From Saprospiraceae bacterium (lineage in GTDB: Bacteria > Bacteroidota > Bacteroidia > Chitinophagales > Saprospiraceae): a stretch of 64,000 nt of DNA. The stretch lies in NCBI GenBank assembly GCA_021739645.1, contig JAIPBL010000006.1, forward strand, positions 1-64,000. Reading direction: 5' to 3'. Positions 1 through 64,000 of this stretch are shown here, piece by piece. Numbering within the stretch: position 1 is the first letter of the stretch; the number at the start of each line of letters is the position of its first letter. Under the pieces are notes generated by a model, which was given only the letters and a program-made list of their open reading frames with translations, was not told the origin of the DNA and made no database searches. The position numbers were made by a program, and so were the translations under genes.

Positions 1-2132
1 TAAATACCAGCGGATAGGTGGCCGTAGTTGGTCTGGTTGTGCTGGTTGGCCAGCACTTCCCGGTGCAGCAGCTTGCCGCTGGCATCGAAAATGCGCAGGG
101 TGGCGGTGCCTTCCTGTTCCGCAGCGAAGTCCACGTTCAGCAGGCCATCCTTCACGGGGTTGGGATAGACGGCAATGCCATTGGTGCTGCCCTCCATCAT
201 CACGGAGCGGATGTCGGAGTATTCCATTTTACCGTCAAAATCCACCTGCCGCAGGCGGTAGTAGTTCACGCCGGGCAGCGGCTGCTCGTCGGTGTAGGCG
301 TAGGATTGCTCCGCTTGGGTGGTGCCGTGGCCGGGCACGAAAGAGAGGGTTTCCCAATTCCTGCCATCGCTGCTGCGCTCGATGTCGAAGCCTTCGTTGT
401 TGAGTTCGGAGGCGGTGCGCCAGGTGAGCAGGGCGGCATCCCTGTTTTGCCTTTCTGCCTGAAAGCTTACCAGCTCCACGGGCAACACTACGAATTGCAG
501 CGATACTTCCCCCGCATTGGGGCTGTCGTATGCCAGTGACCAGCCTGATGGCAATGGCGGGTTGACGGTGGCAAAAGTGCCAGAAATGCTCGTTGCATCC
601 AGGAAAGTTATGACATCCCCATTGGTGGGCGAGTAACCGATAGTGACATCAAGCGTGCCACCCAAAGTTGCAGTACCGGTGACGGTAAGGCGGTCGAACT
701 GCGAGCAGGCCGTCGTACCGTTCACTTCTATCGTGATGGTGCCGTTGTTGGTGAGGCCGCTGCCGAAGGCAATGCAGCCGGGCGAGGCACCGGGGCTGAT
801 GGTGCCGTCAGCGGCATTGGTGAAGAGGCTGCCCGTAATGGTGCTGCTCGCCCCGCTTGCCGTGTTGTTTACGGTGCCGTGGTTGGTGATACCGTTGGTC
901 GAAACGGTCAGGGTCCTGCCATCTCCTATGGAAAGTGTGGCCGTAGCCTCGATGGCCAGTTCTTTGCACATGCCATCTCCGGATGACAGGCTGACCGTGT
1001 GTCCTGATTTGAGAATAGGAGCATCCGAGGAACCGGGGGCTTGGTATTGCATCCATGTGAGGGGAAGCGGCCAGTCGCCACTTTGGGCGCTTTCGAAAGT
1101 GGTGCCAGGACCCGTGCAATCTTGGCTATCGCCGGTAAAGGTCCATCCTTTGGGCACGTCGAGGTTGTATCGGGCGTTTGCTCCACTACAATACTTTAGG
1201 CCACTTACCCCGATGCTCCGATTCGACGGCGTGGAAGGATTGTTGTTCCACCCGATGAGGGTGGCATCGTAGTTGGCCACTGACATGCCGCAGTTGTTGA
1301 ATGTGCTACCCAAATTGACAGCAGGATGCAAAGTCCAGGTGCCGAGGTTTTGGTTAAACGAGGTGGCACCGCTGAACATCAAGGTCATATTGGTCACGTT
1401 GGACACGTTCCAACCGCTCAGGTCGCCGTTGAACGAAGTGGCGCCCTGAAACACGCCAACCATGCCGATTACGCTTGTCACGTTCCAACCGTTCAGGTTG
1501 CCAGTAAACGAAGTGGCGCCATTAAACATGAGGTTCAAGCTGGTCACGCTGGTCACAGCCCAAGTGCTCAGGTCGCCGTTGAACGAAGTGGCATTTCTGA
1601 ACGTGCTATTCATGCTGGTCACGTTGGACACGTTCCAAGCGCTCAGGTTACCATTGAACGATGTGGCATTGTAGAACATTTGGGTCATACTGGTCACGCC
1701 GCTCAAATTGGGTGCATCGGTGGCCGAATAAGTCAGGTTGCTACATCCATAAAACGCATTCTCCATGCTCGTCTACGCAATGGCGCCCCATTGGTTAATG
1801 GATTTGATTTTACTTTTATCCCCACCATTGTTGAAATAAATCCTCGGAAAGGTGCCCCTGATGCGGATGGTATGCGTGCCAGCATTGGTGAAGGCATGAG
1901 TGGCATTGCCCGTGATGCCAAGTTCATCGAAGGTGCCGTCGCCGTCCCAATCCACATCGTAGTTGTACCCACTTCCCGTGGTCGGGATGGTGATGCTCTC
2001 GTTGGCCGTGGTCGTCTCCCAGGTGGTGATAAATTAGTCTTGCGCTAAAGCCATTTGTATCGTGAAAAGGAGGAGGATAAAACAACAGAGACAGGACTTT
2101 AGTATTTCCCTAAGGAGTAAAAGTTGATTCAT
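1..2132 (-). pseudogene. BspA-like surface protein with T9SS domain, two in-frame stops, 3' end outside window
   Basis: Reading minus from the ATG at 2132 gives a 31-residue signal peptide (MNQLLLLREI start, ending MALAQ), then a TAA at 2034-2036 after residue 32. The same frame then runs on as a typical DUF285/BspA protein (FITTWETT, a PKD-like D-W-D-G-D-G segment, then INQWGAIA), meets a TAG at 1773-1775 and continues openly to position 1. BspA proteins usually have Trp at the TAG position (AIAWTSM), so it looks like a TGG to TAG change. After it come about six ATSFNGDLSxWNV repeats (about 1330-1740), a beta-helix-like stretch and the beginning of a T9SS type A sorting domain (VYPNPVKDG). 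The role would be a cell-surface adhesin exported by Sec and T9SS. All parts share one frame, so two point changes explain the disruption. It is a young pseudogene or contains sequence errors. Confidence 0.8.
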
Positions 2133-2329
2133 TTCAATATTTTTTTAAGTGAATTATTTGCTGTTGTCAAACTGAAAAAGGAGAGCGCACAGGAATTCAC
2201 TTTAATTGAAATGAGTCTGCCCGTCTCTTTTTCTTATCTGGTTTTTTGAAGTGCTGGTTATTTGGTTGCACTTTCATTCAAAAAGGAATTCCATATCAGC
2301 TCTATATGATTGGATTATTCCGATAGACC

Positions 2330-2366
2330 AGAGGTGGGAACTGGAGAGGAGCAAAATCTCTCAAAA
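2330..2366 (-). promoter_or_regulatory. Eroded copy of the cluster promoter in front of the disrupted BspA gene
   Basis: This segment parallels 4768-4825: a GAGGTGGGAA block (in place of AAGGTGGGAA) and a CTCAAAATGAGCG block. Only one degenerate half-site remains where the 4.8-kb copy has two half-sites 21 bp apart. The -7-like box reads CACCTCTG instead of CACCTTTG on the minus strand. The loss of promoter quality fits the disrupted state of the gene it would serve. Confidence 0.35.
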
Positions 2367-2373
2367 TGAGCGT

Positions 2374-2406
2374 AATCCTCCGGGGGTTTTGAGGCCCCGG
2401 AGGATT
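2374..2406. repeat. Inverted repeat AATCCTCCGGGG, copy 1
   Basis: AATCCTCCGGGG pairs with CCCCGGAGGATT around a short loop. The same hairpin with the same left flank (CAAAATGAGCG) recurs at 4830-4869. It lies between the terminator of the adhesin gene at 2.4-4.5 kb and the next gene on the minus strand. Confidence 0.75.
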
Positions 2407-2412
2407 AAAGAA

Positions 2413-2441
2413 GGGTGGTGAACCGAGTCAGGGTTCACCCC
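2413..2441 (-). terminator. Rho-independent terminator of the LRR/TSP3 adhesin gene
   Basis: On the minus strand a stem of GGGGTGAACC and GGTTCACCACCC is followed by TTCTTT, about 17 bases past the stop codon of the gene ending at 2458. Confidence 0.6.
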
Positions 2442-2457
2442 TCAAACCCATTTTTTG

Positions 2458-4506
2458 TTATCTGGCAATGACCAGCCTTTTCGTCAGTGGTTCGCCGTTG
2501 GAAGTGACCGAAACAAGGTAGATGCCGTTCCGGAAAGTCCCGTTGTTCAAGTCCAGTTGCAGGGCATCATGTCCATTTTCCAGTTGCTGTGACCAAACGA
2601 CACGGCCCAGATGGTCGAAAATGTTCAGTGTTGCCTCGCCTTCCAGGCCGTGCAGGTGGACGTTCACCTTGCCGCTGGCCGGGTTCGGGAAGAGTTCAAG
2701 TTCCAATGTCTCGAATTGGCTGGTATTCAGGCCGCTGTTAGGTGGTGCAACCATCTGTTGGGTGTTGCACGTGCAAGGGCCGAGGTAGTCGCCGTGGTTG
2801 AGGTGGGACTGAACGGCGTTCGGGCTGATGCAGTTGGTATGCGGGTTGTTGCTACCGTGGCAGACCAGTACCTTGTTGTTGTTGTTGCCACATTTCCACG
2901 ATGCAGGCAGGTTCTGGAATCCCGTGTAAGTGTAGTTGTCAATGAGCGGCTCTGAGTCGCAATTGTCGGTGATGCCGTCGTCGTCGTCGTCGGTGTCGCA
3001 AACGTCGCCGTCGCCGTCAGCATCATTGTCCTCCTGGCCGGGGTTCGCAGTTGCCGGGCAGTTGTCAACGTCGCCACACACACCGTCGCCGTCAGCATCG
3101 TTGTCAGCATCAAATGGACATGCATCCACGCAGTCGGCGATGCCGTCGGTGTCCGAGTCAGCGAAGCCTTCGTCGGTGTCTCCATCGAGGTCGTTGTCTG
3201 TTCCATCGCAGACCTCGCAGGTGGAGTTTGCATTCAATGGGTCGGAGCCGCAAGCCACCTCGTCATCATCATTAGTGCTGTCGTTGTCGTCGTCGTCGTC
3301 ACAAACATCGCCGTCGCCGTCAGCATCATTGTCCTCTTGGCCTGGGTTCGCAGTTGCCGGGCAGTTGTCGGTATTATTTGCCACATAATTGGCGGGCTGG
3401 GCGCAGGCCATCTGGCTGACAGCCGGGTCTCCAAACCCATCACCATCGGTATCGGCATACCAGGTAGTGGCTGCATCGCCCGTTCCCTGGATGTCAAAAT
3501 TATAGGGGTTTTCATCGCCGTCGTTGTTGCTGATAGAGACGCTGGCCGTACGCAGCCCGGGGGCAGAGGGGTCGAACTGGATGGTGAAGGTGGTATTCCC
3601 ACTACCTGCCGCCACCGGGGACACTGGCTGCGCAGTGACCGTGAAGTCAACGGCGTGGGCGCCGCTGATGGCCACTTTGGGCGTGCCGTCCAGCAGGAGG
3701 TTGGCTGTTCCGGTATTTTTGATGGTATAGGTGAAGGACTTCGTGGCGGTTGTCACACAGACATTGCCGAAGTCGGTGTCGTTGGTGGTGGAGGGGGTGG
3801 TACTGCCGTCGGCGATGGGGTCGCCGCTTGCATCGGTGAGGTCCATTTCCGGCAGGGCCGGCGCACAGGCCGCTTCCACGGCTGGCCGGTCGGCGCAGTT
3901 GGTCGCATTGCCGTAGATTTCAGCATAGTTGCTTGGCACAGCCAGGTAATCACAGATGGACTGCACCTCGCAGGTGGAGAGGTTGGGGTTGTCATATAAA
4001 TAAAGGTAGCTTGGGTTAATATTTTCCAACCCCGTCAAACTTGTCAGGGAGGGGTTGGCGTTAATTTGAAGGCCCGACACCGAGGTAATCGCACCCAGTC
4101 CCGTTAAACTTGTCAGGGCGCTGTTGCCGGTAATATAAAGGGCTAATACCGAGGTGAGCGCATCCAATCCCGTCAAACTTGTCAGGGAGGTGTTGCCGCC
4201 AATAATAAGGACTCCCCCGACGGTGGTCAGTCCCGAAAGGCCATTGAGATTTGTTATGTCCATCTCAGCAATATAAAAGTTTCCGTTTACGGTGGTCAGT
4301 CCCGAAAGGCTATTGAGATTTGTTATGTCGCTTCCATAAATTGTAAGGCTCCCGTCGATAATGCTGCAGCCACTGTGGAAACCAAAGTAATCTAGATCAT
4401 CCTGTGTGTAGAACGTAAAATCTCCACCACAGGTCTGCGCCGAGGCAAACTGGCCGTGGGTGGCCAACAAGAAAGTAAGCGATAGAAGGTAAATGTGTTT
4501 TTTCAT
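2458..4506 (-). CDS. T9SS-sorted adhesin with LRR-like, choice-of-anchor D and thrombospondin type 3 repeats
   Basis: About 682 residues. The ATG at 4506 gives a clean signal peptide ([14 protein letters not shown] ending FASAQ); an ATG three codons upstream is also possible. Domains in order: receptor-L/leucine-rich-like repeats (LTSLTGLxxLTSV units, about 30-210); a choice-of-anchor D/Hydin-like beta-sandwich (about 220-345, with FTYTIKNTG and [10 protein letters not shown]); calcium-binding thrombospondin type 3 repeats (about 350-520, D-x-D-x-D-G-D and [15 protein letters not shown]); and a T9SS type A sorting domain ([14 protein letters not shown], ending LTKRLVIAR). Expected to be exported by Sec, moved across the outer membrane by T9SS and anchored on the surface. 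The binding partner is unknown. Its promoter (4768-4825) has the paired direct repeats described separately. Confidence 0.85.
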
Positions 4507-4767
4507 GTCGTACATTTTTAAAAGTGAAAAAGGTTAGTGTTGTTTTCAAAAGCCGCTGTGCGGGCAGGTATTCACTTTAAACTTGTGAGTCTGTCCGCCC
4601 CGGTGCTTTTCTGTTTTTTGTCAATTTGTTTTTGGTTCTTTCGGGCATAGCACGGCCAGGGCATGGCCGGGGTCTTTACCTGCATCGGGAAGCAGGGCAA
4701 ACCACCAATGTTTTTTAGTGGAAATTTTTAAATGCTGCCTGGGTCATTTTCTCTCTGGAAGACAAAG

Positions 4768-4825
4768 CAAAGGTGGGAAGTAGTGGCGGTAGAAATCGGT
4801 CAAATGTTTGTCGAAATCGGTCAAA
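4768..4825 (-). promoter_or_regulatory. Promoter with 21-bp-spaced direct repeats (candidate AraC-type operator)
   Basis: Reading minus, two copies of TTTGACCGATTTC start exactly 21 bp apart (4813-4825 and 4792-4804). They are followed after 16 bp by CACCTTTG (4775-4768), a variant of the Bacteroidota TAnnTTTG -7 box. The near copy covers the -33 region, the usual position for an AraC-family activator. The adhesin start codon is about 260 bp downstream, implying a long leader. A related pair lies at 9513-9544. Confidence 0.5.
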
Positions 4826-4829
4826 ATGA

Positions 4830-4869
4830 GCGTAATCCTCCGGGGTTTTTGAGGCCCCGGAGGATTACG
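4830..4869. repeat. Inverted repeat AATCCTCCGGGG, copy 2
   Basis: GCGTAATCCTCCGGGG pairs with CCCCGGAGGATTACGC. This is a longer and cleaner version of the hairpin at 2374-2406, with the same flank on one side. Confidence 0.75.
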
Positions 4870-4882
4870 CCACATGGAAAAG

Positions 4883-4915
4883 AAGGGCGGCAAAACCGTT
4901 GGGACCGCCGCCCTT
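4883..4915 (-). terminator. Rho-independent terminator downstream of the propeller/Ig gene
   Basis: On the minus strand AAGGGCGGC pairs with GCCGCCCTT, followed by CTTTTCC. It corresponds in position and design to the terminator at 2413-2441. Confidence 0.6.
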
Positions 4916-4929
4916 CAAACCCATTTTTA

Positions 4930-5037
4930 TCACTTCGCAATCACCAGTCGCTTGGTCAGCATTTCACCTTGTGAAACGACTGAAACTAGGTAGATGCCAT
5001 TCTGGAAAACGGCATGTTTTAAGTCCAGTTGCTAAGG
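4930..5037 (-). pseudogene. Orphan T9SS C-terminal tail after the propeller/Ig gene
   Basis: Directly after the TAA at 5038-5040, in the same frame, come CCT, a TAG, then [18 protein letters not shown]..., ending LTKRLVIAK and TGA at 4930-4932. It is closely similar to the last 34 residues of the adhesin ending at 2458 ([27 protein letters not shown]). The gene upstream already has a complete sorting domain of another subtype, so this is a leftover second tail, not part of its product. It looks like a scar from exchange or fusion of sorting domains. Confidence 0.75.
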
Positions 5038-6579
5038 TTACTCCTTCACCACCTTTGCACTGCCCCATTCCCCATTGCCGAGGCCAACGAGCAGGGTGTA
5101 CATGCCGCTGGGCAAGTGGGAGAGGTCAACCTGCTGGCTGCCCTTTTGCGACAGCACCAGCCTGCCGAGGCTGTCCACCACCTTGATGGCCTCGGGCTGG
5201 ATGCCCTGTATCTCGACCATGCCGGAGGTTGGATTGGGGGCTACTACCACTTGCAGGCTGGAAAGGTCATGCACAGCGGAAGGCTGTCCCGATACCCAAA
5301 TATTTTGCTGCGCAGTATTGGTGCAGCCGTTTGCAGCGGTATAGGTGTATTTGATTGTGTTATCAAGATTCACTGTCACGTTTCCGTTGAAGCTGAAGGT
5401 CATTCCATTTCCATCATCGTTGATTTCTGCGTATGGATCCGAATAAACGCCGCCAGCAGGTGTTCCTCCGCCATTGATGCCCATTTGCGGCATGGCCTGG
5501 GTCATGTAAAAGGTATCCATGGGCAGGTTGATGGTGACGGTGGGTGGTGCGACGACCGTGAGGGTGGAAGTGGCCGTTGAGCCATTGATGGCCGTGTAGG
5601 TGACGGTGTAGGTGCCGGGGCCGCCCGCTGCGGCCGGGTTGAAGGCAAAGGTTTCGCCGTTGCCATTGTTGGTCACGCCAGGGCCGGAGTAGCTGCCGCC
5701 GGTGGGGGAGGCGCCGCCAAGGTCGGTGGGCACGGCGTTTGCGCAGATATTCCCAATATTGGAAAAAGAAGGGTTGGCAATTGCAAGTTTGGATACTTTG
5801 CCGACTAATTCTTGTGAAAAATACATATCAATGCCGTCAAACACAGTTAATGATGGCTTTGAAAGCCCCGTGACTATTGCTTCAGGAGTAGGGTTTGTTT
5901 CAGTAATATCAATTCTCAGGATTCGAGTGCCATTAGCCTCTGAAATGTACAGGAAATTACCATTCAGGGTAAGACCATTGGGCCCACTAAGATTGCTGAC
6001 TACTGTCACTGCCGTTGGATTTGGAACACCGAGGGTAAACTTCTTAACCCTTGTTCCAGATAATGATTCAGCAAAATACAGTTCATTGCCTTTGATTACC
6101 ATTCCACCAACTTCGCAGCCAGAGATGACATCCGTTACTGTAGCAGGGTTGTTAATGTTTACTTTCTTAATTCCGCCTGCTCCCCACATGTAACTGATGT
6201 ACAAATCATCTCCAGCCAACAACAAGCCTTCTGCTCCGGGGATATTTGATACAAAAACTTCTACCGTTGGGGTGGGCTGGGTTAAGTCTATCTTATATGT
6301 ACTGCCGGAAGAAGCAGAGTTTACATACAAATCATTTCCATTTAGCAGCAAGCCAGTTGGATTGAAAATACCTGATACAAATGTTGTGGCAATAGGGTTC
6401 GTTTGTGATATGTCAATACTTGAAACTTTGTTGCCATAATACTCGCTTACGAATAAAGTGTTCCCACCTAATGCCACTCCTACTGGGTTGTCGAAACCTG
6501 AAGCAATATCAACGACTTGAGAAAAGCTGCTCATCGCCATCAAACAAAAAGCCATCAAAAAAGTAAATCTGTTTTTCAT
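5038..6579 (-). CDS. Secreted beta-propeller and Ig-like protein with T9SS sorting domain
   Basis: 513 residues. Signal peptide MKNRFTFLMAFCLMAMSSFSQ. Residues about 25-270 form repeated blades (VALGGNTLFVSEYYGNKVSSIDI, LLLNGNDLYVNSASSG, LTLNGNFLYISEANGTRILRIDI), like NHL/SMP-30 propellers. Two Ig/SprB-like segments follow (about 280-430, TPTGGSYSGPGV and TYTVTYTA), then a T9SS type A sorting domain (VAPNPTSGMVEIQGI, ending SAKVVKE). Probably surface-exposed or released; the ligand is unknown. The 5' leader shares about 30 bases with that of the gene starting at 9018. Confidence 0.8.
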   Translation of the reverse strand: MKNRFTFLMAFCLMAMSSFSQVVDIASGFDNPVGVALGGNTLFVSEYYGNKVSSIDISQTNPIATTFVSGIFNPTGLLLNGNDLYVNSASSGSTYKIDLTQPTPTVEVFVSNIPGAEGLLLAGDDLYISYMWGAGGIKKVNINNPATVTDVISGCEVGGMVIKGNELYFAESLSGTRVKKFTLGVPNPTAVTVVSNLSGPNGLTLNGNFLYISEANGTRILRIDITETNPTPEAIVTGLSKPSLTVFDGIDMYFSQELVGKVSKLAIANPSFSNIGNICANAVPTDLGGASPTGGSYSGPGVTNNGNGETFAFNPAAAGGPGTYTVTYTAINGSTATSTLTVVAPPTVTINLPMDTFYMTQAMPQMGINGGGTPAGGVYSDPYAEINDDGNGMTFSFNGNVTVNLDNTIKYTYTAANGCTNTAQQNIWVSGQPSAVHDLSSLQVVVAPNPTSGMVEIQGIQPEAIKVVDSLGRLVLSQKGSQQVDLSHLPSGMYTLLVGLGNGEWGSAKVVKE

Positions 6580-6606
6580 TGTAAAAATTTTAAAATAAAA
6601 AGTGAA

Positions 6607-6637
6607 TGCCTACTCTTTCCAGGATTTTCGGCTAACT
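6607..6637 (-). promoter_or_regulatory. Shared 5' leader block, copy 1
   Basis: The forward text TGCCTACTCTTTCC then AGGATTTTCGGC recurs almost exactly at 9045-9070. Each copy lies 27-28 bases upstream of the start codon of a secreted-protein gene (starts at 6579 and 9018). The function is unknown: leader regulation or a duplicated promoter segment are possible. Confidence 0.4.
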
Positions 6638-6662
6638 CCTTTTTGGTTTTTAGGCTACAAGC

Positions 6663-7580
6663 TCAGAGCTGCACATGGCCAATGACCCGCCCGTTCAGCG
6701 GCTGCACGGGGCGGTAGTTGTGGTTCAGCAACTTGGTAAAAGCCTCGATTTCGGCGGCGGTGGCCTGCACCTTGTTTTCCATCATTATCCACGTCACCGT
6801 TTCCGAGCAGGGGGGCGTGGTCAGGGAACCGGAGTAGGTGAAGTAGCTTTTGTTAGCGGGCAGCAGGTCGAAGGCGTTGTAGAGCAGGTCATCGTTCACG
6901 TAGGGGGGCTGGGTGATATCCGTGGGCAGGTGGTCAACAAACTGCGCCAAGAACGGGTTGGAGGCACCCTCCTCGAACATGACCCCGAGCACGATGTACT
7001 CGTTTTTCCAGACGTTGCGGCAGACCAGGTGAGCTTCGAGCGGGGCGTGGTTGCCACCCACCTGGTGCTCGCTTTTGGCGTGGAAGTGGAACTGGCCGAG
7101 GGTGTATTGGTTGTCCAGGCCGTTTTCCGTCACGCCGTAGGTGAGGAAAGTGCCGGGCTCCTGCTCGAACTCGATGGTGTGTCCCTTGTGGATGATTTTG
7201 GTCGTGGTAGCTTCAAGTTGATCCAACACAAGGTCGGGCAAACTCGTGTTCAGCACAGCATTGACAATGTTGATGGGGCTTTGATGATTCCCGGAACAGC
7301 CTGTGCCACAGCACACATCATTCCAGCAGGCAGGTCCGCCGAAGTCATCGTAGCCCCATTCGTTGTTGGTGTTAGCCTCGTGGCAGGGGTCTTCCACTTC
7401 GCAGTTTGGCCCGGAAAAGCCATCCGGGCAAAAGCACGTGCCATCGGCGCAGGTGCCGCCGTTCTCGCAGGTGACGGAGGCGCAGGGGTCGGTTGGGGTG
7501 TCATCGTCTTTGCAGGCGGGTACCAACAGTACCAAACTTAGGAGGGCGGTGAATACGAATAGGGAATGCTGTTTTTTCAT
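6663..7580 (-). CDS. Alpha-class carbonic anhydrase lipoprotein with EGF-like module
   Basis: The ATG at 7580 is chosen because it begins a lipoprotein signal (MKKQHSLFVFTALLSL, lipobox LVPAC). The longer reading upstream has no signal. An EGF-like module follows (CENGGTCADGTCFCPDGFSG), then an alpha-carbonic anhydrase domain from WGYDDFGGPACW through QSPINIV. The zinc ligands are visible as QFHFHAKSEH (two His, about residues 162-164) and the third His in PLEAHLV; the SLTTPPCSE active-site loop is present. It would interconvert CO2 and bicarbonate in the periplasm or at the surface. The EGF-like module joined to the enzyme is unusual. Confidence 0.88.
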   Translation of the reverse strand: MKKQHSLFVFTALLSLVLLVPACKDDDTPTDPCASVTCENGGTCADGTCFCPDGFSGPNCEVEDPCHEANTNNEWGYDDFGGPACWNDVCCGTGCSGNHQSPINIVNAVLNTSLPDLVLDQLEATTTKIIHKGHTIEFEQEPGTFLTYGVTENGLDNQYTLGQFHFHAKSEHQVGGNHAPLEAHLVCRNVWKNEYIVLGVMFEEGASNPFLAQFVDHLPTDITQPPYVNDDLLYNAFDLLPANKSYFTYSGSLTTPPCSETVTWIMMENKVQATAAEIEAFTKLLNHNYRPVQPLNGRVIGHVQL

Positions 7581-7610
7581 GGTGCTAAAATTTAAAGTGG
7601 AAATGAAAAG

Positions 7611-7656
7611 CGCAGCGGTGGGCAGTTGACAGGATGTCCGCTGCCCGCCACTGCAC
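7611..7656. terminator. GC-rich inverted repeat between the crystallin-like and carbonic anhydrase genes
   Basis: GCAGCGGTGGGCAG pairs imperfectly with CTGCCCGCCACTGC. It sits just past the stop of the gene ending at 7666 on the minus strand and may end its transcript, although no T-run follows. Confidence 0.35.
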
Positions 7657-7665
7657 TTTTCCGGG

Positions 7666-9018
7666 TTACATTTTCTCGATGAGCCAGGAAGCATCCTGCT
7701 TGAACAGCTCGGAGCCATTGCTGGTATGGACGAACATGGCAAATCCAGAATGGCGAAGGTAATGGTCCGCAAATTTTACAGATTGGAAAGATCGGAAATT
7801 TCGCTCCTTGGCGCCCGGTGCGGAGGTCAGCGGCGACACTGACTTGAACTTGGCGCCTTCCGGCACCTTGCCGCCAGAAGCTTTTTCCAGGTGCACTTCT
7901 TTGTTGTCACGGGCGGTGAGGTACATATCGGCACCAGCGTTCGTCACTTTGAATGCATAGATGTCGCCGCCAAGGTCTATGCTTTGAATTTCCATCCATT
8001 TGGCGCTGCTGCCCAACTTGGCTTGGCTCAGGATGCGCCCCCTGCTGTCGCCGTTGTTCAATGCAAACCAGTAGGCGTCTTTGTCGCTTTTCCCTTCGCC
8101 GACGGAATAGGCAAGCACCTTGAACTTGCTAGGCAGCTCAACCGATGCTGACGAATTGCAACCGGGGTCTTTTTCCACCCTTATGGATGAAGCCTTGTCG
8201 TTGAAATTCAATTTTATCAAGTCGGGCGTATTTTCTGTGACGACCAACTTCTTTCCCCCGCCGTTGTCATGCTCATAAAGGGTAACTTTCCAGCATTTGC
8301 TAACTTTCAACGAACTGATTGCATCGTTCCCAATTGTGAAAGATTGGTAATTGGTCAAACCAGCTTTCAGACTTTGACTTTTACCACCATAATTGGTGTG
8401 CTGAAATATGGTCACTGGGAATTCGTCGGCTTGTTCGGGCTCAATCTCCGTCCCGTTCACCTTGATATTGATGCCAGACAATGTGTTCCTATCTGCACAA
8501 TCGTCGAACTGGACAATTACGATTCGATTGGAGCCATTGACTATTTTATCTTTCAGGTTAACGTTTCCTGTATTGTCCCTACTGTTGCTTATAATCAAAT
8601 CTGATGCTGGGTCGAAAGTGCCGTTTTGGGATTTAGTATTGAAAATGTAAATCCTTGCGCCATCGTCGGCTTTGTCGTAAGACACATTGAACTTATCCAC
8701 CTTCGTGTTGGCAGGTATGTTCACGGTAGTCTGGAAATAGGTAAAGTCTAATTGTTCCCTGCACCGAACTGTGGATGACCTATCAATGAACACATCGCCA
8801 ACACTGTTTTTTGGTGCTGCTTTCCAACCATTGTCGTCTTGGGCGGGTATCTTGGCCTTTTCGTAGGCACTTGGATCACCATTACGGGGATTAGCGTGGC
8901 TGACGACGCCTTCCTTGCCCTCATGGATTTGCCAGGGGCTTACTGTGATTTGAGCCATTAAAACTGAATGGCCAAGGATGAGGGTGAAAATGAACATGAA
9001 TGATTTAATCTCTTTCAT
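7666..9018 (-). CDS. Secreted beta/gamma-crystallin and AbfB-like beta-trefoil protein
   Basis: The start at 9018 gives a signal peptide (MKEIKSFMFIFTLILGHSVLMAQ); upstream in-frame residues look non-coding and overlap the shared leader block. About residues 25-195 form an N-terminal beta domain (PANTKVDKFNVSYDKADDGARIYIF). About 200-285 is a beta/gamma-crystallin domain: VTIFQHTNYGGKSQSL and VTLYEHDNGGGKKLVV with calcium-site motifs NDAISS and NDKASS. The C-terminal 150 residues look like a beta-trefoil of the AbfB type (RSFQSVKFADHYLRH, ELFKQDASWLI). No T9SS tail is visible. A calcium- and sugar-binding extracellular role is inferred. Confidence 0.7.
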   Translation of the reverse strand: MKEIKSFMFIFTLILGHSVLMAQITVSPWQIHEGKEGVVSHANPRNGDPSAYEKAKIPAQDDNGWKAAPKNSVGDVFIDRSSTVRCREQLDFTYFQTTVNIPANTKVDKFNVSYDKADDGARIYIFNTKSQNGTFDPASDLIISNSRDNTGNVNLKDKIVNGSNRIVIVQFDDCADRNTLSGINIKVNGTEIEPEQADEFPVTIFQHTNYGGKSQSLKAGLTNYQSFTIGNDAISSLKVSKCWKVTLYEHDNGGGKKLVVTENTPDLIKLNFNDKASSIRVEKDPGCNSSASVELPSKFKVLAYSVGEGKSDKDAYWFALNNGDSRGRILSQAKLGSSAKWMEIQSIDLGGDIYAFKVTNAGADMYLTARDNKEVHLEKASGGKVPEGAKFKSVSPLTSAPGAKERNFRSFQSVKFADHYLRHSGFAMFVHTSNGSELFKQDASWLIEKM

Positions 9019-9044
9019 TTCTTTAAGATTTAAAGTGCTTTTAT

Positions 9045-9070
9045 TGCCTACTCTTTGCAGGATTTTCGGC
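9045..9070 (-). promoter_or_regulatory. Shared 5' leader block, copy 2
   Basis: Near-identical to 6607-6637 (one substitution, TTTGCAGG for TTTCCAGG), again just upstream of a secreted-protein start codon (9018). Confidence 0.4.
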
Positions 9071-9138
9071 ATACTCCTTCGTAATTGGTTATTCTCATTT
9101 GGATATTTCAAAGCTTGGATTTGGGCATGAAAACCCAT

Positions 9139-9486
9139 GAACCCATTAGTACAGGTTCGAGAAGGTTCGTTGGGTGCTGTCAGGCAAAAGTGGCAGACCG
9201 GCTATCCACTTAAAGCTTTAATAAGCATACCGGCCTACCCTTTTTGCGGTGCTGTTCTTTCGATTGGAGTGTAATGGTGGTGGTGGCCTCGTCCATGCAG
9301 TCCAGCATGGGAGGTGCAGGTTGGAAATGATTGTGCTCATCTTATTTTTCGCTTTAAAGTGGTTAGGCTATGCTTCATTTTCAGGTCTCGAACATTTTTC
9401 ATGGAAGCGGCGGCAAGGTTGTTTTGCTGCTTTCATCTGCGTATGTTTAGCTAAAAATGAATTGCCGTTGTCTAATTCTTTCGCTG
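9139..9486. other. Non-coding stretch, long leader of the crystallin-like gene
   Basis: No convincing gene. It holds an imperfect inverted repeat around 9197-9236 (GACCGGCTATCC with ATACCGGCC) and a second CACTTTTG box on the minus strand at about 9185-9192. A 103-codon plus-strand frame here has no recognisable features. Confidence 0.4.
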
Positions 9487-9544
9487 CAAAAGTGGGGGTA
9501 TCCCAAGTGATGTTTTCCGTCAACTTGGTAGCATTTTCCGTCAA
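9487..9544 (-). promoter_or_regulatory. Second promoter with 21-bp-spaced direct repeats
   Basis: On the minus strand TTGACGGAAAA occurs at 9544-9534 and 9523-9513, exactly 21 bp apart. CACTTTTG (9494-9487) follows after 18 bp. The layout matches 4768-4825 and the half-sites share TTGAC(C/G)GA. A weaker third half-site (AATCCGTC) lies at about 9569. It points toward the secreted-protein cluster and begins about 60 bp past the regulator's stop codon. Confidence 0.5.
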
Positions 9545-9601
9545 AATGAAAGGAAGGTAGAGGTGGTAGAATCCGTCAGTAGCAGATTATATCATTGAAA
9601 A

Positions 9602-12418
9602 TCAAGCACTTAGAAAATCGGAAGGCAATTTCCCGAACCGCTGCTTGAAACTCCTTGAAAAAGAACGAAGGTCACTGTAGCCCGCTTTGTCGGCGACTTT
9701 GGAGATGGAATCGTAGCTGCGGTTTTCCAGCAAAAGACGGGCATGGTCGAGGCGTACTTCCTGCAAATACTGCACAGGTGACAGCCCGGTGAGCCGCTTC
9801 AACTGCCGCAGCAGCGTGGACTCGCTCATCGCAAATTCAAAAGCCAAAAAGGGGATGTTCAGCTTCTCATTGGCTATGTTTTTTTGGACGAAAGCTTCAA
9901 AGGATTCCAACCAGACACGGTCTGGTTCGGAGACGAAGGGGACATCTACTACCGCTTCTTCGGTGATTGGCAAGGTCGTATCAAGCTTAGCTGCTACAAT
10001 GGCGGTTTGGCGGTTTTTGGAATTGGCCAGCAGGTTCTCGATGCGCACCAGCAGTTCCTCTTCATCGAAGGGCTTGGTTAGGTAGTCGTCCACCCCGATG
10101 CGGAGCGCCTTTAGGCGGTCGTCTTTTTCTGCCCGGGCCGTGAGCATGATGACGGGGATGTGGTGGGTGGTGTCGCTGGATTTCAGCTTTTCGAGGAGCT
10201 GATAGCCGTCCATGACGGGCATCATGAGGTCGGAGAGGATTAAATTGAGAATTGAGAATTGAGAATTGAGAATTTCAAGCGCCACCTGTCCATTTTCAGC
10301 GGTGAGGACGTTGTATTTTCCTTGTAAAATCAGTCGAATATAGCCTTGCAGGTCGGGGTTGTCCTCGACGACCAAAATAGTGGGACGGGCATCGCCGGCG
10401 GGCAATGCTGACGGGGTGTTTTCAGGGATGGCCAGGGGCTGGAGAACGGCCATGTTTTCCATGGGCACCGTTTCCTCCACCGTGCTGTCTGACAGTTCGA
10501 CGGGGAAAATGACCCGGAACACCGAGCCTTTGCCCGATGCGGGGTCGGGGCTTTCTACTTCTATTTTTCCATTGAACATTTGGACGTACTCTTTGCAGAG
10601 GGCAAGGCCAATGCCGGTGCCGCCTTCGGCCGAAGCATCGGGGCGGTTGGTCTGGAAATAGCGGTCGAACACATGGGGGAGGTCGCTGGGGTGGATGCCC
10701 TTGCCGGTATCTGCCACGGCCAAATGGAGCTGGCCATCCGCCAGTTGGAGGGTTGCCTGGATTTGCCCCCCGGCCGGGGTGAACTTGAAAGCATTTGAAA
10801 GGAGGTTATAGACGATCTGCCAACATTTTTTCTTGTCCAAAAAGGCAACGGAACCTTTGTCCACTAAAATTTCATAACCAAATGCCAATCCATGCTGATG
10901 GCCCAGGGATTCGAATTGGGAAAAATATTGGTTGAAAAAATCGGCCACCCGGACAGGTTCTTGAACCAGTTCCATCTTTCCCGATTCCATTTTGCTCAAA
11001 TCGAGAATTTCATTGACGAGCATCTGGAGGTTTTGGCCTCCCTTTTTGGCCAGCTCCAGTAATTGGAGATTTTCCCGATCCAAAGATTCTCTTTTCAGCA
11101 GGGTATTGATCGGGCCGAGTATCAAGGAAATTGGTGTGCGGAGTTCATGGCTCACATTTGCGAAGAAATGGGATTTGGCGGTGTCGAGGGATTTCAATTG
11201 TTGGGACTGAAGCTGTATGAGGCTGTTCTGTTCTGCCAGCTGGCGCATCCCCCTTCTAAACCTGACCAAACCGATGGCAAGCCCGGAAGCCAGCAGTAGG
11301 CCGAAGGCGATAATGACTAAGAGCATGTTTCTCCGTTGTTTTTCAAGCCGGATAAGCTTTTCCTGAGCAGCAATTTGTTGGGTCTTCTGTTCATCCTGGT
11401 AGCGGGCATAAACTTCCGCCACCTCCTCCGCCTGGTTCTCTTTAATTAATATTAATTGTTGCGAAAACCACTTTGTTGAATAAAGTAAGGAAGAGTCTAT
11501 ATGCCCCTTGACTTTGTAAAGGTTGGCCCTGCTTTCATAAGCACCTACCAAAGTGAAAATCCTGTCATGCCCTTTCTCTATTGCCTGGTAACAGGCTTGT
11601 ATGGTCGAATCGTTGTAGAGGAATGCCTCTTGATATTTATATATCCGATTGTAGGCTTTTGCGATGATGTCATAGCTATAACTCAACCGGGTATAGTCTT
11701 CTATGCTTTTCGCTATTTCGACTGCTGCCATATAGTATTCCAATGCACTTGGGAAATCTTCCTCATAGTCGTGGGAATACATTCCTTTTAACATCAGCCA
11801 TGAAAATTTCATGGTGGGGTCATCCGTAGTAGTCGTTGCACTCAAAGCCAGTTCAGCATAGTACAGCACGGAATCGGGATAGCCAAAATTTTGGTGCCAG
11901 AAAGCTTTCTGGATGGCATATTGAGATCCGAGGTTGTCCAACCGATGCTGTTTGATGGCTGCATTCGCCAGTTCCAGGTTTTCACCTGCGGCACTACTCC
12001 GGTACGTTTTTTCATGCAAACGGGCTTTTGCCAGGCAAGTCTTGGCAAATGTTTCCCATTGGCGGGCAGCTTCGCTTTTATCTTTTATATCGTTGAACAG
12101 GACAAGCGCATCTTTGTGCTGGTTACGCTGCTCCAAAGCCCGGCCTTTTTCCAATTGGGCCCGTAAACCAAAGGCTGAATCGGACAGGTCATTGGTTTCC
12201 AACTGGTCTAAAATGGTTTGGAGAATGACTAAAGCGGAATCGTTTTTATTGAAATTGACTAATTGGATGGCCTGCTGCAGCGATTGTTCTTGCTGGGTGG
12301 TAATTTTTGAAAAGGCGGACTGTGCAGCAAGGTCGGATTTAAAACCTGTCCCACAACATAACAGGACAATAAAAAATGCAATTCGGACCAACATGTCGCG
12401 GATGTATTTAGAAGGCAT
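9602..12418 (-). CDS. Hybrid two-component regulator: TPR sensor, histidine kinase, receiver, AraC domain
   Basis: 938 residues. N-terminal signal/anchor (MLVRIAFFIVLLCCG), TPR-like helical repeats (about 35-330), a transmembrane helix (MLLVIIAFGLLLASGLAIGL), HisKA with H-box FFANVSHELRTP (about residue 423), HATPase (NLLSNAFKFTP, DTGKGI, GGTGIGLAL), a receiver with phospho-Asp in LILSDLMMP (about 731), and an AraC-type helix-turn-helix at the C-terminus (STLLRQLKRLTGLSPVQYL, RSFSRSFKQRFGKLP). Proteins of this design sense a signal in the periplasm and bind DNA without a separate regulator. It lies directly upstream of the secreted-protein cluster and near the 21-bp-spaced repeats. The receiver contains an odd segment (ILNSQFSILN) encoded by a 7-bp tandem repeat. 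Confidence 0.92.
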   Translation of the reverse strand: MPSKYIRDMLVRIAFFIVLLCCGTGFKSDLAAQSAFSKITTQQEQSLQQAIQLVNFNKNDSALVILQTILDQLETNDLSDSAFGLRAQLEKGRALEQRNQHKDALVLFNDIKDKSEAARQWETFAKTCLAKARLHEKTYRSSAAGENLELANAAIKQHRLDNLGSQYAIQKAFWHQNFGYPDSVLYYAELALSATTTTDDPTMKFSWLMLKGMYSHDYEEDFPSALEYYMAAVEIAKSIEDYTRLSYSYDIIAKAYNRIYKYQEAFLYNDSTIQACYQAIEKGHDRIFTLVGAYESRANLYKVKGHIDSSLLYSTKWFSQQLILIKENQAEEVAEVYARYQDEQKTQQIAAQEKLIRLEKQRRNMLLVIIAFGLLLASGLAIGLVRFRRGMRQLAEQNSLIQLQSQQLKSLDTAKSHFFANVSHELRTPISLILGPINTLLKRESLDRENLQLLELAKKGGQNLQMLVNEILDLSKMESGKMELVQEPVRVADFFNQYFSQFESLGHQHGLAFGYEILVDKGSVAFLDKKKCWQIVYNLLSNAFKFTPAGGQIQATLQLADGQLHLAVADTGKGIHPSDLPHVFDRYFQTNRPDASAEGGTGIGLALCKEYVQMFNGKIEVESPDPASGKGSVFRVIFPVELSDSTVEETVPMENMAVLQPLAIPENTPSALPAGDARPTILVVEDNPDLQGYIRLILQGKYNVLTAENGQVALEILNSQFSILNLILSDLMMPVMDGYQLLEKLKSSDTTHHIPVIMLTARAEKDDRLKALRIGVDDYLTKPFDEEELLVRIENLLANSKNRQTAIVAAKLDTTLPITEEAVVDVPFVSEPDRVWLESFEAFVQKNIANEKLNIPFLAFEFAMSESTLLRQLKRLTGLSPVQYLQEVRLDHARLLLENRSYDSISKVADKAGYSDLRSFSRSFKQRFGKLPSDFLSA
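10241..10275. repeat. 7-bp tandem repeat (AATTGAG) inside the regulator gene
   Basis: Four units of AATTGAG and a partial fifth lie in frame inside the receiver-domain coding sequence, just before the phospho-Asp strand. On the coding strand they read as alternating AATTCTC units. Confidence 0.85.
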
Positions 12419-12522
12419 GTAGTTTTCTCAACTTAATTTTCATCATGAACCTAAAGATAATCATGATTTGGCAAATGAGAGGTCAAGGTAGCTAAATCTA
12501 TTTGGCAAATGTTGTTCCGCAT

Positions 12523-12725
12523 ACTTAATCCAAGTTGCGGATGATGTTCCGTAGGAACAAAATCTTTGTAGTAGCTTCCCAAAAAGCGTAATTTCCCGTT
12601 CCATCGGAACGGTATTCCGGCAAAATGATACCGTTCCGATGGAACGGAGACCTGCTCGCTTACAATTTCTACAAAGATTCCTTCCCGATGGGACGCTATC
12701 CGCAACTTGAGTTACTTAGAAAGCC
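12523..12725. repeat. About 200-bp palindromic element with GTTCCATCGGAAC core
   Basis: The arms CAAGTTGCGGAT and ATCCGCAACTTG enclose a second pair (AATCTTTGTAG and CTACAAAGATT) and a central pair (CCGTTCCATCGGAACGG and CCGTTCCGATGGAACGG). Smaller palindromes (GTTCCGTAGGAAC, CCCGATGGG) are nested inside. It occupies most of the gap between the regulator and FISUMP genes. Nested palindromes with no coding capacity suggest a REP/MITE-like element. Confidence 0.75.
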
Positions 12726-12777
12726 ATTGTAAAAAGCAAAACTGAGCGGATTAGAAAATGTTTTGTTGCTGTTTTAA

Positions 12778-12785
12778 TAATTTTG
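12778..12785 (+). promoter_or_regulatory. Candidate -7 box of the FISUMP gene
   Basis: TAATTTTG fits TAnnTTTG, about 50 bp upstream of the first ATG. No clear -33 element is visible. Confidence 0.35.
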
Positions 12786-12835
12786 CGGTGCAAATAATAC
12801 GAGCGCTGTAAAAGTCCAATGATCCGTTTTAGACA

Positions 12836-13588
12836 ATGTTGATTGATTCAAATTCACACATGTATCCATTTAGGCCAAAATTTGCCAAAACATTAATCCT
12901 GTTATTCACAGCTCCCTCTTTTCTGCTGGCACCCATTCTTTTCTCTGCCTGTACTCCAAACCCTGGCCAAGGAAATGATAATCCTGAAAACAAGGACCTT
13001 GAAGTAAGTAAAAAAATGGAGGCTGTTACCGATGTTGATGGCCAGGTTTACAAAATCATAGAAATTGGCGACCAGGTGTGGATGGCAGAAAATTTAAGGA
13101 AAACAACATTTGAATGCGACAGCAATGTGCAAGTGAAGTTTACCAATGGCATCGAGCGGGGGCCCGGTGTCGCATTCTACGACGGCAAGCCACGCTATGC
13201 CTATTACCAGAATAATCCAAACTTGGGTTTCGGAGTAATTTATAGCTTCGGTGCATTGCAGCACTGCAAGCTTTGTCCGCCCGGCTTCAGGATTCCGACG
13301 AAAGCGGACTGGGAATTATTGGTCAGTGAACTCGGTGGAAAGTCAGTGGCAGGTATGGCATTGTTGCCAGGCGGCAAAAGCGGGTTCAAAGCTGAAATGG
13401 GAGGACGAATAGACGCTTACGGCTCTGGCATGGCCGGCAGTTACGGATTTTGGTGGAGTTCCGAACAAGGTTCGATACCATTAGGCAATTCGGAGGTCTA
13501 TAATTTTGGAGTCACATCGAAGGGTATTGTTATAATCAGTAGCCAAGATTCCCGGGTGGGCATCTACGTAAGGTGCATCAAAGAATAA
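12836..13588 (+). CDS. FISUMP-domain lipoprotein
   Basis: 250 residues. Lipoprotein signal with lipobox LFSAC (Cys about residue 39); the ATG at 12860 (MYPFRPKF) would also serve. The mature part matches the Fibrobacter succinogenes major paralogous (FISUMP) domain: VTDVDGQVYKIIEIGDQVWM, AENLRKTTF, then CPPGFRIPTKADWELLVSELGG, FKAEMGGRID, YGFWWSSEQ and a terminal YVRCIKE. The domain is C-type-lectin-like and found on many Bacteroidota cell surfaces; the ligand is not known. Confidence 0.85.
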   Translation: MLIDSNSHMYPFRPKFAKTLILLFTAPSFLLAPILFSACTPNPGQGNDNPENKDLEVSKKMEAVTDVDGQVYKIIEIGDQVWMAENLRKTTFECDSNVQVKFTNGIERGPGVAFYDGKPRYAYYQNNPNLGFGVIYSFGALQHCKLCPPGFRIPTKADWELLVSELGGKSVAGMALLPGGKSGFKAEMGGRIDAYGSGMAGSYGFWWSSEQGSIPLGNSEVYNFGVTSKGIVIISSQDSRVGIYVRCIKE

Positions 13589-13925
13589 ATAAGGGTTAAG
13601 TTCACGGTGCATCAAGCTCACCTCTTTTTTTAACAACAACCGAATTAGAATGGAATAACCTCTGGTGGAAAAAGAGGTTACTTTAAACAGCTTATCGTTG
13701 CCAAGGGTAACTGACAAATCTTGCGAATGGATTTTTCAATTCATACGGATTCTGAGGGACGGGCAAGCGGGTTTGTTTTCACGGAAAGTCAAGGTTGGAC
13801 AGCGGTTGAGCGGTGATTTGCTTTTGATTTTGAATACCGATAGCGATTGAGGGCAATGGTAGAAAGTTGGAGGGAGACGGGAAGAAGGAATAAGCGGTGA
13901 AAGGCTGTTTTAGTGTTAAGCTATT
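13589..13925. other. Non-coding stretch before the BLUF-cyclase gene
   Basis: No gene is seen. A short hairpin (AACCTC with GAGGTT, about 13649-13682) is the only visible structure. The BLUF-cyclase frame is open from 13926, but those codons begin with TTG and precede the family's usual start. Confidence 0.4.
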
Positions 13926-14000
13926 TTGGTGTATTCAATGGGGGAAAATGCTACATTCGCTCGATTTGAAAAATTTGAAAATAGCTACTTAAATAGCAAG

Positions 14001-15047
14001 ATGATACGACTTACCTACATCAGTTCCATTGGTAAACAAGCCACAGCGAAAGACATCCGGGCCATCGGTGCGGTTTCCGAGGAAAACAACGAACGAGACG
14101 GCCTGACCGGTGTCCTGCTTTGTTTCAGGGGCGTTTTTTACCAAATCATCGAGGGAGAAGAAGCGTCCTTGTACCGTTGTTTCGACCGAATTAAGGCGGA
14201 CCCAAGGCACAGAGACCTCTTTGTTTTGAATGTCGAAAAAGACATCCCAGAGCGGATGTACACGCAATGGAAAATGAAAACGGTTTTCCTCGACAGTGAG
14301 GAGTACCCGTTGGTCATGCCTATCCGAAACCTCTTGGATTCATTGACCCAGACGCACCGAGTACTCAAGCAATATGCCCCCTACGAAGTCCTGGATGGGT
14401 TACAAAACGGCGAAGACCCTTTGGCCTGGGAATTCAAACGGGAAGAGCTTATTGTCTTATTTTCGGATATCATTTCCTTTACCGCCATCACCGAAAAAAT
14501 CAACCTCGCCGAAATGCAGGAATTGCTGGGTGCTTATTTCGGCATCGCCTCAGAGGCAATTGTCAAATCAGGAGGAAGAATCGCCAAACTGACTGGCGAC
14601 GGTTTCATGGCTTATTACCCGGCTTCACAAGCTGCCTCGGCGCTCCAGGCCTCACTGGAAATCATCCGGAAACTCAAAAAGCAACGGGAGACAACGGTCT
14701 CACCCTTCCTGAAACTGGCCTACTGTGGCATCGGTCTCTCGGCTGGAAGTGTGGTCATGGGCAACATCGGAGCTGACACCCGGCAGGATTACACCATCCT
14801 GGGCGATGTTGTCAACTCTGCCTCCCGCTTGGAATCTTATACCCGAGAGGCCGGTCATTCCATTTTGTTCGATGACCGATTCCGGAATTATTTGGAAAAA
14901 TCGCCCACCATCATCCCCATCCTGCAATTGGGAGAGCAAACGCTCAAGGGCAAATCAAAAACGCTGACCGTTTACACGGTGGACAATGCGGACGTTCGGT
15001 TTGACCGGACGCCGGAAGAAATTACTCGTGAAATCAGGGAAATCTAG
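14001..15047 (+). CDS. BLUF-domain class III adenylyl cyclase (photoactivated cyclase, bPAC-like)
   Basis: 348 residues from the ATG at 14001, chosen because BLUF proteins begin MxRLxYIS; the frame is open further upstream (ATG at 13938). Residues 1-100 are a BLUF domain with the photocycle residues in place: Tyr6 (LTYIS), Asn29/Asn30, Gln48 (VFYQIIEGE), Trp90 and Met92 (TQWKMKT). A linker (SLTQTHRVLKQYAP) resembles the corresponding part of Beggiatoa bPAC. Residues about 148-330 are a class III cyclase: metal Asp156 (LFSDIISFT) and Asp200 (LTGDGFMAYY), adenine-specifying Lys196 and Thr265 (DYTILGD), and transition-state Asn272/Arg276 (VNSASRLE). Length and order match bPAC. It should make cAMP in blue light. 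No cAMP-dependent regulator is seen in the window. Confidence 0.93.
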   Translation: MIRLTYISSIGKQATAKDIRAIGAVSEENNERDGLTGVLLCFRGVFYQIIEGEEASLYRCFDRIKADPRHRDLFVLNVEKDIPERMYTQWKMKTVFLDSEEYPLVMPIRNLLDSLTQTHRVLKQYAPYEVLDGLQNGEDPLAWEFKREELIVLFSDIISFTAITEKINLAEMQELLGAYFGIASEAIVKSGGRIAKLTGDGFMAYYPASQAASALQASLEIIRKLKKQRETTVSPFLKLAYCGIGLSAGSVVMGNIGADTRQDYTILGDVVNSASRLESYTREAGHSILFDDRFRNYLEKSPTIIPILQLGEQTLKGKSKTLTVYTVDNADVRFDRTPEEITREIREI

Positions 15048-15214
15048 ACTGTGTCCGGATTTTGGTGCGAGGGCTGCTGAAGAAATGTATCACATCGGTT
15101 GGTGATTTGCTTTTTAAAATGAAGTAGCAAGGCAGGAGCTTGGAAATTTGCCTTGAAACACTGACCGGGGTATTGGGCTGCAAAACCCCAATTCTTGCTA
15201 CATTTACCACCCCA

Positions 15215-15262
15215 CCCCAAAACTCAAAATTTGTAACCAATAACTCAAAACTCAAAACTATC
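15215..15262. repeat. Short tandem array (CAAAACT units) at a start codon
   Basis: Several AACTCAA/CAAAACT units run up to the ATG of the ROK kinase gene. One of several arrays of this design in the window with differing unit sequences. Confidence 0.7.
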
Positions 15263-16171
15263 ATGCCCATCTGGGGAATAGACCTTGGCGGCACCAAAAT
15301 CGAGTGCGCTGTCATCGAAAGCATTGAAACCAGAAACGTATTGCTCCGCAAACGGCTACCGACCGAGCAGGAGCATGGCTACCAGCATATCCTCCAGCAG
15401 ATTAAAAAACTGGTGGAAACGGTGGCAGACGAGGTGGGTTTTCAGCCTGATAAAATCGGCTTCGCAACCCCCGGCACCCTCGACCCCAAGACGCAAACAC
15501 TGAAGAATTCCAATACCGTCTGCCTGAACGGGATGCCGCTCAAGGCCGACTTGGAGTCCATCCTCGGTGTACCCTGCGAGCTGGCCAACGACGCCAACTG
15601 CTTCGCCCTCGCCGAGGCCAAATGGGGCGCTGCGCACGATGTCGCACCCAATGCCGAGGTGGTTTGGGGAATTATTTTGGGCACGGGCGTGGGCGGTGGT
15701 GTGGTCGTGAACGGCAAGGTGCTGAAAGGCAAGCACGGCATCGGCGGCGAGTGGGGTCACAGCTACCTCGACATGAGCGCATATTCTTGCTACTGTGGCA
15801 ACCGGGGCTGCGTGGAGCAGGTGCTTTCGGGCCCAGCTCTCACCCGTTTTTACAACGAAAAAACGGGCCGGAACCTCACCCTGCCCGAAATCGTCGAGCG
15901 TTTTTACGAGGGAAACGACGATGCGGCGAAGGCCACCATGGAGCGCCTCGTGCATTTCTTCGGAAAAGGAGCTGCCAATGTGATGAACGTCATTGACCCC
16001 GATGTGGTGGTCATCGGCGGTGGGGTGGGGAACATTGACCTGCTTTACACAGCGGGCGTGGAAATGGTGAAAAAATTCATTTTCAACAGCGGGAAATGCG
16101 AGGCGATTTTCCTGAAACCCAAGCTGGGTGACAGCGCTGGGGTGTTCGGGGCGGCGCTGCTTTGTGCGTGA
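15263..16171 (+). CDS. ROK-family sugar kinase
   Basis: 302 residues. The ATG at 15263 begins MPIWGIDLGGTKIECAVI, the ROK/ASKHA phosphate-1 motif; the upstream frame is repeat sequence. Other family marks: ANDANCFALAEA with the catalytic Asp, GTGVGGGVV, the His of GIGGEWGH, and the zinc-binding signature CYCGNRGCVEQ. C-terminal VVIGGGVGN completes the ATP site. It probably phosphorylates glucose or a related hexose at O6 in the cytoplasm; the substrate cannot be fixed from sequence. Confidence 0.88.
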   Translation: MPIWGIDLGGTKIECAVIESIETRNVLLRKRLPTEQEHGYQHILQQIKKLVETVADEVGFQPDKIGFATPGTLDPKTQTLKNSNTVCLNGMPLKADLESILGVPCELANDANCFALAEAKWGAAHDVAPNAEVVWGIILGTGVGGGVVVNGKVLKGKHGIGGEWGHSYLDMSAYSCYCGNRGCVEQVLSGPALTRFYNEKTGRNLTLPEIVERFYEGNDDAAKATMERLVHFFGKGAANVMNVIDPDVVVIGGGVGNIDLLYTAGVEMVKKFIFNSGKCEAIFLKPKLGDSAGVFGAALLCA

Positions 16172-16192
16172 TTTGAACATGATGAACGAAAA

Positions 16193-16293
16193 AATAGGGC
16201 GTTGCCCTATTCTAAGTTATAGCGCCCTTACAGGGCTACAAAAACAAAGTCCTGTAAGGGCGTAATATTCACAACATAGGGCAGCACCCTATG
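16193..16293. repeat. REP-like palindromic element with TAGGGCnnnGCCCTA ends
   Basis: Two half-elements in opposite orientation: TAGGGCGTTGCCCTA with CGCCCTTACAGGG on the left, and CCTGTAAGGGCG with ATAGGGCAGCACCCTAT on the right. I recognise this as resembling a palindrome family that is frequent in Bacteroidota and other phyla and is often linked to REP-associated tyrosine transposases; none is encoded here. Its right end supplies the first possible ATG (16291) of the next gene. Confidence 0.75.
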
Positions 16294-16305
16294 AAAAAAC
16301 GAAAA

Positions 16306-17595
16306 ATGAAAAGAAGAGACTTCCTGAAAAATGCCTCCGCATTCGCTGGCATCACCCTCTTGCCCTCCTCCGTATGGTCACTCACAAAAAACACCAAACT
16401 CCGCACGGCGCATATCGGTGTAGGCGGCATGGGCGCTTCCGACCTTGCGTCCATCGCCTCGCACGGCATGGTGGAGGTGACGGCGCTCTGCGACGTTGAT
16501 TCAAATTATTTGGCGGCAGCCCAAAAACTGTTTCCCAACGCCAAAGTCTTCACGGACTACCGCAAGCTGTTTTCACAAATGGGCAAGGACATTGACGCCG
16601 TCATCGTCTCCACGCCCGACCATACCCATGCACCGGCGTCCATCATGGCGATGGAAATGAGCAAACCCGTTTATTGCCAGAAGCCGCTCACGCACCACGT
16701 TTTTGAGGCGAGAGCGATGCGCAAAATGGCGGAGGATAAAAAGCTGGTGACCCAAATGGGCATTCAAATCCACTCGTGGAAGGAGTACCGAGGCACGGCG
16801 CAGTTGATTCAGTCGGGCATCATTGGCAAGGTGCACACCGTGCGGGCTTGGTCGAACAAAAACTGGGGCTACGATGGCCCGGCACCGACGGGCAGCGACC
16901 CTGTTCCCTCAAATTTGGACTGGAACCTCTGGCTGGGAACTTCCCCGGAGCGCCCTTACAAGGACAAAGTCTATCACCCCGGCAATTGGCGGAAGCTGCT
17001 CGACTACGGCTGTGGCACCCTCGGTGACATGGGGGTGCACATATTCGACACGCCTTATACGGCGCTGGCATTGGACGTTCCAAAAACGATTTGTTGCGAA
17101 TGCAGGAAGCCAAACGGGTTTTCGCACCCAGAACACAATGTGGTGACCTACAAATTCCCCGGCACCGAGTACACGGCGAAGACCCTGAAGTGGGTCTGGT
17201 ACGATGGCAGGGATGCACCCAAAAACGACAAGGAACTGGCGATGCCCGCTGGGGAAAAATTGCCCGAACAAGGCTCCATGTTCATCGGGGAAAAAGGGCG
17301 GCTGCTACTGCCGCACATCGGCTACCCGAAGCTCATCATTGAGAACAAGTTTGAGAAATTCGACTTCCCGGTGCTGGAGGAAGTGGACCACTACCACCAG
17401 TTCGTGGATGCTTGTTTGGGAAAAACAGAAACCAGCGCACCGTTTTCCTACGCTTCCCGCCTGACAGAGTCCATCCTGCTGGGCGTGGTGGCGAACCGTT
17501 TTCCAGGGAAGAAATTGCATTGGGACAATGCGACCTCGAAGTTTTCAAAAGCGGAAGCCAACTTGCTGCTGGACATGAAATATCGGGTGTTTTAA
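16306..17595 (+). CDS. Gfo/Idh/MocA-family oxidoreductase with Tat signal
   Basis: 429 residues from the ATG at 16306 (MKRRDFLKNASAFAGITLLP). An ATG at 16291 is possible but is formed by the end of the repeat element. KRRDFLKN is a twin-arginine motif, so the folded protein is expected in the periplasm. NAD(P)-binding HIGVGGMGASD, then CDVDSNY, STPDHTHAP and the catalytic Lys in CQKPLTH (normally EKP; here Gln replaces Glu). The C-terminal half has the family's beta-sheet domain (GCGTLGDMGVHIFD). These enzymes act on sugars and inositols; many Tat-exported members in Bacteroidota act on glycan pieces. The substrate is unknown. Confidence 0.88.
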   Translation: MKRRDFLKNASAFAGITLLPSSVWSLTKNTKLRTAHIGVGGMGASDLASIASHGMVEVTALCDVDSNYLAAAQKLFPNAKVFTDYRKLFSQMGKDIDAVIVSTPDHTHAPASIMAMEMSKPVYCQKPLTHHVFEARAMRKMAEDKKLVTQMGIQIHSWKEYRGTAQLIQSGIIGKVHTVRAWSNKNWGYDGPAPTGSDPVPSNLDWNLWLGTSPERPYKDKVYHPGNWRKLLDYGCGTLGDMGVHIFDTPYTALALDVPKTICCECRKPNGFSHPEHNVVTYKFPGTEYTAKTLKWVWYDGRDAPKNDKELAMPAGEKLPEQGSMFIGEKGRLLLPHIGYPKLIIENKFEKFDFPVLEEVDHYHQFVDACLGKTETSAPFSYASRLTESILLGVVANRFPGKKLHWDNATSKFSKAEANLLLDMKYRVF

Positions 17596-17654
17596 GGCTG
17601 GAAAGAGAATCGTTGGCAAGATGCCATTTGGACAATATTTTCGAATGAGAATTG

Positions 17655-17684
17655 TTTGTCATTTCAAAAAATCCACTATCTTGC
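17655..17684 (+). promoter_or_regulatory. Candidate promoter of the lipoprotein gene at 17.7 kb
   Basis: TTTG (17655-17658), 18 bp, then TATCTTGC (17677-17684), one mismatch from the Bacteroidota TAnnTTTG box. The start codon is 35 bp downstream. Confidence 0.4.
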
Positions 17685-17718
17685 CATAGCTATTAACCTG
17701 ATTTATAACACATGTAGC

Positions 17719-18114
17719 ATGAAAAAACGAATTTTCACCTCACCTCACCTCACCTCACCTCACCTCACTAAATTTGGATGGGCGCTGATTCTCCTGCTGG
17801 CTGCTTTTGCCTCCTGCAAAAAATCGCCGGAAGAAGCGATGTTTAACCCAATACAGCGGCCATTATATGCTGGCGGCTTTGGTACAGGGCCTTCGAGTAT
17901 TAACCTCAGTTACGATGTGGTCATCCAGAGGACCACAGCTTTCCAGAATGGGATTAACCAAAATTCGCCCGGCTGGAAAAAGCTGGAGGCCCTACCGGAA
18001 ATCGAATCTTATTCCTTTCAGTTTAATGCGAGTAACGGCAGCTACTACATGCTGAAGGACAATATTGTTGTGCAGTCATTGATGAATGACAAGATACCCC
18101 TTGAGAAAGGGTAG
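17719..18114 (+). CDS. Lipoprotein with a CACCT repeat in its signal region, first part of a frameshifted gene
   Basis: 131 residues from the ATG at 17719 (MKKRIFTSPHLTSPHLTKFG). A hydrophobic core and lipobox AFASC mark a lipoprotein. The odd SPHLTSPHLT segment is encoded by six CACCT units. The frame ends at a TAG after IPLEKG, and the frame shifted by one base at 18105-18120 continues without another stop into the next entry. The two together would give about 280 residues. A one-base loss in the AAAGGG run would explain the break. No family recognised. Confidence 0.65.
   Translation: MKKRIFTSPHLTSPHLTKFGWALILLLAAFASCKKSPEEAMFNPIQRPLYAGGFGTGPSSINLSYDVVIQRTTAFQNGINQNSPGWKKLEALPEIESYSFQFNASNGSYYMLKDNIVVQSLMNDKIPLEKG
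17736..17769 (+). repeat. Pentanucleotide tandem repeat (CACCT, six units) in coding sequence
   Basis: Six exact CACCT units followed by CACT, starting at codon 6 of the lipoprotein gene. Because the unit is 5 bp, gain or loss of one copy changes the reading frame before the lipobox. Confidence 0.9.
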
Positions 18115-18119
18115 CCAAA

Positions 18120-18566
18120 ATGGAGGTCACAAACGGCAACTGTTCAACTTATGATTACCAGGACAACACAATCAGCAACGTGCCAATTGGCGACCTTGCC
18201 ACTGATATTCTTCAGGAAGCACAAGGGCTGAGTAACCCCACTCCCGTCAACTTGGATTCTTTGAACGCACAAGGTGTTGCCTATTTGGTAAACGGAAACA
18301 CCGTTACCATCTTCAACTTGATTTCACAAGGAGGCGACACGAACAGCAACCAGCTATTGAATAAGAGCACGGGGCTGCCCCTGTTGGTGATGTACTACGA
18401 CGACAACGACATATCCAAGCTGACCATGATGGTAGCCCATCAGTACAATTTGTCCAATGCGCTTCAGTCCAGTACGTTTACCTATTTTGATTACTTGGAC
18501 GATGGCGACGTGCGCAAGAATATGGAGCAATGGACTTATTCAAACTATTCCCTTAACATCCAATAA
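18120..18566 (+). pseudogene. Continuation of the 17.7-kb lipoprotein gene in a shifted frame
   Basis: 148 residues (MEVTNGNCSTYDYQ start) with no signal peptide and no clear start context; it begins 5 bp after the previous stop. The frame is open back through 18105, so joining it to the previous entry needs only a one-base correction. The composition (Asn, Asp, Thr, aromatic residues) continues that of the upstream part. If it were a separate gene it would encode an unexported protein between exported ones, which is less likely. Confidence 0.55.
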
Positions 18567-18579
18567 AAACTCAATAGCC

Positions 18580-20076
18580 ATGAAAAATTTAACAAAATAC
18601 TTTTTCCTATTGTTGGCTGCATTTACGCTTGCCGTTCAATTACCTGCCCAAAACAATTACCGTAGGGTTGACTGGTTGCATGGTTTTGGTGGCTTTGACA
18701 ATACTAAATGGGCTGGCTATGCGACCCGTTTTGGCGGGCCAAGCGGCGACCGCCAAATGACGAGCACCATTACTTCCTATCAGGTAACGGGAAGTATCGA
18801 CAATATAACAGACGGCATAAGCATCCCATCGAACCCTACCAATATTGGAATTGGCCATAGCCTCGGCGGTGTTGTATGCAGAAACTTCGAGGCTACTGGT
18901 GGCAATGAATTTGGGGGTGTTATTACCGTACACAGCCCCAACAAAGGTGCTTCCATAGCGACGGCAGTAAACAATGGGGCAGCAGCGGATTTTTTGACAC
19001 ATGTTGCTACAACAATAGTTGGAGCTGTTGATGCCGTCAATTTTGCAATGGCTCCAGAAATTTCTATAATTAACTTCTTGATAGGTGGGTTGAATGGCAT
19101 CATCAATGGCATAAACTCTATATTTAGTGACATCTTTGGAGTTTTCGGCTCCGCATTTGGCTCAGTCATACCAAACATCAATGAGGTAGGCCCTTCTGCT
19201 GAAGACATAGAGAATCAAATTACCGGTGCGTTCGACATGATAAACAACCCTGATGTGCAAACGGTCATTGACGACCTGGACCCCACCAACAATTTTATCA
19301 GCAACCTGAATAATTCCAATGCTGTGCCCCGAATTGAGGTTCATGGATTTGAAACAAACCACGAACTCCTGCGATTGGGCTGTTCAAATCAAAGCAAAGT
19401 TTGGCTTTCCCCGCTGGCCTTGACGACATCACTCCCTGATAAATGCCTTGTTGACGAATTAAATGACTTAAATAACTCATTGGGTTGGGCAAATGCCTAT
19501 ATCATCACAAAGGCATCAATCAATACCCTTAGCATAATAAGGCTCAGGAGAGCAGCAAAACTATGGAAAGCAGCGGGTGATGTCCATGACGCTAGGCACT
19601 TGCTCGATGGAGGCTTGGAGGCCGGCTGGAATGACCTCCTCGGTACCCAATGGGAGACCGTAACAACCACTCATACGGAATTCTCACAACAGTGCCAGGC
19701 ACAAATTAACCAATACAGCAGCGCCATCAATGGACTCATGCAGCAGTATTGGCAATGCCAGAATTCAGGTGGGTCCAACTGCAATTCTTATTTGGGTACG
19801 GCCAATACTATCCAATACCAGCTAAACCAACTACAATCGGACCCCGGCTGCTGGGTGACTGTCACTACTACCAACTACGTGCCCACGGACAACTCCAACG
19901 CCAAAAACGATGGATTCATCCTCGAATCGGAGATGACCACAGGGGCGTCAAACGTTCTTGGCACCTATCAGAATGTGGGAGTGAACCACATAGAGGTACT
20001 GAACCATCCAGAGACGTGGAAGAATTTTAACTTGATTTTTGATAGTCCTACATTTTTCAACACACCACTGCGGTAA
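18580..20076 (+). CDS. Secreted lipase-like alpha/beta hydrolase
   Basis: 498 residues from the ATG at 18580 (MKNLTKYFFLLLAAFTLAV, cleavage near PAQ), 13 bp after the preceding frame. The nucleophile elbow is visible as GIGHSLGGVV (Ser about residue 92), preceded by the strand VDWLHGFGG, which resembles an oxyanion region. A later His in GVNHIEVLNHPE could complete the triad. A Gly/Ile-rich hydrophobic stretch (about 140-195) may be a lid or lipid-contact segment. A periplasmic or outer-membrane esterase or lipase is likely. Probably co-transcribed with its neighbours on either side. Confidence 0.7.
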   Translation: MKNLTKYFFLLLAAFTLAVQLPAQNNYRRVDWLHGFGGFDNTKWAGYATRFGGPSGDRQMTSTITSYQVTGSIDNITDGISIPSNPTNIGIGHSLGGVVCRNFEATGGNEFGGVITVHSPNKGASIATAVNNGAAADFLTHVATTIVGAVDAVNFAMAPEISIINFLIGGLNGIINGINSIFSDIFGVFGSAFGSVIPNINEVGPSAEDIENQITGAFDMINNPDVQTVIDDLDPTNNFISNLNNSNAVPRIEVHGFETNHELLRLGCSNQSKVWLSPLALTTSLPDKCLVDELNDLNNSLGWANAYIITKASINTLSIIRLRRAAKLWKAAGDVHDARHLLDGGLEAGWNDLLGTQWETVTTTHTEFSQQCQAQINQYSSAINGLMQQYWQCQNSGGSNCNSYLGTANTIQYQLNQLQSDPGCWVTVTTTNYVPTDNSNAKNDGFILESEMTTGASNVLGTYQNVGVNHIEVLNHPETWKNFNLIFDSPTFFNTPLR

Positions 20077-20131
20077 ATAATAACAAATAAAGGCGGGGAT
20101 TCCCATGCCTTCATTTAAAATTGACTACAAA

Positions 20132-21382
20132 ATGAATAGAGCATTTTTTTCATGCTTTGTGATAACATTACTAGGGTTCAATTGCAAGAAGGACGATGGC
20201 TTTGAAAAGAAGGATAAGTCAGGCATCATTGTTAACAAATCCTTTCTTTGGAAAAAGCCGCTGACTGCAAATCAATTTATCTGGTCAGGCTCCATTCAGC
20301 TTCCAATATTCGAGGACAAATATATTACAGCGACCCATTTTGAATCAAATGCCAAACTGGCTGCCTTGGACATTTTCACTGGTGAGACCAAATGGGAATG
20401 GAATGATTATTTGGGTAAAGATCAAGATACCATATTCTTAGACTTGCTAAAGCCTTACTATTATGGTAACATTTTGATTTTTCAAAAAGGCCCACGCTCA
20501 TATTGCATTGATATGGCTAATGGCCAGACCGTTTGGAAAAGGTCGGATAACCAGTCATTTCAAACCTATCTAACCGGAACTAGACAAGAGTTCCTTGCAA
20601 GGGGCACGGAGGGACCCGACACGCTAGGGTATGAAATCGAATATGACTATATTGGAAATATCCATAATGGTGAAAAATATCCACTAAACTATCCTAGCTT
20701 CGAGCTGATAACTGATAACGATACACAAATCGCGATGCGTTCAACAGGAGGCAACCTGTTTGAAGCAAATGGGAAGCAGTACTTCTTGAGTACTTATGTA
20801 AAATTCGCCGACCATTGGATTGCGCTGCCGTTTTTGGCGCTCTATAACCGCACTGACAAAAAATGGGAGTATGCTGAAAAACAAATATTACCCCCGCATT
20901 TACGCAATGCTGCCTCAAATTTCCCCATCATCTCTGAAGATATTGTAATCACCAGCATCGGCAACCATATCTGCGCCAACGAGCTATGGACTGGCGACAG
21001 CATCTGGGCCTACGACTGTGGCGGCAACTTCGAATACGGCGGCTTCCTGGTGCATGATGGGCGCATCTATGCCATGGCAGAGGCCAATGCGCTCTACTGC
21101 TTCGACCTGTACACGGGGCAGGTCATCTGGAAGCAGGACTATGATGGCCTCGGCACCACCAGCCGGATGTCGCACCTGAACGGGGTGCTGTACTTCAGCA
21201 GCGGCGGCAGCGGCACCCTCATGGCCGTGGACATGGCCACTGGCAAAATCATCTGGAACCTCGAAAGCCCCGACGGGGGGAGCTACAAGGAGGTGTCCGT
21301 CTATCCCGGAAAGGATGGGAAGAAGCCGCTGATACTGACGGCTACTTATCAGAATGCGTACTGCTATGAGGCGGTGCGGTAA
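20132..21382 (+). CDS. PQQ-like beta-propeller lipoprotein
   Basis: 416 residues from the ATG at 20132 (MNRAFFSCFVITLLGFNCKK, lipobox LGFNC). Repeated blade motifs ALDIFTGETKWEW, CIDMANGQTVWKR, CFDLYTGQVIWKQ and AVDMATGKIIWNL are those of PQQ/BamB-like propellers. No quinoprotein catalytic residues were identified, so a scaffold or binding role is more likely than dehydrogenase activity. It follows the hydrolase gene by 55 bp. Confidence 0.8.
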   Translation: MNRAFFSCFVITLLGFNCKKDDGFEKKDKSGIIVNKSFLWKKPLTANQFIWSGSIQLPIFEDKYITATHFESNAKLAALDIFTGETKWEWNDYLGKDQDTIFLDLLKPYYYGNILIFQKGPRSYCIDMANGQTVWKRSDNQSFQTYLTGTRQEFLARGTEGPDTLGYEIEYDYIGNIHNGEKYPLNYPSFELITDNDTQIAMRSTGGNLFEANGKQYFLSTYVKFADHWIALPFLALYNRTDKKWEYAEKQILPPHLRNAASNFPIISEDIVITSIGNHICANELWTGDSIWAYDCGGNFEYGGFLVHDGRIYAMAEANALYCFDLYTGQVIWKQDYDGLGTTSRMSHLNGVLYFSSGGSGTLMAVDMATGKIIWNLESPDGGSYKEVSVYPGKDGKKPLILTATYQNAYCYEAVR

Positions 21383-21597
21383 CGAAATGGGGCGGGGCAG
21401 CTGGAAGATGCCCTGTCACGATTTTATCTCTCCAGTATAATCATTTTGCACTTGCACCAACTGCTTGATAGAAGCAGTCCCACCTTTTTGTCGCCATAAT
21501 TGTGAACTTTCTCTGTATATGCCAAGCATCCAAACCAAGTTTGACCCTACTTTCCTAAATTCGCACTTTGTTCTAATCAACTCAACCTATTTTATTC

Positions 21598-24500
21598 ATG
21601 AAAAAACTAAACTTTCACCCGTTGTTGGCCATTCTTGTAGGCTTGTTGCCAATTTTTGCGCAAGCTCAAACACCCAGCAAAACAGATAAAAAAATGAAGG
21701 TAGCCGAAAAGCAATCCATCCAGTTGACGGACAAAAAAGTCCAAGACCGGAAAACGACCAGCCCCAATGCTGTGTCGCCACGCCCCCTCACTTTTGACTA
21801 TGAATCGGTGCCTGGCGACCCGCTCGGTGTCAAGATTTACACGCTGAAAAACGGCATGAAGCTCTACATGAGCATCAACGACGCCGAACCACGCATCCAA
21901 ACAAACATGCCCGTGCGGGCCGGTTCCAAAAACGACCCTGCTGAAACGACGGGCCTTGCGCACTATCTGGAACACATGATGTTCAAGGGCACGCACAACA
22001 TTGGGGCACTCGACTGGCCGACGGAAGAGCAGATGCTGGCTAAAATCTCTGCCCTCTACGAGCAGCACCGGATGGAAACGGACCCAGAGAAGCGCAAGGC
22101 GATTTATGCCCAAATTGACGAAACCTCAAACGCTGCTGCCAAGCTGGTGGCCGCCAACGAGTACGACAAAATGGTCAGCTCACTGGGCGCCCGTGGCACG
22201 AACGCCTACACGTGGGTCGAGCAGACGGTGTACGTCAACGACATTCCATCGAACGAGCTGGAGCGCTGGATGCAGTTGGAAAGTGAGCGTTTTCACGAAG
22301 TGGTGCTGCGCCTTTTCCACACGGAGTTGGAAGCCGTTTACGAAGAATTCAACATCAACCAGGATCGGGATTTTCGCAAGGTGAGCCAGGCCATCAACGA
22401 GGTGCTTTATCCGACACACCCATACGGCACGCAGACGACTATCGGCAAGGGCGAGCACCTCAAGAACCCATCCCACGTCAAAATCCACGAGTTTTTCGAC
22501 ACCTACTACAAGCCGAACAACATGGCCATCGTGCTTGCTGGCGACTTCAAGCCAGAGGAGGCAGTGCTGTATGCGGAGAAATACTTCGGCAGCTACCAGC
22601 CAGCGGCCATTCCACCGTTCAAGTACCAGCCACAGCCCGAACTGACACAAGTGGTGCGCAAAGAGGTACTCGGCCAAGAGGCCGCCTACGTGAACATCGC
22701 CTGGAAAGCTGGCGGGGCCAACTCCACCGACAACGATTATTTGACCATGATTTCACGGCTGCTGTACAATGGCCGGGCAGGGTTGATAGACCTCGATTTG
22801 CTCCAAAAACAACAGGTACTCGAAGCACGTGCCTCGCTCACGGGCATGGAGGATTTCTCCACTTTTCAGTTGTACGGCAAGCCCCGTGAGGGCCAGACGC
22901 TGGAAGATGTGGAGCAGTTGCTCGTTGCGGAGCTGGAAAAAATAAAGAATGGGCAATTCGACGAATGGCTGCTCAGTGCCAATATCAAGAACCTGAAACT
23001 CAGTGAGATACGTGCCAACGAAAGCAACAACGCCCGTGCCGGGCAAATGACTGACGCCTTTATTTTGGGAACAAAATGGGAGGACTACGTCAACCGCTAC
23101 GCCCGCCTGGAGAAGCTGACGAAGGCAGACATCGTGCGCTGGGCCAACCAGCATTTCAAGAACAACTACGTGGTCGTGTACAAGCGCAACGGCGTGGACC
23201 CGAACGTTCCGAAGGTGGACAAGCCGAGCATCACGCCCGTGGCGGTGAACCGGGAGGCGAGTTCCACTTTTACCGAAAAATTCTTGGCGCAGGAGTCGCC
23301 GAGATTGGAGCCGCAGTTTTTGGACTACGAAAAAGAAATCCAGACGAAAAAACTGGCCAGCGGCATCGAGTTGGATTACATCAAAAACAAGAACAACCCA
23401 ACTTTCATCCTCGACTACATCGTGGAGATGGGCAAAAACAGCGACAAGGAACTGGCCATGGCCATTAACTACCTGCCCTACCTCGGCACGGACAAGTACA
23501 CCGCCGACCAGCTCAAGCAGGAGTTTTTCAAGCTGGGTGTTGACTTCTCGGTGAACGTGAGCGACGAGCGGGCCTACGTGACTTTGAGCGGATTGGACGA
23601 GTCGCTGGAGGAGGGCATCAAGCTCTTTGAGCACATCCTTGCCAACGTGAAGGGCGACCAAAAAGCACTGGAGGGCCTCGTGGCCGATGAACTGCTTCGC
23701 CGTGACAACGACAAGAAGAGCAAGGGCACGATTTTGCGCTCCGCAATGGCCAGCTACGCCCGTTATGGCAAGGAGTCGCCATTCACCAATAACCTGACGC
23801 CAGCTCAACTGAACGCACTGAAACCGGAGGCTTTGGTCGCCAAAATCAAGGGCATCACCAGCTACGACCACCGGGTGTTTTACTATGGTTCAAAAGAACA
23901 AAACCAAGCAGCGACGCTACTCGACAAGTACCACAAATCAGGCAAACTGAAGCCCGTGGTGCCTGCCCAAAAGTTCGAAGAAATGGCCACCAACGAGAAC
24001 GAGGTCATCTTCGTGGACTTCCCGATGGTGCAGGCCGAAATCATGCTGGTGAGCAAAGGCACGGAAAAATTCAACCTCGACGAGTACCTGATGTCGGAGC
24101 TGTACAACACCTATTTTGGCTCCGGTTTGTCGAGCATCGTGTTCCAGGAAATCAGGGAGTCGAGGGCGCTGGCCTACTCCGCTAATGTCGGTTATGCCTC
24201 CCCATCAAAGGCGGACCAGGCGCACTACCTACGTGCCTACGTGGGCACCCAGGCCGACAAAATGCCGGACGCCATCAAGGCCATGCAGGAAATCATCGAG
24301 GACATGCCCGTGTCGGACAAGCAGATTGCCCAGGCCATCGAGAGCATCGAAAAGAAAATCGAGACCAGCCGCATCACCAAGGACGGCATCTACTGGAACT
24401 ACCGCCTGGCCAAGGACCGTGGCTTCGACCGGGACATCCGCAAGGACGTGTACGACCGCATGCAAATCGCCACGCCGGAAGACCTCAAAGCGTTCTAACA

Positions 24501-24645
24501 GCAGCACGTGAAGGGCCGGAAATATACCTACCTCGTGCTGGGCAGCAAGAACAGTGTGGACATGGAATACCTCAAAAGCATCGGCAAGGTGACGGAACTG
24601 AGCCTGGATGAGGTGTTCGGGGAGGAGAAGGTTTCTAAGCCATAG
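21598..24645 (+). pseudogene. M16-family zinc metallopeptidase, C-terminus cut by an in-frame TAA
   Basis: A signal peptide (MKKLNFHPLLAILVGLLPIFAQAQ) precedes two M16 halves. Zinc motif HYLEH at residues 122-126 with the distal Glu in ELEAVYEEF (about 243-250); NIAWKAGG and the second-half ESRALAYSANVGY are typical. The frame stops at TAA (24496-24498) after PEDLKAF, giving 966 residues, yet the same frame continues (QQHVKGRKYTYLVLG ... FGEEKVSKP) to TAG at 24643-24645, matching the usual end of the family (about 1014 residues). The truncated form retains both catalytic halves and may still be active; the stop could also be a sequence error. Confidence 0.8.
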
Positions 24646-24655
24646 TTGGCAGTTC

Positions 24656-24700
24656 GACAGGGGGCAGTTGGCAGTCGGGGGCTGCGAACTGCCCCCTGTC
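24656..24700. repeat. Inverted repeat within a GGCAGTT array after the M16 gene
   Basis: GACAGGGGGCAGTT pairs exactly with AACTGCCCCCTGTC (14-bp arms), and extra GTTGGCAGTT units run into it from the stop codon at 24645. It may act as a terminator stem and belongs to the family of short arrays at gene borders. Confidence 0.75.
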
Positions 24701-24781
24701 CATATTCATGGACTATTGGACGCTTTCGTCAGTTACAAACTGACCATTACTGGGAGTTTTCTTCGTAAAAAAGCTTGTTCT

Positions 24782-25303
24782 TCAGCTCTCCTTTCTTTTC
24801 CAAACTCCCAAAAACAAAAGCGAGAGCAGCGCCACCAACCCAGCGGGTGCGGCATACGAAATTACATTTGCCCGGGAAACTTCAGCTTCGGAAAGCTCAT
24901 TGAAAGAATTCTCCTCCACCTCCAAATCGACCAGGTGCCCGTTGGCGTCGTTCAGGATAAACTGCTTTTATGCAAACCCTTTTTTCAAAACAATCAATGC
25001 GCTCTGGTTGCGACTGATGTCTTTGAAACTGCTGTTTTTCACGGAGATTTCACTGAAATTTTCGGGAACGCCAGCCAACTCAAACACCACGCTCGTCTCG
25101 TGCCCGAGCTGCACGTGGGCATTTTCCAAAAGGAGTACCCCCTTCCCTTGATACGAATGCTGAGGTTATTCTTCAAATGCTCAACGGCCATCTGCTCAAA
25201 TGCTTCCGGCGTTTTGTATTCGTCAAAATGGGTTCTTACCTCATGCTGAAATGCGGTGAGGGACGCCCTGACTTGCAGCTGCGACAAGGGAACGGGAGGC
25301 TTT
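24782..25303 (-). pseudogene. Decayed membrane-anchored protein gene
   Basis: Reading minus from next to the AraC gene end: SLTAFQHEVRTHFDEYKTPE... up to IRIKG; a one-base loss in a G-run near 25135-25145 then shifts the frame to LLLENAHVQLGHETSVVFEL...; an in-frame TAA follows KKGFA, after which QFILNDANGHLVDLEVEEN leads to a C-terminal membrane helix (LVALLSLLFLGVW) and WKRKES stop. No start codon or signal peptide is left, so the 5' end is missing as well. The original would have been a periplasm-facing protein with a C-terminal anchor. I do not recognise the family. Confidence 0.6.
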
Positions 25304-26209
25304 TCAATTCACCTGCCTGAACTTATTCGGCGACATCCCCACCTTCTTTTTGAACAGATTGCCGAAATACTGGGGGTATTCAAATCCCAAATCATAAGAA
25401 ATTTCATTCACGGAAGCATTGGAAGTCAATAGCAGGTTTTTTGCCTTTTCGATGAGGTGATAATGGATGTGCTCCTGCGTGTTTTTTCCGGTTTCTTTTT
25501 TCAATAAATCGCTCAGGTAATTGGGTGACAGGTTCACCTGTTCCGCACAATATTTTACCGAAGGGATTCCCTGTTGGAGGGATTGGTCTGAATTGAAATA
25601 TGCCAGCAACAGTTCTTCGATTTTTTCAACGACACCCTGCTGGTGGCTGCTGCGGGTATAAAATTGGCGGTCGTAAAAACGGTTGCAGTAGTTCAACAGC
25701 AGTTCCATGTTGGAGACGATGACGGTCTGGCTATGCTTGTCTATATTTTGCCGGTACTCCTGTTCAATGGCTGCCACGCAGCGGTTGACGGTGTTTTTTT
25801 CATCTTCCGATAAATGCAGCGCTTCATGGAAGGCATAAGAAAAGAAGGTGTAGGATTTAATCTTACTGCCCAGTTCTGATTTCTGAAGTAAGTCTGGATG
25901 GAAATAAAGTGCCCAACCATTTTCATTCGCCCCGGCAGGTTGGGCGGTTGGTGCAATCACTTGTCCTGGCGAAGTAAATATCAAAGTACCTTCTTCAAAG
26001 TCATAGTAGTTGCGTCCATATTGGAGGTCGCAATTTTCGTATTTCATGGAAATCATGTAGAAATCCCAGAGGTACTTTTTGTTGAATAAATCCGCTGTCA
26101 AATTGACATCCTTCGTATAGACCAATGAAATAGCGGGGTGCTTGGGCTTGCCGATTCCCAGCGTCCGGTGCAGTTCGCTGATGGATTTTACTTTGATGAA
26201 TTCGCTCAT
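25304..26209 (-). CDS. AraC-family transcriptional regulator
   Basis: 301 residues. An N-terminal cupin-like sensing domain (about 1-160, LIFTSPGQVIAPTAQP) and two C-terminal helix-turn-helix motifs (VKYCAEQVNLSPNYLSDLL and VNEISYDLGFEYPQYFGNLFKKKVG). Cytoplasmic, binds DNA as an activator or repressor. It is followed on the same strand by decayed sequence and preceded by a small membrane-protein gene and an SDR gene, which are plausible targets. Confidence 0.88.
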   Translation of the reverse strand: MSEFIKVKSISELHRTLGIGKPKHPAISLVYTKDVNLTADLFNKKYLWDFYMISMKYENCDLQYGRNYYDFEEGTLIFTSPGQVIAPTAQPAGANENGWALYFHPDLLQKSELGSKIKSYTFFSYAFHEALHLSEDEKNTVNRCVAAIEQEYRQNIDKHSQTVIVSNMELLLNYCNRFYDRQFYTRSSHQQGVVEKIEELLLAYFNSDQSLQQGIPSVKYCAEQVNLSPNYLSDLLKKETGKNTQEHIHYHLIEKAKNLLLTSNASVNEISYDLGFEYPQYFGNLFKKKVGMSPNKFRQVN

Positions 26210-26261
26210 TTTGTTGCTGAATATGAAAATTGAATCTACGGGTTAATTACAAATCAAACCC

Positions 26262-26774
26262 CTAATTTCTTTCCTGTTTTTCTACTAATTCCAATTGCTT
26301 ATTGTAAGCATCGATTCGGGCATGGGCTGTGCCGTCAATCAATAATATGACTACCAACATTGCAATAGTTGTAATCATGCTTGCCCGCCAAATTGGTTTG
26401 TCTATGAATACTATGACAAGGGCACAGGCAGCAATAATTAGTGGAATTGCTTTAAAAACAATGGTTTGATATTCTTTTAAAGTAGCTTCGGCACGTGCGA
26501 GTTCTGATTCGACAAAAGCTGATGCATCCCGCTCGTAAGCGGCAGGAAAATTGGCGAGTCTTGATTTATTGGTGAAGAATAACCCAAATCCAATTATCAT
26601 CAATAAAACACCTGCGACCAGCGTAGGGATGATGTATGCTTTTGCCATTTCGGTTTTCCCCAATTGCCAAAAGCCGATGCTCGCCAATACAAACAGCCCT
26701 CCGAAAAGAATGAAAAATGGCGTTGAAAAAAGTTCGGCTTTTGCCCAATCGGTTGCTGCTTTTAATATTTCCAT
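26262..26774 (-). CDS. Small membrane protein of unknown function
   Basis: 170 residues. Four hydrophobic segments (FFILFGGLFVLASIGFW, YIIPTLVAGVLLMIIGFGLFF, IPLIIAACALVIVFI, ITTIAMLVVILLI) and a charged helix between the second and third pairs. No motif recognised. It lies between an SDR gene (27 bp upstream) and an AraC gene (52 bp downstream) on the same strand, so the three may form one transcript. Confidence 0.65.
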   Translation of the reverse strand: MEILKAATDWAKAELFSTPFFILFGGLFVLASIGFWQLGKTEMAKAYIIPTLVAGVLLMIIGFGLFFTNKSRLANFPAAYERDASAFVESELARAEATLKEYQTIVFKAIPLIIAACALVIVFIDKPIWRASMITTIAMLVVILLIDGTAHARIDAYNKQLELVEKQERN

Positions 26775-26800
26775 GTCTTTTTATTTTAAAGATTTATGAC

Positions 26801-27751
26801 TCAAAAATTCCACTTAACACCAGTCGCTTCTTCTGAAACAGTCCACAACTTCCCGGCAACAGCCTTATCTTTTGCGTGTGGTTCTAATTTATGTGCTCCA
26901 ACAGGACCAATCCAGTTACTTCTGCCGGTAGGTCCATAAAAAGCTTTTTGGTCCAAGTCTTTTTCAGTAGCGCACATCAATTGAGGATATGCACCTTTTT
27001 CAGCAGACTGTGTCAATGGCGACAGTTTCATCAGACCAAAAATAATCCTCATCATTAAACTTCCACTTGTAGCGATGAGTGATGTTCTCGATGAACCCGG
27101 GTGACAAGCATACGCTTTAACATCCGTTTTGCCAGCTTTTTCCAGTCTGTCCTGTAATTCATAAACAGACATAATCTGTGCGAGTTTGCTTTGGCTGTAA
27201 GCGTCATTGGGCGTGTAATCTTTATCCCAGTTCATATCGTCAAACTTAATGGTTTTAATTCCCATATCATAACCCATACTGCCTACCGTTACAATTCGCC
27301 CTTTGGATTTTTCAATGAGCGGAAAGAGCAAGCCTTGTAGGGTGAAATGACCGTAATGGTTCACCCCAAGCTGACTTTCAAAGCCATCAACGGTAAGTTT
27401 CTGCTTGGGGACTTGTGCAATAGCAGCGTTACATAGCAATGCATCGATACGTTTCACTTTCTCAAGCACCTCCGCTGCCGCTGCTCTTACAGAAGCCTGT
27501 TCTGCCAAATCCATGAGGATAAATGACACGTCGATATCATTACCGAGTTCTTTTTTCAAAGTCGCAATGACCTCTTCTGTTTTTTTAGCACTACGGTTCA
27601 ACATCACCACTTTTGCACCCTTGGACAGCAATATCCGCGCTGCTTCATACCCTGTCCCGCTTGTCGTTCCCGTTATGACGTATGTTTTACCGCTTAAATT
27701 TCCCAATCTGTCGGGAGTCCATCCTTGTTTGCCAAATTCTTTCGTATTCAT
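26801..27751 (-). CDS. Short-chain dehydrogenase/reductase
   Basis: 316 residues. Cofactor motif TGTTSGTG, structural CNAA (NAG equivalent), the Ser of TVGSMG and the catalytic YSQSK are all present. Residues such as MNWDKDYTPNDAYSQSKLAQIM resemble the protochlorophyllide-reductase-like and retinol-dehydrogenase-like SDR branch. It is an NAD(P)-dependent oxidoreductase of unknown substrate. The promoter region 27781-27848 has a paired direct repeat suited to AraC-type control. Confidence 0.88.
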   Translation of the reverse strand: MNTKEFGKQGWTPDRLGNLSGKTYVITGTTSGTGYEAARILLSKGAKVVMLNRSAKKTEEVIATLKKELGNDIDVSFILMDLAEQASVRAAAAEVLEKVKRIDALLCNAAIAQVPKQKLTVDGFESQLGVNHYGHFTLQGLLFPLIEKSKGRIVTVGSMGYDMGIKTIKFDDMNWDKDYTPNDAYSQSKLAQIMSVYELQDRLEKAGKTDVKAYACHPGSSRTSLIATSGSLMMRIIFGLMKLSPLTQSAEKGAYPQLMCATEKDLDQKAFYGPTGRSNWIGPVGAHKLEPHAKDKAVAGKLWTVSEEATGVKWNF

Positions 27752-27780
27752 CTATAATTTTTTTGAATGATTTAATGCCA

Positions 27781-27848
27781 CAAAGGTGGAGGCATTTCAG
27801 ACGGGACTTTTAAAGTAATTACGGATTGTCTAATGGTTTTTACGGATT
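27781..27848 (-). promoter_or_regulatory. SDR promoter with 21-bp-spaced direct repeats
   Basis: AATCCGTAA occurs on the minus strand at 27848-27840 and 27827-27819, exactly 21 bp apart. After 30 bp comes CACCTTTG (27788-27781), a -7-like box, and the SDR start codon is 30 bp beyond. Two half-sites two helical turns apart fit an AraC-family dimer; AraC-type genes lie on both sides. Confidence 0.5.
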
Positions 27849-27869
27849 CGCTTCCGGTTGCGGGAAATT

Positions 27870-28376
27870 TCAACATACACTCCTTTTCAACAACCGGTAC
27901 TCCCCCTCTTTTTTAAAATCCCGGATGGACATGCCCGTGTACCGCTTGAACGTCTTCGACAGGTGGCTGACGTCGGTGAAACTCAGCTCCTGGGCAATTT
28001 CGGTGAGGGTGTAGTCGGAGTTGAGCAGGCGGATTTCCACCAGTTTCAGTTTGGCTTTGAGGATGTAGTCGGTGAGGGACATGTTCAGGTTTTTGCGGAA
28101 AAACTCGCTCAGGTAAGTCGGCGACAGATGGAAGGTCTTGGCCAGATGGTCCACTTTCAGCAGTGGAGGCTCAGCGATATTTTCATTGATGTAACCAAGC
28201 AGTTTGGTAACCCGGTCATCGCTCCCCGCCGACATTTCCACTTCGTAAAATGCACTCCGCTTGATGTTGCGCAGCAGGATTTCCAGAATGCCCGTCATCA
28301 GGCTTTTAATCAACGCATCGGAGCCGGGGCTGTAGTTGCTGTTTTCCTGCAAAATCAAGTCAACCAGTTCAAGCAA
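27870..28376 (-). pseudogene. AraC-family regulator lacking its N-terminal half
   Basis: About 168 residues with two intact helix-turn-helix motifs (KVDHLAKTFHLSPTYLSEFFRK and LTEIAQELSFTDVSHLSKTFKRYTG). AraC proteins of this type have about 300 residues with an N-terminal sensing domain. Here the frame is open back only to a TAG that overlaps the end of the toxin gene, and there is no ATG before the helix-turn-helix part (first usable codon TTG at 28376). It looks like a fragment cut by a rearrangement at the toxin-antitoxin pair. Confidence 0.6.
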
Positions 28377-28404
28377 GTCTAGCGCAGCGTGACTTGCGGT
28401 CGTC

Positions 28405-28710
28405 TCACACTACCCGCTCCTTCCAAGCCTCCGGGTTCCTCCCACCATGCAGCACAGCAATAATCACGATACGTTGTTGCGGTTCGTCAAAAAGGTAATA
28501 AACCAAGTAGGGAAATTTCTTTAGTGGGGCGATGCGGACGGAACGGTATCGCTCGGCAAAGAGCATTGGTTGTTCCCGAATCAAGGAGATGGTATCGGTT
28601 AAGGCGTTACGGAAGCGCTTTCCAAGCCCTGCTTGTTGTTCGTTGTACCACGCAATCGTTTCGATGATGTCGAGACGGGCTTCAGGTAGTATTTTAGCGG
28701 TCAAGCTCAT
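28405..28710 (-). CDS. ParE/RelE-superfamily toxin
   Basis: 101 residues. The pattern LPEARLDIIETIAWYNEQQAGLGKRFRNAL, SVRIAPLKKFPYLVYYLFDE, IVIIAVLHGGRNPEAW is characteristic of ParE-like toxins (the AWYN helix pair and a VLHGxRxPxxW end). ParE members poison DNA gyrase and RelE members cleave mRNA on ribosomes; which applies cannot be told. The start overlaps the antitoxin stop by 4 bp (ATGA), so the two are translated together. Confidence 0.88.
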   Translation of the reverse strand: MSLTAKILPEARLDIIETIAWYNEQQAGLGKRFRNALTDTISLIREQPMLFAERYRSVRIAPLKKFPYLVYYLFDEPQQRIVIIAVLHGGRNPEAWKERVV

Positions 28711-28922
28711 TGCATCTTCTCCAGTTCCGTTTGAAACTCATCCCAATCTTGCATGTTATCAGGATTTGCGTCCAAGGCTGCGAGCCTTTCGTCAATGATA
28801 GATTTGTGAGCGGCAGACATGCCTTCCTCGCTAGTTTTTACCACCTTTACAAAGCTGAAATTCTTGATGAGTTCAAGAAAAAAGGCTAGTTTCGATTCTT
28901 GTATATCCAATGTAATTTTCAT
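28707..28922 (-). CDS. Antitoxin of the ParE-type pair
   Basis: 71 residues (MKITLDIQESKLAFFLELIK ... ELEKMQ). Short and charged, located immediately before the toxin with a 4-bp overlap, which is the standard antitoxin-toxin order. A beta-strand/helix N-terminus (KITLDIQ) and a C-terminal helix (WDEFQTELEKMQ) could wrap the toxin. No strong DNA-binding motif is visible. Confidence 0.82.
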   Translation of the reverse strand: MKITLDIQESKLAFFLELIKNFSFVKVVKTSEEGMSAAHKSIIDERLAALDANPDNMQDWDEFQTELEKMQ

Positions 28923-28944
28923 GATGCACTGATTTTGACGGAAA

Positions 28945-28952
28945 CAAAGTTA
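28945..28952 (-). promoter_or_regulatory. Candidate -7 box of the toxin-antitoxin operon
   Basis: TAACTTTG on the minus strand matches TAnnTTTG and lies 23 bp upstream of the antitoxin start codon. Confidence 0.5.
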
Positions 28953-29057
28953 GGTAGAATTTTGCCACAAAGCGAACCCCTTTTTTTGCTGATATTTGCC
29001 CCCAATGGTCACCATCTACTTTGATGAGTACGACATTTTATAGTCAATCAACTTGCC

Positions 29058-30689
29058 ATGAAAAAACGAACACCCACCGACAGCATCACCATCCTCGACT
29101 GGATGAAGAACAAGCCCTATACAGTATCCCATGACAAATACGATATCCCCTACCTCAAGCTATGCCGAGGGGTTTTTGATATTTTGAGCCAACAGAAGGC
29201 CTGGTTTGACGAGGGAAAGGTGGACCGGGAATTGCGGAAGGAACTCGCCTGCATGTTGGTGTCCTATTTTGAGGATTTCATCAGTGAAATCGGCATTTGG
29301 AAGGCATTCATTGAGCGGAACAAAGAACTCCACGGCTATTACCTGCCTTTTTATGACTTGTCTGAATATGACCCAGAATACCTCAATGTGGAGGACTTCG
29401 CCTACCTGATTTGGCACTTCATGACCAAATGCCTCGACACTCGCATTTATGCCCCCGACCATCCTTATGCCTGGGATTTGGCAGTGGATATTTACGAACT
29501 CCTCGAACCGGAAATCGAAAAAGTATATGCCACCGATTTTTACGAAGATTATTTCACGGTTCAGGATGGGTTCGACTTGTTTGAATTCAAAGAAAAGCTG
29601 GATTGGTTCAGCACCAAATCATACCTGATGGGCTGGGAAAAGGGCAAGGATTTTAAAGTGGAGCTGCAAGAATTGGTTGACTCAGATGGGTTCGACCCAA
29701 GCTCCGAGTTAGCACCAATATTGGTTTACGCACTTCGTGACGATTTTATGTATGCCAAACGCTGCTCATTTGCCGCCATGAACGCCCCGGAATGGTTCTC
29801 AAGGGTGGCCCGTTGCAGCGATAACAAAAGGTTGGAAATCAACAACTTGCAGTTTCGGCATTTGGGAGAATATTTGTTTGAAGGGGAAGAATCCCTGCAC
29901 TTCAGCTTTACTCATTTGTCCACTAACCGTTCATATCGGGTCTTGAAAGATTCTATCAAAAATAAAAAAAACATAGGCAGGGTCGGGAAGACCTGCTACC
30001 ACATGACCCTGGTTCAGTGGGATGGCGAATGGCTGATGACGGGTACGATGTCGGGCTGGGACATGGGGCCGGACGAAATCGAAAAGGCGAAACTCGAACA
30101 TGTGGCAACCCCATGGATATATACCAATGCAAAACTCCAGCACATGCGGGAGACCACTGATTTGATGTACAAATCATTCGTCGAATTCTTTGGAAGCCCG
30201 TTGGCATTGTTCAACAACCATAAGGAAATGGAACAAGGCTCCAAGGATTATTTCAACTTTTACAACCGCCAGCTTGGCAGCACGGATGAGGAGTTTGAAC
30301 AGCGCCAGAAAGAATACCAGCGCAGGGTTGGCAATACCAAATCAATGGATTTTTCCGATTTGCCCAAGGGCAACCACAGCTACGGGATGCTCTTTGTCGA
30401 GGGCATTGGCATCATCTCGCTGATGGAATTGCAGGATACTTTGATCTACCTTAAAAAAGCGAACCCAACCAAAGAGGAGGAAGTTGATTTGTTTTACGAC
30501 CTCATCGCCAATTATGAGCCAGTTGTCGCCGAGTATTTGCTCCAAAATTTCGGGAACAAAAATTTCAAGCACCCAGTAGCACTCTCCAAAATTGACTTGT
30601 GGCGGGACAGGCATTTCTATTGGCGGTTCTTTCACCCACAAGGACATGGGCCGAAATACCCGCTGATGACGGAGGTGGATATGGGGTGA
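29058..30689 (+). CDS. Conserved hypothetical protein, possibly DUF3843-like
   Basis: 543 residues, no signal peptide or membrane segment. Rich in Trp, Tyr and acidic residues throughout; the segment TPWIYTNAKLQHMRETTDLMYKSFVEFFGSPLALF and the C-terminal RDRHFYWRFFHPQGHGPKYP look like conserved blocks. I associate this pattern weakly with DUF3843 proteins of Bacteroidota. Cytoplasmic, function unknown. It stands alone on the plus strand between the toxin-antitoxin pair and the convergent Fic gene. Confidence 0.6.
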   Translation: MKKRTPTDSITILDWMKNKPYTVSHDKYDIPYLKLCRGVFDILSQQKAWFDEGKVDRELRKELACMLVSYFEDFISEIGIWKAFIERNKELHGYYLPFYDLSEYDPEYLNVEDFAYLIWHFMTKCLDTRIYAPDHPYAWDLAVDIYELLEPEIEKVYATDFYEDYFTVQDGFDLFEFKEKLDWFSTKSYLMGWEKGKDFKVELQELVDSDGFDPSSELAPILVYALRDDFMYAKRCSFAAMNAPEWFSRVARCSDNKRLEINNLQFRHLGEYLFEGEESLHFSFTHLSTNRSYRVLKDSIKNKKNIGRVGKTCYHMTLVQWDGEWLMTGTMSGWDMGPDEIEKAKLEHVATPWIYTNAKLQHMRETTDLMYKSFVEFFGSPLALFNNHKEMEQGSKDYFNFYNRQLGSTDEEFEQRQKEYQRRVGNTKSMDFSDLPKGNHSYGMLFVEGIGIISLMELQDTLIYLKKANPTKEEEVDLFYDLIANYEPVVAEYLLQNFGNKNFKHPVALSKIDLWRDRHFYWRFFHPQGHGPKYPLMTEVDMG

Positions 30690-30690
30690 G

Positions 30691-32226
30691 CTAAGCAAAA
30701 AACACCTCCTGGAACATCTCCTCCACCGCTGACACTTCCTCATCCGTCAGCTCCAAAAATTCCTTTTGCCTTGAACGCACGGAGAGCTTGCCCTTGCCCT
30801 GTTGCAGGAAGCGCAGCAGCAGGTCAACCTGTTTGTCCGGTATGGAAAAACGGTTGTCAATCAGCGCTTTGAAGCGGTCATATTTCATCAGGTAGTCCAT
30901 CTCAGCAGGCAGGAGTTCGAGTGCAGTTTGCCGAACGCAGTCGTACAGGAACTCCGCATATTTGGTAGCATCGAAATAACGATAAAGGTCAATGGTCGGG
31001 TTCAGCACCTCCACATTGTGGTCAGCGGTTTCCTTCCAGGTAATCAAGGGTAAACGGGGCTTGGAATATCCTTCCAACACCGTTCGGTATCCATTCATTT
31101 GCTGCAAAATAGTGGCTGAAATCGGGAAGATTATGCCCTTCGGCGTGAAGCCCTTTCGCCCCAGCACATGGTGGATGAGGTAACGGTGGATACGCCCATT
31201 GCCGTCCACAAACGGGTGGATGTTGACGAAGCCAAAAGCAATTATGGCAGCGGCCAGCACCGGGTCGTACTCGGAGGCAGACAATCGTTGGTATGCTGCA
31301 ATGAGGCTATTCATTAAATCCTCTAAATCCTGCCATTTTGCGCTGATATGATCGGGCATTGGCGACCCCGTGGCACGGTCATGCTCGCCCACGAAACCAC
31401 CCTGTTGGCGCCAACCCATTTTCACAAAACGGTTGTTCTCAATCACGATTTCTTGCAGCCGCAGGAGGTCTTCCTTCGTCAATTCCCTCAATCCGGCCTC
31501 ACCAATGGCGCTGCTCCAGCGTAGCGCCCGATTCAGCAGCGGCGTTTCTCCTTCGATGGCGTAGGAAGCCTTGGAATCCTTCAATAAAAGGAAAGCCGAA
31601 GCCCTCGAAAGCAAGTCTTTTTGGTCGCCACTGAGCCAAGGGTAAAGCTTCCACCCTGTGCTTTCAGCGATAAAGTTATCCAGTTTCTCTGTGCGCCGAA
31701 TGATGGAGCAAAATCCCTGGACGCCGGGTAAGTTGTTCCTGATGCGTTGGCGGCGAGCGATTTCAATCGGGCCAGGGTACTGCAAATCGGGGTTCAGCAG
31801 GTCAACATAGTTGCCGATACTCAGGTCTGGCAGGTCGAGTGTGTCCTCCAAAAGCCATTCGTACAGGAACCAGAGTCGGCGGCTGTATTGTCCCGTGGGC
31901 TCCCGCTGCACGAGTTGTTCGATTTCTTTTTTTCCAACTTTTTCAAAGACCGTTTTCAGAACATGCAGCTCCACACCCTCATATTTTAGGGCAAAGGTCA
32001 GGTGTCCGGCCAAGTCGTCGGATGGTGCATGGCGAGGGGTGAGTACGTTCCAATCATCCGTTGCGTAGCGCCTGTGTTTTTTGCTGATGATGGACAAACG
32101 GTCAGGCAGTGGCACAGCCAGTCTAAGTCGCTCGATGATTGCGCCGTATCCAACCAACAAACCCTCCTCTGGCGGTTTTCGGCCATGAAAAGTGGTTATG
32201 TTTTGTGAAAAATGATTATTTTTCAT
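30691..32226 (-). CDS. Fic-domain protein with its own inhibitory helix
   Basis: 511 residues. The Fic active site HPFVDGNGRIHR (about residue 337) is complete, so transfer of AMP or another nucleotide moiety to a protein hydroxyl is expected. An inhibitory motif S-x-x-x-E-G is present as SYAIEGE (about residues 220-225), N-terminal to the Fic core, the arrangement of self-inhibited class II Fic proteins. The C-terminal 130 residues (LLPAEMDYLMKYDRFKALID) are probably a winged-helix-like tail. There is no neighbouring antitoxin gene. Two 17-bp direct repeats flank its start codon. Confidence 0.88.
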   Translation of the reverse strand: MKNNHFSQNITTFHGRKPPEEGLLVGYGAIIERLRLAVPLPDRLSIISKKHRRYATDDWNVLTPRHAPSDDLAGHLTFALKYEGVELHVLKTVFEKVGKKEIEQLVQREPTGQYSRRLWFLYEWLLEDTLDLPDLSIGNYVDLLNPDLQYPGPIEIARRQRIRNNLPGVQGFCSIIRRTEKLDNFIAESTGWKLYPWLSGDQKDLLSRASAFLLLKDSKASYAIEGETPLLNRALRWSSAIGEAGLRELTKEDLLRLQEIVIENNRFVKMGWRQQGGFVGEHDRATGSPMPDHISAKWQDLEDLMNSLIAAYQRLSASEYDPVLAAAIIAFGFVNIHPFVDGNGRIHRYLIHHVLGRKGFTPKGIIFPISATILQQMNGYRTVLEGYSKPRLPLITWKETADHNVEVLNPTIDLYRYFDATKYAEFLYDCVRQTALELLPAEMDYLMKYDRFKALIDNRFSIPDKQVDLLLRFLQQGKGKLSVRSRQKEFLELTDEEVSAVEEMFQEVFFA

Positions 32227-32258
32227 TATTTTTTGTGAAAAATGATTTCACAAATATA
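32201..32258 (-). promoter_or_regulatory. Fic promoter with two 17-bp direct repeats
   Basis: On the minus strand TATATTTG (32258-32251) is a full match to the -7 box. AATCATTTTTCACAAAA occurs at 32247-32231 and again at 32217-32201, exactly 30 bp apart, on either side of the ATG at 32226. The second copy is coding (NHFSQN). This layout suits a repressor that blocks initiation, possibly the Fic protein or a partner. Confidence 0.5.
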
Positions 32259-32309
32259 GAAGGAAAACTCTGTTGATTCATAGATATTTGCCTTTGTAAA
32301 AATTGGCAA

Positions 32310-32355
32310 GGGGCATTGTCTTTTTCCTTTCCACTTTTTCCTTTTTCCTTTTACT
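32310..32355. repeat. Pyrimidine-rich short tandem array before RecD2
   Basis: TTTTTCC/CTTTTTC units run up to the ATG of the helicase gene. Same placement as the arrays at 15.2, 38.4 and 46.3 kb. Confidence 0.6.
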
Positions 32356-32357
32356 AA

Positions 32358-34514
32358 ATGGACACCATCACCGGTCATATCGAACGCATCACTTTCCAGA
32401 ACGCTGACAACGGCTGGACGGTGGCCCGCTTGCAGGAGCCGGGCAAGAACGACCTGACCACCGTCGTCGGGACGATGACTTCGGTGCAGGTGGGCGAGTC
32501 GCTGCGCTGTGAGGGAAGCTGGAAAAACGACCCAAACTTCGGCTTCCAGTTCGTGGTGCAGACCTACGAGGTGACGCAGCCCGCTACGATTCGGGGCATC
32601 CAGAAGTACCTGGCCAGCGGCATGATAAAGGGCATCGGCGACCATTTTGCGGAGCAAATCGTGCTGCGCTACGGCGAGCAGACGCTGGACGTGATTGACC
32701 AGACGCCAGATTTGCTGATGGAAATTGACGGCATCGGGCCGAAGCGCTTCGCAAAAATCACGGCAGGATGGGCGGAGCAAAAGGCCATCCGGGAGGTGAT
32801 GTCCTTCCTAATGCAGTACGGAATCAGCCCGACCTACGCCCAGAAAGTCTTCAAAACCTACGGTGAGGAAAGCATCGCTGTGCTGCAAGAAAACCCCTAC
32901 CGACTCGCACGTGACATCTGGGGCATTGGCTTCAAGACGGCCGACAAGACGGCTCAAAAACTCGGTATCGGGAAGGAGAGCGACATCCGCATTGATGCCG
33001 GGGTGGAGTACGTGCTGAACGACCTGAGCAACGACGGCCACACCTGCTACCCCGTGGACAAGTTCCTCGAAAAGGCGCAGCAACTGCTGGAAGTGGAGGC
33101 CAACCAAGTGGCCGCCCGCCTCGCCGCCATCGAGCAGGAGGAGCGTATCGTGACGGCGCCGCTGCCCATTGAGGGGACGCTGACGGCTTGCGTCTGGCTC
33201 AAGGTTTTCCATGTCTGCGAGCAGGGAATCGGTGCAGAACTGCGCAGGCTGCAAGGGGGTAGTTCCTCGTTGCGGAGCGTAAAAACCAAGGAAGCGCTGG
33301 TCTGGGCGGAGCAAAAACTGAACATCCAATTGGCTGACAACCAGCGCATTGCGGTAGCGAAAAGCCTGACCGAGAAAGTGCATATCATCACTGGCGGCCC
33401 CGGCACGGGCAAGAGCACCATCACGAAGGTTATCCTGCTGGTGAGCCACCAATTGACGCAAAAAATCATGCTGGCTGCGCCAACGGGCCGTGCCGCCAAG
33501 CGGATGGCCGAAATCACGGGCATGAAAGCGAGCACCATCCACACACTGCTCGAATTTGACTTCAACATTAACGGCTTCAAGCGCAACCGGGAAAACCCGC
33601 TCGACTGCGACCTGCTCATCGTGGACGAGGCGAGCATGATTGATACGGTGCTGATGTTCAACCTACTGAAAGCCGTGCCGACCTCGGCGAGGCTGGTGCT
33701 GGTCGGCGATGTGGACCAATTGCCGAGCGTGGGGGCGGGCAGCGTGCTACAGGATTTGATTTTGAGTGAAAAAATCCCGACCACCCGCCTGACCGAGATT
33801 TTCCGGCAGGCGCAGTCCTCGAAAATCATCACCAACGCCCACCGCATCAACGCCGGGCAGTTCCCCGACCTGAGCAACGACAAGGGCGGCGACTTTTTTT
33901 TCATGGAGGAAGAAGACCCCGACAAGCTCACCGACCTCATCGTGAACCTCGTGGACAGCCGCCTGCCCAAGGCTTACGGCTTCGATTCCTTCGACGATAT
34001 TCAGGTGCTGGCCCCCATGAACCGGGGCATCATCGGCAACCGAAACCTGAACGATGTTTTGCAGAAAAAACTGAATCCCAGCTACGACCCGCTGGTGCGG
34101 ATGGGCCGCAGCTTCCACGACGACGACAAGGTGATGCAAATCAAGAACAACTACGACAAGGATGTGTATAACGGCGACGTGGGCCGCATCAAGAAGATTG
34201 ATAAAACGGAGCAAGAGGTGGTCGTCCTATTTGATGGTCGGGAAGTCTTCTACGACTTCACCGAACTGGACGAACTGACGCTGGCCTACGCCGTAAGCAT
34301 CCACAAGTACCAGGGCAGCGAGTGCCCCTGCGTGGTGATGCCGCTGGTGATGGGCCATTACATGATGCTCTACCGCAACCTGATTTACACGGGCATCACG
34401 AGGGGCAAACGGCTGGTGGTGCTGGTCGGCTCGAAAAAGGCGATTGCGATGGCGGTGAAGAATGACAAGGCGGTGAAGCGGTTTACGGGGTTGGGGGAGG
34501 TGATGAAAAAATGA
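32358..34514 (+). CDS. recD2: RecD2-type ATP-dependent DNA helicase
   Basis: 718 residues. N-terminal OB-like and helix-hairpin-helix region typical of RecD2 (about 1-330, DGIGPKRFAKI, NPYRLARDIWGIGFKTAD). Walker A GGPGTGKST (about residue 346), motif Ia AAPTGRAAKRM, Walker B LLIVDEASMID, motif III GDVDQLPSVGAG, and the C-terminal SH3/UvrD_C part with AYAVSIHKYQGSE and YTGITRGKRLVVLVG. It is a 5'-3' DNA helicase of superfamily 1B that acts without RecB/RecC in repair. Complete. Confidence 0.93.
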   Translation: MDTITGHIERITFQNADNGWTVARLQEPGKNDLTTVVGTMTSVQVGESLRCEGSWKNDPNFGFQFVVQTYEVTQPATIRGIQKYLASGMIKGIGDHFAEQIVLRYGEQTLDVIDQTPDLLMEIDGIGPKRFAKITAGWAEQKAIREVMSFLMQYGISPTYAQKVFKTYGEESIAVLQENPYRLARDIWGIGFKTADKTAQKLGIGKESDIRIDAGVEYVLNDLSNDGHTCYPVDKFLEKAQQLLEVEANQVAARLAAIEQEERIVTAPLPIEGTLTACVWLKVFHVCEQGIGAELRRLQGGSSSLRSVKTKEALVWAEQKLNIQLADNQRIAVAKSLTEKVHIITGGPGTGKSTITKVILLVSHQLTQKIMLAAPTGRAAKRMAEITGMKASTIHTLLEFDFNINGFKRNRENPLDCDLLIVDEASMIDTVLMFNLLKAVPTSARLVLVGDVDQLPSVGAGSVLQDLILSEKIPTTRLTEIFRQAQSSKIITNAHRINAGQFPDLSNDKGGDFFFMEEEDPDKLTDLIVNLVDSRLPKAYGFDSFDDIQVLAPMNRGIIGNRNLNDVLQKKLNPSYDPLVRMGRSFHDDDKVMQIKNNYDKDVYNGDVGRIKKIDKTEQEVVVLFDGREVFYDFTELDELTLAYAVSIHKYQGSECPCVVMPLVMGHYMMLYRNLIYTGITRGKRLVVLVGSKKAIAMAVKNDKAVKRFTGLGEVMKK

Positions 34515-34804
34515 GCCCATTTTTTATCTTTGCTTACCCATTCCTTCTATGTTTTCCACTCACAAACCTTTCTCTTATCAAACCCGACATGAGCCAAAAT
34601 CAAAATCAATCCCAATGCGGCAACATTTGAACAAAAATATAAGCATAAAACCCCGGCTATGGCTATAAAACTAATTGATAAGCCCCTGACTATCAGAGAG
34701 CTATTGTTATGGAGACCACAAATATTTCCATAACTTAATCGTTCAGCACCTAAATTTGGGATTATCTGGAAAATCGCCTTCCCAACCTGTCAAAATCCAA
34801 CACC
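34515..34804. other. Non-coding stretch before the BNR-repeat gene
   Basis: A TATCTTTG box lies at about 34525 and a short dyad (GTTATGGA with TCCATAAC) at about 34707-34735. No gene is seen apart from a 13-codon frame near 34590 that I do not trust. Confidence 0.4.
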
Positions 34805-37291
34805 ATGTTCAAACTCCCTTGCCTCACCCTGTTCTTGTTTTTTTCGTTTTGTTCAAATGCCCAAAGATCCCCTGTCCCCAACACCCCCGCCAACGGCTCG
34901 GCTTGGGAGTATTTCGGCCCGGACACGCCACCCGCACCGGGCGCGGGCGTGAACTATGGAAGCACGGGCACGGGCGCACAGGTTCGGGTCAAGTTTTTTG
35001 ACAACAAAGCAATCAATCCCAACGAACTTTACGCCGCCACACCCACGGGCGGCCTCTTCCGTACCCGAAACGTACTCGACTCGGTGCCCATTTGGGAGAA
35101 CATTACGGATAGCACCCGACTGCCCGTGCAGGGTGTCCGGGACTTTGAGTTTGCCGCAGGCGACTCCAACACCATCTACATCGGCACGGGCATCCGCTAC
35201 CCCCTCGACTTCAGCCGCCTGTACAGCATCGGTCTGCTGAAAACCACGGACGGCGGGCGCACCTGGCAAGAGACGGGGCTGCAATTCACGCCGCCCGGCG
35301 GATCCTCTAACGTAGTGCAGGACATTCTCACGCACCCCATCAGCCCCGATACCGTCCACGTTGTATGTGGCAAGGACTACTACCGCTCCGACGATGCGGG
35401 CGCCAATTTTACCCTAAAAACAACAAACCCCTACCCCTGCCCCGCTGGCTGGGAGGGTGCTTTTCGGGCGCTGGTGAACAAACCCGGTAGCCCGCAGATG
35501 CTGTACCTGACCGCCGACGCTGGGTATTTTTTTATCTCAAAAAACAGTGGTGAAACCTGGGAGGAAGTGGCCATCGACAGCACGCTCGGCGTCACGGAAC
35601 CGGTGATGCGGATTGACATTGCCACCTCGGAGCGCAACCCCGACTTGATTTACCTTGGTTGCTCCGCAAAAAGAAGCGAATTCATCCTGCGTTCCTTGGA
35701 TGCTGGCGCAAGCTGGGAACTTGTTTTGAAAAGAAACCTGGGCAGCAGCTACGAGAAGCATGTGTTCGCCATTTCCGCCAACGATGACAACACGCTCTAC
35801 GTGGGCGGACTTTATGTTTACGAAGTGAAAATCACATCGGATGACAAAGAAATCAAGGCCGTCGCCAAGCAGATGACCGACAACAGCGTCCACCTCGACC
35901 ATCGGGAACTTTGCGTGGTGAGTGACGGCCATGGCAACGACATCATTTACTCCGCCAACGACGGGGGCCTTTACCGGGCAGTTTTTAATGGTAAAAAATG
36001 GCAGTGGACGGACGTATCGGGCAGGGGGTTCAACAACATGCAGTTTTACGGTATCGCTGTGGCCGAGGATTATTCGTTCGTGGCGGGCGGCACCCAAGAC
36101 CTCGGCACGATGTTCATTTATCCCGATGGCACGGGCCTCAAGCCCAACCTCGGCGGCGACGGCTCGGACTGTGCCATAGACCCCTACAACCCCGCCAATA
36201 TTTTCAGCATCACCTGGGCGCTGGGGCCGCCGACCATCTTCCGCAGTACGGACAACGGTGGCAAATGGACCCGCTGGAACAAGGGCATCGTGAACAACGG
36301 CGACCGATACTACCATCCCTTGTTTTTTCATGAAAATGGCTCACTTTTCATGGGCTCCACCAAAGTTCACTACCTGCCGCATGGGGCGGACACCTGGCGG
36401 CAGGTCGGCGACATCAACCTGCCGACAAAAGACCCTTGGCGGGTAACCGAAATGGCGGCGACGAGCGACCCAAACGTCATTTATGCCTATGGCGACCAGC
36501 TTTACCGAACCGACAATGCCCTTGCCGACTCGGCGGCCACCTGGATTCCATTGGGAAAAAACATGGGCGATGCGGTGGTGTTCAAGCACGGTGGGAGCAG
36601 CATTCAGGCGGTGGCCAGCGACCCGGAGGACACCCGAAGGGTCTGGGTCAGTTTCAGGAATTTCAACAACCGTTTCAAAGTATATTTTTCAGGCGATGGG
36701 GGAGCAACTTGGGTCAGCGTGGGCAAGGGGTTGCCATTGTACCCCGTGACTGCGCTTTTGGCGCAGGCTGGCACGGACGATGTTTTGTACGCCAGCACGG
36801 ACGTCGGGGTTTTTGTCAACTTCAACGCCAGCAACCCCAAATCGGAGTGGCAGCCGTTCAATAGCGGGCTACCGGTTTGCATCATCGCCGATTTGGAGGT
36901 CAATTATTGTGAGGGCAAACTGGTGGCCGGAACCCATGCCCGAGGCATTTGGGCATCGCCGCTGGCCGTCTCTTCCGTGTTCAACGACATTGAGGTAAGC
37001 AGCGATACAACTTGGAACTTTCGGCTGCTGCGCTCCAATGTGGTGGTGAAAAGCGGCACGACGCTGACGCTGCGGGGCGAGGTTCGTATTGCCGACGGCA
37101 AAAAAATAAAGGTGGAAAAGCAAGCGAATCTCGTGCTGGATGGGGCACATTTGTCCGACCTTTGCGGAAGGCCCTGGGGTGGCCTCGAAACGGAGGCTGG
37201 CACGAACGGTTTTCTCGGCTTGTTTTTTGGGAAAGCTGCGGGGAAGGTCGTGCAGCTTAATGGGGCGACGGTGGAGGGAGGTATGAGGTGA
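34805..37291 (+). CDS. Secreted BNR/Asp-box (sortilin-like) repeat protein
   Basis: 828 residues. Signal peptide MFKLPCLTLFLFFSFCSNAQ. At least six Asp-box repeats (KTTDGGRTW, RSDDAGANF, SKNSGETW, RSLDAGASW, RSTDNGGKW, SGDGGATW) indicate a beta-propeller of the sortilin/VPS10 type. The last 100 residues begin a new beta-helix-like region (VVVKSGTTLTLRGEVRI, LVLDGAHLSDLCG), but the protein ends there without a T9SS sorting domain. Related Bacteroidota proteins normally run longer, so the C-terminus may be truncated. Substrate unknown. Confidence 0.75.
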   Translation: MFKLPCLTLFLFFSFCSNAQRSPVPNTPANGSAWEYFGPDTPPAPGAGVNYGSTGTGAQVRVKFFDNKAINPNELYAATPTGGLFRTRNVLDSVPIWENITDSTRLPVQGVRDFEFAAGDSNTIYIGTGIRYPLDFSRLYSIGLLKTTDGGRTWQETGLQFTPPGGSSNVVQDILTHPISPDTVHVVCGKDYYRSDDAGANFTLKTTNPYPCPAGWEGAFRALVNKPGSPQMLYLTADAGYFFISKNSGETWEEVAIDSTLGVTEPVMRIDIATSERNPDLIYLGCSAKRSEFILRSLDAGASWELVLKRNLGSSYEKHVFAISANDDNTLYVGGLYVYEVKITSDDKEIKAVAKQMTDNSVHLDHRELCVVSDGHGNDIIYSANDGGLYRAVFNGKKWQWTDVSGRGFNNMQFYGIAVAEDYSFVAGGTQDLGTMFIYPDGTGLKPNLGGDGSDCAIDPYNPANIFSITWALGPPTIFRSTDNGGKWTRWNKGIVNNGDRYYHPLFFHENGSLFMGSTKVHYLPHGADTWRQVGDINLPTKDPWRVTEMAATSDPNVIYAYGDQLYRTDNALADSAATWIPLGKNMGDAVVFKHGGSSIQAVASDPEDTRRVWVSFRNFNNRFKVYFSGDGGATWVSVGKGLPLYPVTALLAQAGTDDVLYASTDVGVFVNFNASNPKSEWQPFNSGLPVCIIADLEVNYCEGKLVAGTHARGIWASPLAVSSVFNDIEVSSDTTWNFRLLRSNVVVKSGTTLTLRGEVRIADGKKIKVEKQANLVLDGAHLSDLCGRPWGGLETEAGTNGFLGLFFGKAAGKVVQLNGATVEGGMR

Positions 37292-37342
37292 GGGCATTTT
37301 GATGCTAGACAAAATTTTAACGATAAAAATATTTGTAAAACA

Positions 37343-38335
37343 ATGAAGACGAAATTTTTGCTTATTTTTTTGACACTTGCCACTTGGGCGCAGGCACAGC
37401 ACAGCTACCTCAACGACCGCCGTTTTTTCACCCCGGATGAGCTGATTGGCTACGACTTCAAGCCGTCGATGAAGGAGGTGCCAAACGAGCGGCAGGAAGA
37501 GCTGACGCCTGGTCAGTACAGCTTCGGCATCACCCACACAAACCTGTACGTGAAGGGAGAGGGGCTGGAGGGCGTTTACAACATCAACAACATGCAGCCA
37601 GAGGATTTTGGCTTCAAACTAACGCTGATGAACGCCCGTGATGCCCGTTTGCAGGGGCACCTGAAGGTGATTCTGAACAAGTACAACATGGTGGAGGCGC
37701 TGATTTTCAAGCGGTCGCCCACCGATAAGGAGACGATTTTTTACTTGCCCGCTATTCCCGGCAAAGTCAAGGACGAAGAAAAGTCCTATTTCACCGACCG
37801 GGGCGAGTTGGTCATTGAGGCGGCGGATTCAATTTGGGGCAAAAAATTCTACCCATTTTTTCGGATACACACACAGGACAAGGTGCAGGAGCGCCTTCGC
37901 ATGAAGGACAGCACGAGCATCGCTTTTGTGGAGGAAATTACCATTGAGGAGAAAGAAATCAAGCGGCGGAAAAAAGACAAAAATGAAGATGTTCCCACCG
38001 TGGATTCCGTGAGCGTTGAAGTAGCAGAAATGCCCGCCGACAGTTCTGCCACGCAGCCGAACCCTGACGTGAAGGTGAAAATAACGAAGGAATACTTCGT
38101 GGTGGTTCGCTCCATTGTCCAGTTTGAGGGCGGTATGCGGGAGGACAAGACCTGGAAGTACCCGGTGAAGCGCATTTCTGAAAAGGAGGACAAGCAAGCG
38201 GGCGTGCAAGAGGAACGCTACCAGTGGGAGTTTGTGAACGACAAAAAGGAAAATATCATCCTGTACCTAAACGGCGACCACACGGTAAGCACCATGATTA
38301 TCAACGATAAAACCTACAAGATGCGGGGGATTTAG
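37343..38335 (+). CDS. Secreted protein of unknown function
   Basis: 330 residues. Signal peptide MKTKFLLIFLTLATWAQAQ. The mature protein is predicted mostly beta with a Lys/Glu-rich linker (about 195-235) and ends NGDHTVSTMIINDKTYKMRGI. No family recognised. It follows the BNR-repeat gene by 51 bp and may share its transcript. Confidence 0.7.
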   Translation: MKTKFLLIFLTLATWAQAQHSYLNDRRFFTPDELIGYDFKPSMKEVPNERQEELTPGQYSFGITHTNLYVKGEGLEGVYNINNMQPEDFGFKLTLMNARDARLQGHLKVILNKYNMVEALIFKRSPTDKETIFYLPAIPGKVKDEEKSYFTDRGELVIEAADSIWGKKFYPFFRIHTQDKVQERLRMKDSTSIAFVEEITIEEKEIKRRKKDKNEDVPTVDSVSVEVAEMPADSSATQPNPDVKVKITKEYFVVVRSIVQFEGGMREDKTWKYPVKRISEKEDKQAGVQEERYQWEFVNDKKENIILYLNGDHTVSTMIINDKTYKMRGI

Positions 38336-38420
38336 AATTTCGGATTCATGGTAATGGCGAACAAGGTCGTAAGTTTGCACCTTCAATCCTCAATCCGAAA
38401 TCCCCGATCCGAAATTGAAT
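38334..38420. repeat. Short array with inverted arm (AATCCGA units)
   Basis: CAATCCT, CAATCCG, AAATCCC, CGATCCG and AAATTGA units (about 38383-38419) sit directly before the MetF ATG; AATTTCGGATT at about 38336 is the complement of AATCCGAAATT and could fold back on it. The unit differs from the arrays elsewhere but the design is the same. Confidence 0.7.
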
Positions 38421-38421
38421 C

Positions 38422-39378
38422 ATGAAAGTAACCGAATATTTTGCGAATGCCAAGGGCCAAACGCTCATCTCTTTTGAAGTGCTCCCACCGCTGAAAGGAG
38501 GTAGCATGAAGGCTATTTTCGATACGCTGGACCCTTTGATGGAGTTCAAGCCGCCGTTCATTGACGTGACCTACCACCGGGAAGATTTTGTGTACAAGAA
38601 GATGCCGAGCGGTTACTACGAAAAAATTGCCATCCGAAAGCGGCCTGGAACGGTCGGCATTTGCGCAGCCATCATGCACCGCTACGGAGTGGATGCTGTG
38701 CCGCACCTCATCTGCGGCGGCTTTACGAAAGAGGAGACGGAGAATGCGCTGATTGACCTCAACTTCCTCAATATCAACAACGTGTTGGCCTTGCGGGGAG
38801 ATGCGGCCAGCTTCGACGGGCGCTTTGTGCCTGACCCCAATGGCCACGAATTTGCTCTCGACCTCGTGAAGCAGGTGGATGCCATGAACCACGGCCAATA
38901 CCTTGACGATAATATCAAGGATGGCCTCAAAACCGATTTCTGCATCGGCATAGCGGGTTATCCTGAGAAGCATTTTGAGGCACCTAACCTCGCTTCCGAC
39001 CTTGCTTTTACGAAGGCAAAGGTGGATGCTGGCGCCAAGTATATCGTGACGCAGATGTTTTTTGACAACAATTACTACTTCAATTTTGTGGAGGAGTGCA
39101 AAAAGGCGGGCATCAATGTGCCCATCGTGCCGGGCCTGAAACCACTGACCAAAATCCACCAACTCAGCTCGATTCCTCGCCATTTTTACATTGACTTGCC
39201 TGAGGAACTGGTTCGGGAAATAAACAAGGCGGGCAGTGCAAAGTCCCGCCAAGAGCTGGGTGTTGAGTGGCTCATCGCTCAATCGAAAGAGCTGAAGGCT
39301 GCTGGAGTACCTTGCCTGCACTACTACACCATGGGTGATGCCGAGACCATCCGGCAAGTGGCAGAGACCGTTTTCTAG
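38422..39378 (+). CDS. metF: Methylenetetrahydrofolate reductase
   Basis: 318 residues. SFEVLPPLKGGSM near the N-terminus contains the flavin-site Glu, IDVTYHRED is the folate-binding block, NVLALRGDAASFDG is the family signature and CIGIAGYPEKH and TQMFFDNNYYFNFVEECKKAGI follow in order. The FAD enzyme reduces 5,10-methylene-THF to 5-methyl-THF for methionine synthesis. Complete and cytoplasmic. Confidence 0.95.
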   Translation: MKVTEYFANAKGQTLISFEVLPPLKGGSMKAIFDTLDPLMEFKPPFIDVTYHREDFVYKKMPSGYYEKIAIRKRPGTVGICAAIMHRYGVDAVPHLICGGFTKEETENALIDLNFLNINNVLALRGDAASFDGRFVPDPNGHEFALDLVKQVDAMNHGQYLDDNIKDGLKTDFCIGIAGYPEKHFEAPNLASDLAFTKAKVDAGAKYIVTQMFFDNNYYFNFVEECKKAGINVPIVPGLKPLTKIHQLSSIPRHFYIDLPEELVREINKAGSAKSRQELGVEWLIAQSKELKAAGVPCLHYYTMGDAETIRQVAETVF

Positions 39379-39456
39379 GCATAAAAAAAAGACAGGATGG
39401 TGAAAAACCTCCCAACTTCCTTTTTGAAAAAGAAGATTTAAACTAATCAATACGAT

Positions 39457-39496
39457 CCCCAATATTTGTAAATTCAAATAATGGGGGTTACTTTTG
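39457..39496 (+). promoter_or_regulatory. Promoter with palindromic operator upstream of the GEVED adhesin
   Basis: CCCCAATATTTG and CAAATAATGGGG (39457-39486) form a 12-bp dyad with one mismatch and a 6-bp loop. Three bp later TACTTTTG (39489-39496) matches the -7 box. The dyad covers the -33 region. The ATG is about 200 bp downstream, with no gene between. Confidence 0.55.
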
Positions 39497-39699
39497 CCAA
39501 GCCTAAGCGCATTTATTACATCTTTCCCTCCATTTTACGGACTATTTTTTTGCCTAAACGGGCTTCTCCACTCATTTCTGATATTTCCCTCAGCCGATTT
39601 TGGAATTGTAATTGACAATTTTTACATAAAGGACTTTGCCCTGTATCAATGAGCGGTGCAAAGGCCCAAGCATTATTATTACCAAAACAGTTAACCATT

Positions 39700-42600
39700 A
39701 TGAACTCAACACGACTGCTGTGCAGCCTTGGCCTGTCGGCAATTTTATCCCTGTTTATCCAACAGAAAACAATGGCCTGCGGGTACGCCTACGTCTCTGA
39801 CTGCGCCACAACAATCAACATCGAAGTTAACGGTGTCACTTCTACTTTTCAAGTATCCAGTTGTCCTTACCAAACGGTGTTCAATGGCCACAATTTTGGC
39901 TCACCTACCAGTTTCAACATCATCCAATCCAAATCAATTACTTGGGAAAGCTGTAACAACAATGTGATGAACGCCAAACTGTTCTACCGCATTTACCCAC
40001 AAACGGGCAGCCCAGGCACCTTCACACCTTTTTTGCTGCCGCAATTGACTACCAACTCCAACGGCCCATACCGCACGAAAACCAGAGAAGGCAACCCCGC
40101 CCTCAACGTGCTGGCAGGATTGAACCCCGGCAGCTATTTTATCGAAATATACTTTGAGTCGGACGTGGATTTCAACAACAACGGCACACCTGACATCCAA
40201 ATAAGGAAAGACAACAACGGAGCCTACTACAAAGCCAATTTCGTCATCCCGACTGGGCAGGGCGGTTCACTGAACGTGCAACTTGCCAACAAAACAAACG
40301 TGAACTGCAACGGCGGCACCAACGGCAGCGCCACCGCCAGTGTGGTGAATGGCACTGCACCTTTCACCTACGTTTGGTCGAACGGTGCTACGGGCGCCAG
40401 CATCAGTAACCTTTCCGCAGGCAACTACACCGTGACTGCCACGGATGCCAATGGCAACACGGGCACACTCATCGTCAACATCAGCCAGCCTGCGCCGTTG
40501 AACGCCAATGTAACTGGGGTGGACGAAACCAGTTCCTCAGCCAACAACGGCAGTGCCACTGCCGCCCCTACGGGAGGTACTGCGCCCTACACCTATCTCT
40601 GGAGTACGGGCGCTACCACTGCTTCCATCAACAACCTCGACAGTGGCACCTACACCATGACCGTGACCGATTCACACGGCTGTACCACCACTGGCAGCGT
40701 CGTCATCAGCGTGTCAGGCACAACGCCGACCAACTATTGTACTTCCAGCGGCACGCCTTGGGTGGACTGGATAACGAAGGTGAAACTTAACACCATCACC
40801 AATGCCTCCGGTAAGTCGCTCTATACTTTTTACAATAACGTGAGCACCAACTTGAACACGGGAACCAGTTACACCATTACGCTGGACAACGGCTTCAGTT
40901 GGCAGACCTACGATATGTATTGGAAGGTTTGGATTGACTACAACCGCAACGACACTTTTGAAGACCCAGCAGAGGTCGCTTATGCTGGCATCCTGAACGC
41001 TCCGCCACTTGGCTCCCCCGGCGGTACGAAGGTCGGTACGGTGATAGTGCCAGCCACTGCCGACCTGGGCATTACCCGTATGCGTGTTTCGTTGAAAAGA
41101 GGTGCCTACGCAACTCCTTGTGAGACAATTCCTTATGGTGAAGTGGAGGATTATATGATAAACCTGGTCAGTGATGGCCCTGTGCCTTGCAGTATTTCAG
41201 CTACTACCTCCAATATTACTTGCAATAACAATGGCACCAACACCGAACCCGGCGATGATACCTTTACCTTCAGTCTAACCGTCAATGGAAATGGAACGGG
41301 CGCTTCGTGGTCCACCACAATTGGTGGGCAGAACTACACAGGGAGCTATGGTACGCCTAAAACAATCGGGCCACTTCCCATCAGCGGTGGTGTGGTGATT
41401 TTCACCGTGACTGATTCGGGCACAGGTACTTGTACCGCCACGGGTAGCGTAACGCCTCCTGCACCTTGCTCCACGGTGACGCCTTGTTCCATCAATGCCA
41501 CAACGACGACCCCAATCTGCAACAACAACGGCACACCCACCGACCCAACTGACGACACCTACACGTTCAACATGACGGTGACTGGCACGAACGCTGGTTC
41601 TGGTTGGACAACGACCATTCTTGGTGCTCCGCTAAGTGGTTCTTACAACGTCGCAACTTTGATGGGGCCATATCCCATCGGCGGTGGAGTACTCAATTTT
41701 ACCCTGCACGATGTCAGCACTCATACTTGCACCAAGGCTATGACGGTCACGCCACCCTCGCCTTGCAGCAATGGTAGCGGTGGGCCGAGCTACTGTGCTT
41801 CGTCCAGTGCTTTTCCATGGCATGATTGGATTGCTGGGGTGCAATTTGGAACAATCAATAACCCATCCTCTAAGACCGCTTACAGTGATTTTACCAGCCT
41901 TTCCACGAGCGCCACAGCAGGACAAAACTATCCGGTCACCCTTACGGCTGGGTTCAGTTGGTACACCTACGATGAATACTGGAAGGTCTGGATTGATTAC
42001 AACCACGACGGCATTTTTCAGGAGCCGGGCGAGGTAGCTTTTGCGCAGGTCGTGAACGCACCGCCCAATGGCACCAACAGTTTTGACGTGGTGGGTAGTA
42101 TTGCAATTCCTGCAACGGCCATGGCAGGTCCGACCCGCATGAGGGTTACGATGAAACGTGGCACTGCTGCCCCAACTCCTTGCGAAACCGTTGACAATGG
42201 CGAAGTGGAGGATTACACGGTGAACATCAGTACAAATTTTGGTAATGGAACGGGTGGCCGCCAAGCGGCGACCCTGCTTGATGCCGTTCCAGGTGTTGGG
42301 GATGTCGTGTTGTACGGCGTGTTGGAAATCCCAGAAAACGCCGCTACCTGGACGCTGGAAAAGTCAACGGACGGAATTACATTCCTGTCAATTCAGGCTG
42401 GCGAAGCCAACGCTGAGGTTGACGACCATCTGTTTGTGAAAACCATTGACAGTCAGCCTGTTGATGGTGAAAATCACTATCGGTTGACCCTGTTTGATAG
42501 GGAAGGAAACGTATTGTCATCAGCGCCGAAATCAGTGGATTTTTCGCACCTAGCTATTTTCAGTTTGTTCCCGAACCCGGCCAGCAGTGAGTTCACCATC

Positions 42601-42804
42601 GAAATGACAAAACTGGCAGGCAGGCAGGTGACGGTAGAAGTGTTCAGCCGCCTTGGTCACCTTGTTTATCGTGAAAACATCGAAGAAGTGCAGCAAGACG
42701 CCCACCAAATCCACATTGATGGGTGGCATGATGGCATGTACTTCGTGCAAGTGACACCAGCGGGCAAGCGTTCTTTTTCTAAAAAATTGATGATTGCCAG
42801 ATAA
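39700..42804 (+). CDS. Large T9SS-sorted adhesin with SprB and GEVED repeats
   Basis: 1034 residues from the ATG at 39700 (MNSTRLLCSLGLSAILSLF, cleavage near TMACGY). Two SprB-type repeats (about 215-355, CNGGTNGSATASVVNG and PYTYLWSTGATTASINNL), two GEVED domains (about 400-490 and 750-840, each ending CETxxxGEVEDY) separated by two Cys-containing beta repeats (ITCNNNGTNTEPGDD and PICNNNGTPTDPTDD), and a T9SS type A sorting domain (FSLFPNPASSEFTIEMTKL, ending SKKLMIAR). Surface adhesin or gliding-related protein. Confidence 0.88.
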   Translation: MNSTRLLCSLGLSAILSLFIQQKTMACGYAYVSDCATTINIEVNGVTSTFQVSSCPYQTVFNGHNFGSPTSFNIIQSKSITWESCNNNVMNAKLFYRIYPQTGSPGTFTPFLLPQLTTNSNGPYRTKTREGNPALNVLAGLNPGSYFIEIYFESDVDFNNNGTPDIQIRKDNNGAYYKANFVIPTGQGGSLNVQLANKTNVNCNGGTNGSATASVVNGTAPFTYVWSNGATGASISNLSAGNYTVTATDANGNTGTLIVNISQPAPLNANVTGVDETSSSANNGSATAAPTGGTAPYTYLWSTGATTASINNLDSGTYTMTVTDSHGCTTTGSVVISVSGTTPTNYCTSSGTPWVDWITKVKLNTITNASGKSLYTFYNNVSTNLNTGTSYTITLDNGFSWQTYDMYWKVWIDYNRNDTFEDPAEVAYAGILNAPPLGSPGGTKVGTVIVPATADLGITRMRVSLKRGAYATPCETIPYGEVEDYMINLVSDGPVPCSISATTSNITCNNNGTNTEPGDDTFTFSLTVNGNGTGASWSTTIGGQNYTGSYGTPKTIGPLPISGGVVIFTVTDSGTGTCTATGSVTPPAPCSTVTPCSINATTTTPICNNNGTPTDPTDDTYTFNMTVTGTNAGSGWTTTILGAPLSGSYNVATLMGPYPIGGGVLNFTLHDVSTHTCTKAMTVTPPSPCSNGSGGPSYCASSSAFPWHDWIAGVQFGTINNPSSKTAYSDFTSLSTSATAGQNYPVTLTAGFSWYTYDEYWKVWIDYNHDGIFQEPGEVAFAQVVNAPPNGTNSFDVVGSIAIPATAMAGPTRMRVTMKRGTAAPTPCETVDNGEVEDYTVNISTNFGNGTGGRQAATLLDAVPGVGDVVLYGVLEIPENAATWTLEKSTDGITFLSIQAGEANAEVDDHLFVKTIDSQPVDGENHYRLTLFDREGNVLSSAPKSVDFSHLAIFSLFPNPASSEFTIEMTKLAGRQVTVEVFSRLGHLVYRENIEEVQQDAHQIHIDGWHDGMYFVQVTPAGKRSFSKKLMIAR

Positions 42805-42830
42805 ACCTAACGGTTAGTTTGCTAATAAAT

Positions 42831-42876
42831 CAAAAAGGGCTGTACCAGAAAGTTACTTCTGGTACAGCCCTTTTTG
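42831..42876. terminator. Bidirectional terminator between convergent genes
   Basis: CAAAAAGGGCTGTACCAGAAG pairs with CTTCTGGTACAGCCCTTTTTG around a short loop. A-runs and T-runs on both sides serve both strands. Confidence 0.85.
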
Positions 42877-42908
42877 ATTTTCTGAAAACCCATTTGAAAC
42901 ACAAATCC

Positions 42909-43787
42909 TCAACTGCTTTCAAAGCACCTCATGCTGATGCTTCCGCCCACCACTTCTTCGTAGGTGAAATTCACGGCTTCTTTTTTATCTAAAAGCCCCA
43001 AGGAATAGAGCATGGGCAAATAGTGGTCGTTGGTGGGGACGGAGAGTTGGGCCGCCCGCCCGAACTGCTGGTAGTTTACCAGTGCGCCATAGTCGCCTGC
43101 TGAAATTCGTTGCTTCACCTGTTCATCGAACTCCACCGCCCAATCGTATTTTTGAGAAAAATCGTTGAAGGTAACCATGCGAAGGTTGTGAACGATGTTG
43201 CCACTTCCGATGATGAGCACGCCTTTTTCACGCAGGCTTTTCAGCTCGGCGGCAAGGTCAAAATGCCACTGAGGCGGCTTGTTGTAGTCAATGGACATCT
43301 GGAAAACAGGAATGTCGGCAGTGGGGTAGATATGCTTCAAAATCGTCCAAGCGCCGTGGTCGAAACCCATCTCGTGGTCTTCATGCACTTGGATGGACTT
43401 TACATTTTCCACTACTTGTTTCGCAAAATCGGGACTACCGGGGGCGTTGTACTTGATTTGGTACATCTCCGCTGGGAAGCCGCCAAAGTCGTAAATCGTC
43501 TCAGGGTTGGGACTGGTGGCGACCGAGGTACTGCCCTTCGTGAGCCAGTGAGCTGAGATGACAAGGATGGCCTTGGGCCGTTCTAGTCGTTGACCGAGCT
43601 TAGTCAGTGTTTGTGTAAAATTATTGTCCTCGATGGCATTCATCGGGCTGCCGTGGCCGATAAAGAGAACCGGCATGCGGTCGGAAGCTGGCAGTTCGCC
43701 AGCAGATCTGTGAAATTCGTGGAGTTTCATGGCTGCGGCTCCGGCGGGCAGCAGGAGCAGAGATTTTATAAAATTTTTACGGTTCAT
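42909..43787 (-). CDS. DODA-type extradiol ring-cleavage dioxygenase (YgiD-like)
   Basis: 292 residues from the ATG at 43787 (MNRKNFIKSLLLLPAGAAAM). A longer frame exists but overlaps the terminator at 43856. The N-terminus looks like an export signal, unusual for this family. Metal ligands are seen in FIGHGSPMNAI, ISAHWLTKG, GFDHGAW and NDHYLP, with GSGNIVHNL. The family opens catechol-like rings (4,5-DOPA in YgiD), with zinc or iron. Substrate unknown. Confidence 0.85.
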   Translation of the reverse strand: MNRKNFIKSLLLLPAGAAAMKLHEFHRSAGELPASDRMPVLFIGHGSPMNAIEDNNFTQTLTKLGQRLERPKAILVISAHWLTKGSTSVATSPNPETIYDFGGFPAEMYQIKYNAPGSPDFAKQVVENVKSIQVHEDHEMGFDHGAWTILKHIYPTADIPVFQMSIDYNKPPQWHFDLAAELKSLREKGVLIIGSGNIVHNLRMVTFNDFSQKYDWAVEFDEQVKQRISAGDYGALVNYQQFGRAAQLSVPTNDHYLPMLYSLGLLDKKEAVNFTYEEVVGGSISMRCFESS

Positions 43788-43855
43788 ATTTTCAACATGG
43801 TTTTTGTAAACGCCTTGGCTACCGAGGAGGTTGAGTGGGCGTTTTGCGAAGTAAA

Positions 43856-43892
43856 ACAAAAAAGCACACGGACGCTCCATGTGCTTTTTTTG
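43856..43892 (-). terminator. Terminator of the haloperoxidase gene at 43.9 kb
   Basis: AAAAAAGCACA with GGA/TCC and TGTGCTTTTTT forms a stem followed by a T-run on the minus strand, 40 bp past the stop at 43933. Confidence 0.7.
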
Positions 43893-43932
43893 AAAATATC
43901 ATCCTGGGTTTTGCCGCCTTTCGACAAGTCCC

Positions 43933-45312
43933 TTACTTTTTCCAAGGCAAACTGTTCACCCGCCGTCCGCAGAGGTAGCCAAGGTCAATACCCGTCTCGC
44001 AATCCATGCGGAAATGGACACCGAGCGGTATGCGGCTCAGGGCATTTTCTTGGGCCATTTCATAAAAATTATTGAAAAAACGGGGAGTACCCTTGAAATC
44101 CGTGCGGCCCTCGTGCGAGCGGTCCAACATGCCGAATTGGTTGCCGAAGACATTGGTGAGCACCTCGGCGCCGGCGCCGCCCATGGTCGAGTGGCCGGAT
44201 GGGTAGCTTGGGAACGATGGCGTGAAGCCTGTCTCACCGGTCAGTGGATTGTTGAGGGCTGGCTCCCAGCTCGGGTCTATCAATCGGTGGATATAACTTT
44301 CGGGGCGTTCGAAATTGTAGAGGTATTTTGAGTGCCAGCAGGCCACGGCGGCGTCGTTGAGCGCAATGCCCAATTTAGCGTAGGTGTACAGGGCAGTTTC
44401 GAGGCTGGGGTTTTCTTTTGAAATGACTTGGTTGGTTATGGAAATCCAGCGTGAGCCGGGGCTAAATGTCAAGTTGACAAAATCATCGCTCCAAAACTGG
44501 CCAATCCAATGGCCGTCCTCCCAGTTGTCATCGTGGATGGCGTTGAACACCTCAAGTGCTTGGGCATAAAGGGCAGATGTTGGGGATTCGCTGTATTGCA
44601 ACGGCGCCTTGCAGAGCTTGTCGGCGGGCAAAAGTGCAAAAGTGCGGGTATTTCCCCAGTATGGAAACATAGGCTTGCCTGGGCCGGGAAGGGTCGGCAC
44701 CCAATCGCCAGGGCTGTCGTAATGCGTTTGCCAGTCGTAAGTGCCAAAGGGGGTCAGGTAAGCATCATGGGCTTCGATATCGGTTTTCGACCAAGCCCAA
44801 ACAGCATCAGCTACGGCCAGGCCATAAGCTTTTGAGATGTCATAAACTTTGTCGTTGGTGACTGCTTGGTACTTATCCTCAAGGCTGTTTTCCAGGGCCG
44901 ACATGCGGGTGTACATGTCGCTGGGCGGGTTGGGAAAGAACTTGTGCATCAAATCTTCGTAAACAAAATGCACGACAGTTGGCCAGTGGTAGGTGGCGTT
45001 TTTTTCTACTTCTGGAATGACCAAGCCAGGGTAGAGGCTCCGCATGGAATTGTATTCGGGCATGCCTTTCACACAAGCCTCGTAGGCGGCCAAGCCCATA
45101 TAGGCAAGTGCTCGTGGGGTGGGACCGGGGCGGTAGCCGGGCGAGTAACGCTCCACGTCAAGGAACATTTGGTTCCATTTCAAGGCGGCTTCTGCATCAT
45201 AACCAGCAACAGTTGACACGGTTGGCTCTTCATCTTTTACACAGGAAGAAAAAAGAAAAGAAACCAATAGGAAGCTGCAGAATACAGCAAAGATGTTTCT
45301 CAAAAAAATCAT
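43933..45312 (-). CDS. Vanadium-dependent haloperoxidase-like lipoprotein
   Basis: 459 residues. Lipoprotein signal (FLLVSFLFSSC). The PAP2/haloperoxidase core is at the C-terminal side: Lys in CWHSKYLYNFERPESY (K and R of the vanadate pocket), PSYPSGHSTMGGAGAEVL (Ser-Gly-His), and SRIPLGVHFRMDCETG (Arg and His). All the expected vanadate-binding residues are visible. It would oxidise halides with hydrogen peroxide, or act as an acid phosphatase; the fold supports both. Located in the outer part of the cell. It is divergent from a two-component pair and about 2.4 kb from a second haloperoxidase. Confidence 0.85.
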   Translation of the reverse strand: MIFLRNIFAVFCSFLLVSFLFSSCVKDEEPTVSTVAGYDAEAALKWNQMFLDVERYSPGYRPGPTPRALAYMGLAAYEACVKGMPEYNSMRSLYPGLVIPEVEKNATYHWPTVVHFVYEDLMHKFFPNPPSDMYTRMSALENSLEDKYQAVTNDKVYDISKAYGLAVADAVWAWSKTDIEAHDAYLTPFGTYDWQTHYDSPGDWVPTLPGPGKPMFPYWGNTRTFALLPADKLCKAPLQYSESPTSALYAQALEVFNAIHDDNWEDGHWIGQFWSDDFVNLTFSPGSRWISITNQVISKENPSLETALYTYAKLGIALNDAAVACWHSKYLYNFERPESYIHRLIDPSWEPALNNPLTGETGFTPSFPSYPSGHSTMGGAGAEVLTNVFGNQFGMLDRSHEGRTDFKGTPRFFNNFYEMAQENALSRIPLGVHFRMDCETGIDLGYLCGRRVNSLPWKK

Positions 45313-45369
45313 AGGATTATCATTTTGTCTTTCACAAAGTAGCTAGCTTGTTGGAATGAGCGTAGGCGA

Positions 45370-45406
45370 GCAATTTGTCCGGTGCACAAATTGCGCTGCA
45401 AATCTA
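45370..45406 (-). promoter_or_regulatory. Haloperoxidase promoter with perfect dyad at the start site
   Basis: TAGATTTG on the minus strand (45406-45399) fully matches the -7 box. Five bases downstream GCAATTTGT and ACAAATTGC (45370-45394) form a perfect 9-bp dyad with a 7-bp loop, where RNA synthesis should begin. A regulator bound here would block this promoter; the divergent response regulator is the obvious candidate. Confidence 0.5.
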
Positions 45407-45523
45407 CCGCCACTTCTCGCTTTTATACTTATTTTGTGGATAAAAAATTTCTTAGAAAACGAATAAAATTCGATTTGGACAAATACCGACTTGATTCTTT
45501 CATGCGATATGAACTGACGAAAT

Positions 45524-46204
45524 ATGAAAGTGCTAATTGTTGAAGATGAGGTAAAGACGGTTCAGTCTCTCAAAAAAGGGCTGGAAGAGCATCAAATGGT
45601 GGTCGAGTTCGCCCACGACGGCCTTTCCGGCAAGCAGATTGCCGAAGCGGGCAACTTCGATGTCATCATTTCGGATGTGGTGATGCCCAAAATGTCGGGC
45701 TTCGAGCTGGTTAAACACTTGCGCGACGCTGGCGTGAGAACGCCGATATTGCTACTCACCGCTATGGGCGCCACCGACGACAAAGTCATCGGATTTGAGG
45801 CAGGTGCCGACGACTACTTGGTGAAGCCATTCGAGTTCAAAGAACTGCTCGTGCGCATCCGGGCACTGGCCCGCCGGGGAAAGGAGGGTATCCTGCCCAA
45901 AACCATCCTCAGCTTCTCTGACCTCGAAATGAACCTCGACGCCAAGACCTGCCACCGGGGCGGCAAAAAAGTGGACCTGACGCCCAAAGAATTTGCCCTA
46001 ATGGAATATCTCATACGGAACCAGGGGAGGGTGGTGTCCAAGGTCGAAATCGCCGAAAAAGTCTGGGACATCAATTTTGACACCGGCACGAACGTCATCG
46101 AAGTTTATGTCAGCTACCTGCGCAACAAGCTCGACCGCCCATTTGACAAAAAACTCATCCATACCATATTCGGCCTTGGCTATGTGCTCAAGGAAGAAGA
46201 ATGA
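45524..46204 (+). CDS. OmpR-family response regulator
   Basis: 226 residues. A receiver with the acidic pair VEDEV, phospho-Asp in FDVIISDVVMP, switch Thr in LLTAMGA and Lys in YLVKPF; then a winged-helix DNA-binding domain (VDLTPKEFALMEYLIRNQGRVVSK, IEVYVSYLRNKLDRP, IHTIFGLGYVLKEEE). It heads a three-gene run with a histidine kinase and a haloperoxidase and lies divergent to another haloperoxidase. Confidence 0.95.
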   Translation: MKVLIVEDEVKTVQSLKKGLEEHQMVVEFAHDGLSGKQIAEAGNFDVIISDVVMPKMSGFELVKHLRDAGVRTPILLLTAMGATDDKVIGFEAGADDYLVKPFEFKELLVRIRALARRGKEGILPKTILSFSDLEMNLDAKTCHRGGKKVDLTPKEFALMEYLIRNQGRVVSKVEIAEKVWDINFDTGTNVIEVYVSYLRNKLDRPFDKKLIHTIFGLGYVLKEEE

Positions 46205-46207
46205 TGA

Positions 46208-46317
46208 AAGGAAAAAGTTTAAAGTGAAAAGGCAAAAGTAGCGAGACGAACACGGCTACTTGAGTCAGTTTGCGGCGTCCTTTTTACTTTAAACTTTTTC
46301 CTTTTTACTTTCAAAAA
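46208..46317. repeat. Inverted repeat of AAAGTTTAAAGT type between regulator and kinase genes
   Basis: AAGGAAAAAGTTTAAAGTGAA on the left pairs with the complement of TTACTTTAAACTTTTTCCTT on the right (about 25-bp arms, one mismatch). Extra CTTTTTAC/CTTTTTCC units run up to the kinase ATG. It separates two genes that would otherwise be tightly coupled and could fold in the mRNA. Confidence 0.75.
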
Positions 46318-47691
46318 ATGCAGATAAGAACCCGCCTGACATTGCAGTTCATGCTCATCGTGGCAAGCATCATGCTGGCGGCAATGCTCATTATTTATTT
46401 CCAGTTCAAAAGCCATTTGCAACAGGAGTTTTTTGGAAACCTGCGCTCCAAGGCAAATCTTACGGTATCGGTGGCAATGAACAGGTTGGAACGAGATGGC
46501 TTGCAGGAAGTGCCAAACACGCCAGCCGCCAAGTCTTTTACCCCCTTCACCGAGAACATCTCAATTTACGACGATCAAAACCGGAGGGTTTATACCTTCA
46601 ACCCCTCGCCTGCCGATTTCAAGCCTGCCACCCTCGCCGAGATACGCAAAATGGGCGAGTGCCAATTTAAACATAGTGGATACAGTGCCATCGGTACTAG
46701 CCATGAAGGGTCATCGGGCAAGCGTTATGTCGTCATTGCGGAAGCTATCTTCAAACCGGAGGCGCTCACAAAATTGACCCGCATTCTCGTAATGGTGTTT
46801 TGTGCTACCTGTTTATTGGTCGCCATCGGTGGGTGGTTTTTTGCCGGGCAAGCACTCGGCCCCGTCAGCCGAATCATGAACCAAGTGGACGCCCTGCTGC
46901 CCAGCGACATGAACCGTCGGCTCGAAACTTCCAGGAATAATGATGAATTGGCCCGCCTCGTCGTCACTTTCAACCGGCTGCTCGACCGACTCCAAACAGC
47001 CTTCAATGCCCAAAAACTCTTTCTCTCGAACATCTCCCACGAACTGAAAAACCCGCTCACGGTCATCACTTCACAGATAGAAATCATCCTGCAAAAAGAC
47101 CGGACAGAGGCCGAGTACCGACAAACCCTACAATCCGTGCTGGACGACACCCGTGAACTGAACCTGGTCTCCGACAAGCTGATGCAATTGGCCAAAATCA
47201 CGGCCAGCGGCCAGCAGGTGGAATTTGAAAAAATCAGGATAGACGAGGCCGTTTGGCAAGCAAAAGCCGCCCTGCTCAAGTCGCACCCCGACTACAAAAT
47301 CAACTTCGAAATCGTCAACCTTCCGGAGGACGAAGCGCTTCTTTACGTGAAGGCTAACGACCATCTCCTTCGCACAGCACTGACCAACCTGATGGACAAT
47401 GGGTGCAAGTACAGCCCCGACCACCACGTAAAGGTTCGGCTGCTTTTTTTGGTGGAAGGCAACCCCGCTATCGAGATACAGGACCGAGGACCTGGCATCC
47501 CAGAAGCTGAGTTGCCACTGGTCTTCGAGCCGTTTTACCGCAGCCCCAAGACCGACAAAGTCAAGGGTAGCGGCGTCGGACTCTCGCTGGTGGACAGCAT
47601 CGTGAAGCTGCATCGGATTGAACTCAAAGTCTCCAACCTTCAGCCTTCTGGATCGGTGTTTCGATTGGAGTTTCCAATGATAAATGATTGA
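46318..47691 (+). CDS. HAMP-containing sensor histidine kinase
   Basis: 457 residues from the ATG at 46318 (MQIRTRLTLQFMLIVASIML). Two membrane helices bracket a short periplasmic sensor (about 35-165); HAMP near FAGQALGPVSRIMNQVD; H-box FLSNISHELKNPLTV; N-box NLMDNGCKYSP; GPGIPE and GSGVGLSLV. It is the partner of the preceding OmpR-family regulator. The stop (47689-47691) lies 2 bp before the next ATG, so the haloperoxidase downstream is probably in the same operon. Confidence 0.93.
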   Translation: MQIRTRLTLQFMLIVASIMLAAMLIIYFQFKSHLQQEFFGNLRSKANLTVSVAMNRLERDGLQEVPNTPAAKSFTPFTENISIYDDQNRRVYTFNPSPADFKPATLAEIRKMGECQFKHSGYSAIGTSHEGSSGKRYVVIAEAIFKPEALTKLTRILVMVFCATCLLVAIGGWFFAGQALGPVSRIMNQVDALLPSDMNRRLETSRNNDELARLVVTFNRLLDRLQTAFNAQKLFLSNISHELKNPLTVITSQIEIILQKDRTEAEYRQTLQSVLDDTRELNLVSDKLMQLAKITASGQQVEFEKIRIDEAVWQAKAALLKSHPDYKINFEIVNLPEDEALLYVKANDHLLRTALTNLMDNGCKYSPDHHVKVRLLFLVEGNPAIEIQDRGPGIPEAELPLVFEPFYRSPKTDKVKGSGVGLSLVDSIVKLHRIELKVSNLQPSGSVFRLEFPMIND

Positions 47692-47693
47692 AA

Positions 47694-49058
47694 ATGAACA
47701 ATGTAGCGAATAAGAAAACGATGCTGGTTTTGGCGGTGCTGGTTGCACTTGCCTTGGCACTGCTTGCGTGGCGTGGCTTTTTTTCGGGCGAAAAATCGTT
47801 TGGGCGCCTCGACCCTGCAGTGGCCATAATTCTCGACTGGCACGAACACGCTTTCAAAGCCGAGAAAGAATGTGAGGGCTACCGGGAACCCATTGCTGCA
47901 CGCATTTATGCCTACTCGGGGCTGGCTGCTTGGGAGGCTGCACGGCCCATACTGGGAGACCAAGCTGGGCAGCCTTTTCTTTCACATTTTGAGGGGTTGC
48001 AAATTCCCGAACCGCCGCCTGGCCAACAGCTTCATTTGCCCACCGTGCTCAATGCTTGTTACAGTAATATTTTTCAAAAATTCTTCCTTTTTGCTCCCCG
48101 CAATATTGAACAAGAAAGAAAAGATTTGGAAGCAAATTGGGCGGGAAAGCTGCGCCTAGACACCGACTCCGCCACCTTCCGTGCTTCTGCTGATTTTGGT
48201 AAAAAAATGGCGTTGGCCATGTATGACTGGTCGGCCACGGACACGGTTGGCCACATGGCCTACCTGCACATTTACGACGACAGTTTCAAGCCGCCAACCT
48301 CCAATTCTGCTTGGCAGCCCTGCGACGATTTTCCCACGCCGCCACTGCTGCCGCACTGGGGCGAGGTGCGCTGTTTTGCCATCAATCCCAACGATTTCAT
48401 AGCCACGCCGCCGCCGCCGTTTTCGATGGAATCTCAATCGCCTTTCTACGTGCAAGCACTGGAAATTTACACCATGAACGCTCCCTTGTCACCTGAAAAT
48501 CAATGGGTTGCGGAATATTGGAGTGATGACCTGCCTGGCCTTACCGGTACTTCTGCGGGCCGCTGGATTTCCATCGCCAACCAAGTGGTAATGCAGGAGG
48601 AACCCACCCCAGCCAAGGCGCTCGCAACATACTTGCGCCTCGGCGTGGCGCTCTCGGATGCGACAGTGGCCTGCTGGATATCTAAATACCGCTACAACCT
48701 TTTACGTCCAGAAACCTTCATCCGGCGGGTGATTCAACGGGACTGGCGACCCATCATGCACACCCCTTCACACCCCTCGTACCCCTCCGGCCATGCAATG
48801 ATTTCCGCCGCCGCCGCCGAGGTGCTCACGCAACTTTATGGAAAGCAGTTTGAACTGACCGACCGTACCCACGAAAATCGATTGGAGTTCAAGGGCAAAC
48901 CCCGCCGCTTCCATTCTTTTTATGAAATGGCTTTTGAAAACGCTTCCTCCCGTATTGCCCTCGGTGTTCACTACCGCATGGACTGCGACGAGGGCACTCG
49001 CCTTGGGCTGTCCATTGGAAAGAAAATAGCAGAAATGGGGGTGTCAAATTTTGAGTAG
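47694..49058 (+). CDS. Second vanadium-haloperoxidase-like protein
   Basis: 454 residues from the ATG at 47694. N-terminal membrane anchor (MLVLAVLVALALALLAWRGF) in place of a lipoprotein signal. Same core as the protein at 43.9-45.3 kb: CWISKYRYNLLRPETF, PSYPSGHAMISAAAAEVL, SRIALGVHYRMDCDEG. The two differ in length and linker, so they are diverged paralogues. Coupled to the kinase gene (2 bp gap). Periplasm-facing, haloperoxidase or phosphatase. Confidence 0.85.
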   Translation: MNNVANKKTMLVLAVLVALALALLAWRGFFSGEKSFGRLDPAVAIILDWHEHAFKAEKECEGYREPIAARIYAYSGLAAWEAARPILGDQAGQPFLSHFEGLQIPEPPPGQQLHLPTVLNACYSNIFQKFFLFAPRNIEQERKDLEANWAGKLRLDTDSATFRASADFGKKMALAMYDWSATDTVGHMAYLHIYDDSFKPPTSNSAWQPCDDFPTPPLLPHWGEVRCFAINPNDFIATPPPPFSMESQSPFYVQALEIYTMNAPLSPENQWVAEYWSDDLPGLTGTSAGRWISIANQVVMQEEPTPAKALATYLRLGVALSDATVACWISKYRYNLLRPETFIRRVIQRDWRPIMHTPSHPSYPSGHAMISAAAAEVLTQLYGKQFELTDRTHENRLEFKGKPRRFHSFYEMAFENASSRIALGVHYRMDCDEGTRLGLSIGKKIAEMGVSNFE

Positions 49059-49148
49059 CAAATTGAACGGCCTTTCTTGCTTCGCAAATTCAAAGTATTG
49101 CCTAATTTGGCGGTCAAAGTTTTGACCTAAACAATATATCAATCTCGC

Positions 49149-50810
49149 ATGTCAAAGAATCTCACCGCCTTGTCCGGCAGAAAGGGCTTGACCGACAACC
49201 TCTTCGAAACCATCGGCAACTTGACCGAAGCAGAAGGCTTTCTGAACAATAAAGACGCCGCTCGTCTGGCCGAAGAATACCTCGTCGGGGATGCCGCCGT
49301 TTACGGGGCGAGCACCTTTTACGACTTCACTCGCCCGGAAAACAAGGGCAAAAAAGTCTATGTCTGCAATGGCAGTGCCTGCCTCGTGGCGGGTACGCAG
49401 GATAAATTGAAAGCAGAATTGGGCCAGCATTTCAAAGCAGAAGAAATTGGCGAAATGACCTGCTTGGGCCGCTGCCACGAGAACAGTGCCTTTCACTACG
49501 ATGGTCACAACTACTCCGGCCAAAGTACCGCCAAACTCCAGTTGGGCGGGAACATCGCCGAACTGGAGTTCGGCGACACCTACAACGTGCAGGCCATCGG
49601 TGCGGGCATTTTGACCAAACCGTTCGCTTCCCTCGATGAAATCCGGGACGATTTCAAGAAAATGTTAGCGGCTACACCAGAAGATTTGCTAGCACAAATC
49701 AAGGCGTCCGGCTTACGGGGCAGAGGCGGTGCGGGATTCCCCATCGGCATCAAACTGGAAGGTTGCCGCAAGGCAGAATCCGACCAAAAATACATCGTTT
49801 GCAACGCTGATGAGGGCGACCCCGGCAGCTACTCCGACCGCTATCTGCTTGAGCAGCAGCCGATTGCGGTGCTGGTCGGCCTCATCATCGCTGGCTACGT
49901 GACCGGTGCTGACCGGGGCGTGATGTACATCCGCTACGAGTACCCAGAAAGCATCGAAATCATCAAACAGGCCATCGCTGACTTGGCCGCTGCTGGGCTG
50001 ACTGGCACTGGGATTTTGGGCAGCGATTTTAATTTTGAATTCAAAGTTATCGAAGCACGGGGTGCATACATCTGCGGTGAAGAAACAGCACTTTTGGCCA
50101 GCATAGAAGGTCAACGGCCAGAGGTTCGGGTGCGCCCGCCTTACCCTGTCAACTACGGCCTATTCGGCAAACCGACCATCGTGAACAACGTGGAAACCCT
50201 CGCCAATCTTCATTTTATCCTAAAAAATGGCGGTGAGGCATTCGCCAAAATCGGCACCTCAAAAAGTAGCGGCACCAAGCTTATTTCATTGGACAGTGCC
50301 TTCAACTGTCCCGGCATTTACGAAGTGGACATGGGTACGCCACTTGCAACCGTCGTCGAGGAGTTGGGTGGTGGTTTCAAGCGTCCAGTGAAGGCACTGC
50401 ATATCGGTGGCCCGCTCGGCGGCCTCGTGCCTGTGGAGAAGATGTTCGACCTGACGGTGGACTTCGAGAGCTTCGCCCAAAACAGCTTCCTGCTCGGCCA
50501 TGCCAGCATCGTCAGCTTGCCAGAGGAGTATCCTATGGTAGCCTACTTGGAGCACCTGTTCGCCTTCACTGCGCACGAGAGTTGTGGCAAATGTTTCCCT
50601 TGCCGCATCGGTTCGGTGCGGGGAAAAGAACTGCTGCAAAAAGCACAAACCAGCGACTACAAGATTGACAATGAGTTGTTTACGGATTTGTTGGATACCA
50701 TGAAGAAAGGCTCGCTCTGTGCCCTCGGCGGGGGTATTCCGCTGCCGGTGATGAATGCAATGGCGCATTTTGGCGGGGAGTTGAGTGCGTATTTTAAGGA
50801 AAAGGTATAG
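49149..50810 (+). CDS. NuoE-NuoF fusion (HoxF/FdsB-like diaphorase subunit)
   Basis: 553 residues. Residues about 1-135 are a NuoE-like thioredoxin fold with 2Fe-2S ligands (VCNGSAC and CLGRC). From about 165 on it is NuoF: NADH/FMN loop GRGGAGFPIGIKLEGC, CNADEGDPGSYSDR, YICGEETALLASIEGQRP, and 4Fe-4S ligands ESCGKCFPCRIGS with the last Cys in SLCALGG. It would oxidise NADH and pass electrons on, or the reverse, in a soluble complex. No hydrogenase, formate dehydrogenase or other Nuo subunit lies nearby. Confidence 0.88.
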   Translation: MSKNLTALSGRKGLTDNLFETIGNLTEAEGFLNNKDAARLAEEYLVGDAAVYGASTFYDFTRPENKGKKVYVCNGSACLVAGTQDKLKAELGQHFKAEEIGEMTCLGRCHENSAFHYDGHNYSGQSTAKLQLGGNIAELEFGDTYNVQAIGAGILTKPFASLDEIRDDFKKMLAATPEDLLAQIKASGLRGRGGAGFPIGIKLEGCRKAESDQKYIVCNADEGDPGSYSDRYLLEQQPIAVLVGLIIAGYVTGADRGVMYIRYEYPESIEIIKQAIADLAAAGLTGTGILGSDFNFEFKVIEARGAYICGEETALLASIEGQRPEVRVRPPYPVNYGLFGKPTIVNNVETLANLHFILKNGGEAFAKIGTSKSSGTKLISLDSAFNCPGIYEVDMGTPLATVVEELGGGFKRPVKALHIGGPLGGLVPVEKMFDLTVDFESFAQNSFLLGHASIVSLPEEYPMVAYLEHLFAFTAHESCGKCFPCRIGSVRGKELLQKAQTSDYKIDNELFTDLLDTMKKGSLCALGGGIPLPVMNAMAHFGGELSAYFKEKV

Positions 50811-50864
50811 TTCAACATGAATTGAATTTTTCAGCAATTCACTTTTTTATTTCCTCCAAGCCGC

Positions 50865-50934
50865 CTTTGTCATTGCCGAAGGCAACCTGCAACGTCTCGC
50901 GAGATGTCGCAGGTTGCCTTCGGCAATGACAAAG
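50865..50934. repeat. Perfect inverted repeat with 26-bp arms
   Basis: CTTTGTCATTGCCGAAGG ... at 50865-50890 is exactly complementary to 50909-50934; the 18-bp loop contains TCTCGCGAGA, itself a palindrome. It lies between two plus-strand genes. No T-run follows, so termination is uncertain; it resembles an REP-type repeat. Confidence 0.85.
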
Positions 50935-50966
50935 TAGACAGCGCTGGATAATTGATGATATTTTAA

Positions 50967-52769
50967 ATGGAGACAGTATCTTTAAAAAAGCTATTTTTTT
51001 CACACTTTCTGCTACTGCTTTCACTGTCAATCTCCGCTCAACCCGACCCCCGCCACCTCCAATCCGGCCACGAAATTTTCACCAACGGCTACATTGACCA
51101 ACCCTACATCGTAACGCTGCCAGACAGTACCTGGCTCTGCACTTTCACCACCGGAAAACTCGAAGAAGGACTGGACGGCCAGCATATCGCTGCTTCCCGC
51201 AGCGCCGACCAAGGGCAAAATTGGACCACGCCCGTGCCCATCGAACCTGCTGCTGGGCCTGCCGCCAGTTGGGCGATGCCCTACCTGACCAGCTTCGGTC
51301 GGGTCTATGTTTTTTACAGTTACAATGGCGATGAGGTGAGCGAACTCAAGGGTGAAAAATTACCACGAAACGACATGCTCGGTTGGTATTGTTTCAAGTT
51401 CAGTGACGACGGCGGCCTCACTTGGTCGGAGCGCCACCGCCTGCCCATGCGTCTCACCGCCTGCGACTTCACCAACGACTGGCAGGGGAAAGTGCAGATT
51501 TTCTGGGGAATCGGAAAACCCGTGACGGTTGGGAAAGGCATGATGCTGGGTTTCACCAAAATTGGAAAGTACATGCTGGACAAGGGCGAGGGCTGGTTTT
51601 TTCGCTGTGAAAACATCAACGCCGAGCGTGACCCGAACCGCCTGAAATGGCAAATGCTGCCCGACGGCGAGAACGGTGTCGGGAATCCCGATTTCGGTTC
51701 GGTGCAGGAAGAACACAGCGTGGTGGCCATGTCCGACGGCGGACTGTGCTGCATTTACCGGACACAAACGGGTTACCTCGCCGAGTCGTACAGCCATGAT
51801 GGCGGGCATCATTGGACGCTGCCAAAACAGGCCCAATACCTTGACGGACACCCAGTGAAAAACCCCCGTGCCTGTCCAAAAGCATGGCGCTGCACCAACG
51901 GCAAATACCTGCTCTGGTACCACAACCACAGTGGCGACCATTTCAGCTCCCGTAATCCCGCTTGGCTGGCCGCTGGCAAGGAAGTGGCTGGTGAAATCAG
52001 GTGGTCGCAGCCGGAGTTGGTGCTTTACGACCTTGACCACAGCTACGAGACTGGCCGCTTTAGCTACCCCGACCTCGTGGAGCAAAATGGCCGTTTTTGG
52101 TTGACCGAAACCAACAAGTTCAAGGCCAGCATCCATCCGGTGCCGATTGAGTTGGTTGAGGGGCTTTGGCGGCAGCTTGATGACCCCAGCCGTCCACCGT
52201 CAACCCTCTCCCGTCCACCGGCCATGTCCTTTCCAGAAGATAGTTTGAAAAGTGAAAAACTGCCCATCAGTGGCTTTCCGAAGAATTCGGCGGGCGGCTA
52301 TGTTTTCTACAATGCCATGCTGGATACGGGCGGTTTCACCATCGAAATGACCGTGCAGCCACGAGACTTCTCACCAAACCGGGTGCTGCTCGATACCCGA
52401 AACGAGACGGGTTCCGGCTTCTACATCCAGACCACCGGCTACCGCCAGTTGGAGCTAACCCTCTGCAATACAGAGACTTGTGAAACCTGGGCCACCGACT
52501 CGGGCCTGCTCGACATCGTGCGGCCTCACAAAGTGACTTTCATCGTGGACAATGGTCCAGATATCATCCTGGCGGTGGTGGATGGGCAACTGTGCGATGG
52601 TGGCATTAGCCGACAATATGGTTGGGAATTTTACTCGCCGTTTTTGGGCCAGGTTTTGACCAACAGGAAAAAGGAGATTCGGATATTACCAGAGGAAATG
52701 AAGTTGCTCAAGCTTTACGACCGGGTGTTGAGCGTTTCGGAAGCGGTTGAAAATCAAAGAATTAAGTAA
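50967..52769 (+). CDS. Secreted sialidase-like BNR protein with C-terminal LamG-like domain
   Basis: 600 residues. Signal peptide (LFFSHFLLLLSLSISAQ). Asp-box repeats SADQGQNW, SDDGGLTW and SHDGGHHW and a six-blade-like layout point to the sialidase superfamily; the catalytic Arg triad was not traced with confidence. The C-terminal 180 residues (GGYVFYNAMLDTGGFTIEMTVQP, LYDRVLSVSEAVENQ) look like a concanavalin/LamG-like domain. Probably a glycan hydrolase acting outside the cytoplasm. Confidence 0.7.
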   Translation: METVSLKKLFFSHFLLLLSLSISAQPDPRHLQSGHEIFTNGYIDQPYIVTLPDSTWLCTFTTGKLEEGLDGQHIAASRSADQGQNWTTPVPIEPAAGPAASWAMPYLTSFGRVYVFYSYNGDEVSELKGEKLPRNDMLGWYCFKFSDDGGLTWSERHRLPMRLTACDFTNDWQGKVQIFWGIGKPVTVGKGMMLGFTKIGKYMLDKGEGWFFRCENINAERDPNRLKWQMLPDGENGVGNPDFGSVQEEHSVVAMSDGGLCCIYRTQTGYLAESYSHDGGHHWTLPKQAQYLDGHPVKNPRACPKAWRCTNGKYLLWYHNHSGDHFSSRNPAWLAAGKEVAGEIRWSQPELVLYDLDHSYETGRFSYPDLVEQNGRFWLTETNKFKASIHPVPIELVEGLWRQLDDPSRPPSTLSRPPAMSFPEDSLKSEKLPISGFPKNSAGGYVFYNAMLDTGGFTIEMTVQPRDFSPNRVLLDTRNETGSGFYIQTTGYRQLELTLCNTETCETWATDSGLLDIVRPHKVTFIVDNGPDIILAVVDGQLCDGGISRQYGWEFYSPFLGQVLTNRKKEIRILPEEMKLLKLYDRVLSVSEAVENQRIK

Positions 52770-52771
52770 AA

Positions 52772-53311
52772 TTATTCCCCATTGACATAGCCAATTCCTA
52801 TCACGTCTTGCAATGAGGCGTCCATATAAAGCTTCTTTCCCGTCTCCAAATCTTCCACCACGTTATAATCATGGTCCCGAAAAAATGGGCTGCTGGTCAG
52901 TTGGTGCAAATCAAAACCGAGCACGGTCAGCTTTCCTCGCAAGTGTTTTACCCGAAAGCGATTTTCAAGTTTTTCTTTGCGGAGCAAAGTCTGACAAGTG
53001 GTGTTGAAGAAAGCAGCGTAGCCGGTGCAGTTGGTTTTTTGTGAAGCAAAAAGCAGGTTGGGGTCGGTGTCGCATTTGTCGAAGGTGAACCGAAGTTGGT
53101 CAGATGTAAAAATGAGTGAACGGCGTACTATACTTTGGATGGAAGTGTCAACTGTTTGGTTTTCAATTTTTTGTGATAGCGACGGATTGGTCAAAACAAA
53201 AATTGGTCGCTCATTTTCTGAGTGGTAACTGACCAAATGACGGAAGAGCCAGCCCCTAATCAGGAATAGGACAAGCAGTGTCAGAAAGGAATACTTCAAG
53301 AATCTTTTCAT
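52772..53311 (-). CDS. Small membrane-anchored transglutaminase-like protein
   Basis: 179 residues from the ATG at 53311 (MKRFLKYSFLTLLVLFLIRGW, an N-terminal anchor). A Cys in NCTGYAAFFNTTC, a His in RDHDYNVVED and an Asp in LYMDASLQDV appear in the order and spacing of the transglutaminase-like Cys-His-Asp triad. It would be a small periplasm-facing thiol enzyme; substrate unknown. It follows gyrB on the same strand. Confidence 0.55.
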   Translation of the reverse strand: MKRFLKYSFLTLLVLFLIRGWLFRHLVSYHSENERPIFVLTNPSLSQKIENQTVDTSIQSIVRRSLIFTSDQLRFTFDKCDTDPNLLFASQKTNCTGYAAFFNTTCQTLLRKEKLENRFRVKHLRGKLTVLGFDLHQLTSSPFFRDHDYNVVEDLETGKKLYMDASLQDVIGIGYVNGE

Positions 53312-53324
53312 CAATGAAAACCAA

Positions 53325-53358
53325 CAGTGGGCAGCCCGAACCCTCGGACTGCCCACTG
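53325..53358. repeat. Inverted repeat CAGTGGGCAG between gyrB and the next gene
   Basis: CAGTGGGCAG pairs exactly with CTGCCCACTG over a 14-bp loop. It lies just past the gyrB stop on the minus strand, similar in unit to the array at 24.65 kb. Confidence 0.7.
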
Positions 53359-53390
53359 CATACCTCATACCCCAATACCCTCAGACCTCG

Positions 53391-56767
<3,377 letters not shown>

Positions 56768-56866
56768 TGACAAGATGTTTTATTGTAAAATTGGCCGCAA
56801 TATCAAAAACACGGCGCTTTATTAAGCAATTTTCAAGCTGCGTTGTTTCAAAAAGTAAAATTAATC

Positions 56867-58231
56867 ATGCCAACCAACATCCCCGTTCTAAAAGGCAAAA
56901 ACCCGCTGCTGCCCGGAGTCGGGTTTCTCCGAAACCCCTTCGAGTTCACCATCAAGCAGGCTCAAGAAATGGGCGATTTTTTCATGATGCCCTTTTTGAC
57001 CCGCAAAATTTTCATCATCACCAACCACGAAGTGGTGGCGCACGTGCTCCAGAAGAACCAAAAAAATTATATCAAAAGCCCTGCTTACCGGCAGCTCCGT
57101 TTGGCACTCGGTACGGGCCTAGTCACCAGCGAAGGCGAGTATTGGCGGCGGCAGCGGCGGCTGGTGCAGCCCGCTTTTTACAAGACACAACTCGAAGACC
57201 TATTCCGGGGAATGGTGGTCGTGGCGGAAAAATACATGGCCGAACTGGAAGGGAAATGCGTGAGTGGTGTGCCCCTCGACATGGCGAAGGAAATGATGGC
57301 CGCCACGGCCCGCATTGTGCTCAAAACCCTGTTCAGTACGGAAAATACTGCCGACATCAACGAGATGTACCTGGTGATGATGGATGCGCAGGACTACCTC
57401 ACCTACCGCACCGTGAAGCCCTATTTTATCCCGCTCACCTACCTCAACGGCAAGCACCGCAAGTTCAAAAAGGACATCGCCTGGTTCGATGGTTATATCT
57501 ACAAGCTCATTGCCGAAAGGCGCAACGACCCCAACCCACCCAACGACCTGCTCACGATGCTCCTCGCTTCCAAGGACGAGGAAACCGGTGAGGCCATGAG
57601 TGACCGGGCGCTGCGGGACGAGGCAGTCACCCTGTTTGCCGCAGGCCATGAAACCAGCGCCACGATGCTTTCCTGGGCGCTTTGGCTGCTATCGCAACAC
57701 TCGGAGGTGGTGCAGGAAATGAGGGACGAAATAGCCGAGGTGCTGGAAGACCGGATGCCCGGGTTCGAGGATTTGCGCAAGCTGACCTACACGATGCAGG
57801 TGATTCAGGAGGTGATGCGACTCTTCCCACCGGGATTCGCCATCGGGCGGCAGCCGATAGCGGAGGACGAGATTTTGGGCGTAAAAATTCCGAAAAGCGC
57901 CATCATGTTCATCAGCATTGCGGCCATGCACCGTGACCCTCGTTACTGGGAGCGGCCCACGGATTTTTACCCCGAGCATTTTACGCCAGAAAGAGAAAAA
58001 ACCCGCCAGAAGGTGGCCTACATGCCCTTTGGGGCGGGCCCCCGGATGTGCATCGGCAACCATTTTGCCTTGATGGAAATGCAGCTTTTGCTGACCCTAC
58101 TGGTGCGCCAGTTCGATTTTGAGTCGGTGGAGGGGCATCCGGTTGAGGCAGAGCCGCTGATTACTTTGAAGCCAAAATATGGCATCTTGATGCACGTGTC
58201 AAAAAGGCGGATGATGGCGGAAAAGGTGTGA
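56867..58231 (+). CDS. Cytochrome P450
   Basis: 454 residues from the ATG at 56867. I-helix FAAGHETSATMLSWAL, K-helix EVMRLFPP (ExxR), PERF-like FYPEHFTPER, and heme loop FGAGPRMCIGNHFAL with the thiolate Cys395. No N-terminal membrane segment, so it should be soluble. No ferredoxin or reductase gene is adjacent. Monooxygenase with unknown substrate; the sequence resembles fatty-acid and alkane type P450s (CYP102/CYP4-like). Confidence 0.93.
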   Translation: MPTNIPVLKGKNPLLPGVGFLRNPFEFTIKQAQEMGDFFMMPFLTRKIFIITNHEVVAHVLQKNQKNYIKSPAYRQLRLALGTGLVTSEGEYWRRQRRLVQPAFYKTQLEDLFRGMVVVAEKYMAELEGKCVSGVPLDMAKEMMAATARIVLKTLFSTENTADINEMYLVMMDAQDYLTYRTVKPYFIPLTYLNGKHRKFKKDIAWFDGYIYKLIAERRNDPNPPNDLLTMLLASKDEETGEAMSDRALRDEAVTLFAAGHETSATMLSWALWLLSQHSEVVQEMRDEIAEVLEDRMPGFEDLRKLTYTMQVIQEVMRLFPPGFAIGRQPIAEDEILGVKIPKSAIMFISIAAMHRDPRYWERPTDFYPEHFTPEREKTRQKVAYMPFGAGPRMCIGNHFALMEMQLLLTLLVRQFDFESVEGHPVEAEPLITLKPKYGILMHVSKRRMMAEKV

Positions 58232-58307
58232 ACAGGTTGTGACGGTGGGGCGTGTTCTGCGTTAAAAGGAATGTTTCTTCTACTATCACGAACCTGCTAT
58301 TTCCAAC

Positions 58308-58315
58308 TAACTTTG
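58308..58315 (+). promoter_or_regulatory. nadA: Candidate -7 box of nadA
   Basis: TAACTTTG matches TAnnTTTG; the start codon is 20 bp downstream, giving a short leader. Confidence 0.5.
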
Positions 58316-58335
58316 CAGCCATAAATTTTTAAAAA

Positions 58336-59343
58336 ATGACAACTGAACTTGATTTTGCTCCCGAAAAACTCCAAAAACTTGGCTTCCTGGATGTGGACGT
58401 TGACCCGACGCTCGACCTTTTTGCTGAAATCAACAAGCTGAAAAAAGAAAAGAACGCCATCATCCTAGCGCATTATTACCAAGAACCTGACATCCAGGAC
58501 ATCGCCGATTACATTGGCGACAGCCTTGGCCTCTCACAGGAAGCTGCCCGCACCGAGGCCGACATCATCGTTTTCGCTGGCGTTCACTTCATGGCGGAAA
58601 CAGCAAAAATGCTCAGCCCCCACAAAAAAGTGCTGTTGCCCGACCTCAAGGCTGGTTGCTCCCTTGCCGACGCCTGCCCGGCACCGCTTTTCAAAAAATT
58701 CATGGAAAAATACCCCGACCATGTCGTGGTCAGTTACGTGAACACGACGGCGGAAATGAAGACCCTAACCGACATCTGCTGCACCAGCACCAATGCCGTG
58801 CAAATCATCGAGAGCATTCCGAAGGACCAGCCCATCATATTTGCGCCAGACATTAACCTAGGGCGTTATTTGGTGAAAAAAACCGGGCGTGACATGGTGC
58901 TATGGAACGGCTCCTGCATGGTGCACGAGATTTTTTCGGAAGAAAAAATCGCCAAATTGCGCATGCGCCACCCCAATGCACTGCTCATCGCCCACCCGGA
59001 ATGTGAGGAGCGGCTGCTCGAAAAAGCCGACTACATCGGCTCCACCACTGGGCTGTTGAAATACACGATGCGCAGCGAGGCCACCGAATTCATCGTGGCC
59101 ACGGAGGCGGGCATCATCCATCAAATGGAAAAAGCGTCGCCGCACAAGACCTTCATCCCAGCACCGCCGAACAATACCTGTGCCTGCAACGAGTGCCCGC
59201 ACATGAAGCTCAACACGCTGGAAAAACTCTACGTCTGTATGAAATATGAAATGCCCGAAGTGATTTTGCCCGAATGGGTCATCCGGGAGGGCGTGAAGAG
59301 CATTGATAGGATGCTGGAGATTTCTGCGAAAGCGGGCTTGTGA
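58336..59343 (+). CDS. nadA: Quinolinate synthase A
   Basis: 335 residues. [23 protein letters not shown] is the N-terminal signature; 4Fe-4S Cys candidates lie in [19 protein letters not shown] and [31 protein letters not shown] follows. The iron-sulfur enzyme condenses iminoaspartate with dihydroxyacetone phosphate to quinolinate for NAD synthesis. No nadB or nadC is next to it. Confidence 0.96.
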
Positions 59344-59508
59344 GGTATGAGTTTAAAGGTGGGCTGTTAAAAAGAAATCGGAAATTTGCTGTATTTGTTG
59401 GCTGCTCAGCTTCATTCAGGTGGCGGATGATTAGGGTACAAATTTTACACGCAGGCACCCCACGAAGCTTTTGAAATTGGACACGTTCTTTAAATAAAGT
59501 TGGAAGCT

Positions 59509-59724
59509 TCACCGCCCCCTCCTTTCTCTAAGATACTCGGTCGCCTCCCCAAAAGTCGTCACCCAAACCTCAGCTTTGTGCTCCACCAGCCATTGCAGCA
59601 ATTCCTCGTGCGCTTCCTTCGACACCGTCAAATGCTCGGCACCTATGCCGTGGAAGCAGAAAGTACCCAAGGTCTTTTTCTCGATGACCGACTGCACGTA
59701 GGCCATCAATTCCATGTCCGTCAC
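59509..59724 (-). pseudogene. C-terminal remnant of a polysaccharide deacetylase-like gene
   Basis: 71 residues: GTFCFHGIGAEHLTVSKEAHEELLQWLVEHKAEVWVTTFGEATEYL resembles the end of NodB-like deacetylases (FHGIGxxxLxVS and WVxTFGE), with the active-site N-terminal two thirds absent. No promoter. A leftover of a larger gene. Confidence 0.55.
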
Positions 59725-59756
59725 TAAAGTGATTTCGCCTTTTTTCCCAAAAACAA

Positions 59757-59796
59757 AAAAGCGGTGACGCCTTTCAAAAAGGTGTCACCGCTTGCA
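59757..59796 (-). terminator. Terminator of the DEAD-box helicase gene
   Basis: GCGGTGACACCTTT and AAAGGCGTCACCGC form a stem followed by TTTTTTGTTTTTG on the minus strand, about 20 bp past the stop at 59817. Confidence 0.8.
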
Positions 59797-59816
59797 GGGG
59801 CCGTTTGGCATATATT

Positions 59817-61520
59817 TTACCTACCTCTTCCTTTGCCGCTCCTTGGTGGCCCGCCGCCGCCACGGCGGTTCTTGGCATCCCGTGCCTTGGCCATTTCGTC
59901 CCGGTCGCTTTTTATCACAAAGCCCTTCTTTCCCGTGTTCGGCTCCTTGAAGATGGAAGACCATTTCGGCTTGTCTTCTGAACCAGCATTCTCGGATTTC
60001 TCCGGCCTTGGCGGTTGTTGTTGGCGAGGCTGACGAGGCTGTTGGTTTGTATTTTCGCCCTGCGTTTGGCGGTTTTCGCCATCCGGCCCGTTGCCACGGC
60101 CACGGCCACCTCGTCCCCTTCCGCCACGGCCACGGTTGCGGGAGGATTGGGAGCGCTCTTGACCATCACCAGCTACTGGGCGGCCTTCGCCTTCGGCAAT
60201 TGGACGAGGCTCATTTCTCGAAGGTTGCTCACGACGGGGCTGCTCACTCCTTTGCGACTGTTCCCTCCGAGGCTGCGACTCCCCTCTTTGGGGCCTGCCT
60301 CCTTGTGATTGTCCACGACGAGGTTGGTTGCGTGGTTGACGCGGTGGTCGGTCGTCCCCTTCCGGCTTGTCGTTAGCGCCGCTGCCGAGTGGAAATGGAT
60401 GTTCGTTCACGACAGGTATTCTTTTGCTGATTAACCTTTCGATGTCCCGGAGGAAGGCTTTTTCTTCTTGGTCACAAAAGGAAAAGGCTATTCCGCTCGC
60501 CCCGGCCCGACCCGTGCGGCCAATACGGTGCACGTAGGTTTCTGGAATGTTGGGCAGGTCAAAGTTTATCACGTGCGACAATTCATCCAAATCAATCCCA
60601 CGGGCGGCAATGTCCGTCGCTACCAGCACCTGGATGTCACCTGTCTTGAAGTTTTGGAGTGCGTTCTGCCTCGCCGTCTGCGACTTGTTGCCGTGGATGG
60701 CCATGGCGTGGATGTCCGCCTTCGTGAGGTCTTGTGCCACCCGGTTTGCCCCATGCTTGGTGCGGGTGAACACGAGCGCTGATTTTACATCATTGTTTTG
60801 GAGCAAATGCAGCAGCAGGTGTTTTTTGCGGTTTTTGTCCACAAAAAAGATGTGCTGGTCAATCAGTTCCACTGTGCTGGATACGGGCGTCACGGCCACC
60901 TTCACCGGGTCGGTGAGGATGTCATGGGCCAGCTTCGCAATTTCATCAGGCATAGTGGCGGAATAGAACAGCGTCTGCCGCTCATTGGGCACCGCCTTGA
61001 TGACCCGGCGCACGTCGTGGATGAAGCCCATGTCGAGCATCCGGTCGGCCTCGTCCAGCACGAAGATTTCGAGCTTTTCGAGGGAAACGAAGCCCTGGTT
61101 CATCAGGTCGAGCAGACGGCCCGGCGTGGCGATGAGGATGTCAACGCCACGGCGCAGGGCGTCTTCCTGTGGCCTCTGCCCTACCCCACCGAAAACCACA
61201 AAATTGCGGAGCTTCAAATGGCGTCCATACGCATCGAAGCTCTCGCCAATCTGGATGGCCAGCTCCCTTGTCGGCGTCAAAATGAGCGTTTTGATGTGGT
61301 TACTACCCGTTCCGTTGGGGTACTTGTCGTTCAGTCGCTGTAAAATCGGAATGGCAAAAGCGGCGGTCTTGCCTGTGCCAGTCTGCGCACAAGCGAGCAG
61401 GTCACGCCCCTCGATGGAGTGCGGGATACTCTGCTGCTGAATGGGCGTCGGCGTGTCGTAACCCTCCTCTTTTAAAGCCCTGAGGATGGGTTCGATGAGG
61501 TTCAAATCTAGAAATTTCAT
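59817..61520 (-). CDS. DEAD-box RNA helicase, RhlE-like, with Arg/Gly/Gln-rich tail
   Basis: 567 residues. Q motif near [10 protein letters not shown], Walker [51 protein letters not shown] and [10 protein letters not shown] are all present. Residues from about 385 form a long low-complexity tail ([14 protein letters not shown], repeated QPRREQ), typical of RNA-annealing tails. It unwinds short RNA duplexes in ribosome assembly or cold-shock metabolism. Confidence 0.95.
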
Positions 61521-61530
61521 GGAATTGTTA

Positions 61531-61628
61531 AAATTGTTGAATTGCTGGATTGTTGGATTGTTGGGAATGTTGGATTGATGCGGTTCATCCTAAGCAATCT
61601 CAACAATTTAACAATCAAACAATTATAA
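61531..61628. repeat. Short array ATTGTTG with complementary arm
   Basis: ATTGTTG, AATTGCTGG, ATTGTTGG, ATTGTTGGG and ATGTTGG units (about 61531-61580) face CAATCTCAACAATTTAACAATC units (about 61596-61622), their complement. It lies directly upstream of the DEAD-box gene start. Confidence 0.8.
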
Positions 61629-61683
61629 AAATATGCTGGACAATGTGTCACCGGGCATACCCGGCTTTGCCCATGCATGCTTG

Positions 61684-61771
61684 AGATATTGGGATATTGA
61701 GTGATTTGGCTATTCTTGTCTGTTCAGAAAATATCCCAATATCCCAATAGCTCAATATCCCAATATCCCAA
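61684..61771. repeat. Short array ATATTGGG/ATATCCCA with complementary arm
   Basis: GATATTGGGATATTGAG (about 61685) is complementary to ATATCCCAATATCCCAATAG and further CAATATCCC units (61731-61770). The array ends at the stop codon of the next gene (61773). Confidence 0.8.
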
Positions 61772-61772
61772 C

Positions 61773-62909
61773 TCACATCGCCATTTGCAGGTCTGCGAGC
61801 AGGTCGTCCACATCCTCGACGCCAACGCTGAGGCGGATGAGCGAGTCGGTCAGGCCGACTTTCAGCCGCTCCGCCCGTGGGATGGAGGCATGCGTCATGG
61901 TTGATGGGTGCCCGATGAGCGATTCCACACCGCCCAGCGATTCGGCCAAGGTAAACAGTTTGGTCTTGGTCAAAATCTTGTTCGCGTTCTCAATCGTGTC
62001 TTCTTTTAGGTCAAAAGAGACCATTGCCCCGAAGAGGCTCATTTGCTTTTTGGCCAGCTCATGGCCGGGGTGGTCAGCGAAGCCGGGGTAGTAAACCTTG
62101 TTGATTTTCGGGTTGCCAAGCAGCGCATGTGCAATTTTCTCGGCGTTCTCGCATGCCCGCTGCACCCGCAGGTGAAGCGTCTTGATGCCCCGCAGCACGA
62201 GGAAGCAGTCCATTGGGCCGGGGACACCGCCGCTGGAATTTTGGATAAAATGCAGGCGCTGTGCAAGTTCGTCGGTCTTTGTCACAACGGCACCGAGCAC
62301 CGTGTCGGAGTGGCCGCCGAGATACTTCGTGGCGGAGTGAATCACCATGTCGGCACCGAGGTCGAGCGGGTTTTGGAGGTACGGCGTTGCGAAGGTGTTG
62401 TCCACTGCCGTGAGGATGCCCCGCTTTTTTGCGATAGCACAGATGGCCTCGATGTCCACGATGTTGAGCATCGGGTTCGTGGGCGTTTCAATCCAAATCA
62501 ACTTCGTTTTTGGCGTTAGGTACTGCTCGAACTGGCTGGCATCGTACATGGGTACGAAGTGGCCCTTCATTCCGAAGCGCTCGTAAATCTTGGTAATGAG
62601 GCGGTAAGAGCCGCCGTAGAGGTCGTTGGTGGCCACAATCTCGTCACCTGCGTCAAGCAGCTTGAGGATGGCGTCCATCGCGGCAAGGCCGCTGCCAAAA
62701 CAGATGCCGTCAGCGCCATTTTCGAGGGCGGCCAAATTGGCTTCCAGCGCATGGCGGGTAGGATTCTGCGTGCGTGCGTACTCGTAGCCCTGATGGTCGC
62801 CGGGTGCGGCCTGGGCGTAGGTGGAGGTTTGGTAAATTGGTGTCATCACTGCCCCCGTACTGGGGTCTGGCTCAATGCCAGCGTGGATGGTCTTGGTTGC
62901 GAATTTCAT
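61773..62909 (-). CDS. Cystathionine gamma-synthase/lyase-family PLP enzyme
   Basis: 378 residues. PIYQTSTYAQ, YEYARTQNPTRHALE, CFGSGLAAMDAIL, IWIETPTNPMLNIVDI, the PLP Lys in VIHSATKYLGGHSD and SVGVEDVDDLLADL are typical of the Cys/Met-metabolism family. It could be cystathionine gamma-synthase (MetB) or lyase; the sequence alone does not separate them. Cytoplasmic. Confidence 0.9.
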   Translation of the reverse strand: MKFATKTIHAGIEPDPSTGAVMTPIYQTSTYAQAAPGDHQGYEYARTQNPTRHALEANLAALENGADGICFGSGLAAMDAILKLLDAGDEIVATNDLYGGSYRLITKIYERFGMKGHFVPMYDASQFEQYLTPKTKLIWIETPTNPMLNIVDIEAICAIAKKRGILTAVDNTFATPYLQNPLDLGADMVIHSATKYLGGHSDTVLGAVVTKTDELAQRLHFIQNSSGGVPGPMDCFLVLRGIKTLHLRVQRACENAEKIAHALLGNPKINKVYYPGFADHPGHELAKKQMSLFGAMVSFDLKEDTIENANKILTKTKLFTLAESLGGVESLIGHPSTMTHASIPRAERLKVGLTDSLIRLSVGVEDVDDLLADLQMAM

Positions 62910-62922
62910 GTATTAAGTTGCT

Positions 62923-63681
62923 TTATGCTTGTGAAACGTCTGGTTTTGAAGCAATCAAAACGATTTCGTTTTCCTTCATTCCTAAAAATTGGTCGCTCGG
63001 CTGGTTCTCGCCGAACTGTTTGATTTCCACCTGAAAGCCAGCTTCTTTGAGCCGACCTGCAAGTCCATTTGCGGAATAAACCCGCACGTGGTCTGCTTGC
63101 CCGAAGTGCTTTAGCCGTGCTTCTGGCGAGACGATGTTGGTGTCTTCGTAAATATCGCCCGCTTTGAGCGGCGTTTGAACAAGGGCTTTTCCGCTCGGTT
63201 TCAGCACCCGAAAGAGTTCCCGCATGGCTTGGCGGTCGTCGTCCACATGCTCCAGCACATGGTAGCAAAGCACGAGGTCGAACTCGCTGTCCGGCTCGGC
63301 GATGGCCGTGATGTCGTGCGATTTTTCGGCTTCAAACTCACCGACGAAATCGCTGCTGACGTATCGGATGCGCTTTTGCACCCGCATTTTCCTTGCCAGA
63401 CAACGGCTCGGCGAGAAGTCGAGCACGTTGCCATGCAACAAATCCTCCTCCATCAACACTTTCCAGAGCCGACGGTTGCGTGGTAGGCTTCCGCAGGCTG
63501 GACAGAGCGTTTCGCCATTTCCGAGGGGGATGAAGGCGGACAATTTGCTTTCGCAAATATTGCAGCCAAACTCGGTGCCCCTGTACTTGACGGCGAGGAT
63601 TTTCCGAAGGAACAACTCGTTTTTAAGGAGTAATTGCTTTGGAAGCCATCGTTTCGCCAACTTTTTTACGGCCTCGTACAT
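62923..63681 (-). CDS. Class I SAM-dependent methyltransferase with zinc-ribbon-like start
   Basis: 252 residues from the ATG at 63681. Two Cys pairs (CNICESKL and CPACGSLPRNR) near residues 39-66 suggest a small zinc-binding element. The methyltransferase core follows: LDFSPSRC (SAM-binding), FDLVLCYHVLEHVDDDRQAMRELFRVLKPSG, and QTPLKAGDIYED. Target unknown; the VLEHVDD motif is common in methyltransferases acting on small molecules or glycans. It ends 13 bp before the cystathionine gene. Confidence 0.82.
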   Translation of the reverse strand: MYEAVKKLAKRWLPKQLLLKNELFLRKILAVKYRGTEFGCNICESKLSAFIPLGNGETLCPACGSLPRNRRLWKVLMEEDLLHGNVLDFSPSRCLARKMRVQKRIRYVSSDFVGEFEAEKSHDITAIAEPDSEFDLVLCYHVLEHVDDDRQAMRELFRVLKPSGKALVQTPLKAGDIYEDTNIVSPEARLKHFGQADHVRVYSANGLAGRLKEAGFQVEIKQFGENQPSDQFLGMKENEIVLIASKPDVSQA

Positions 63682-63716
63682 GGTCAATTTGGTGACAAGT
63701 CTGAAAAATCAGGCCG

Positions 63717-63724
63717 CAAAGGTA
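63717..63724 (-). promoter_or_regulatory. Candidate -7 box of the methyltransferase gene
   Basis: TACCTTTG on the minus strand matches TAnnTTTG, with the start codon 36 bp downstream. Confidence 0.5.
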
Positions 63725-63729
63725 GGAAA

Positions 63730-63779
63730 ATGAAAAAGGAAAAGGGCAACTGGGGGTTTCCCGGTTGCCCTTTCCTTTT
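63730..63779 (-). terminator. Terminator of the HU gene
   Basis: AAAGGAAAGGGCAACCGGG and CCCAGTTGCCCTTTTCCTTT form a long stem with T-rich sequence after it on the minus strand, downstream of the HU stop. Confidence 0.75.
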
Positions 63780-63805
63780 TGAAAGCTAAATCTTTCGGCT
63801 TGTGA

Positions 63806-64000
63806 TTAGTTCACAGACTCAGACAGTTCTTTGCCAGGCTTGAATTTCACGGAAGTCTTAGCGGCAATCGTGATGGCTTGGCCTGTCTGTGGGTTACGAC
63901 CCTGACGAGCCTCACGCTTAGAAACAGAGAAAGTACCGAAACCGATGAGGGTAACTTTGTCACCGCTAGTGAGTGATTCACCGACAGCTTCGAATACAGT
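63806..64000 (-). CDS. HU-family DNA-binding protein, N-terminus outside window
   Basis: The last 64 residues are visible: [26 protein letters not shown], then [33 protein letters not shown] and the DNA-intercalating RNPQTG loop are the HU/IHF signature. The start lies beyond position 64000. HU bends and compacts DNA as a dimer. Confidence 0.95.

Follow-up and report, generated by a model that had tools for sequence, protein, structure and literature searches.

The stretch of DNA analysed here (the window, 64,000 nucleotides of a Saprospiraceae contig) carries an intact gene for a protein of the BLUF–class III cyclase family, which is very probably a blue-light-activated adenylyl cyclase judging by its sequence and predicted fold. 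Taking together its residues, its model and the analogy with OaPAC and bPAC, we hold it highly likely that the gene encodes such an enzyme in a soluble, homodimeric form. In our phylogeny, the protein stands apart from both of these photoactivated adenylyl cyclases (PACs) and joins a branch composed mostly of spirochaete sequences.

The Gene and Its Product

The open reading frame runs from an ATG to the stop without interruption (Table 1) and encodes 348 amino acids. An alternative TTG start located 5' of this ATG would extend the frame to 373 residues; against it, Met is the residue at the match start in 53 of the 57 PAC loci described below. Both Pfam domains scored over their curated cut-offs, BLUF at residues 1–93 (E 7.8e-25) and Guanylate_cyc at residues 148–323 (E 4e-14). 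Thus, a single chain opens with a BLUF domain at its N-terminus and continues with one cyclase domain of class III, which is the PAC domain order, and the complete gene reported in the initial annotation is indeed there. A scan of positions 13500–15400 for sigma-70-type promoters gave 0 matches (shuffled sequences gave 2.2 on average); a Bacteroidota host may use another promoter type.

Table 1. Features of the putative photoactivated adenylyl cyclase gene; coordinates are those of the window
Feature	Coordinates	Strand	Evidence
Complete gene for a BLUF–class III cyclase protein (photoactivated adenylyl cyclase type), 348 aa	14001..15047	+	ORF, Pfam, matches, fold
BLUF (blue light using flavin) domain; Tyr6, Asn30, Gln48, Arg63, Asp67, Trp90, Met92	14001..14279	+	
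Linker, modelled as two helices (residues 105–125, 128–135)	14280..14441	+	AlphaFold2 model
Class III cyclase domain; metal/active-site Asp156, Asp200, Asp269, Asn272, Glu278; also Lys196, Thr265	14442..14972	+	

The BLUF part has the photoactive pair Tyr6 and Gln48, accompanied by Trp90, Met92 and the flavin-pocket Asn30, while the cyclase part has the two metal-binding aspartates (Asp156 and Asp200) and the active-site Asn272 and Arg276 of class III adenylyl cyclases. Lys196 and Thr265 align with Lys196 and Thr266 of OaPAC, and we take them to be the base-selecting residues that choose ATP. Asn30 aside, these are the ten residues picked out in the initial annotation, and each sits where it was placed there. 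In an alignment of 28 PACs including the window protein, nine of the ten columns were invariant (28/28), and Arg276 was kept in 27/28. All key residues are also retained in the Bacteroidota relatives at 56% and 50% identity.

Likeness to PACs of Solved Structure

Among solved structures, the window protein gave full-length matches to OaPAC (E 1.6e-79) and bPAC (E 2.8e-74), values that leave no room for a chance likeness. Identity amounted to about 40% end to end in both cases, with 139 of 341 aligned residues identical in OaPAC and 130 of 325 in bPAC. OaPAC is therefore equally close, and bPAC, chosen as the point of comparison in the initial annotation, is not a special relative.

According to the available text of PMC11533990, the flavin pocket of OaPAC comprises Tyr6, Lys29, Asn30, Gln48, Arg63, Asp67, Met92 and the much-debated Trp90, and its metal site comprises Asp156, Asp200, Asp270, Asn273 and Glu279. 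Seven of the eight pocket residues are identical in the window protein, the exception being Lys29, which is Asn there and in bPAC, and all five metal-site residues are kept. The two proteins share numbering at Tyr6, Gln48, Trp90, Met92, Asp156, Lys196 and Asp200, and OaPAC runs one above the window protein from its Thr266 onward. The earlier remark that many residues lie at the bPAC positions minus one fits Tyr6, as the corresponding bPAC variant is called Y7F in the same available text (PMC11533990).

An AlphaFold2 monomer model built from 28 sequences reached a mean pLDDT of 88.6 and a pTM of 0.72, with the linker as its least confident part (blocks at pLDDT 63–82 between residues 91 and 140). 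When the model was compared with the PDB by Foldseek, ranks 1–23 were all OaPAC or bPAC entries, aligned over the full length with TM-scores of 0.75–0.92, and rank 24 was the bPAC cyclase domain alone; here, we take entry 5m27 and those beginning with 5mb to be bPAC.

By analogy with OaPAC and bPAC, we infer that the window protein binds flavin, forms a dimer, is controlled by light and prefers ATP. FAD would be held in the BLUF domain, where blue light would rearrange the hydrogen bonds among Tyr6, Gln48 and the flavin; the switch would then pass through the linker helices and bring about a change at the dimeric cyclase, if the OaPAC/bPAC mechanism can be carried over. It might be objected that the linker supposed to carry the signal is the stretch modelled with the lowest confidence, and that the activity of OaPAC is strongly tuned by its C-terminus (as far as the accessible part of PMC6937261 goes), which differs in the window protein. 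Such a BLUF-cyclase could bind flavin and cycle with weak or opposite light coupling, or be active mainly constitutively. We consider this unlikely, given that the Tyr/Gln/Trp/Met set is invariant in 28/28 aligned PACs and that total length and linker register correspond, with few gaps, to what OaPAC and bPAC show, much as the initial annotation had described for bPAC. Overall, a light-driven source of cAMP, as proposed there, still appears to be the best reading of the sequence, the residues and the predicted fold.

cAMP and Other Cyclic Nucleotides in the Host

The host genome comprises 6.16 Mb in 147 contigs, is 99.68% complete and bears out the earlier attribution of the protein to Bacteroidota. 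It contains one BLUF match and ten matches to class III cyclases, of which one is under the family cut-off; the ten include the PAC, two PycC-like genes and two matches within one 1381-residue frame. The cAMP made by the PAC would thus come on top of that from the host's remaining class III cyclases.

The genome search for CRP-family or other cAMP-binding proteins, suggested in the initial annotation, returned seven cNMP-binding matches, which we aligned with a known CRP-family regulator and PycTIR as yardsticks. A Glu...Arg pair like the one with which these yardsticks bind the cyclic phosphate was found in the CRP-like proteins of contigs C28 and C101, spaced as in the CRP-family regulator, and in the effector of contig C56, spaced as in PycTIR; it was absent from the other four of the seven proteins in this alignment. 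The residues following the Arg are unusual in the C28 and C101 proteins, and so we regard these two as cAMP receptor candidates only. The C56 effector is part of a Pycsar-like locus (G000 contig C56, about 36.2–39.2 kb; L006:312-3024), in which two cyclases flank one effector, and it is not expected to read cAMP. The order within the locus is a PycC-like gene (348 aa), a cNMP-binding and TIR effector (320 aa) and a second PycC-like gene (244 aa). The effector matched the PycTIR model at E 1.9e-94 and the solved PycTIR 8jsj at E 1.2e-43.

Class III cyclases differ in substrate, and since a PycTIR-like effector and two PycC-like genes are encoded in the same genome, messengers besides cAMP may operate in the host cell. 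One could therefore imagine that the light-driven cyclase yields cGMP or a pyrimidine cyclic nucleotide. This seems very unlikely to us: Lys196 and Thr265 are as in OaPAC and invariant in 28/28 aligned PACs, and the PAC lies on contig C86, whereas the PycC–PycTIR–PycC locus lies on contig C56. Adenylyl cyclase activity remains our preferred reading.

Phylogeny of the Window Protein

Genome contigs from 84,980 species were scanned by a search that requires one of two peptide patterns and thus misses some PACs; it gave 204 relatives. Of the best 80, both domains are covered in 57 and the cyclase part alone in 23. Our tree is composed of 56 rows, namely 53 of the 57 PAC loci, the window protein, OaPAC and bPAC; L090 and L104 (partial) as well as L093 and L097 (in-frame stop) were dropped. 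Most rows are metagenome bins, and the midpoint root serves for drawing only. At L020:2467-2484, the PAC start reads MCIRDR..., which looks to us like an assembly or adapter artefact, not protein, and was omitted from the alignment.

A split supported at 100/99 divides the tree into a branch of 15 rows and the remaining 41 rows, among them OaPAC, bPAC and the PACs of cyanobacteria. The 15-row branch is formed by 11 spirochaete rows, two other Bacteroidota, the unassigned bin L061 and the window protein. The latter forms a pair with L049, a gene from Cyclobacteriaceae (56% identity, support 98/91), and the Bacteroidia bin L056 joins next (100/100). L056, L053, L055, L059 and L061, all near the window protein, were flagged as long branches of unsure placement. 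When six long-branched or oddly composed rows (L050, L082, L096, L100, L101 and L102) were removed, the 15-row branch persisted at 100/100 with its inner groups unchanged. Membership in a bPAC/OaPAC subgroup is rejected by this topology, with and without the six rows. In terms of kinship, then, the label "bPAC-like" of the initial annotation does not hold, the window protein belonging to another well-supported branch together with spirochaete PACs.

Two further PACs from the same family, L083 and L091 (from family genomes G121 and G153), are found across the split, near Flavobacteriaceae, Desulfobacteraceae and Riflebacteria rows. Constraining these two and the window protein to one clade lowered lnL by 157 (p-AU 1.5e-110), and uniting all seven Bacteroidota rows lowered it by 88 (p-AU 4.3e-4); both values come from a quick tree with groups named post hoc, and the p-values are therefore not strict. 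With the Bacteroidota rows split in this way and their joint clades rejected, PACs of two separate branches appear to be present in the phylum.

Distribution in the Family, Genus and Phylum

The PAC gene looks rare at all three levels. Among the matches listed, a full-length PAC was present in at least 4 of 298 family genomes, one of which (G094) has an in-frame TGA. Within the genus, it was found in 1 of 14 genomes, the others being listed at 78–100% completeness, and of 395 genomes drawn from the phylum, only the window's own gave a full-length match (E ≤ 1e-40). In the Saprospiraceae genome G094 (L022:1501-2517, the same DNA as L093), the TGA stands at codon 90, aligned with Trp90, which would mean either that the gene is broken or that the sequence is in error. 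The congener G691 (78% complete) retains a truncated remnant of an orthologous PAC (L148:3249-3407, G691:C5), in which the 77% identity ends at codon 47, right ahead of the photoactive Gln, and unrelated sequence takes over; it lies on a 3,497-base contig with neighbours unlike those in the window. Such a remnant indicates that the gene seems dispensable in the genus. Plasmid records gave 537 matches, of which one covered at least 80% of the query (26.7% identity, from residue 43), and no plasmid PAC of the window's kind was found among them.

Keeping in mind the tree and this patchy distribution, the gene may well have entered the lineage laterally, out of a gene pool that Leptospira-like spirochaetes also share. 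Yet repeated changes of phylum label do not in themselves prove a transfer or its direction, considering the midpoint root, the long rows next to the window protein and the prevalence of metagenome bins. That the contig or the gene is a binning contaminant foreign to the host is hardly credible: the genome is listed at 3.33% contamination and no full-length copy was found in the 13 other genus genomes, but the two genes directly downstream share about 80% of their DNA sequence with congeners, tying the contig to the genus, a congener carries the 77% identical remnant, and the G+C and GC3 of the gene (0.506 and 0.605) are within the range of 30 hand-picked window ORFs, where it ranks 10th lowest on both.

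Genomic Neighbourhood

As the initial annotation had it, the neighbours offer no functional clue. The ROK kinase–oxidoreductase pair downstream of the PAC is also present in three congeners (in one of them with the oxidoreductase cut by the contig end), where it stands beside other genes upstream and no PAC match was found. The PAC gene thus occupies a variable spot. When window ORFs of at least 100 aa were compared with the flanks of the PAC loci (E ≤ 1e-10), only general two-component proteins and one oxidoreductase (L056) matched; the spirochaete PAC flanks had no neighbours in common with the window save a general histidine-kinase match in L075.

In some relatives, the surroundings are suggestive of light-related genes, though only suggestive. 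In a Leptospirales bin (L055:1046-8893), one flank of the PAC carries, beyond a single intervening ORF, genes for a MerR/B12-binding regulator, for amine-oxidase-like and cyclopropane-synthase-like proteins and for DUF1365. On the other flank, there are a second cyclopropane-synthase-like ORF, overlapping the PAC end by 11 bases (a mechanical overlap), and DUF1295. To our eye, this cluster resembles light-inducible LitR/CarH clusters; none of its markers turned up at any other PAC locus (E 1e-6). A gene for a DUF2867 NAD(P)-binding oxidoreductase adjoins the PAC in three bins of different families (L049:7146-8597, L093:891-2309 and L096:4434-5870), that is, in 3 of 57 PAC loci versus 0 of 23 cyclase-only loci, although cases are few and flanks unequal. 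The PAC of the closest relative is also adjoined by a 919-aa cyclase-NB-ARC-TPR protein (L049:3075-5834).

Near the window PAC, we found neither the L055-type markers nor DUF2867. Elsewhere in the host genome there are one DUF2867 gene and two photolyase-family genes, with no match to DUF1365; a rhodopsin search of the host genome gave no match, and the control genomes were likewise without one.

Comparison with Known Photoactivated Cyclases

Known PACs come from cyanobacteria, Beggiatoa, Euglena and spirochaetes, and such enzymes serve as optogenetic tools. The two full-length PACs with solved structures that we found lie on one side of the tree, while the window gene and its relatives mark the other; they therefore widen the choice of enzymes, possibly with other dark activity and kinetics. 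The window gene also offers a natural case of what a light-made pulse of cAMP does in a Bacteroidota cell already holding other cyclases. The legend of Figure 5 in PMC4844311 places Bacteroidetes/Chlorobi and Spirochaetes among the phyla with LOV or BLUF proteins. Among the papers listed in our search of mostly openly accessible literature, none dealt with a Bacteroidota PAC or with BLUF proteins in Saprospiraceae.

OaPAC from Oscillatoria acuminata (PDB 4yus, 5x4t, 8qfe and 9f1w) combines the same BLUF and class III cyclase domains in the same register. It differs from the window protein in reading GDC instead of GDG after the second metal Asp, in its position across the main split and in its longer C-terminus (366 aa in all, according to the available text of PMC11533990, versus 348 aa). 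bPAC from Beggiatoa (PDB 5m27 and 5mbj) likewise agrees in domain order and key residues, but in the tree it pairs with a Thiomargarita PAC (L084, support 100/98), not with the window protein.

The spirochaete PACs of the branch (11 rows, including L051–L055, from uncharacterised bins of Leptospira-like and other spirochaetes) are 39–47% identical to the window protein, from which they differ in phylum, and the GDG motif recurs in 11/11 of them. Among characterised enzymes, TpPAC of Turneriella parva is reportedly a BLUF protein. The reference list of PMC6937261 names it as a photoactivated adenylyl cyclase of a spirochaete, and it is thus plausibly the closest characterised relative of the window protein. 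LprA of Leptospira kobayashii, as described in the accessible text of PMC9043183, forms cAMP in a light-dependent manner when expressed in E. coli and has an influence on swimming; its authors consider its N-terminal domain distinct from BLUF and LOV, unlike the BLUF domain of the window protein. Overall, we are dealing with a known kind of enzyme, a PAC, and what is new is a Bacteroidota member with an unexpected position in the tree.
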